A stretch of DNA of 34,579 bases from a virus: the IMG/VR virus record IMGVR_UViG_3300042478_002169, positions 1 to 34,579 of that record. One strand, given 5' to 3'. Shown in pieces: positions 1-34,579 of the stretch. The notes beneath the pieces are model-generated. The model saw nothing but the letters and a program-made list of their open reading frames with translations, had not been told where the DNA came from and searched no databases. Position 1 is the stretch's first letter, and the number at the start of each line of letters is the position of its first letter. The position numbers and the translations under genes were made by a program.

Positions 1-905
1 CTGGTCCCTGAAGATCCTGGAGTTCCATTAGCTCCAGAAGATCCGCTAGTTCCATTTTTACCAGAAGATCCACTAGTTCCAGATGAACCAGAAGTTCCCG
101 AAGATCCACTGGTCCCCGAAGATCCTGGAGTTCCATTAGCTCCAGAAGATCCACTGGTCCCCGAAGATCCTGGAGTTCCATTAGCTCCAGAAGATCCACT
201 GGTCCCTGAAGATCCTGGAGTTCCATTAGCTCCAGAAGATCCGCTAGTTCCATTTTTACCAGAAGATCCACTAGTTCCAGATGAACCAGAAGTTCCCGAA
301 GATCCACTGGTCCCCGAAGATCCTGAAGTTCCATTAGCTCCAGAAGATCCACTGGTCCCCGAAGATCCTGGAGTTCCATTAGCTCCAGAAGATCCACTGG
401 TCCCCGAAGATCCTGGAGTTCCATTAGCTCCAGAAGATCCGCTAGTTCCATTTTTACCAGAAGATCCACTAGTTCCAGATGAACCAAAAGTTCCCGAAGA
501 TCCACTGGTCCCTGAAGATCCTGGAGTTCCATTAGCTCCAGAAGATCCACTAGTTCCAGATGAACCAGAAGTTCCCGAAGATCCACTGGTCCCCGAAGAT
601 CCTGGAGTTCCATTAGCTCCAGAAGATCCACTGGTCCCTGAAGATCCTGGAGTTCCATTAGCTCCAGAAGATCCGCTAGTTCCATTTTTACCAGAAGATC
701 CACTAGTTCCAGATGAACCAGAAGTTCCCGAAGATCCGCTTGTTCCTGAAGAACCACTGGTTCCACTTGAACCACTTGTTCCTGAAGACCCACTGGTCCC
801 CGAAGATCCTGAAGTTCCATTAATTCCAGAAGATCCGCTAGTTCCATTAGCTCCAGAAGATCCTGAAGTTCCATTAGCTCCAGAAGATCCGCTAGTTCCT
901 GCTAC
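1..905 (-). repeat. Collagen-like Gly-X-Y coding repeat with 198-base higher-order units
   Basis: The DNA is built from 9-base Gly-X-Y-type modules grouped into a recurring 45-base block (15 codons, reading GSSGANGTPGSSGTS). Larger nearly identical units start at 1, 199 and 397, giving a 198-base (66-codon) period, and a related unit starts at 631. Copies differ by only occasional single bases such as ccctg versus ccccg. All unit lengths are multiples of nine, so gain or loss of units keeps both reading frame and Gly register. Confidence 0.9.
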
Positions 906-3900
906 ACCTTCATTTCTAGCGATTATTATTCTACTTGCAGGATAATTAGCTTGACTATTTATATTTTGTGAAGTTGAATCATTATGCAAAGCGTATATTT
1001 CTACGTAATCATTATTATTCAAAACCAGAACAGAAGAAAAATGAGTTACTGGATAATCATTGTTTGCTGGTATACTAGAATAAGAATATCTTCCCTGAGA
1101 AGAAGACACGTTACCATTTTTTACTATGAATACAGATCTAGACGTACCAGAAGTTCCACCGCTTGCCCAGCCTATATATCCATCAACAGTAATAACAATT
1201 GAATCTCCAGAAGTATTTGTGAATCTATCAGTTCCATTGAAAGTTAAACCAATTGATCCTTGAGTATTTGCAGTATCCGCTGTAGACCAAATTACTTTTG
1301 TATTTGAAGAAGATGATACGCTTTGAGTAGAATTGTTATAATAAGCTAAAGTAGAAGAAATAACCGGATCACCACTAGTTCCGCTTGTTCCAGAAGTTCC
1401 ACTTTGAGGCTCAATCAAAACACCACGAAAAGTCAATACATTTGCAGTTGTAGTTGACAACGCAAATAAAACCGGCTTTGAAACTTCTCCAAAGTTACTT
1501 GGTTCTGTAGTTGTTACCGTTCCAGCAGTAGTTTCTGATAAAAAGTATATTTCACCAGCAGTCAAACCTGACAAACCACTTATTAATCCATCTACTACCA
1601 CTTTAAAAGTATTTGCAGTTACCGACTTAACAACACCCAATACTTCTGCATTTGCGGCGCTATCTGCTTGCGCCAAATAAAAATCTGAACCATCATATCT
1701 TATGACATTTCCAACAGCAAAAGTATGACCAACTTTTGTAAACTCTTCAATTAAAGAAGTGCCGCTCCCTGTATCTAATTGTTTTTTTACAATGTTATCT
1801 TCAACTACTAATTTATATAAATTTTCTGAAGTTGTTGTTGTTGGTAATTCAGTAAATACTAAATTATTACTACCGCTATAATATAACGTACCTGTTGTTA
1901 AACTATCTGAATCAGAGAATTTTGGTATATATCCACTAACACCTAGACCATCAATAACATATTTATTTGGAAAAACTCTATAGACTTCTGTTTGTATTTG
2001 ATTTTTTGTAAATCTTAGAATATCAGAAAAATCAGAGTAGCTTCCATCTTGATAAGAAGCTCTAACTTTTACATCATAGTTTTTATCTGGTTTTATTGGA
2101 AATTGAATTGACGGTTCAAATTGAGAAAATACAAAATCAGAAGAACCTGTTATTCTCGACGCTAATAAAATACCTGTTTCATTTGAAACCTGACTAACAT
2201 TAGGTTTAACATGAGAAATTATTAATTGATCATTGACTTGAAAACCTAGAGCATTATTATCTCTAAAATTTGTTACATCCAACGTAAACCAACCACCTTC
2301 ATTCGTGTCACTACCAACAGTTACCATTCGATAAACACTAATATCATTTTTCTTCGAAATTTTAATTATACTAGCAAGACTTGACAACCAAGTTGCAACA
2401 CTAAATCCATTGTCGTCTGTAGCGTCAAGATAAATCTCACTAACGCTATTAGAAGATAAAAATAAATCAGAACTTAAATTACCAAGCCCAGGATCAACAG
2501 AAGGGTTAACTTGCCCTAAATAAGTAAACTCTAAATCAGGAATTAAATTAGAAAACTTGCGATCTCCTGAATACGTGCCTGTATAAATACTTCCTGTATA
2601 CAATCCACCACTTGGTAATATAAAAAAATCACTAGCGCTATCGTTGTAACCATACACAAAATACACTTCAGGAGTGGTTATTGCTCCAGATGGAATTCGA
2701 ACTTCTGTTACGTATTTTAATTTTTTATTTTGAGGATATATATCAAGAGGCAAAGAATAATAATTATCAATAAACAAAGTATGATCTTGCCATTTAACAC
2801 CTGAAGTTCCAAATTTATCAAAAATAGGAGTTGTTCCAGAATAATAAATAGAAACATCTTCACTTTTTACTGTTCCAGTACCAGTACCAAATACTATTGA
2901 ACTTATTGATTCTGTTTTTGGATTATTGCATGTAAATACATAACTAGAATTATCTGCGTCTCCATCTTCATAAACATACGCTTCAAAAGATAATGGATTA
3001 TCAGATCTAATAGCATTCCATTTTGCTATAGCTTGTATATCTAAACTTTTATCAAAAACATTTTGCGTACAATTTATATAACCAGTTATATTATCTATAG
3101 AAAATGGAACTTGTTTAGTATTATAAAAAGAAGCTTTAATTCCAGAACTTAAAAAATAATTTCCATTACCTAAATAATCGTTTGGAATAACTACTAAATT
3201 AAAAGGCAAAGATACATCAGATCCGTTTCCATTTAATACTGGAACTTTTATTTCAAAAAGTTGTTTAAATCTAAAATCCTCGTAATCAAAATTTACGGAA
3301 TAATATCCACTAACCAGTTCGGAGAAAGTACCATCAACTGTATCTGGAACAACAGTATTTTCAATAACAGCAAAAACATCAAGACTTTTTAAATTTTCAA
3401 AATTAGGAGAAAAAGGAGTAATAGATACAGGATTTTTATTATCTATTATTACATCTGTAATCTCAGCTTTTGGATATGTTAAAAGCGCGCGAAAAACGTC
3501 GGTATTTCCAGCTAAATCAAAAGTATTAAAATCTAAAAAAAACGTTCTTGTGTTATTTAACCCCGAAAAACCAGTAAAAGAAATTATTGAATCAGCAAGA
3601 TCTAGACTGTTAAAACTAAGAAAAGTTTGATTTGTGTTTGAAATTAAGTTGCGTATTAATTGTCTAGTATTTCCAGTTGTGTATAAATCTACCGTTATGC
3701 CTGAGAATGATTCTGAATCAATTTGCCCACCTTGTATTACAGTTAAAGATTCTGGATCTTTTACAGACAACTCAAAATTCAAAGTTGATTGATTTATCTT
3801 TCCAGAAACGAATTTAGATTCTACATCTAAACCAAAAAGACTTGGATCGGCTGTAAAATCTAAAGACGAAAAAGCATTTAAGTTACTAATCGATAAATTC

Positions 3901-3953
3901 TCTATTGAAAATTTACTAAAACTAGTAGTTGTTGATCCAGTAATTATTGGCAT
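1..3953 (-). CDS. Giant tail fibre with collagen-like repeats (C-terminus off left edge)
   Basis: The reverse frame from the ATG at 3953 is open to the left edge (about 1317 codons, no stop seen), so the C-terminus is missing. The first ~840 residues are Ser/Thr/Asn-rich beta-type sequence without a motif I can name. A short run of Gly-Thr-Ser triplets follows near residue 850, then a ~150-residue globular stretch. From about residue 1016 onward almost every third residue is Gly (GTS, GSS, GAN, GTP, GKN triplets), a collagen-like Gly-X-Y region as found in many phage fibres, where it forms a trimeric stalk. It lies 8 bases downstream of the gpJ-like tip gene, the usual place for a side or central fibre. 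The receptor-binding tip would normally follow the stalk, outside this window. The fibre role is inferred from composition and position. Confidence 0.8.
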   Translation of the reverse strand, partial: MPIITGSTTTSFSKFSIENLSISNLNAFSSLDFTADPSLFGLDVESKFVSGKINQSTLNFELSVKDPESLTVIQGGQIDSESFSGITVDLYTTGNTRQLIRNLISNTNQTFLSFNSLDLADSIISFTGFSGLNNTRTFFLDFNTFDLAGNTDVFRALLTYPKAEITDVIIDNKNPVSITPFSPNFENLKSLDVFAVIENTVVPDTVDGTFSELVSGYYSVNFDYEDFRFKQLFEIKVPVLNGNGSDVSLPFNLVVIPNDYLGNGNYFLSSGIKASFYNTKQVPFSIDNITGYINCTQNVFDKSLDIQAIAKWNAIRSDNPLSFEAYVYEDGDADNSSYVFTCNNPKTESISSIVFGTGTGTVKSEDVSIYYSGTTPIFDKFGTSGVKWQDHTLFIDNYYSLPLDIYPQNKKLKYVTEVRIPSGAITTPEVYFVYGYNDSASDFFILPSGGLYTGSIYTGTYSGDRKFSNLIPDLEFTYLGQVNPSVDPGLGNLSSDLFLSSNSVSEIYLDATDDNGFSVATWLSSLASIIKISKKNDISVYRMVTVGSDTNEGGWFTLDVTNFRDNNALGFQVNDQLIISHVKPNVSQVSNETGILLASRITGSSDFVFSQFEPSIQFPIKPDKNYDVKVRASYQDGSYSDFSDILRFTKNQIQTEVYRVFPNKYVIDGLGVSGYIPKFSDSDSLTTGTLYYSGSNNLVFTELPTTTTSENLYKLVVEDNIVKKQLDTGSGTSLIEEFTKVGHTFAVGNVIRYDGSDFYLAQADSAANAEVLGVVKSVTANTFKVVVDGLISGLSGLTAGEIYFLSETTAGTVTTTEPSNFGEVSKPVLFALSTTTANVLTFRGVLIEPQSGTSGTSGTSGDPVISSTLAYYNNSTQSVSSSSNTKVIWSTADTANTQGSIGLTFNGTDRFTNTSGDSIVITVDGYIGWASGGTSGTSRSVFIVKNGNVSSSQGRYSYSSIPANNDYPVTHFSSVLVLNNNDYVEIYALHNDSTSQNINSQANYPASRIIIARNEGVAGTSGSSGANGTSGSSGANGTSGSSGINGTSGSSGTSGSSGTSGSSGTSGSSGTSGSSGTSGSSGTSGSSGKNGTSGSSGANGTPGSSGTSGSSGANGTPGSSGTSGSSGTSGSSGTSGSSGANGTPGSSGTSGSSGTFGSSGTSGSSGKNGTSGSSGANGTPGSSGTSGSSGANGTPGSSGTSGSSGANGTSGSSGTSGSSGTSGSSGTSGSSGKNGTSGSSGANGTPGSSGTSGSSGANGTPGSSGTSGSSGANGTPGSSGTSGSSGTSGSSGTSGSSGKNGTSGSSGANGTPGSSGT

Positions 3954-3961
3954 ATATAATA

Positions 3962-6900
3962 TTACACTTCAATAATCTTGTTATTTACATCAAAAAGATA
4001 AATTCTTATTCCTGAAACCGCTGAAACTATTTTATTATTTGTTGAGAATTTACCTAAAAATATACGCTTATCTGATATATTGGAATCTTGAATTTTAAAT
4101 TTTAAAGACTGATTTCGTAAAACGACTTTAAACAATAAACCGCCCTTTTTATTAAACACTTCTTGGATATATCCATAATATTTTTTTTCAGCAGTCGTTC
4201 CGTTTTGTCTTTTATCATCTATAAAATTAAAAATATTTGATATTTTTAAATTCAACACATAATAATCTCGCTGCGGACTAGAACTATAAACCAAAGACGA
4301 TTGTTGTTCATTAAAATTAAAATCAACAGTTAAACCATTTATTTCATTTAAAGAATAAGGTGCTATTTCATAATAAGACGAATTCATTCCTGACAGATCT
4401 ACTTCTTTTAATGAATCTGAATCTGCAAAAGAAATTGTATTGTCAACAAATGTAAAGTTTTTTTCAAAACTTCCTTTACTCAGAGATTCATATTTCGCCT
4501 TATCGTGTTTTATACAAAAAAAACTATATTCATTATTACTTGTTTCTGAAATGCTTACAACTTTATATAAATTAGGACCAAGGTTGCTTTTAGAATTTTC
4601 AATTATAAAAGGAGTAGAAGACAAAATTTTAGTAAAATTATAAAATTCATATGTTTCATCAAAATAAATTCTATTTGTATCGTTTTCTATTCTGTTTATT
4701 CTTAATTTAATTACATCTCCCAAGTTTAAATCATCAATATCTTGATCACTAACAGATTTTTGCTCATTCAAAGACGAGATGGTTTTCTTTTGCACATCGG
4801 CTAGAAATTTAATAATTTCACCAGTCGATGTTAAATTTATTTTTCTATCCACAGTTATATACTTATCGTTATAATTGATGGAAGTTACCCTTCCTTGTAA
4901 AACAGAATTGTTTTTAAATTCATCTTCTATTTGAATAACATCACTAGGTTTTAAAATCAAACCTTGTAAATCTGTTGTAAAATTCACTGTTTGATTTTCA
5001 AAACGATTTGTAGCCAATAACCATTCACCTATTCTTCTTGCTTGATGCCTTGATGTTATACCAAAACCTAAAATTTCTTTTGTTACTATTCCATAATTAT
5101 TAACCATCAAAGAATCTTCTACTATTTCTACTTGTTGATCGTAATTTAAATATTTATCTCTAAACATTACTTTTGCCACAGAATAATTACCGTCTATACT
5201 AGCGCTGGAGTAAGAAAACAAACCATCTTTTACATTAGAATTATTAAATAAATAAGAAACAGGTTTTTCTACATCTATCGTTGATGTTATAAAGTTATTT
5301 TTATAATAAGTAAGACCCCTAAAAACAGAAGCTATATCATTAATAACTTTTAAAAACTCAGTTTCATTATCTATTAATATATTACAAGAAAATCTTTTTT
5401 CTAATTTGTCTCTATAGTTTAATGTTTTAGGCAAACAAAATCCTTTTACATTATCATATTCCAATATTTCTTTTGAAAAGCACGGTCTATTGACAAACTG
5501 TTTTGGAAAAACAGCTTTTACATTATTTGTTAAATTATAATCCAACCAATATAAGATACTATTTTTTGCACCTGACTGTGTATTTTTAATAGATTTATCT
5601 ATTTTATTAGTCAATGTATCATTTGAACTTTCTAACGAACTAATACCAACCGAGCTTTTAATAAATTCATTTAAAAAACTAACGGTTTCTGATTTTTCAA
5701 AAAACTTTCTAGGACCAAAATCATTCATTAATTTTATTCTAAAAAAACCTCCGCTACCTGAACTTACATTTGTTATCACTTTATTTCCACCGCTGTCTTT
5801 ACTCAAATTAACTTCATCAACTGAAACTATTATTTTTTTAAAATTTTCATCAATAGATTCAGTATCATTAGAAAGATTATAAAGAAAAATTATTGAATTA
5901 TGAAGGCCACCATTTAAATTTGCATTTGTGCTATCGTTTATAGATGGATATTTTTTTCTAAACTGCTCTAATGTGTCAGCAGAAGAGCTTTTAGCTATTA
6001 ATATTGTGTTTGCATCGTATATTACAAAAGAGTCTTGCGAATAAAGAGACGGAGTATTGATCGGAACCAACTCGTCACAATATTTTGATATTTTATACAA
6101 CTCCCATTTATTTAAGTCTTTATCTGAAATATTTCCCGCCGAAACGCCATATCTGGAATTCGTGCATATATCATTTAAAATCCAAGCAGGATTATCTGTC
6201 CATCTTAAAAAATTGTCAAAATTACCATCCCAATTTCCATCATATTCACCAATTTCTGAATCATAATTTTTTGGGACTTTTATTTTCAAAAGTTTTAAAT
6301 CAAACGATCTTTGAGGATCACTATTAAAATGATTAGAGCTAACTGAAGATCTAACAATAGAAGAAAATGGATAAGAAAAAGATCCTTTATTTATGATTCT
6401 TTCTATAATAGAAGAAACACTGATTTCTTTAAAAACGTCTCCGCTTTCCGGCGATACTTTTTGAGTTAAAGCGAATATTTTTACATAATAAACGTTTCTA
6501 TTTACAGTGTCTAAATTTAAATTTATTGGAATATTAAAAACATAATTACCTTTTGATATACCAGTTAAAACAAAAACTGCGGCAAAAGTATTTGGACTGT
6601 TATCTTCTTCTATTAAAATTCCCATAGAAATACTACCAGTAACAGTACTACCTCCACTAGTATTAAACAAAGAATCTGCTTTAAAGTGAATAGACAACTG
6701 ATCGCAATATTTATTTACAATTTTATGAATAAAAACTTGAGTCTTGTCAGAAGCGTTTCTAAGGGTGTTTATGATATGTAAAGATTTACCAGCGGGTGAA
6801 CTGTCAGGGGTATCACCTGATATTTTTGGTTGTGATAAATAATATTTATCATAAACCATAGAAGTTACATTGTTTACCATTTGCGCAGCAAAGAAACCCC

Positions 6901-7330
6901 TTTGTTGTATATTTATACCCATCGCTGCTTCAAAATCAACTTGATTTAAATAAATTTTCTTATTATAACGATGAACTGTTGAGGCGTATTGATTTTTATA
7001 ATAATTAAACTCTTCGCCATAAGAGATATCAAAACCCTGTGTAACAAAGTTTAATTTATTTAACCTATCATCAATTAATGGAACATCATTAAAATAAACA
7101 CCTTTTCCTAAAACTAAACTTTCTACCGTAGCAGTATTTGAGTCTGTAATATATTTTAGTAAGTTTCCTTCTTTATCAACAAGACCTTCTATAGAACCTT
7201 CACATATAACATCTAAATTCATCATTCTTTCATCAGATTCTAATTTGCCATCAGAACCAATAAATGAAAAAGATTTTTCTATAGAAACGGTATCTACACT
7301 ACGAACGAAAAATGGTAAAGGGTTAGGCAT
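3962..7330 (-). CDS. Tail tip / host specificity protein, lambda gpJ-like
   Basis: This is the central tip protein that caps the distal tail and holds the hub through which DNA passes. Clear gpJ signatures are seen: ICEGSIEGLV at residues 42-51 (lambda ISEGPIEGLV), the NWDG...RWTDNPAW block at 366-383, KWELY...YCDELVP around 408-423, DIASVFRGLTYY at 665-676, DGLF at 702-705, and QARRIGEWLL at 763-772 in the region that precedes the hub domains. About 220 residues (424-643) separate two blocks that are nearly adjacent in lambda gpJ, so this looks like an insertion. A further stretch around residues 100-330 is also not lambda-like. The C-terminal ~300 residues are Asn/Ser-rich and unrecognised. 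No strong Shine-Dalgarno is visible upstream. The fibre gene follows after 8 bases. Confidence 0.93.
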   Translation of the reverse strand: MPNPLPFFVRSVDTVSIEKSFSFIGSDGKLESDERMMNLDVICEGSIEGLVDKEGNLLKYITDSNTATVESLVLGKGVYFNDVPLIDDRLNKLNFVTQGFDISYGEEFNYYKNQYASTVHRYNKKIYLNQVDFEAAMGINIQQRGFFAAQMVNNVTSMVYDKYYLSQPKISGDTPDSSPAGKSLHIINTLRNASDKTQVFIHKIVNKYCDQLSIHFKADSLFNTSGGSTVTGSISMGILIEEDNSPNTFAAVFVLTGISKGNYVFNIPINLNLDTVNRNVYYVKIFALTQKVSPESGDVFKEISVSSIIERIINKGSFSYPFSSIVRSSVSSNHFNSDPQRSFDLKLLKIKVPKNYDSEIGEYDGNWDGNFDNFLRWTDNPAWILNDICTNSRYGVSAGNISDKDLNKWELYKISKYCDELVPINTPSLYSQDSFVIYDANTILIAKSSSADTLEQFRKKYPSINDSTNANLNGGLHNSIIFLYNLSNDTESIDENFKKIIVSVDEVNLSKDSGGNKVITNVSSGSGGFFRIKLMNDFGPRKFFEKSETVSFLNEFIKSSVGISSLESSNDTLTNKIDKSIKNTQSGAKNSILYWLDYNLTNNVKAVFPKQFVNRPCFSKEILEYDNVKGFCLPKTLNYRDKLEKRFSCNILIDNETEFLKVINDIASVFRGLTYYKNNFITSTIDVEKPVSYLFNNSNVKDGLFSYSSASIDGNYSVAKVMFRDKYLNYDQQVEIVEDSLMVNNYGIVTKEILGFGITSRHQARRIGEWLLATNRFENQTVNFTTDLQGLILKPSDVIQIEDEFKNNSVLQGRVTSINYNDKYITVDRKINLTSTGEIIKFLADVQKKTISSLNEQKSVSDQDIDDLNLGDVIKLRINRIENDTNRIYFDETYEFYNFTKILSSTPFIIENSKSNLGPNLYKVVSISETSNNEYSFFCIKHDKAKYESLSKGSFEKNFTFVDNTISFADSDSLKEVDLSGMNSSYYEIAPYSLNEINGLTVDFNFNEQQSSLVYSSSPQRDYYVLNLKISNIFNFIDDKRQNGTTAEKKYYGYIQEVFNKKGGLLFKVVLRNQSLKFKIQDSNISDKRIFLGKFSTNNKIVSAVSGIRIYLFDVNNKIIEV

Positions 7331-7375
7331 TTAATTGTAATTTAAAAAGTTAGCTGTTTATTTTTAATTATCGGG

Positions 7376-7918
7376 TTAAGGCTGACCTAAACCGTCATAA
7401 AAGCCAGGCCAAGGTTCATCAGTATATGTATTATCAAATCTTGGTATTATTATTATATCATTTGAAATAACCAAGCTTCCAACTCTTAATCTTCCATATC
7501 CTAATGGAACTGGAGCATTTCTATTAAGAACGTTATTTATTCCTCCTAAAATACTTGAATTTGTTTTCACATCTTTTGGTACTTTAGGGCTTAAAATAAT
7601 AGATAAAACTATTGATAAAATCATCAGAATTATACCTGTTATTATAAGTGCCGTTCCGCCCCCTTGGATTATAGGAATAATTTCTACTTTATTTTCGTTT
7701 TCTAATATTCTACTTTTCAATAAATGAGGAGGCAAAATTTTTCCATTAACATAAACTATGAAATGAGTAACAAACTTTTGAAAATCAGAGAAGTATTTGT
7801 TTATTTTTTGATTATTAGCTTCTACAGCTTCAAAAATTTCATAAACAGAATCAACATTTAATCGCCAATTCTTACCTAATTTTTTTCCCAATATTCCATG
7901 TAAAGTTATGTCTATCAT
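7376..7918 (-). CDS. Tail assembly protein, lambda gpI-like
   Basis: This is a 180-residue homologue of the tail assembly protein that works with gpK, gpL and gpJ in building the tail tip. Residues 1-84 form a ubiquitin-like (beta-grasp) region ending at VEIIPIIQGGG. A strong hydrophobic segment follows at about 87-109. A conserved tail, NRNAPVPLGYGRLRVGS, lies at 132-148. This order (beta-grasp, hydrophobic segment, APVPLGYGRL-type tail) is that of the gpI family. The start codon overlaps the stop codon of the JAMM gene as ATGA (7915-7918), which implies translational coupling. The gene order L-K-I-J is exactly lambda's. Confidence 0.9.
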   Translation of the reverse strand: MIDITLHGILGKKLGKNWRLNVDSVYEIFEAVEANNQKINKYFSDFQKFVTHFIVYVNGKILPPHLLKSRILENENKVEIIPIIQGGGTALIITGIILMILSIVLSIILSPKVPKDVKTNSSILGGINNVLNRNAPVPLGYGRLRVGSLVISNDIIIIPRFDNTYTDEPWPGFYDGLGQP

Positions 7919-8253
7919 ATTGATTTATAATAAAATTCATTATTATTTACACTATAAACTATCATTTTTAAATAAAAGTATTGTTGATTTTTTAAATCCC
8001 AATCTGAAAACCCAATCAAATTACTATGCGCTGGATGACTATGAAATAAAACAACATCATCGTCAAAAATACATTCTTTTGGTGAAATTAAAAAATAATT
8101 AACAGGATCAGGATGCACATTGATACATTCAATAAATTCATCATAAACATTATTTTTTTTAATTAAAAAACCACATATCTCTGTAGTTGAATTTACAGAT
8201 TTTTGTTTTAAAATTTCTAACAATTCTTTTTTAACCTGGAAGTCTGTAATCAT
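7915..8253 (-). CDS. JAMM/Mov34 metalloprotease, N-terminal half of lambda gpK
   Basis: This 112-residue protein has the complete JAMM zinc-protease signature: Glu25, then His71-Ser-His73, ten residues, and Asp84 (HSHPAHSNLIGFSDWD). In lambda-type phages this domain is the N-terminal part of gpK, a tail tip assembly factor whose target is not firmly established. Lambda gpK also carries a C-terminal NlpC/P60 cell-wall hydrolase domain. It is absent here, and the protein ends soon after the JAMM core. The gene overlaps the end of the gpL-like gene by 23 bases and the start of the gpI-like gene by 4, so it is probably co-translated with both. Confidence 0.9.
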   Translation of the reverse strand: MITDFQVKKELLEILKQKSVNSTTEICGFLIKKNNVYDEFIECINVHPDPVNYFLISPKECIFDDDVVLFHSHPAHSNLIGFSDWDLKNQQYFYLKMIVYSVNNNEFYYKSI

Positions 8254-10036
8254 AACCTACTGTTCCTGGAAATCCGCCAAAAGGTATGCCAACATTTGAA
8301 TTACCAAATCGTAATAGACAGCCATTTAAATTTTTAGAACATTTATCTTCTTTCCAAACTTTTGTGTTATAAAGAGGATTTTGTCCTTTTACTGTATTTT
8401 CTACGCAAACAAAAAACTTAGCAGGTAAATCTGAGTTGCTTGAAATTGATTTTTCATTAAAATCGTAATTTAAAGACGGATCAAGTTTAACAAAATCTCC
8501 TTTTATATATTCAGTGTTATTATCGTAATCTCCTTTATAATTTAAATTGTTTAATTTGTAAGTTTCGTAATTTGTAAAATTTATTTGTTGTTGGCTTTCT
8601 AAAAATATTTTATTATTTTCATCCGCCATTGGAACCCCTAAATTTCCATCATCAGGAAATGAATCAAAAAAAGCAACACTATTTTTATAATCTGTTCCAG
8701 TTGATGTATAAGCAATTGGCGTTTTATATTTACTGGCTAAATAAGTGCTAACAGCTTTTACTTCATCATTTGTCAAAGCTCTTTTATAAACGATTATTTC
8801 ATAAACAATTATTTCACTTACCTCAAAAAGATTAATACCAAAATTTTTGACATTCATAACACCAGGAGTTGGTTTTCTAGTTATTTCATTTCCATCTCTA
8901 TAAAAAATCGTACTAGTAGTAGTTGCTGTTTTTGGTATAACTGCTGCATATACTCTATCTTTATCAGTAGTTTTATTTACTTGATTTAAATTTATAGCAT
9001 ATCCATCGGCATAAAAATGATTATCTTCATAAGTATTCCAATATCCTAAATTAAAAGTGTTTGTAGTTTGAGACAACCCCCTTCTTTTATAATTCTGCCC
9101 AAATTTTGTTATGTCTTTCATCGCACTGACGTAAAAAATAGTACAATCAGTATTCAAACCTGAAGTAGTAAAATCTAATCCAATAGTCATGGTATCTGCA
9201 AAATCAAACAAAATCCCTGTTTTGCCCGCTGTATTCGTAAAAACTTTAAGATTGTTAGATAAAGTTACTGGAGTGGAGAGACCGCTAGAATCTGCCCATG
9301 CAGTTAATTTAGGATATACAATTGTTGTGCCGTCACTTATTAGCAAATCAGATGTGCCAAGAACAGTTTGACTAACACCATCTTTAAACCAAGCTACAAG
9401 GTCCGTACTATAACTTGGAATTTGCGTTAAATCAGTGTATGGAAATTTTTGTATTGCTACACTTGGACCATCATAACCATTAATTTTTCCATAATTACAT
9501 CCACAACCTCTGTATTGCCACTGACATGCATCATTGAATATTTTTCTAGACGGCACAACTAAACCGTCAATATCCAATACATTTGCTAAAAGAAAATCAA
9601 CTTTATCTTTTTGTTCTACATTTTTCTTTTGAATAATATAAGTATCATTTGATATAAAAGAAGCAAAAGAAGAAGAAAAATTTTCCCCCATTGTATTTTT
9701 ATAAACACCTCCGAAATTTACATCGTCTAAATCTTTAGCTAAAATCTTTTTTCTAAAAAAACGACAACCTAATAAATCGTTTCTGTCTTTAATAAAATTA
9801 CTTATAAAATTATTAATATTTGAAATGCTTAAAACAGGACGATTTTGTTTTCCTTCGGATGAATATTCTAAATTAGAAAGCTCACAAGGTATATAAAGAT
9901 AAACTGCACCTTTAAAAATTAAATCTTTATCGAAATTCTTAGATCCATGAAATCTAAAATAACCTTCGAAATCATTAATTTTTATTTCAAACAAATCTAT
10001 AATCTCTGAGTTTCTTAGTAAAAAAAGATCTGACAT
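8231..10036 (-). CDS. Minor tail protein, lambda gpL-like, with inserted lectin and CBM-like domains
   Basis: This is a tail tip protein. Residues 1-182 follow lambda gpL: NRPVLSISN at 65-73, a LLGCRFFRKK...DDVNF block around 88-108, GLVVPSRKIF at 158-167, then the Cys region CQWQYRGCGCNYG at 171-183. The end also matches: DKCSKNLNGCLLRF (565-578) and IPFGGFPG (584-591). Lambda gpL binds a 4Fe-4S cluster with four cysteines, and the equivalents here are Cys171, Cys180, Cys566 and Cys573. Lambda has about 22 residues between the second and third, but here there are 385. The insert contains a LamG/concanavalin-like lectin fold (about 205-440) and a stretch like a type 5/12 carbohydrate-binding module (about 500-563, ending NPLYNTKVWKED). 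Total length is 601 residues against about 230 in lambda. Confidence 0.92.
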   Translation of the reverse strand: MSDLFLLRNSEIIDLFEIKINDFEGYFRFHGSKNFDKDLIFKGAVYLYIPCELSNLEYSSEGKQNRPVLSISNINNFISNFIKDRNDLLGCRFFRKKILAKDLDDVNFGGVYKNTMGENFSSSFASFISNDTYIIQKKNVEQKDKVDFLLANVLDIDGLVVPSRKIFNDACQWQYRGCGCNYGKINGYDGPSVAIQKFPYTDLTQIPSYSTDLVAWFKDGVSQTVLGTSDLLISDGTTIVYPKLTAWADSSGLSTPVTLSNNLKVFTNTAGKTGILFDFADTMTIGLDFTTSGLNTDCTIFYVSAMKDITKFGQNYKRRGLSQTTNTFNLGYWNTYEDNHFYADGYAINLNQVNKTTDKDRVYAAVIPKTATTTSTIFYRDGNEITRKPTPGVMNVKNFGINLFEVSEIIVYEIIVYKRALTNDEVKAVSTYLASKYKTPIAYTSTGTDYKNSVAFFDSFPDDGNLGVPMADENNKIFLESQQQINFTNYETYKLNNLNYKGDYDNNTEYIKGDFVKLDPSLNYDFNEKSISSNSDLPAKFFVCVENTVKGQNPLYNTKVWKEDKCSKNLNGCLLRFGNSNVGIPFGGFPGTVGYDYRLPG

Positions 10037-10069
10037 AATTATTATTGTTTTTAAAAAAGATTTTCTAAT

Positions 10070-11569
10070 TTATGATTGTTTTGTAAAAAACATATTTAAA
10101 AAAGGATGAACTAATGCAGGAGAAAAACCAAGAGATGTACTAACATTATTAATATTACCGCTCAATTGAATATCGCTTGTACTTTTTAATATGATGTTTC
10201 TATAATCATAAACTAATGATTCCGTTATATTTCTGGTTTCTAATTTCATCTGCGAAAACGAAGAATTTGAAACTCCATGTAAATAATCAAATAAAAACAA
10301 TTTTACATTTGCATCGGTATTATTACCTCCATATAGATTCGACAAACTAATCTTAAAAGTCCCAAAACTCTCTATCGGAATAGTCTTTTTTAATTTCATA
10401 CTGCCATCATAAGTTAACATTCCATTGACAAATGTTTGAAGAGTTAAAATATTATTGTCTTTGTCAACACTAGTTATTCCAGAAAACATTTCAACAAAAT
10501 ATAAAGAAAAAGTATTTAGATTTGTAGACAACACAGTAGCAGGAAAAGCAGGATTAGGAATAGTGTTTAAAACAAAAGGAACAGCAGTAGCAGGACTTGA
10601 AATGTTATTTTTAAAACTAGATATATTTGCAAAAGGAATGTTATTATAAATCTGAGATGATTTTTTATTTTTAAACATCTCAAAAGGATTAAAATTAGGA
10701 TATTTGCCCCTAAAATAAAATAAATCATTCCTGATGTTTATAAAATTTTCATAGTCTAATCTTGCGTCTGTATTATTGTCCGAATACACTTGACTATTTA
10801 AAGTGTTTCCTATAAAACTAGCAGTTGGAGAATAAAGATATACTTGATTTTGTTTGATAGTAGTTATCGCTCCAATATTGTAATTTTGAAGCTGATTTGC
10901 ATTTGTGCTATCATAAAAAGAGTGAACAGCGTTAGCTTCATTAATTATATCTGTAGTACCACTTGCTTTTCCAACCGCATAAACTAAAACAGTATAAGAT
11001 GGATTAGTTTTTATTGGTAAAGTTATTGTATTTGAAATTGCTTTATATCTATCAAGCTGATAAAAATATTTATCATAAGCTTTTACTACAGAAAGAGGAT
11101 TGTCAGCCGCGTTCGTTAAACTAACATTAGGACTAATATTTGCATTAGCAGTCCAAGTGGGTAATTTAACTCCTGTAAAATCACCAACAACCAAGTTAGA
11201 AGTTTCAAACTTAAATAAAAGATTTTGAGTGTTTGGAAAAGTTTTTTCTCTAAAATTAAAAAAGATATTAGGTAGTTTTTGTGTATTAGTTCCTATTGTT
11301 GCTATAGGCCCAGCGTTAGCTTCCGCGCCTAAAGGTGTTACTCGCGTATCCGCTCCTGCGTTCAATAAAACACCTTGTTGAGTACCACCAACAGATGCGT
11401 TTCCTGGAGCAGGTATGTTATTGCCTTGATTTGATAAGGTTGTAGCAACTGATTGAGGCGAAATATTTACAGTTGTACCTGCTGATATATTGTCCTCAGA
11501 AATCTGAACCACATCGTTTTGGACACTAATTCTATCTTCATCTAAAGTTCGTATTGAAGTTGTAGCCAT
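10070..11569 (-). CDS. Probable tail adhesin with LamG-like fold
   Basis: This is a 499-residue protein without a clear lambda counterpart. The first ~95 residues are low-complexity and polar (SIRTLDEDRISVQND and similar), probably an anchoring segment. From about 115 to 460 the pattern resembles the LamG/concanavalin-like domains of the neighbouring gpL- and gpM-like proteins: a Trp near 139, an NPSYTVLVYAVGKAS strand at 189-203, and the NGMLTYDGS hairpin typical of such lectin folds. There are no cysteines and no transmembrane segment. It lies between gpM-like and gpL-like genes and ends 33 bases before the latter, so it is most likely a tip-associated carbohydrate-binding or decoration protein. 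The lectin assignment is pattern-based and moderate. Confidence 0.6.
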   Translation of the reverse strand: MATTSIRTLDEDRISVQNDVVQISEDNISAGTTVNISPQSVATTLSNQGNNIPAPGNASVGGTQQGVLLNAGADTRVTPLGAEANAGPIATIGTNTQKLPNIFFNFREKTFPNTQNLLFKFETSNLVVGDFTGVKLPTWTANANISPNVSLTNAADNPLSVVKAYDKYFYQLDRYKAISNTITLPIKTNPSYTVLVYAVGKASGTTDIINEANAVHSFYDSTNANQLQNYNIGAITTIKQNQVYLYSPTASFIGNTLNSQVYSDNNTDARLDYENFINIRNDLFYFRGKYPNFNPFEMFKNKKSSQIYNNIPFANISSFKNNISSPATAVPFVLNTIPNPAFPATVLSTNLNTFSLYFVEMFSGITSVDKDNNILTLQTFVNGMLTYDGSMKLKKTIPIESFGTFKISLSNLYGGNNTDANVKLFLFDYLHGVSNSSFSQMKLETRNITESLVYDYRNIILKSTSDIQLSGNINNVSTSLGFSPALVHPFLNMFFTKQS

Positions 11570-11570
11570 A

Positions 11571-12995
11571 TTATGGATTTGGATTTATGAGTCTTAAATC
11601 TACATCTGTTATATAATTTATTCTTGACCCAGGAATAATAATGTTTTTAGTATCAGAAGTTGTATTGTCTGTAACTAGAAGCGCTTGACCTCCAGCAACA
11701 CCAGCATAAAAAACGCTATCAGTATCTTTATATAGATAATATTGAATTGTTTGTGCATTGTTTATAACGTTGTCTAAATTAAAAACAGGACCGCCATTTT
11801 TTGCATCGCCTACCGCACTACCAGCTTCTCCACCCAAACCATATAATTTTATATTTTCAAATTCTAATTGCATTTTAAAAATATCTGTAGCATCAGTACT
11901 AAATAGAAAAGTCTTGTCGTTTGGAACTATAAAATTTATTGCGCCTTTTACAGGTGAACTGTTTATAGGTAAAGCCGCTTTGTAAACAGCAAAAGGTTTT
12001 TTTTCTGGAAAAAATTTAATAATAGCTCCCGAATATTTTGTGAAATCTAGACTACCACCGTTATTATCTTTTAAAAACTTCAACAAATCAAAATCAACTT
12101 CACTATCAGAAATCTTACTGATTTGAAAAATTTGAGGAGTAAACTTCAAATTACTTCCCGGCGAAGGAGTTAACCCGCTAAAAGCTGTATTATCTAATTC
12201 AGGATCATAAGTTGTAAATCCAGTAACAAATGTTTGCAAACCTGAACCATCAACATTTAATCCAGAAATTCTTGCAAAATAGTTTTGATTTATTGATAAA
12301 TTTTGTAAAGTTACTGTATAATCTTCATCTAAAAAAGAATCATATTTTCCAAATAAAGGTTCGTTTTCATTAATATTATTTTTTATTTCATACGTATCTA
12401 TTGAAATAGGAGTGGTGAAAGAGCTATCTGAAAAAGTTTCTACCCTAAAACCTGTAAGATAATTTTCAGATTGTATTACGCTCCAATTATATTGAATATT
12501 TACTTGGCTATTGGGTAAATAATCTGTTACAGCATAAAATTTACCAATTCTTTTTGGTTGAGGTTGAGCAAAAACTCTTTGTCCAGAAATATCAATTATA
12601 ATATTATCATCTACACCCCCTAAAGACGAAACACTTTCAACAGTGATTCTCGCTGTTTCATGACCAGTATGCTTACCGTTTGGAGGCGATAAAGAATAAT
12701 TTGAAAATGGTTTATGTAATACAAAAACAACCCCAGAATCATTTGGATTAACTACTTTAACTATAGAATCGTTATCTGATGAATCATTTATTAAACTATC
12801 AGATATAAATATAGTTTTATCAGGAACATCACCACCTAAAACGTCAGAACTTGTAATGCCTGTCAACAATGTGTTTGATATTTTTATTGTATATTCAACC
12901 GGCGAGTTACCACTATTAATTAAAGCCAAGCCAGTTGAAAAACCAAAACCTGTTGGCACTTTATTTAAATAAAAACCTGTATAATAAATACTCAT
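11571..12995 (-). CDS. Tail adhesin with Ig-like, FN3-like and Gly-rich domains
   Basis: This 474-residue protein probably works as a tip adhesin. Residues ~5-145 look like an Ig-type domain of the ASH/choice-of-anchor-D kind (ALINSGNSPVEYTIKIS, then ITVES...IIIDISGQRV). Residues ~165-265 resemble fibronectin type III, ending in an NYFARISGLNVDGSG loop pattern. Residues ~383-440 (KLYGLGGEAGSAVGDAKNGG..., then YAGVAGGQALL) resemble the Gly-rich fold found in phage adhesins and in C-termini of lambda-type tip proteins, where Gly-rich loops face the receptor. The start overlaps the stop of the gpM-like gene by one base (TAATG), implying coupled translation. No enzymatic motif is seen. Roles are inferred from domain look and position. 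Confidence 0.65.
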   Translation of the reverse strand: MSIYYTGFYLNKVPTGFGFSTGLALINSGNSPVEYTIKISNTLLTGITSSDVLGGDVPDKTIFISDSLINDSSDNDSIVKVVNPNDSGVVFVLHKPFSNYSLSPPNGKHTGHETARITVESVSSLGGVDDNIIIDISGQRVFAQPQPKRIGKFYAVTDYLPNSQVNIQYNWSVIQSENYLTGFRVETFSDSSFTTPISIDTYEIKNNINENEPLFGKYDSFLDEDYTVTLQNLSINQNYFARISGLNVDGSGLQTFVTGFTTYDPELDNTAFSGLTPSPGSNLKFTPQIFQISKISDSEVDFDLLKFLKDNNGGSLDFTKYSGAIIKFFPEKKPFAVYKAALPINSSPVKGAINFIVPNDKTFLFSTDATDIFKMQLEFENIKLYGLGGEAGSAVGDAKNGGPVFNLDNVINNAQTIQYYLYKDTDSVFYAGVAGGQALLVTDNTTSDTKNIIIPGSRINYITDVDLRLINPNP

Positions 12996-14887
12996 TACGT
13001 TAATTTTATTTGTGTGTTAAATAAAGCCTCTGGATTTGCGGGATTTTTAAATTCAATAAATTTTACACTAATATCATTATTATTAATGAAATTGTATGTA
13101 TGATTCCATTCTGGACAGTAAACCGATATTGTTTTGTTATAAGGTTGCGGCAATGTATAAGAAAATATTTTAAAACCAGCTTTATCATCTAAAAATTTTA
13201 ATATAGCTCTTGCTTCTTGATTTGTTCTCCTATTAAATGATATAGAAAATTCTAATATATTATAATTTATTCCATCTTTTGAATATTCGATTGTCGAATT
13301 CTTCATTTCAGTTGAAAACAATCTAACGTTTTCATTTATATCGTATTCTAGATCTCCTTTAAAATAAAAATCTTTAGTAAAAAACGAATTCGCACCTGTT
13401 GGGCTTTCACTTGGGCCTATCAATATTTTATCAAAAGGACCGCTGGCAGGCCCAGTAACAGGTCCAGTTGCATTAGTAGAGTTTCTATTTATCCCTGTAT
13501 AAAAATAATATCCTCTATCAATAAAAGAGGTAGAAGGATAATAAAAAACATCATGAGTGGTTAACGAATCAACAGTTTCCGTATATGTTTTAATTTTAAT
13601 TTCGTCTAATACTACATGCATTCCTTTATAATCAAGAGAGCTATCATATAAAGATTCCGCCTCTATTGTTATTTTATTTATGTTATTATAAGATGAATTG
13701 AAATTTGCTTTTTTAAAATATAATTCTGCATTAGATTTATAAGGATTAAATAAATTAGTAGTTACCCCTTTAAATCCTTCGTATATACTTTTATTAGGTG
13801 ATTCCGGTGTATTTTCAAAGAAAGCTATTAAACATTTTGCTTGAGCGTCTGTTAATCCGTCGTATACTAAATTAAAAGTTGCATTTAATGTATTTATGGT
13901 ATTTACAATATTTGTTTTATAACCGTCTCCCATTTTTAATGGAGATAAATTAGCAGTAAAATTTGCCGAAGAACCGTAATTGAAATTAAACAAATCATTT
14001 ATATTTTTTGTCCAATAATCTTTTCCTGTAAAAAAGATAGGAGAATATTGCTCTCCAACAGGTACGTCTTTTTTAGCAAAAAATAAGCCATCAGATTCTG
14101 GGAAGTATTTTTCAAACAAGTATTTTTCATAGTAATCTATTTGTGTTTCCGATAAGATGCCTGAAAAATAGAAAAGATCATAATAGTTTATTCCATTATT
14201 TCCTGGATTATTTCCTATTTCAAAATAGCTAGAATTCCATTGAGCATTAGGAGAATTAATTTGCCCAACTTGAAGTCCATTTTGCCTAACTTTTAAACTA
14301 GTGCCAGCGTCTTGAATTAATGTAAAAATATTAGTTTCATCATAAATAGGAGAAACAGCAAAAAATGAAGTGGTATCTAAAATAAGTTGAGCCTGCAAAT
14401 TTCCATTTGTTCCCGCAACTTGTAAAGATCCATTAGGTGAATCTAATGGTCCAAATTTTATTATTTTTTGTTTATCTGTGTTGGGTTTGTTTGGCGAAGA
14501 AACGTTAGCGGCTATAAAAATAGTTCTCTTAGTATGTTCAAAACCAGTACCACTTAAAAATTCTAAATTTTTTAATGTTATGTATGGTTGATTAAATACT
14601 ACATTTGGTCTTACATTATCATCTAAAGAAAACTGCAATAAGTTTCCACTGTTAATTACTTTATTTGTCCAGCCCGTAATATTGAAATTTCCATCAGTTG
14701 CAAAATCTTCTAAATAATCATTATTAAACCAACTACATAATCCCGTATTTCCAAATCCAGTATAATTAGGATAAACTGAAATTCCTGTAATAAGCTGATA
14801 ATCTATAATATCAAATTTGTCATAACTCAAAAGAGGATCATACTCAAAAATATTTTTTATATTAAGACCTGAAATAAGTGAACTCAT
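12995..14887 (-). CDS. Minor tail protein, lambda gpM-like, duplicated, with N-terminal LamG-like domain
   Basis: This tail tip protein contains two stretches that each resemble lambda gpM (about 109 residues). Module A, about 290-420, has KMGDGY at 318-323 (lambda RFGDGY) and LTDAQAKCLIAFFEN at 345-359. Module B, about 528-615, has TNQEARAILKFLDDKAGFK (555-573) followed by SVYCPEW (588-594), matching the lambda EEATVLESFLEEHGGWK...VTCAKW segment. In front of them, residues ~45-262 form a LamG-like lectin pattern. Between the modules lies a Gly/Pro/Ser/Thr-rich linker (about 473-500). In lambda gpM sits just after the tape measure protein; here three extra genes separate them. The one-base overlap with the next gene (TAATG) suggests coupling. 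Confidence 0.85.
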   Translation of the reverse strand: MSSLISGLNIKNIFEYDPLLSYDKFDIIDYQLITGISVYPNYTGFGNTGLCSWFNNDYLEDFATDGNFNITGWTNKVINSGNLLQFSLDDNVRPNVVFNQPYITLKNLEFLSGTGFEHTKRTIFIAANVSSPNKPNTDKQKIIKFGPLDSPNGSLQVAGTNGNLQAQLILDTTSFFAVSPIYDETNIFTLIQDAGTSLKVRQNGLQVGQINSPNAQWNSSYFEIGNNPGNNGINYYDLFYFSGILSETQIDYYEKYLFEKYFPESDGLFFAKKDVPVGEQYSPIFFTGKDYWTKNINDLFNFNYGSSANFTANLSPLKMGDGYKTNIVNTINTLNATFNLVYDGLTDAQAKCLIAFFENTPESPNKSIYEGFKGVTTNLFNPYKSNAELYFKKANFNSSYNNINKITIEAESLYDSSLDYKGMHVVLDEIKIKTYTETVDSLTTHDVFYYPSTSFIDRGYYFYTGINRNSTNATGPVTGPASGPFDKILIGPSESPTGANSFFTKDFYFKGDLEYDINENVRLFSTEMKNSTIEYSKDGINYNILEFSISFNRRTNQEARAILKFLDDKAGFKIFSYTLPQPYNKTISVYCPEWNHTYNFINNNDISVKFIEFKNPANPEALFNTQIKLT

Positions 14888-14888
14888 T

Positions 14889-15683
14889 TTATATTAAAGT
14901 TTTTGTTTCTGGTATTGTTTGAATTATCTTTGCGGAAGCTAATAAATATTGACCTTCTGAAATTTCATAATTTTGATTTGTTAAAACCCCACTCACTTTA
15001 AATAAATCTAAAGAATTGTTATATGTGTCTTTCAATGTAATATTTGTAATTGCAGATTTTCCATCGATTGATAAAATTTTACCTAAAGTATTTGATTTGA
15101 TTGATAATTCAGATGTTTTATTTAATTTCGCCACTCTAAAAGGAACAACTTCATCAACATTAAAGTAAGCAGGTCTATCGCACGACATATTATAATCAAA
15201 AGAAACAATAAAACCAACACCTTCAATATCACTTGTTGTTATAAATGATTTATATCCATTTGCTATATATTCAGGAACTAATTTATTATTTAATGTTAAT
15301 CTCGATTGTTCATTAAAATCTTCTAATAAAACATTTCCATACCAATCGAACTCTGCTGATATAATAATAGGCTGAAAAGGTTCAACAGAAAAAGAAAGCG
15401 ATTTTGAATACACTTGATTAATTTTTACTCCAGCAAAAGAAACATCTATCGGAGATTCATTCAATCCGGTAATTTGTAAAAAACTAGGCAAAGACCCTGT
15501 TAAATAAAAATCAACTGATAAACCACCAACCACTGCGCCATTTGGAGCGTAATTTAATAAAGACCCATCATTCAACAAAACAGCATCAACAGAAGCTTGT
15601 GCAGATAAGCTTACATTACTTGCATAATAGTTTTGATCGCCAAATCTAAAATCAATATTTTGATAACTTAAAAAGTTTGACAT
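14889..15683 (-). CDS. Small beta-rich tail protein (possible distal tail/tube-like)
   Basis: This is a 264-residue protein of unknown exact role. I chose the ATG at 15683 (MSNFLSYQNIDFRFG) rather than an upstream one at 15758, because the upstream version would overlap the preceding gene by about 75 bases with a low-complexity peptide, while this start lies one base after that gene's stop. The sequence is all-beta in character, with no cysteine-rich or transmembrane region. Size, composition and position near the tape measure and gpM-like genes suggest a tail-tube-like or distal-tail ring protein. It has the same general build as the 304-residue protein two genes upstream, though I cannot align them confidently by eye. 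Confidence 0.6.
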   Translation of the reverse strand: MSNFLSYQNIDFRFGDQNYYASNVSLSAQASVDAVLLNDGSLLNYAPNGAVVGGLSVDFYLTGSLPSFLQITGLNESPIDVSFAGVKINQVYSKSLSFSVEPFQPIIISAEFDWYGNVLLEDFNEQSRLTLNNKLVPEYIANGYKSFITTSDIEGVGFIVSFDYNMSCDRPAYFNVDEVVPFRVAKLNKTSELSIKSNTLGKILSIDGKSAITNITLKDTYNNSLDLFKVSGVLTNQNYEISEGQYLLASAKIIQTIPETKTLI

Positions 15684-15684
15684 T

Positions 15685-17418
15685 TTAAACCACAGTGTAA
15701 GAAATTTTAGAAATGATAGTGAAATCAACTGGAGATGTTTTTCCTCCATTAGTTTCACATATTCTATATTGTAATAATCTTCCTGATGAAAACGCTGTTG
15801 ATCCTTGGAATAGATTCTTAGTGGCTCTTTTAACAGTATTTCTTGTCATCGACGAAACATCAACATATCCAATTATTCCACTTGTAGGAAATGTGACTGG
15901 ATTGCTTGGAGGGCTAATAAAAAATCCAGAAACAAATCCATCAGGAGTACCTGCATCAAAAACCGGCAAAACAGAAACTATTTCTAATCTATTAACATTA
16001 CCAACTTGGCTATCGGATGATACTAATTGAATTTCTTCAATTGTTCCAGCATATGGAGTTATGCTAAACGGCGCAAAACTATCTGTATGACCACTAGGAT
16101 TTGTATTGCAACTTCCCGGTCCATAAAAAAATGGATTAAAATATATACAATTACCAGTTACTCTCGTATGATGCACTTGTATAAATTTACCTTTACAAAA
16201 CGCATCATCTGTAGTATAACTTCCTTTTGCATTTACATTGCCATTGTTATCAACAATAAATTTTGCAGCAGAATTATTAGTACCACCACCATATAACAAA
16301 GCGAAAGAATTAAGATAAGAACCTGTATTATAAAATCCAGCAGACCACATTCTGTTTAAAGAACTTGCGGCTCCAGTTGCAAAAGTCATTAGCGCCATAT
16401 CAACAGGACCAGACGCATAAGAATTTAAAATCACAAGTTCTGATTTAGCTCTTGTTTGTGTTTCAAATATGCTGTTTGTGTAATCTGATGTCGTAACATG
16501 CAATTTAGCCGACATCGAAATTTCCCCAACACCCAATCTTTTAGTAGATACGTTATAAACTAAATTATTAGAACTTAGACTATTTGTAGGACCAATAGAA
16601 AAACTATTGCTATTTAAATTTATATACCCAGTATTTGCCGTATTAGCTAACGCTTCAGAAACTGAAGATGTTGAAGACCTAATCCTTTTTGTTAAACCCG
16701 CGCCACTAATATCTAACGGATATTCAGGTGTGATATTATTTATTCCAACATAAGAATTTGTTCCATTTTCTATATATAAAACATTTGTACCAATGATTAC
16801 ATCGTTTATGCTATTATAATTAAAAGTCAAAGGATCTGACGATACAGTGGAGCTTATATCTGCATTTTGAGGATCAAAAGAAATACCGCTATTTGCAGCT
16901 TCAAATTTTACTGTTCCGCCAGAAACATATAATTGATCAGTTAAATTAGCTGAACCAGTAAATATTCCAACTCTACCACTCACATCAATATTAAAAACGC
17001 CTGTATAATTAGAACCCGCGTTTTGAGATACTTGTATATAATAATCAGTGTCACTAGCTTTTTTTACAGTGCGCCAAACGACATCTGGAGCGAACAATGA
17101 ATACGAACCTTCTCTGGCAGCAGCGCTCGTTCTTAATCTAACCTCTGGAGGTTGACCTCCGTAATCGCCAATATCCAAAGAAACAGATGGACTAAAATTA
17201 TCTACTCCAACGTATCCATTATCGCCAACAGTTAAACCACTAGGAACAGTCTTACCAATAATACTAAAAGAATCAACTCTAGCCGTAAGACCAGTCATTG
17301 ATTTTTGTAATTCAGTTAATGATAATTGACTAGTTGTACTGCTTGTTGCAACAGCAAATACATGAGCATCGGTAATTCCTAACGATGTAATAACTGGTAA
17401 GTCTGTAAATTTAGCCAT
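15685..17418 (-). CDS. Tail fibre-like protein
   Basis: This 577-residue protein has the look of a trimeric tail fibre. It has a short N-terminal segment (AKFTDLPVITSLGITDAHVF) of a kind common at fibre N-termini, then repeated short beta elements with the theme VGxxNxxPxxxLDI (NGYVGVDNFSPSVSLDI and SYVGINNITPEYPLDI, later RLGVGEISMSAKLHV), which occurs in phage fibre shafts. The last ~170 residues, including a Cys/Phe/Gly patch (NCIYFNPFFYGPGSC) and FSITPYAGTIEEIQLVS, look like a compact C-terminal head domain such as those that bind receptors. It is inserted in the tape-measure-to-gpM interval, an unusual place for a fibre. One base separates it from both neighbours. Confidence 0.7.
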   Translation of the reverse strand: MAKFTDLPVITSLGITDAHVFAVATSSTTSQLSLTELQKSMTGLTARVDSFSIIGKTVPSGLTVGDNGYVGVDNFSPSVSLDIGDYGGQPPEVRLRTSAAAREGSYSLFAPDVVWRTVKKASDTDYYIQVSQNAGSNYTGVFNIDVSGRVGIFTGSANLTDQLYVSGGTVKFEAANSGISFDPQNADISSTVSSDPLTFNYNSINDVIIGTNVLYIENGTNSYVGINNITPEYPLDISGAGLTKRIRSSTSSVSEALANTANTGYINLNSNSFSIGPTNSLSSNNLVYNVSTKRLGVGEISMSAKLHVTTSDYTNSIFETQTRAKSELVILNSYASGPVDMALMTFATGAASSLNRMWSAGFYNTGSYLNSFALLYGGGTNNSAAKFIVDNNGNVNAKGSYTTDDAFCKGKFIQVHHTRVTGNCIYFNPFFYGPGSCNTNPSGHTDSFAPFSITPYAGTIEEIQLVSSDSQVGNVNRLEIVSVLPVFDAGTPDGFVSGFFISPPSNPVTFPTSGIIGYVDVSSMTRNTVKRATKNLFQGSTAFSSGRLLQYRICETNGGKTSPVDFTIISKISYTVV

Positions 17419-17419
17419 T

Positions 17420-18334
17420 TTAGTTTAAATATGTTTTATATGATAGTTTTACACCAACAACATCATCTGAAGACGAACTAACTTGTTCTGATTGTATTAT
17501 AGCGTTTGAATTAGTAAAATTAAACAAAGGAACAGAATCTTCTATTTTTAAAAAAGAAAATAGGTCTGTTAGAACACTGTTATTTATTGCTTGAAGAGTA
17601 ACACCATTATGATCTGTTAAAGGTAAATCATTTAAAATAGTACCATTAACATTAATTGTAAAAGATGCAACTCCATTGCTGTTTAAATCAGAAAACAACT
17701 GTTTAGTTTGATAATCATCGATATCTAATGTAAAAGAGGTTTCTACTTCTATAGGGCTTACGATACTAACTTCTACAGGAACTTCAGAATTACTTGCTCT
17801 CAATGCATAAATTGGCAAATTTTTATTGTTAAAATTAATATTAAAATCTTTTACTCTGTTTGAAGTTGAATTTCTGCAAGTAATATTTATGTTTTTAACT
17901 TGAGGAACAAACACTGAACCCGCATAATTATTACCAGATGGATTAAAATTAGGACCAATATTGCCAAAAACATCAAACGACGATTCTATCTGAGGAATCT
18001 CTCCAACCGAACAACTTATTCCAATTGATTTTAAATATCCATCTTGAAAAGCAAAATATTTATTTTTATAATATAATCCAGCACTTACTGGTACTGCTGA
18101 ATAATTTAATTGTTGTCCTGTTAAAATTAAAATCGGATCATTACTAACTAAATATCTTGATAAAGATAACTCAGCAGTTGGTATCGATGATATAACTTGT
18201 TTTACAAATCCTTGGCCTATAACGTTGATTGGTTTATAATCTATATTATATGAGCCATCAACTGATAAAACTCCAGACAGAGCCATTCCTCCTAAAAAGA
18301 AAGTATTTTCGTAATTTAAAGTTGCGTTTTTCAT
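17420..18334 (-). CDS. Tail protein following the tape measure (possible distal tail/tube-like)
   Basis: This 304-residue beta-rich protein is encoded directly after the tape measure gene. Its ATG shares one base with the tape measure stop (TAATG at 18338-18334 on the reverse strand), so it is probably translated by re-initiation. The sequence contains alternating hydrophobic strands and a segment NINITCRNSTSNRVKDF...VPVEVSIVSPIEV that recalls tube/distal-tail barrel proteins, but I cannot assign a named family. Position fits a distal tail ring that joins the tube to the tip. It may be a distant relative of the 264-residue protein at 14889-15683. There are no catalytic motifs. Confidence 0.6.
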   Translation of the reverse strand: MKNATLNYENTFFLGGMALSGVLSVDGSYNIDYKPINVIGQGFVKQVISSIPTAELSLSRYLVSNDPILILTGQQLNYSAVPVSAGLYYKNKYFAFQDGYLKSIGISCSVGEIPQIESSFDVFGNIGPNFNPSGNNYAGSVFVPQVKNINITCRNSTSNRVKDFNINFNNKNLPIYALRASNSEVPVEVSIVSPIEVETSFTLDIDDYQTKQLFSDLNSNGVASFTINVNGTILNDLPLTDHNGVTLQAINNSVLTDLFSFLKIEDSVPLFNFTNSNAIIQSEQVSSSSDDVVGVKLSYKTYLN

Positions 18335-21300
18335 TATGTTCTTGAGGAGTTCTTATACAATTCGCCGCCGTAACGTTTTTCGTTTGACATCGATCTTAAA
18401 ACGATACCATTAATTTGTTGAGCCATTTCTTTTGTAAATGCAATATCTTGTTTTTCATAACTAGAAGAGTTCGCTCCGTAAACTGATTTACCAGATTTAT
18501 CGATATTGATTGCAATGCTAGTGGCATTATTATTTGTGTTATTACTTGATGTGGCCGTAGATCCACCTTGTTGATAAGCGCCAGCGTTCATAGAACTCAT
18601 CGTGCCGAGTCCGTATTTCTTTACTGCTGTATTATTCATAACGTATTCGCCACCAGTTAATAACGCTGGAATTGTATCTGATAATCTAGATCCATAAGGA
18701 ACAAATCCGCCACTATTAAACCCTATCAAACCACCAGTTTGTTTTCTTCTTCCTGTGTTTGCAGCAGTTGTGCTTATTCCAGTCTTAAACAGGTTACTTA
18801 AAAATCCAGAACCTGCTGTTTTTTTTGCTGCATTAATTCCTTGCTCGCTAAGAATACTACCCATTTGAGAGCTTCCTGAAAACCCTTTGAACAATCCTGT
18901 TGGAACTGCTCCACTAATACCTTGACTTGCATATTGTAAGCTTGATAAAGCTTGACCTTTCACTTGAATTAAAGAAGCGTTTGCTTTTGCAAACGAATCC
19001 AAAGCTTTTGGTCCTTGTTTAGCAGCTTGTTGTAAGCCTTGCTGAACGGCTGGGGTTGCACCTTTTACCGTTTGATCAGCAACACCTGATGCAAGCTGGC
19101 TTCCACTAGCAGCCGCTGATGCATTTAGGGCCATTCCACCAGCTAATGCTAAACTACCAACAGCACCAACTATGCTGCTAATTAATTGAGCATTTTTTTT
19201 ATCTTTCTCAAACTTTTTTTGAACTCTTTCTTGTTCATCTGCAATTGACTTTTCACGCATTTTTTTGAAATAATCAGATTCAGCGTATGCGTATGCTGTA
19301 TAATCAGATTCATTTATTTTACCAATATTAGTTGAGCCGCTCATTAAATCACCAGTATAATCGTATTCTCCTTTTTTATTATTACCCATTCCTGCAAATA
19401 AATTTACTGATCCTCCACCTTGCATCTTTTTACCAAATCTTGGGGCCATATCATAATTCATTTTATCCAAGTTATTAACGCCACCAAAAGCTTTTACAGC
19501 TTCTCTATTTAATACATATTCACCATCTTCTAACATTGCGGGATTTTTATCACCAGTACGACCACCACTGATATACATACCATTTTGCGCGTGTATTACG
19601 CCACCAGTTTGGCGACCAATTTTGCTAGAAGTCACAGAACCTCCAGCTTGACCGAATAAACTAGTTAATGAACTTCCAACCATTTTACCAATTGCGGCTC
19701 TCATAACGGCTTGCATAATTTCTTGTCCAAAATTGATAGCCATATCTTTAAACGCATCACCAATAGATTTGGTTCCTTTAGCCACCTCCATTAATGCATT
19801 GGTCATACCATCAGCAAATCGTTCAGGAGTTCTTTCTACTAAATCTTCTATCATTCTGTCAGAAGCGGCGCTCATTCCAGAATATCCTTTTTTAAATCTT
19901 TCTGTTAAAATATGGCTTTGTTGTTCAAGAATTTGTTTACGTCTTAATTCTTCATCTATATTTTCTCTGGTAATAGCTAAAGATGTTTTTTTGTTTATTA
20001 TTTCTGCTTTATAACGATCTACTATACCTTTTGCAACTACATCTCCGCTTTTTTCATAATCTTCTGACATTTTAGTTAAAGTTTTTAACTGATCTTCTTG
20101 AGTCATTAATAGTTTTCCATCTGCGCCTGTTGCATTAAAACCCGCAGCATCTAACTTACCAATAACGTTTGCGGATGTTTTTGATTGTTGAGTGCGTTGA
20201 TAAGCTTCAAATTTTGCAAAAGATCCAGATCCATATTTTAAATCTACATCGTTTTGAGCGTATTGACCCATTTCATTCACTCTGCCTTTTATATCAGCTA
20301 TACCTTCTTGACCGCCTAAATCTTGTTGCAATAAATTTCCCATATAATCTGTTATAGCTTTAGTAAGCTCATACAAAGCATTTGTATTTTCTTGTTCAGC
20401 GGCCATTTGCAATACTCTTTGTTGTATTTCTGCGCTTATGGCTGCATCTTCTTCAGCTCTTTGAGTTTTTAAAATTTGGCTTTCTATAGCTATTTTTCTA
20501 CCAGTCACTTCTTTTGCGCTCGATCCATAATCAAGTCTTGGATCGGCCAAATCTCCTTGGAGAGTATTGATTTTTGCATTTGATCTTGCCTTAGATATTT
20601 CAAGATTGTTGCTTATTGCGGCAGAAACATTTTTCATATTTTCTAAGCGCATTAAGTTTTGTTTATCAACTGCGGCTTTTTGAACCGCCATCTCTTCATT
20701 GGCTTTTATGCTTACCGCAGTTAGTTGTTTGTTTATTTCTGCTTCTTTTTTAGCATTGGCTTGTTTTTGTTCAAACAATACTTTTTCATTTGCAGCGATA
20801 TCTAAAACGTTTTGCATCTTTGTCATTCCATTTTCATTTTCAAATAAGGCTGTTTGATTTTGTAAATCTATTAAAGCTTTTTGAGCTTCTTGAAGTTTTT
20901 TATATTGATCTTCATTTGTAAGATTTGCATCAATAAAAACTTGCATAAAATTTTTGACTCGATTTAAATCAGAAACTATATTGTCTTTATCTAGAGTCCC
21001 ATCTAAACCAGTTTTAGAAAATTTAGATTGAGCTTTTTCAAAACTGACGTTTTTAAACTGTTCAGATAAAGATTTAGCGTCTCCAGAAAATGTTCCTGCT
21101 TGTATTTGAGGTAATACTTGGCTTTGAAAAAATTCAGCCGAAGCTTGAGATGGTAAAAACGAAGTTTTAAATTTTTCCGTTAGGGTTTCAGAACTTTTAT
21201 TTAAAAAACTAGCTCTTTCGTTATCTTGTTCTGCAATGGCTTTATTATAATCTTGTTGAGATTTTTGCAATAACATTTGAGCTTTTTGACCAGCAGTTGC

Positions 21301-24300
21301 GGCGGTAAAATCAAATTTTCTAGCATCTGGAAGATTATTAGATATAAAAGAATTCAAACTTTCTTCAAAATTCATTGAAAAATCAAGAATAGCAGATTGT
21401 ATTCTTCTTGAACCGGAGTCTTTTTCAAAACTCAAAGCCACATCAAACGCCGACTTGGCAATTGCTTTCTCCATATCCAAGAAGATTTGATTAAATGATC
21501 TTGTTGCAACTTGTTTAAAATCATCAGTGGCTTTTTGAGCCTCTGAAGTAAGATTTATTTTTTCAATAAATTTCAAAACTTCTTCAAAATTTTTATTTAA
21601 AAGAGTTCTATTTAATTCTTGTATTTTAGTTTCTCTTTCTGGCTCGTTTTCAGGGACTAAAGAGGCAGCTAATTTTTCAGTTTCTTTTCTTTGAACTGAT
21701 TCTCCAATACCATCTTCTTTTAGTATATAGTCTACTACATCAGTTGACATACCAACATATTTAGCCCTTTCAACTTTAAAAGCTTTTTCTTTTTCTATTT
21801 CAATATTTGACAAGCCTTGTCTAATTTTAGAAACAAAATCTTTTGATCCTTCTTTACCTAATCCTAAAGAAAGAGCAGAAGCTCTTTCTTGTGGTTTTAT
21901 ATTAGCTCCGTATAAACCAGTTTGTTTTGCAGATTCTTTAGTTACTTGATTAGTATATTCTTGCAATTGTTTAGACATAGCTGCTACATCGCCACCCGTT
22001 GCATTAAATATCTCTTGTAATTTAACGTCTTTAATTTCATTAAAATTATCAGATAGTTTTTTACCAGCAATTTCTATATCAGAAGATGATGCCCCAGACG
22101 AAATCATCTGTGTTAAAGATCTTTGAGCTTCTACATAAGAAGAAGCAGCAGTAATATTAGCTTGTGCTTTCTGAGTTTGTTCTTGATTTAATTGCATCAA
22201 CTCTTCAGTACTTAATTTCGTAGCACTGAATGCTGAAGTCAGCCCAACTGTAACTCCAATTAATCCACCAATTGCTGCTCCTACAGGACCAAAAACCGCA
22301 CCTATACCAGCACCTGTAGATATAGAACTTAAGCCAGTGCTTAAAGCAGATTGTCCGAATCTTTCATTAGAACTCATTTCTGTGCGTTTTCTATCACCAT
22401 ATATTGCTTGTTCAGCAAATCCAGCCAATATTGGTCCAGCAATAGCTATAGCTGTACTAGCTTTCGACAAATTTTCTGAAAATTTTTCTAATCCAGAGTT
22501 TTTTGTAGGTAAATTACCAAATGAACTGGCCATTTGAGCGGCTGTTAATCTTTGTGAAGCTACAGGTGAAGTTTTAGTTAAATTGTTAAATACATCACCT
22601 GCATTTGATATGCTTGATATTATTTTTTTAGCTGTTGATTCGGCGGTTCTTTCTATTCTTCGTGGATCAAAATTTGTATTCATCAAATCAAGACCCAATA
22701 AAATACTTTCTCTAACCATGATGATTTTATTGCTTAATTTTTTACCAAAATCATCAACAGATTTAGAGATTAAACTAGAAAATCTAACCACATCAAAATC
22801 TCTATTATTTTGTGGCGCTGCAAAATTTGGAACATATCCTTTATTCATCAATCCAGCATCTTTCTGCCCTCTCATTGAATCACTCAACGCATTACTTAAA
22901 CCACCATGATCAGATATTGCGGAACTAAATGTTGGCTGACTCTTGTTTCTAATGTGTGGGAAAGGCTTATTATCGAATACGGCTTTTTCTCCGCTCATGC
23001 TTTCTTCTAAGCCCATTACTGCTTGTTTATACGCAAAGTTAGGAACAAAACCTTTAGAAAATGAATTTTTCTTAGATTGATATCTTTTCATTAAACCGTC
23101 TGTAAGCAATCCAAGTTTGCCTCTCATTGTTGGATCAACATCTGCATAACTGTTTTTTACAATAGGCGCGATACTCTGTTCAAATGGGCTTAAAATTCCA
23201 GCAGGATTTTTTCCTGTAGGATCAACATATCTTGGGTCATTAAAGACAATCGACATCAATTCAACATTTTTAGCCAATCCTGGATTCTCTTCAAAAAGAC
23301 CTCTTAATTTTGCATCTGAAATTTGAGATATAGTGTCTTTTTGATTATTTTTTGATTGTTTAACCTCAAGCATTCTAAATTTAGCACCACTAATTTTTTG
23401 TGCTAAATCTATTGGATCTCTATTAGATATAGCGTTTGTTGGTGTATTTTTAAAACCAGCTTCTTTAGATCTTACGACTTGTTTAGAGCCTAAAGCAATA
23501 TTCATTGCAGATCTTACAAAGTCTTCATATAAAAATGAAACCATATCAGGATTTCCTATTTTAGCATAACTATGATCTAAACCTTTTCCATAAGTTAGAA
23601 AATCAATTTGTCTGAAAACATCTTTATCTGAAGCTATATTTTTATAAGAAGATGCATATTTTTTGAACCAAGGTATTCTTGCAGAATCTACTGGTGTAGC
23701 AAAATTAGGAATAAAACCTTTACTATTAGGAGTTATTAAAACTCCACCCACATTTATTCGGTCTTTTTGATTTTTATAAAAAGTATTCCATTTTTTATTT
23801 TTTAAAAATGCATTTTCAGCAGGAGCGCGTAAAAATTTATCTTTTACTTCTTTTAACGTGTAGCCAGAAGATGATCCAGATTTAACTTCTGCAAAAAAAC
23901 TTCCACTATATCCATCTATAGCAGAATTCGGTCCATTAAATAAACCAGAATTATTATTAAATTTTAAAACCCTAAGAACTCTTTGTTCATAAGATTTTTC
24001 TTGATCCTTTTTAGCCATTTGCAATTCTTTTTTATTAAATGGAATAACTTCTCTTTCAAAATGATCTAAAATAATTTTATCATCTTTTTCTAAACCAGTA
24101 TTTTTATTTAAAGCTGATTGTACATATGGATATCTTTTACCAATATTTTCTACAGTTTCTTCTAAAACTGAAAAGTTTGGCATAAATCCACCATACATAT
24201 ACGGATCAACACCCGTTCTACTTATAGCATTTTGTCTATGTACTCGGCCAGCTTTTGATCCAGCAGGAGGATTAATAAAAGGTTGAGCAAAACCGGGGAC

Positions 24301-26067
24301 GTATTTAACATCTTCCGCAGTATTCATTACTCCACCAACAGGAGATTTCACTACTTTACCGGGAGCATAACCACCAGCTTGTGCGCCAACTGTTTCAGCC
24401 ATTCTTGTTGCAGCAGGAATATAACCTCCTGCGCGAGTGACCTGCAAACCGCCAGATCCTTTTACTCGCACACCTTGACCGGCCAATTGAGTTGCTAATT
24501 GTTTTGCAAGAGTTGACTGTATTTGATATTCTGCTGTTTGCTGTCTTGCTAATTGAAGCAGCAACTGAGCTTGCGCAGCTTGATTACCCATAGAGCCAGC
24601 AAGAGCTTGCGATACCGGCCCTTGTTGCTGCATGATTTGCAAAATAGATTGTTCAATATTTTTTCTATTTTGAGTTTCTGTCGTGATACCAGCAATCTGA
24701 GGCAAAGCCTGAGCGAGATAAGTGAAAGAGTTTTGTATTAACTTGAAAAGCGTAAAGAAAGCGGCAATAGCACCGGGACCAGCTATAACATTGCGAATTC
24801 CTTTTAATAAACCATTAGCGAAAGTAGAACCAACTCCTTCTCCTTCAAGAATTTCGTTCATGCTTTCGACAAGTGATTTCAATTGTTCTGTACCATATCT
24901 AGCCAATGGTTCAAACGTTACTTTACCAATGTTATTTGCTAGTTGTTGTGTAGAAGTAGCCGTTTGCTTTAATAAAGCGTCAAGAGTTTGATTTAGTTTG
25001 GCGGTAGCGACTTCAGCTTCATTTGTTGCTGATGCGCCTCTTTGTAAAGCTCCAGCATACACGCCTTGAGATTTATTCAAATCACCAACAATAGCTTTAA
25101 GAATGTTAACTTGATAAACACCAGCGACTTGTTCAGATAACTGCGCTCTTTGAGCGTCAGCTAAACCTTTATAAGCACCTGCAAAATTTTGTAGAATAGT
25201 AACTGCTGGTAAAGTATTTCCTTGCACATCTCTTACAGCTACATTGAAAGCTTCTAATTGATCAAGAGTATCAGTACGTTGTAAGCGAGTAAAAATTGTT
25301 TTTAATGCGTTACCAATAACTGCGCCGCCTCTTGCTGTACTTTGTTGAGCGGATGTAACTAATGCATTTAACTGATCTAAACTAACTCCTGCTTCTTGCG
25401 CCGCTTGACCTGTACGAGATAACGCTTCAGCCAAGTCTCCTGCGCCAACTGCGAAATCTTGTTCGACAGCTACAAGTTTATTTAATATTTGAGTTGTTGT
25501 TATTCCAGTTGCAGAAAAACCGTTTATAGTAGAAGTTAAAGCGTCAACAGAATTTGCAGTGCTAATTCCGGCCACTCTTGCTAAAGTTAACGCGTCTTTT
25601 GTTCTTATTAAAACTTCTTCAGCTTTTAAACCTTGACGAGAGAATTCAAGAGCAGCTTTAGAAGCGTCATCAAATGAAGAAGCCGTTTGTTTACCAACAC
25701 CAAATAAATCTGTACTAAATTTTTGTAATTGACTAGTAGTTAATCCGAATACACGATTAATATCAGCAAGATTCTTTTCAACATCAATAGTAACATTAGC
25801 TAATTCTTTAAAACTACGAATAACACCGCCAAGAACGGCAGTTGAAGCTCCGAATGCAATAACGCGAGCATTAGAAGCAGCAAGAGCTGCCTCAAAATCC
25901 TTAACATCACCAGTCATTCTTCCAAGCGGCTGAGAGAAAGCTCGTTGATTAATACTTAAATTAATCGGATTGTTCTGAGCGAATCTTTGATTGTACGCTT
26001 GAACACCAGCTTGAATAGAAGCTGTTAATGCTGCTTGATTGGCGGCGACATTGATTTGAACGGCCAT
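18334..26067 (-). CDS. Tail tape measure protein with embedded nuclease-like cargo domains
   Basis: This 2577-residue protein sets tail length and is expelled at infection. Residues 1-400 are the conserved core (IAFGASTAVLGGVIRSFKELA, EFSRQGLKAEEVLIRTKDALTLARVAG, and an ALVTSAQQSTARGG...LKTIFTRLQ block). Residues ~430-455, 1203-1222, 1252-1282 and 2293-2320 are hydrophobic stretches that could insert into membrane. Residues 627-1083 hold an array bounded by G[FY]xPNF[AS] heptads with two PD-(D/E)XK-like domains. Long helical, Gln/Lys/Glu-rich segments (~1290-2060) follow, as usual in tape measures. Near the end are two GGxxx...GEYV motifs (2155-2186 and 2453-2475) of the kind common in tape measure C-termini. 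It lies after two chaperone-type genes. Tail length cannot be computed reliably because the cargo section may not be helical. Confidence 0.95.
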   Translation of the reverse strand: MAVQINVAANQAALTASIQAGVQAYNQRFAQNNPINLSINQRAFSQPLGRMTGDVKDFEAALAASNARVIAFGASTAVLGGVIRSFKELANVTIDVEKNLADINRVFGLTTSQLQKFSTDLFGVGKQTASSFDDASKAALEFSRQGLKAEEVLIRTKDALTLARVAGISTANSVDALTSTINGFSATGITTTQILNKLVAVEQDFAVGAGDLAEALSRTGQAAQEAGVSLDQLNALVTSAQQSTARGGAVIGNALKTIFTRLQRTDTLDQLEAFNVAVRDVQGNTLPAVTILQNFAGAYKGLADAQRAQLSEQVAGVYQVNILKAIVGDLNKSQGVYAGALQRGASATNEAEVATAKLNQTLDALLKQTATSTQQLANNIGKVTFEPLARYGTEQLKSLVESMNEILEGEGVGSTFANGLLKGIRNVIAGPGAIAAFFTLFKLIQNSFTYLAQALPQIAGITTETQNRKNIEQSILQIMQQQGPVSQALAGSMGNQAAQAQLLLQLARQQTAEYQIQSTLAKQLATQLAGQGVRVKGSGGLQVTRAGGYIPAATRMAETVGAQAGGYAPGKVVKSPVGGVMNTAEDVKYVPGFAQPFINPPAGSKAGRVHRQNAISRTGVDPYMYGGFMPNFSVLEETVENIGKRYPYVQSALNKNTGLEKDDKIILDHFEREVIPFNKKELQMAKKDQEKSYEQRVLRVLKFNNNSGLFNGPNSAIDGYSGSFFAEVKSGSSSGYTLKEVKDKFLRAPAENAFLKNKKWNTFYKNQKDRINVGGVLITPNSKGFIPNFATPVDSARIPWFKKYASSYKNIASDKDVFRQIDFLTYGKGLDHSYAKIGNPDMVSFLYEDFVRSAMNIALGSKQVVRSKEAGFKNTPTNAISNRDPIDLAQKISGAKFRMLEVKQSKNNQKDTISQISDAKLRGLFEENPGLAKNVELMSIVFNDPRYVDPTGKNPAGILSPFEQSIAPIVKNSYADVDPTMRGKLGLLTDGLMKRYQSKKNSFSKGFVPNFAYKQAVMGLEESMSGEKAVFDNKPFPHIRNKSQPTFSSAISDHGGLSNALSDSMRGQKDAGLMNKGYVPNFAAPQNNRDFDVVRFSSLISKSVDDFGKKLSNKIIMVRESILLGLDLMNTNFDPRRIERTAESTAKKIISSISNAGDVFNNLTKTSPVASQRLTAAQMASSFGNLPTKNSGLEKFSENLSKASTAIAIAGPILAGFAEQAIYGDRKRTEMSSNERFGQSALSTGLSSISTGAGIGAVFGPVGAAIGGLIGVTVGLTSAFSATKLSTEELMQLNQEQTQKAQANITAASSYVEAQRSLTQMISSGASSSDIEIAGKKLSDNFNEIKDVKLQEIFNATGGDVAAMSKQLQEYTNQVTKESAKQTGLYGANIKPQERASALSLGLGKEGSKDFVSKIRQGLSNIEIEKEKAFKVERAKYVGMSTDVVDYILKEDGIGESVQRKETEKLAASLVPENEPERETKIQELNRTLLNKNFEEVLKFIEKINLTSEAQKATDDFKQVATRSFNQIFLDMEKAIAKSAFDVALSFEKDSGSRRIQSAILDFSMNFEESLNSFISNNLPDARKFDFTAATAGQKAQMLLQKSQQDYNKAIAEQDNERASFLNKSSETLTEKFKTSFLPSQASAEFFQSQVLPQIQAGTFSGDAKSLSEQFKNVSFEKAQSKFSKTGLDGTLDKDNIVSDLNRVKNFMQVFIDANLTNEDQYKKLQEAQKALIDLQNQTALFENENGMTKMQNVLDIAANEKVLFEQKQANAKKEAEINKQLTAVSIKANEEMAVQKAAVDKQNLMRLENMKNVSAAISNNLEISKARSNAKINTLQGDLADPRLDYGSSAKEVTGRKIAIESQILKTQRAEEDAAISAEIQQRVLQMAAEQENTNALYELTKAITDYMGNLLQQDLGGQEGIADIKGRVNEMGQYAQNDVDLKYGSGSFAKFEAYQRTQQSKTSANVIGKLDAAGFNATGADGKLLMTQEDQLKTLTKMSEDYEKSGDVVAKGIVDRYKAEIINKKTSLAITRENIDEELRRKQILEQQSHILTERFKKGYSGMSAASDRMIEDLVERTPERFADGMTNALMEVAKGTKSIGDAFKDMAINFGQEIMQAVMRAAIGKMVGSSLTSLFGQAGGSVTSSKIGRQTGGVIHAQNGMYISGGRTGDKNPAMLEDGEYVLNREAVKAFGGVNNLDKMNYDMAPRFGKKMQGGGSVNLFAGMGNNKKGEYDYTGDLMSGSTNIGKINESDYTAYAYAESDYFKKMREKSIADEQERVQKKFEKDKKNAQLISSIVGAVGSLALAGGMALNASAAASGSQLASGVADQTVKGATPAVQQGLQQAAKQGPKALDSFAKANASLIQVKGQALSSLQYASQGISGAVPTGLFKGFSGSSQMGSILSEQGINAAKKTAGSGFLSNLFKTGISTTAANTGRRKQTGGLIGFNSGGFVPYGSRLSDTIPALLTGGEYVMNNTAVKKYGLGTMSSMNAGAYQQGGSTATSSNNTNNNATSIAINIDKSGKSVYGANSSSYEKQDIAFTKEMAQQINGIVLRSMSNEKRYGGELYKNSSRT
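22819..22839 (-). other. Heptad 4 (GYVPNFA)
   Basis: Residues 1077-1083, the end of the cargo array. The sequence that follows returns to helical tape-measure-like composition. Confidence 0.85.
22840..23031 (-). other. Unidentified third cargo segment inside the tape measure protein
   Basis: Residues 1013-1076 lie between the third and fourth heptads. This short segment contains FPHIRNKSQPTFSSA and SDHGGLSNALSDSMRGQ, rich in His, Asp, Ser and Gly, and looks more ordered than a linker. I do not recognise a family. It could be a small domain, a remnant of a third effector or a binding peptide. Confidence 0.45.
23032..23052 (-). other. Heptad 3 (GFVPNFA)
   Basis: Residues 1006-1012, the border between nuclease-like domain 2 and the unidentified segment. 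Like copies 2 and 4, it is preceded by Lys. Confidence 0.85.
23053..23697 (-). other. PD-(D/E)XK nuclease-like domain 2 inside the tape measure protein
   Basis: Residues ~791-1005 lie between the second and third heptads. The motif set is textbook-like: Glu848 in a helix (FLYEDFVRSAMNIAL), then Asp884 and Asp887 in NRDPIDLAQ, then Glu901-Val-Lys903-Gln in FRMLEVKQSK. It differs in sequence and length from domain 1, so this is not a recent tandem duplication. An enzyme rather than a structural role is suggested by the conserved acidic and lysine residues. Activity is not shown by the sequence. Confidence 0.7.
23698..23718 (-). other. Heptad 2 (GFIPNFA)
   Basis: Residues 784-790, the border between nuclease-like domains 1 and 2, preceded by NSK. 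Confidence 0.85.
23719..24168 (-). other. PD-(D/E)XK nuclease-like domain 1 inside the tape measure protein
   Basis: Residues ~634-783 lie between the first and second heptads. They contain Asp718 in AIDGY and Glu727-Val-Lys729 in SFFAEVKSG, the spacing and strand pattern of the PD-(D/E)XK catalytic core. A helix with Glu694 (YEQRVLRVL) lies before it, where the family's first acidic residue is usually found, and a helix (YTLKEVKDKF) follows. The metal-binding set therefore looks intact. The target is unknown; restriction endonucleases, Holliday junction resolvases and toxins all use this fold. Confidence 0.65.
24169..24189 (-). other. Heptad 1 of G[FY]xPNF[AS] series (GFMPNFS)
   Basis: Residues 627-633 of the tape measure protein form the N-terminal border of nuclease-like domain 1. 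A diverged relative (KYVPGFAQPF) lies about 35 residues earlier at 588-597. Confidence 0.8.
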
Positions 26068-26096
26068 ATGCTTTATTTACACGTTAAAATCATTAA

Positions 26097-27092
26097 TTAA
26101 CCGAATATTTTCATCATGTCTTCCATACTCAAAGAGCCGCCTTTCTTTTTAGCTTCGTCTGCTAAAGATAAAGTCTTTTGACCTTTAGCCTTTAATCCTA
26201 TATATTCAAGATCTTCTGATGTTGCACCAACTATTGAACTAGCTTGATTTTCTTTACTATTTTTATTCTCCATAACTTTCTTAGCATTTTCATTAGCGTT
26301 TACATAATCAATGATCTTATCAGGATCATCTTTAATATCTTGAGGCATTTTATCATTTTGCTGAAAAACGTTCTTAAAAAATCGAGCATAAATAAGTAAT
26401 TTTACTTGATTATAAGTAAGCTCGCATACGCATTTACCGAAGAATTCAGTAGGATTTTCAGCAAACGGCATATACAAATTGAAAAAATCTTGTAAAATTA
26501 GATGTTGAATCGTGTTATCGTTTATGTTTCTGTAGACCTCTGAGTATTGTTTTATAATACAAGTAAGAGTTTCCGAATCAATATTATCGAACTCATCTTC
26601 TTCAAAAGCTTCTTCACTTAACTTTTTATCTTTATATAAACATTTCAATATATAATAATCATTAACTCTCTCTTCAGCATAACTTTCGGCGGTTCTTTGA
26701 AAGAACGATGCTCTTGTATTTTTTAAATCGTTCAAACGTTTTTGCGCCGATTCAATATCGTCATTGACTCTTTTTATTTCTGATTTTAGATATAATGCTT
26801 TCTTTTGTTTATTGAAGTTTTCTATTAAATTTTGTTCTTGTGTTATCAAAGATTCTTGTTTCTTTGACCATTGTTTCTCATCAACTAGCCGTTCTAAAGT
26901 TTCGCTATTTGTAGGAACGCCGCGTTTTTTAGCTTGATCAAAATAGACATCATAAATTTGATCAATATCGACTTGATCTTCCAAAGACAAATGCTTTAAA
27001 TAAAAAAGATTCTCTAAAACTTTAATCTCAGAGAATCCATTTTTTATATCCCTAAAAGCTTTTTTGTATTTACTCTGTTGGCACTGTTCCAT
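26097..27092 (-). CDS. Putative tail assembly chaperone (second of pair, lambda GT position)
   Basis: This 331-residue protein is encoded between the first chaperone-type gene and the tape measure gene. A charged coiled coil (about residues 80-130, KSEIKRVNDDIESAQKRLNDLKN) is followed by a helical region with an EFFGKCVCELTYNQVKLLIYARFF block, and a Gly/Lys-rich end with SMEDMMKIFG. In lambda the genes at this place (G and GT) bind the tape measure during tail assembly and are lost from the finished tail. Here the start codon overlaps the upstream gene's end by 23 bases and has its own strong Shine-Dalgarno (GGAGAA), so separate initiation is more likely than a frameshift fusion. Function rests on position and general character; I cannot assign a family. 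Confidence 0.6.
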   Translation of the reverse strand: MEQCQQSKYKKAFRDIKNGFSEIKVLENLFYLKHLSLEDQVDIDQIYDVYFDQAKKRGVPTNSETLERLVDEKQWSKKQESLITQEQNLIENFNKQKKALYLKSEIKRVNDDIESAQKRLNDLKNTRASFFQRTAESYAEERVNDYYILKCLYKDKKLSEEAFEEDEFDNIDSETLTCIIKQYSEVYRNINDNTIQHLILQDFFNLYMPFAENPTEFFGKCVCELTYNQVKLLIYARFFKNVFQQNDKMPQDIKDDPDKIIDYVNANENAKKVMENKNSKENQASSIVGATSEDLEYIGLKAKGQKTLSLADEAKKKGGSLSMEDMMKIFG

Positions 27093-27849
27093 CTATTTCT
27101 CCAATGATTCTATCGAATTCTTCCTTTTCTGTATTGCTGGTAAAGAACCAATAACTAATAACACTAGCTAGTTTACTATAGCATTTTTCATAAATTTCAT
27201 TCTTATTCTCTTCGTAATCAAACATGACAGATTCTTTAATTTCAAATGTCTTGCCGGGAAATAGCCATTCATATTCAGAACTCTTTTTACTATTATCCTT
27301 GAATTGAGTGAGACTTAGTACATACCAAAGAATAGCTCTATTTTGAGCTTTAATGTCGGCAGTATGATTAAATAAAGTCATATAACTCGTTTCTTTTTCA
27401 ATAAGAGTTTTACGACGTTGAAGAATTTCAGAAGTTACTTTTTCAATCTTTAGTTTATAATCTTCATCGCGTTCCGATTCTGGCTTTAGATTAAGAATAG
27501 TTAGTCTGCTTTGTAGATCTCCGATTTCTCCAGCGGCAGAAACCATAATCTTTGCGTCATTGTCGCTGATTAAACCACCAGTGTCGCTATATTTATTTAG
27601 CAACATCGCCTTTGTTAAAATTCCATTTCTGATGCATCGGCTCATTTCAATACTGAATTCCATGTCAGCTTCTTGCATTTGTTTTCTATTCGGCTGAAGA
27701 ATATGAATTTCTATTGGAATTTGTTTCTTAACTTTTTCCTTATAAGTGCGAACGACCTGTTCGCCTTGTTCATTTGTAACCGTTTCAGTCTTATCCTCTT
27801 CGACTTCGGCTGTTTTAAAAATGTTGAAACTATACAGTGACTTTGACAT
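27070..27849 (-). CDS. Putative tail assembly chaperone (first of pair, lambda G position)
   Basis: This 259-residue protein is the first gene of the minus-strand tail operon. It has a charged N-terminal part (VEEDKTETVTNEQGEQVVRTYKEK), a beta stretch (PIEIHILQPNRKQ), then a helical body with RNGILTKAMLLNKYSDTGGL, followed by another helical domain with FPGKTFEIKESVMFDYEENK. Size and position immediately upstream of a GT-like gene and the tape measure gene fit a tail chaperone. Transcription must start in the 55-base gap shared with the divergent plus-strand operon. A TATAAATA box (27861-27854) sits only 4 bases before the ATG. The family is not recognised; confidence in the gene itself is high. 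Confidence 0.6.
   Translation of the reverse strand: MSKSLYSFNIFKTAEVEEDKTETVTNEQGEQVVRTYKEKVKKQIPIEIHILQPNRKQMQEADMEFSIEMSRCIRNGILTKAMLLNKYSDTGGLISDNDAKIMVSAAGEIGDLQSRLTILNLKPESERDEDYKLKIEKVTSEILQRRKTLIEKETSYMTLFNHTADIKAQNRAILWYVLSLTQFKDNSKKSSEYEWLFPGKTFEIKESVMFDYEENKNEIYEKCYSKLASVISYWFFTSNTEKEEFDRIIGEIDGTVPTE
27097..27102 (-). promoter_or_regulatory. Strong Shine-Dalgarno inside the upstream chaperone gene
   Basis: On the reverse strand GGAGAA is followed by 4 bases and ATG (27092). It lies within the last codons of the upstream gene. It fixes the start at 27092 and argues for independent initiation of the second chaperone. A TAG in the second gene's frame lies directly before the ATG. Confidence 0.75.
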
Positions 27850-27904
27850 AATTTATTTATATTAATATATATTCTATAGTTTTTCAACCAGTGTAAAGGT
27901 ATAT
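27850..27904. promoter_or_regulatory. Divergent promoter region between the two tail operons
   Basis: This 55-base, very AT-rich gap separates the minus-strand tail operon from the plus-strand neck/tube operon, so both must be started from here or from within the flanking genes. On the reverse strand there is a TATAAATA box (27861-27854), identical to the T4-type late promoter core, but only 4 bases from the ATG, which would give a leaderless or nearly leaderless message. On the plus strand TATAGT-like (27875-27880) and TATATT-like (27866-27873) elements could serve as a -10. In such AT-rich DNA these matches may be chance. Confidence 0.5.
27895..27899 (+). promoter_or_regulatory. Shine-Dalgarno of the first plus-strand gene
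   Basis: AAAGG lies 5 bases before the ATG at 27905. It supports that start. Confidence 0.55.
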
Positions 27905-28360
27905 ATGGCTACGAATCTTATATCTGCTTCAGAAAGAACCGCGCTTAATGCGGTTATTGATGATGTTCATGAGACTTTTGCTCGCGAAATCACTGTTTTT
28001 AAAGAAGCCTCACAGATTGTAATTATTACCGACCCTAATTTTAATCCATTATATAATACTGCTGGTCAAACCACTTCATATGTAAATACACCAGTTTATA
28101 AGACATTTAAAGTAAGAATATTTTATAACGACGACGTTAGTAAAAAATACTGGAGCGAATCAGGACTAGCTTCTCAAATTAAATTAGAAGTCGTTGTTGG
28201 ATCTGTGAGAATAAAGATGCGAGCAGACGATTATAATTATATCAAAGATGGTCGCCGTTTTGATGTTGATGGAAAACGATTTGTTTTGAATTCTTCATTT
28301 AGACCTCATGGATTATTTGATAATCAATATTATACTCTTTATCTCAAACCTGACGCATAA
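27905..28360 (+). CDS. Probable head-tail connector / neck protein
   Basis: This 151-residue protein is the first gene of the plus-strand operon. It has a helical N-terminus (SASERTALNAVIDDVHETFAREITVF) followed by beta strands with KTFKVRIFYND, VVGSVRIKMRADDY and DVDGKRFVLNSSF, a layout typical of small head-tail joining or stopper proteins. It has a Shine-Dalgarno (AAAGG) 5 bases from the ATG. The next gene starts 3 bases after its stop. In lambda-type genomes small joining proteins lie just before the tail terminator and tube genes, as here. I cannot name a family from sequence alone. Confidence 0.55.
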   Translation: MATNLISASERTALNAVIDDVHETFAREITVFKEASQIVIITDPNFNPLYNTAGQTTSYVNTPVYKTFKVRIFYNDDVSKKYWSESGLASQIKLEVVVGSVRIKMRADDYNYIKDGRRFDVDGKRFVLNSSFRPHGLFDNQYYTLYLKPDA

Positions 28361-28363
28361 AAT

Positions 28364-28954
28364 ATGGACCCAGATTACAGAAAAATAATGCAAGATTTGC
28401 AAGCCGACAAAGAGTATCAAAAAGAAGTTCATAGAATAGTTGAAAAAGAATTCAATAAAATAAAAAACCAATATTTACAAGAATTTCTTAATCATCCTAT
28501 CACTCAAGAAATAAAAGGAGGCATAGACGCAACAAACACATCAGGAACTCTTGCCGGTATAACTAATTTATATTCTTTTATTGGGTTTGATGAAGGATCT
28601 GACCCCATAAAACCCATTGAAGATTTATTAGAAAAATCTAATTACAGAATTGTTTTTAATAATAAAGCTTTAGATAGCTCAATTATTTTTGATATACCTA
28701 CCGCTGTACAAATATTTGAAATAACTCCTATGCCTTGGGCAGTTGGTAGAAGTTGGGCGAGAGGAATTGAAACTGGAATATCGGGTCTTGGATATTATTT
28801 AAAAAAAATAAAAAACAGTCGATCTGGATTCGGTATTCAATCATCAACCAATCAAGTTAGACCGGGAACTGTTTTTAAAAATACAAAATACATATCTGAT
28901 TTAATAAATAAATTCTCTAAAGATTTAAAAAGTTTAAATAAAATTACAGCATGA
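28364..28954 (+). CDS. Probable tail completion protein (HK97 gp10 / lambda gpZ-like position)
   Basis: This 196-residue protein has a highly charged helical start (DYRKIMQDLQADKEYQKEVHRIVEKEFNKIK, shown here only in part by its pattern), then IPTAVQIFEITPMPWAVGRSWARG and a Gly-rich GISGLGYYL stretch. The long N-terminal helix and the region near PWAVGRSWARGIE recall HK97 gp10-type tail completion proteins, which sit between the joining proteins and the tail terminator. Its TGA stop overlaps the ATG of the next gene as ATGA (28951-28954), so translation is coupled. Assignment is by position and general pattern. Confidence 0.5.
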   Translation: MDPDYRKIMQDLQADKEYQKEVHRIVEKEFNKIKNQYLQEFLNHPITQEIKGGIDATNTSGTLAGITNLYSFIGFDEGSDPIKPIEDLLEKSNYRIVFNNKALDSSIIFDIPTAVQIFEITPMPWAVGRSWARGIETGISGLGYYLKKIKNSRSGFGIQSSTNQVRPGTVFKNTKYISDLINKFSKDLKSLNKITA

Positions 28955-29811
28955 AACCGACATTTACTCATAATGTTATTAATAGTTTTTTTCTTTGGTT
29001 CGATAATTTCTTAATGACCAAAGGTGACGCTTATAAAACTTATACAACAAAACTATATAATTATCAAGATCCTCGACTTGGTGGAGATAAAGTTGTTTAC
29101 GGATCTCCATATAAACAATGGGTATACGATAAAAACATAACTGGCGCAACAATACCATCTGGTTTCACAATTAATAATCAATTTGTATCTACTGGTACAA
29201 GCGGTATGAGAATTGATTTTGATAATGGCAGAATTATTTTTAATAGCGGAGTTTCAACGGGCCTGAACATAACCGGAACTTATTCAGTCAAAGAAGTAAA
29301 CAGTTATATAACAGATCAGCCAGAAGATAATTTAATAATTGAAAACAAATTCGTAACAAATAGCAGATTTACGGTATCTGAAAATTATATTGCTCCATAT
29401 AATCCTGTTACACCCTGCATATTCGCTTCTATACAAACCGCTCATAATACTGCATTTGCTTTTGGCGGCGAAGATGAAACAAAATGCATTATTAAAGTCG
29501 TAGCGTTTTGTGAAAATTTATATCAGCTAGATGGAGTTCTTAGCGTATTTGGCGATTCATATAACGAAATATTCAGCATCATACCAATGACAGGTCATCC
29601 ATTAGGAGAATTCAATGAAATGAAAACTGGCGCATATCCTACAGGATATGATTATAAAAATTTAAGCAACTCATACAATTCTCAAACACTTTTTATATCT
29701 CATGTTGAAACTTCAAAGATTCGCGATAGCGTTATTAAAGAATTAAATCCGATTCTTCATATTGGATTTTTAGATTTTGAAATCAAAACTTATCGATACC
29801 CTCGATTATAA
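28951..29811 (+). CDS. Possible tail terminator or neck structural protein
   Basis: This 286-residue protein is encoded just before the two tube-like genes, where lambda has the tail terminator U. It starts with a helical segment (HNVINSFFLWFDNFLMTKGDAYKTY) and continues as mixed beta with TPCIFASIQTAHNTAFAFGGE, then VVAFCENLYQLDGVLSVFGDSYNEIF. It is about twice the size of lambda gpU, so a fused extra domain or another role (neck or whisker) is possible. Start overlaps the upstream stop (ATGA). The family is not recognised. Confidence 0.45.
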   Translation: MKPTFTHNVINSFFLWFDNFLMTKGDAYKTYTTKLYNYQDPRLGGDKVVYGSPYKQWVYDKNITGATIPSGFTINNQFVSTGTSGMRIDFDNGRIIFNSGVSTGLNITGTYSVKEVNSYITDQPEDNLIIENKFVTNSRFTVSENYIAPYNPVTPCIFASIQTAHNTAFAFGGEDETKCIIKVVAFCENLYQLDGVLSVFGDSYNEIFSIIPMTGHPLGEFNEMKTGAYPTGYDYKNLSNSYNSQTLFISHVETSKIRDSVIKELNPILHIGFLDFEIKTYRYPRL

Positions 29812-29881
29812 TTTCACAAAAATAGCCAATCACTGTAAAAAACATTAACAATTTAACAACAATTAAACAAATAAAAAACAT
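29812..29881 (+). promoter_or_regulatory. A-rich leader upstream of first tube-like gene
   Basis: This 70-base gap is rich in A with few G (repeated AACAAT / AATTAAAC-like words) and ends AAAAAACAT before the ATG. No Shine-Dalgarno is seen. An unstructured A-rich leader can promote strong translation, which would suit a tube protein needed in many copies. The second tube-like gene has the same AAAAAACAT directly before its ATG. Confidence 0.4.
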
Positions 29882-31234
29882 ATGGCAAGAAATCGTGTAA
29901 TATACCAAAGTCAAGCTTTATTTATCGCTCCTAGTTCTACAGGAGTTCAAGTAAGTGGCGTTAACGCTGCTGGAACCGCAGTAACCGCTACTCCATTTAC
30001 TCCAGTAAGCACTGGTTCATTAGCTTCAGGAATTTCTCTTCTTAAAAAGATGGATCGTATTCAAAATTGTAATTTTAATTTTTCAATCAATAGGCAAGAT
30101 ATTAATGAGTTTGGCAAATTGGCTCGTCTTGATTCTATAGTAATGGAATCTCCAACTGTAAGTTTAGATTTTAGTTATTATGTAACAGATGGATTTAATG
30201 AAAGACTTTTAGGATTCAACTCTTATTCTGCTAACGATAATAATACAATTGAAAATGTTCAAGCTATTTCCGGCTTGTTAAATGATTTACAAGGAAACAA
30301 TTATTACATTTTAACCGTTGATGAAGGCGAAGATGTCGTTCTTGGAACTCTTTCTCCAAGTTCTTCAATAGTTGCAATCGGTAATGGATTTATTAGTGAA
30401 TATGGCTTTGAAGCTTCTGTCGGAGCTATTCCTACAGCCAATATAACAGTTGAAGCTTTTAATATAAAATCTGATGCTAATGCAACTGTAACTACTGTAA
30501 CAGCAGGATCTACGCCCGCATCATTGGTTGGTGCAACTATAACCTCAATAACTGGAAACAGTCCAGCAATCGATCTTTCCTCCTCACCAGCCAATAAATT
30601 TACCTCAGTTGGTACTGCTTACAAACTTGATTATTCAAGAGAGTTTACAGGAGCAATAGGCGCTGATGCTGGTGTTAACTTTACAGGATTCACTACTGGA
30701 GCGAGTAATGTTACCGCCTTAAGACCTGGAGATCTTGTTCTTACTTTACCCAATAGTGACGGTATAGCTGATATAAACGGAAATGGGCAAGCTCATATTC
30801 AATCATTTAGTTTTACACTTCCATTGTCAAGAACTGTCTTACAAAGACTAGGTAACACATTTGGATTCGCAAGAGCAATTAATGTTCCTATAAACATGGA
30901 TGTTACAATTAATGGAATAGTTTCTGAATTAGAAAGTATAAATTTATTTGATAAACTAAATTCACCAACCGCTCAAACTTTAGTAATATCTTTAAAAGAT
31001 TCTTCTCAAGCGCAAAAAATAGTATATACTATAAAAGGAGCAATATTCCAAGGAGAAAGTTATTCTGAAAATCTTGGTGATAATCAAACCGTAGATTTAA
31101 CTTATTCAGTTCAAATCGGTGGAGCAAACGACGCAAACAATGGTTTGTTCATGAGTGGAAGTTATAATGGTACAACTCAAGCAGACGCCATTGTAAAAAA
31201 CTTTTTTAAACTTGGTTCCGCAAAACTTGGATAA
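29882..31234 (+). CDS. Putative major tail tube protein, paralogue 1
   Basis: This 450-residue protein is highly similar to the next gene product through most of its length (first 15 residues identical; RQDINEFGKLARLDSI at 71-86 and AHIQSFSFTLPLSRTVLQRL at 304-323 shared). The pattern (INRQDINEFGKLARLDSIVMESPTVSLDFSYY-type block, then TVDEGEDV, ALRPGDLVL) is one I associate with long-tailed phage tube proteins, and the position before the tape measure/chaperone module fits. It is larger than lambda gpV (about 246 residues) and may carry surface-exposed domains. An alternative is a major structural protein of another kind, such as a capsid decoration protein. The A-rich leader suggests high expression. 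Confidence 0.6.
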   Translation: MARNRVIYQSQALFIAPSSTGVQVSGVNAAGTAVTATPFTPVSTGSLASGISLLKKMDRIQNCNFNFSINRQDINEFGKLARLDSIVMESPTVSLDFSYYVTDGFNERLLGFNSYSANDNNTIENVQAISGLLNDLQGNNYYILTVDEGEDVVLGTLSPSSSIVAIGNGFISEYGFEASVGAIPTANITVEAFNIKSDANATVTTVTAGSTPASLVGATITSITGNSPAIDLSSSPANKFTSVGTAYKLDYSREFTGAIGADAGVNFTGFTTGASNVTALRPGDLVLTLPNSDGIADINGNGQAHIQSFSFTLPLSRTVLQRLGNTFGFARAINVPINMDVTINGIVSELESINLFDKLNSPTAQTLVISLKDSSQAQKIVYTIKGAIFQGESYSENLGDNQTVDLTYSVQIGGANDANNGLFMSGSYNGTTQADAIVKNFFKLGSAKLG

Positions 31235-31253
31235 ACAATAAACTAAAAAACAT

Positions 31254-33014
31254 ATGGCAAGAAATCGTGTAATTTATCAAAGTCAAGCGTTATTTATATC
31301 GCCCAGTTCAACTGGCATACAAGTAAGCGGCATCAATTTAACAGGAATAACATCTTCAGGAGTTTTATCTAATGCCCCTCTTTTAACGTCGCCTTTTACA
31401 GAAGCCGATAATAATAAAGGTGGATTGAGTGGTTTAGTAGGTGGAGTTTCTTTATTGAAGAAATTGGATCGTATACAAAGTTGCAATTTTAACATGTCTA
31501 TTAATAGACAAGACATTAACGAGTTCGGCAAGCTCGCCAGATTAGATTCTATAGTTTTGGAATCTCCAACGGTTGGATTGGATTTTAATTATTATGTTAC
31601 CGATGGGTTTAATGAAAGATTATTGGGATTCAATATAACAGGAGTTGGCGATAGCGCAAATACTAGTAATACAGCTCAATCTATTTCTGGTCTATTGAAT
31701 GATGCACAAGGAAATAATTATTACATCTTAACAGTCGATGAAGGTGAAGACGTAGTAGGAGGAAATTTAACTCCTTCGGCAAGTGTTGTTGGTATTGGAA
31801 ATGGATTTGTAACTGAGTATAGTTTCGAAGCTAGTGTCGGGAGTATTCCAACTGTAAGTGTTACTGTTGAAGGTTTTAACATAAAGTCAGATCTTAATCA
31901 AGTAGCAATACAAACATATCCAACTGGCGGCGTTGTTAATAATACAATGCCTTTTAGTCAGTATCCTTATATTTATAATTCTGGAACAAGTGTATTAAAT
32001 GTTTTTTCAACAATAGCTAATTCAACAGGATTAAGTCATGCTAATTCTTTAGCAGTCAATGAAGCTATTTATATAAATCCAGCCAATTCTGATTTTTCCT
32101 TCAATGTTCCTTATTATGTAGTTGAAAGAAACGCATCTACATTTGCTGTTTCTACATATTTAAATGGACCGGCAATATCAACACAATTTACCACTTCACC
32201 AAATGCTTATTATAATACAGCTACAAATTCATTAATTGCAGGTACAATCACTGGATATCTTAGTGGAACAGTAACTTGTTTTACAGGAACCAGCCCAGCA
32301 ATCATAACAAACACTTCTCCAGCAACAAAACGCTCTGAAGTTCCATTTGCTTATAAAATAGATTACGCTAGAACCAACACTGCAATCGGAACAAATGTAA
32401 TCACCACCAACAATCCATTCGCTGGAGCAAGCAATTTATCTGGACTATGGTCATCTACTGCTGGAGATGGATTATTTAATACTGGAAATTCAAGCGTAAC
32501 AGCCTTGCGTCCTGGAGATATTGTTTTAACTATTCCAGCTTCAGACGGTATGGCTTCAGTTACTGGAGGGGACAAAGCTCACATTCAATCATTTAGTTTC
32601 ACACTTCCGCTATCAAGAACTGTTTTGCAAAGATTAGGTAATACATTCGGTTTCGCAAGAGTAGTAAATGTTCCAATTAATATGGACATAAGTATTAGCG
32701 CTATTGTTTCTGAATTAAAAAGTTTTAATTTATTTGATGAACTAGTCGCCTCAGACAAACGAACTTTAGAAATTCAAATGAAAGATAGTTCTAGTAATGC
32801 AAAAATGACATATACAATTAAAGGAGCTATTCTACAATCCGAAACTTATTCAGAAAATCTTGGTGATAATCAAACCGTAGATTTAACTTACACTGTACAA
32901 TGCGGTGGAGCCAACGATACTGAAAACGGATTATTCATGAGCGGATCAGCAAACTTTACTAATGATTTGGTTGTGCAAAACTTCTATAAACTAGGATCTA
33001 ATAAAGTTAATTAA
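31254..33014 (+). CDS. Putative tail tube protein, paralogue 2 with extra inserted domain
   Basis: This 586-residue protein is a paralogue of the preceding gene product. The shared core lies at 69-215 and from about 335 to the end. A segment of about 110 residues (about 222-332) has no counterpart in paralogue 1: NVFSTIANSTGLSHANSLAVNEAIYINPANSD... and VPYYVVERNASTFAVS. Such a pattern (a short strand, a GL..aN turn, then YYVV...TFAVS) resembles a small beta domain repeatedly seen in phage structural proteins. The two genes begin with nearly identical DNA including the nine bases before the ATG, so they arose by duplication. The gene ends 18 bases before the hairpin terminator. Confidence 0.6.
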   Translation: MARNRVIYQSQALFISPSSTGIQVSGINLTGITSSGVLSNAPLLTSPFTEADNNKGGLSGLVGGVSLLKKLDRIQSCNFNMSINRQDINEFGKLARLDSIVLESPTVGLDFNYYVTDGFNERLLGFNITGVGDSANTSNTAQSISGLLNDAQGNNYYILTVDEGEDVVGGNLTPSASVVGIGNGFVTEYSFEASVGSIPTVSVTVEGFNIKSDLNQVAIQTYPTGGVVNNTMPFSQYPYIYNSGTSVLNVFSTIANSTGLSHANSLAVNEAIYINPANSDFSFNVPYYVVERNASTFAVSTYLNGPAISTQFTTSPNAYYNTATNSLIAGTITGYLSGTVTCFTGTSPAIITNTSPATKRSEVPFAYKIDYARTNTAIGTNVITTNNPFAGASNLSGLWSSTAGDGLFNTGNSSVTALRPGDIVLTIPASDGMASVTGGDKAHIQSFSFTLPLSRTVLQRLGNTFGFARVVNVPINMDISISAIVSELKSFNLFDELVASDKRTLEIQMKDSSSNAKMTYTIKGAILQSETYSENLGDNQTVDLTYTVQCGGANDTENGLFMSGSANFTNDLVVQNFYKLGSNKVN

Positions 33015-33032
33015 TAACAAATAACAATAAAA

Positions 33033-33062
33033 AACCCCAGTCGAAAGACTGGGGTTCTTTTT
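33033..33062. terminator. Bidirectional intrinsic terminator
   Basis: A perfect 10-base-pair stem (AACCCCAGTC / GACTGGGGTT) with a GAAA tetraloop at 33033-33056 is followed by a T-run on the plus strand (33058-33064) and preceded by an A-run, which gives a T-run on the reverse strand. It lies between convergent genes (plus ends 33014, minus ends 33067), so it should stop transcription from both sides. Confidence 0.92.
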
Positions 33063-33066
33063 TTAC

Positions 33067-33579
33067 TTATGGATGACCATATCCATATGGATAATAAAAA
33101 AATCCAGATCCTGTAAATATCGGTGAACCATCTTCGCCAGCAACTTGAACAGGCGCAGCTTGATAAATATTGTAACTAGATACTAATCTTTCCATTTCTT
33201 CTCTAGCGTCATTAGCTAATCCACGATATGTTTTTGCAAGTTCGTTTTTATTTGTGCGCGTAATCATTGTGTCGCCTTCACGCAAAGTTACGAAATCCAC
33301 AGAGCTATCTACTCCGCGCAACACTTGGCGAGTCTTTTTTGTATAAAACTCATACAAGTACATTTGCTTATATATTGATCTTTCTTCTTGTTGAAAAAAC
33401 CCTGTTGGTTCAAAATTAGAATTTTGTACTGAATATTGGCTGTATATTTTTGTATTTAACAAACCAACATTATTAGCAAGCCATCCTGAAATATAATAAA
33501 ATTGAGCATAGCCGCTATCATACTCAAATTCATTCGCGAATATTTCATCAGCTAAATCATGTACACTATAAGCTACCAT
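33067..33579 (-). CDS. Conserved phage protein, possible head-tail connector
   Basis: This 170-residue protein has the pattern of phage neck proteins: FYYISGWLANNVGLLNTKIY (27-46), an EERSIYKQMYLYEFYTKKTRQVLRG-type helical segment, then TLREGDTMITRTNKNELAKTYRG and a helix ending EEMERLVSSYNIYQ, plus a Gly/Tyr/Phe-rich end. There is no catalytic motif. It is downstream of the CysC-like kinase, 9 bases after that gene's stop, and probably shares its transcript. It ends at the bidirectional terminator. Placement outside the main tail operons but facing them suggests a virion role. The family is not named here. Confidence 0.5.
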   Translation of the reverse strand: MVAYSVHDLADEIFANEFEYDSGYAQFYYISGWLANNVGLLNTKIYSQYSVQNSNFEPTGFFQQEERSIYKQMYLYEFYTKKTRQVLRGVDSSVDFVTLREGDTMITRTNKNELAKTYRGLANDAREEMERLVSSYNIYQAAPVQVAGEDGSPIFTGSGFFYYPYGYGHP

Positions 33580-33588
33580 ATATATATC

Positions 33589-34044
33589 TTACACTTTTTT
33601 ATTTAACTTACGAACTAATTCGTTGTATATCATTTTAGAATAATAACTGCTATTCTTACTTTGAATTTCGATATCAAACTTTTTCGGCGGCTCAAATACT
33701 TTATTAGTATCTTCGTATGTTGATTCGTTAATGGTATTCATAAATATTAAAAAATCAGGATCAAATTGATTTCTGGTTTTTTGAAATGGACATACAAAGT
33801 CGCAAATGACTATTTCATTATACTGACCGTACATGTCGGCCAAATCTTTCATTCTTTTACCTTGACGTTCACGACCAGTTTCACTGAAGTCCCAATCGTT
33901 AAATTGTTCACGAACTTTATCTGCATTTAACCAATGACATTTATAATGATGGCTTAAAAGATAAGACAAATCTGCCGCTAATGTGGTTTTACCAGATCCC
34001 GGCAAACCCATAATTAATACCTTTAAAAATGAACCAATTGGCAT
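33589..34044 (-). CDS. CysC-like adenylylsulfate (APS) kinase
   Basis: This 151-residue P-loop kinase should convert APS and ATP to PAPS, the activated sulfate donor. The Walker A loop GLPGSGKT is at 13-20. The substrate loop NADKVREQF at 40-48 corresponds to DGDNVR in CysC. WDFSETGRERQGKRMKDLA (51-69) matches the CysC LGFS..DR..N segment, and FVCPF (83-87) matches FISPF. The first Asp of the DGD motif is Asn here, and the protein is shorter than cellular CysC (about 200 residues), so another small-molecule kinase of the same superfamily remains possible. The gene diverges from the sulfotransferase with only 10 bases between the two starts, which supports a PAPS role. Confidence 0.75.
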   Translation of the reverse strand: MPIGSFLKVLIMGLPGSGKTTLAADLSYLLSHHYKCHWLNADKVREQFNDWDFSETGRERQGKRMKDLADMYGQYNEIVICDFVCPFQKTRNQFDPDFLIFMNTINESTYEDTNKVFEPPKKFDIEIQSKNSSYYSKMIYNELVRKLNKKV

Positions 34045-34054
34045 ATTATATGGT

Positions 34055-34579
34055 ATGGTAGAAAAGATATTTTTTCAATGTTCTTTGCCGAGAGCAGGTT
34101 CGACATTGTTACAAAATGTGCTGGCGCAAAATCCTGATTTTTACGCCACACCAACTAGTGGATTGATTGAAATCTTCCTTAATGCTAGAAATATTTATTC
34201 TACGAATATTGAATTTAAGGCTCAAGACATCAATGTAGTTGAACCAGCATTCAAAGCTCTTTGTAAAGAAGGTATGTTTGCATATTTTAACGCCATCACT
34301 GATAAGAAATATGTTATTGACAAAAGTAGAGGCTGGAGCGTTACATACGATTTTCTAAATTGGTATTATCCAGAACCAAAGGTTATTGTTATGGTTCGCG
34401 ATCTGCGAGCAGTTGTGGCGAGCATGGAAAAGAAGTGGCGACAATATCAGCATATTGATGCTGGCCTTCAGAACTGGAACGAACTTCGTAATACTACGGT
34501 TGATAAGAGAATAGATTACTTTTTAATGCAAGCGCCGCCACTTGCTGTAAGTATTGATGTATTGTATGATACTATTATG
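34055..34579 (+). CDS. PAPS-dependent sulfotransferase (C-terminus off right edge)
   Basis: The frame from ATG at 34055 stays open to the right edge (175 codons, no stop), so the protein is incomplete. The sulfotransferase 5'-phosphosulfate loop SLPRAGSTLL lies at residues 10-19, and the 3'-phosphate binding motif VMVRDLRAVVASM at 112-124 has the expected Arg115 and Ser123. Both PAPS-contacting motifs therefore look intact. The ATG at 34050 reads only three codons and was rejected. The enzyme transfers sulfate from PAPS to a hydroxyl or amine; the acceptor is not shown by the sequence and may be a host surface glycan, a phage glycan or a small molecule. Divergent from and probably supplied by the neighbouring APS kinase. 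Confidence 0.88.
   Translation, partial: MVEKIFFQCSLPRAGSTLLQNVLAQNPDFYATPTSGLIEIFLNARNIYSTNIEFKAQDINVVEPAFKALCKEGMFAYFNAITDKKYVIDKSRGWSVTYDFLNWYYPEPKVIVMVRDLRAVVASMEKKWRQYQHIDAGLQNWNELRNTTVDKRIDYFLMQAPPLAVSIDVLYDTIM

Follow-up and report, generated by a model that had tools for sequence, protein, structure and literature searches.

What occupies the 385 residues that separate two cysteines of a putative iron-sulfur site in a phage tail hub protein, and is the metal site connected with the function of the inserted sequence? This question is raised by a stretch of DNA of 34,579 nucleotides from an uncultured aquatic phage (IMG/VR record IMGVR_UViG_3300042478_002169, positions 1 to 34,579), which is referred to here as the window. 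The first-pass annotation described one gene of the window as a homolog of the lambda tail protein gpL, with a LamG-like domain and a CBM5/12-like stretch between the second and the third cysteine of a 4Fe-4S cluster. It also proposed that the cluster closes the base of a loop displaying these domains, and that the state of the cluster is coupled to the display of the adhesin.

The gpL-like hub gene and its tail-tip neighborhood

The gene was correctly placed at positions 8231-10036 in the right reading frame, and lies on the minus strand. In a profile search, its product matched PF05100 (Phage_tail_L) with the e-value 9.1e-35 (120.3 bits, against a cut-off of 25) and phrog_18 with the e-value 4.7e-46, which confirms the proposed homology to gpL. 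With phmmer the 601-aa protein matched lambda gpL (8iyk_L) with the e-value 6e-17, and the same chain was the top PDB match of the full AF2 model (e-value 4.4e-12). The match to PF05100 is in two parts, residues ~26-184 and ~557-591. The features of the protein are as follows.

8231..10036 (-): gpL-like tail hub protein, 601 aa, with an expanded loop between cysteines 2 and 3 (PF05100, phrog_18, PDB match 8iyk_L)
9539..10036 (-): N-terminal hub domain (HDI-like), residues 1-166 (best PF05100 stretch 26-184; pLDDT mostly 70-90 for residues 11-150)
9524..9526 (-): C171, putative cluster cysteine 1 (lambda C173), invariant in the 75-sequence alignment
9497..9499 (-): C180, putative cluster cysteine 2 (lambda C182), invariant in the same alignment
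8711..9445 (-): predicted LamG/concanavalin-A-like jellyroll, residues 198-442, first insert (AF2 fold and structure match)
8603..8647 (-): probable retained gpL loop segment, residues 464-478, between the inserts (scan with the ordinary-loop profile)
8354..8545 (-): second module, residues 498-561, weakly CBM5/12-like, second insert
8339..8341 (-): C566, putative cluster cysteine 3 (lambda C205), invariant in the same alignment
8318..8320 (-): C573, putative cluster cysteine 4 (lambda C212), invariant in the same alignment
8252..8353 (-): C-terminal half of the iron-sulfur domain, residues 562-595 (PF05100 positions 170-203)

The protein contains cysteines at positions 51, 91, 171, 178, 180, 298, 544, 566, and 573. 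Those at 171, 180, 566, and 573 constitute the gpL set, exactly as numbered in the first-pass annotation. They are arranged as C171-X8-C180 and C566-X6-C573, and the X8 and X6 spacings are identical to those of lambda gpL, the cluster of which was assigned to C173, C182, C205, and C212 (PMC10721106). Only P67, D104, L150, P162, R164, C171, Y175, C180, D564, C566, and C573 are invariant among 75 aligned homologs. All four cysteines are included in these columns, and therefore their match is not due to chance. C178 and C544 were considered as additional ligands of the cluster and rejected, since each is lost in several relatives.

The genes around the hub gene are consistent with a lambda-like tail tip.

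12995..14887 (-): gpM-like distal tail protein, 630 aa, with an N-terminal extension of ~500 aa (PF05939 at 508-611, e-value 6.4e-14)
7915..8253 (-): gpK-like JAB protein, 112 aa, the next gene (phrog_30, e-value 5.6e-11; Prok-JAB, e-value 1.8e-4, under the Pfam cut-off)
7376..7918 (-): gpI-like tail assembly protein (phrog_32, e-value 4.5e-22)
3962..7330 (-): gpJ-like central fiber/hub protein (phrog_31, e-value 9.5e-100)
3-3953 (-): collagen-repeat tail fiber protein of at least 1317 aa, running past the edge of the window

The NlpC/P60 peptidase half was not detected in the 112-aa gpK-like protein. The M-L-K-I-J context of the gpL family is present with two extra genes after gpM, and the order common to the relatives is gpM, two unassigned genes, gpL, gpK, gpI, gpJ, and the fiber. 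One of the two genes, at 11571-12995 (-), encodes a protein of 474 aa, for which an fn3 match under the threshold was the sole family hit; the relatives keep it at this place between gpM and gpL, where lambda has no gene. The other, at 10070-11569 (-) and adjoining gpL, encodes a 499-aa protein almost without family matches. It shows 25-44% identity, is among the least conserved tail-tip genes in the relatives, and is a second candidate for a host-contact protein. The 601-aa protein is probably the gpL-type hub of this tail tip, an assignment that forms part of the joint explanation weighed below.

Two probable inserts in the loop between cysteines 2 and 3

In ordinary gpL proteins, exactly 22 residues lie between cysteines 2 and 3 (32 of the 32 parsed), and further sequences judged by eye have the same gap, with a few exceptions lacking a cysteine. 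The X8 and X6 cysteine pairs are kept in all 39 parsed relatives bearing an insert, and the gap in these proteins ranges from 134 to 518 aa.

Residues 198-442 are predicted to form a two-sheet jellyroll. An initial AF2 run with 11 close relatives modeled the insert well but left the hub core with pLDDT below 50. With the 75-sequence alignment, the mean pLDDT was 80.8 and most of the core was improved; the jellyroll reached about 85-97 across most of the domain, while confidence was low at residues 159-181, with pLDDT about 50-60 around C171-C180. The best VIA match of the jellyroll was the tailspike of the cyanopodophage Pan3 (9vyh_p; Z 17.7, rmsd 2.9, 202 aligned residues). Concanavalin-A-like chains were matched with Z 16-17.7, including a phage tailspike and other glycan-binding domains, with sialidase lectin and clostridial binding domains at Z ~16. 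The identities are 6-14%, and these matches indicate a shared fold, not a function. No functional meaning was drawn from the binding domains of clostridial toxins among the top matches, as they have the jellyroll alone in common with the insert (6-13% identity). The conserved residues of the domain do not form an obvious ligand site. Residues 211-459 also matched phrog_10356, annotated as 'virion structural protein', with the e-value 9.4e-5. Thus, the LamG-like domain of the first-pass annotation is predicted with good confidence as a lectin-fold jellyroll of the LamG/ConA type, although neither LamG nor CBM5/12 was matched by Pfam in the insert of 31 members. The gpL proteins of three relatives (L013, L014, and L015) carry up to 72 more residues within this domain, in a stretch of the GQVVSGTNIPSGATITALGTG type.

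For the second module, a relation to CBM5/12 is weakly suggested. Compared by hhalign with a set of CBM5/12 sequences, the module gave a probability of 31% over 16 columns; the score of 20.5 exceeds those of 30 column shuffles (at most 15.2). The reference sequences were picked from genomes by a motif regular expression, and the comparison is therefore indicative only. The module has no CBM5/12 (PF02839) match by Pfam in 21 members, and lacks the chitin-binding tryptophan pair (WW) typical of many CBM5/12 sequences, as do some of the CBM5/12 sequences collected. The CBM5/12-like stretch proposed earlier is thus retained as a faint likeness, but not as a Pfam-level assignment.

Between the two modules lies a short segment (GNLGVPMADENNKIF at residues 464-478, GVPMADENNKIFL at residues 467-479), which may be compared with PPVADEKD in ordinary gpL. 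When insert-bearing members were scanned with a profile built from the 22-residue loops of ordinary gpL, the top window fell on this motif in 34 of the 39, and the second window in the other 5. The protein studied here (P0001) belongs to the latter: its motif is the second-best window (3.6 versus 3.8), and the shuffle p is 0.24 for the best window. Because of this ranking, the case for two inserts rests on the family. The MAFFT alignment did not place the motif against the ordinary loop, and its reading as a retained loop comes from the profile scan. Four relatives (L361, L362, L366, and L367) have gaps of 134-156 residues; they are without the LamG domain but retain a GVP/GLPxADEN[ND]K motif as well as the second module. 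It is most likely that the motif is the original gpL loop strand, preceded by one insert, the LamG domain, and followed by the other, the small module. The earlier annotation gave the distance between C180 and C566 exactly, but a single 385-residue insert was rejected in view of the retained motif and the LamG-less relatives, and two inserts flanking a retained loop describe the sequence better.

Distribution and divergence of the modules

Insert-bearing relatives were found only among IMG/VR contigs. No phage record among 50,697, and no isolated phage, covers 80% of the 601-aa protein. A search for the host revealed neither a genome relative at profile level nor phage matches to the neighboring gene at 31254-33014. 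PF05100 was found in 18 of 398 sampled genomes, of a phylum searched from a Limnohabitans genome, and none of the PF05100 matches listed from these genomes is split at the loop between cysteines 2 and 3. Two of them (G097:C102:52848-54038 and G396:C33:216002-217171) are split at profile position 91-94, which suggests an insert of ~190 residues in the N-terminal hub domain. Another insertion site is seen within the iron-sulfur domain of cyanophage gpL: L147:3001-3900 carries a clean 65-residue insert directly past cysteine 4, whereas L143:3001-3705 and close relatives do not. None of the four cluster cysteines is present in a gpL-like protein of 190 aa from Prochlorococcus phage MED4-184 (L054:2462-3034).

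In close pairs, divergence is far more rapid in the LamG domain than in the core. Mean pairwise identity is 0.71 for the N-terminal core, 0.31 for LamG, 0.78 for the loop motif, 0.54 for the second module, and 0.71 for the C-terminal core. Between P0001 and L005, dN/dS is about 0.12 for the core, 0.65 for LamG, and 0.09 for the second module; in some other pairs the dS of LamG is high or saturated, and those ratios are less reliable. One relative (L007) shows 95% identity in the core and 44% in LamG. The nearest neighbors by core and by LamG agree for most members, not all. Simple swapping of LamG between lineages was rejected on this basis; rapid divergence accompanied by some recombination is a more probable origin of the pattern than exchange on a large scale.

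Precedents and the proposed role of the iron-sulfur domain

Related particles are already known to carry sugar-binding domains in the loop that separates cysteines 2 and 3. In the hub gp13 of RcGTA, the ion-binding domain consists of residues 143-167 and 250-263 and is split by an oligosaccharide-binding domain at 168-249 (PMC7296036), and the hub of the roseophage R4C is split in the same way in its cryo-EM structure (PMC10276861). These particles contain three hub copies per tail. Thirteen PF09356 (GTA-type) hub homologs from genomes have X84-X91 between the cysteine pairs; the 601-aa protein matched PF09356 with the e-value 0.086 over 28 residues, under the cut-off. The shared feature is a domain of sugar-binding type between the halves of an iron-sulfur domain. 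Unlike the single oligosaccharide-binding-type domain of ~85 residues in RcGTA gp13 and R4C, a LamG jellyroll of ~245 residues and a second module are found here, and their combination is a variation on a design already known. The homology to gpL, the four retained cysteines, and the lectin-fold domain between cysteines 2 and 3 support the earlier proposal of a display loop that the cluster region would hold shut at its base, and the cryo-EM structures of the RcGTA and R4C hubs have the same topology.

Other systems resemble the protein in part. Lambda gpL (8iyk_L) shares the N-terminal hub domain, the local cysteine spacing, and the tail-tip gene order, but has 22 instead of 385 residues between cysteines 2 and 3 and no lectin domain. 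The upper baseplate protein gp50 of JBD30 has cysteines at 147, 156, 238, and 245 (PMC11445458); the four-cysteine metal site and the widened gap between Cys156 and Cys238 are similar, while the gap is smaller (81 residues) and the site is described as a putative metal site. In lactococcal siphophages, an evolved Dit is reported to be tied to adsorption (PMC10688798). There, a carbohydrate-binding module is likewise carried within a conserved tail-tip protein, but the carrier is the distal tail protein and has no iron-sulfur domain. The Pan3 tailspike, the best VIA match to the jellyroll, is a podophage tailspike domain with 12% identity, not a hub insert.

The following explanation is given a probability of about 0.72 as a whole, hub assignment included. 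The N-terminal domain would build the last ring of the tail. A [4Fe-4S] cluster on C171, C180, C566, and C573 would hold together the small C-terminal domain, and this domain would lie on the outer face of the tip, as the Fe-S domain of lambda faces the outer surface (PMC10721106). The surface loop between cysteines 2 and 3, normally of 22 residues, would carry the LamG domain before the GVPxADENNK segment and the small conserved module after it. The cluster would serve as a structural staple closing the base of the loop, so that the hub would tolerate the addition of large domains. With one LamG domain on each gpL, a virion would have up to three, which would extend to the side as fast-evolving adhesins and may bind glycans of the host surface in a reversible, host-specific first contact. 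The position and number of the domains are taken by analogy from the structures of lambda and RcGTA, as are the bound cluster and its orientation.

Counting against the adhesin reading, a jellyroll fold alone is no proof of sugar binding, and LamG-type domains can bind protein. The LamG domain could instead be a docking platform for the collagen-type fiber or other tail-tip proteins. JBD30 gp50, with the same cysteine pattern, helps to form the attachment sites of tail fibers (PMC11445458), and a collagen-type fiber gene belongs to the same gene cluster here. Such a platform is nevertheless unlikely: the divergence of the LamG domain, much more rapid than that of the other parts of gpL, fits a surface in contact with the host better than a docking surface that stays constant, and four relatives are devoid of it while the surrounding genes are kept.

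As for the metal site, the lineage could have no Fe-S cluster at all, the cysteines binding zinc or forming disulfides, for example, and the domain being held by other contacts. The local model confidence is low, LSH1 lacks the cysteines entirely, and lambda homologs without a cluster were reported (PMC13243795). The invariance of the cysteines, with the lambda spacing, in every relative checked makes this improbable. Even less credence is given to the idea that the cluster controls lectin display through its redox state or its occupancy, acting as a redox- or oxygen-sensitive clasp whose loss or oxidation opens the base of the loop and shifts the lectin domains. The adhesion of the phage would then depend on the redox state of its surroundings. 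The topology, in which the cluster closes the loop base, is compatible with such a clasp, and the cluster of lambda gpL is described as oxygen-sensitive in work cited in PMC10721106. The published structures show no sign of a switch, and the cysteines are equally invariant in insert-less gpL and in the LamG-less relatives. Because of this invariance, the cysteines were not recruited for the adhesin, and the coupling of cluster state to adhesin display put forward in the first-pass annotation is not supported.

Under the staple explanation, the loop between cysteines 2 and 3 of siphophage hubs is suggested to be a cassette site. In ordinary gpL the site is empty. GTA-type hubs use it for a single small domain and some aquatic phages for one module, and in the protein described here it is occupied by that module together with a lectin-fold domain. 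Stapling of a display loop may be a candidate reason for the conservation of the cluster, the role of which is still unexplained in lambda. Fast-evolving candidate determinants of host range would thus reside inside a gene that is usually read as encoding a housekeeping tail protein.
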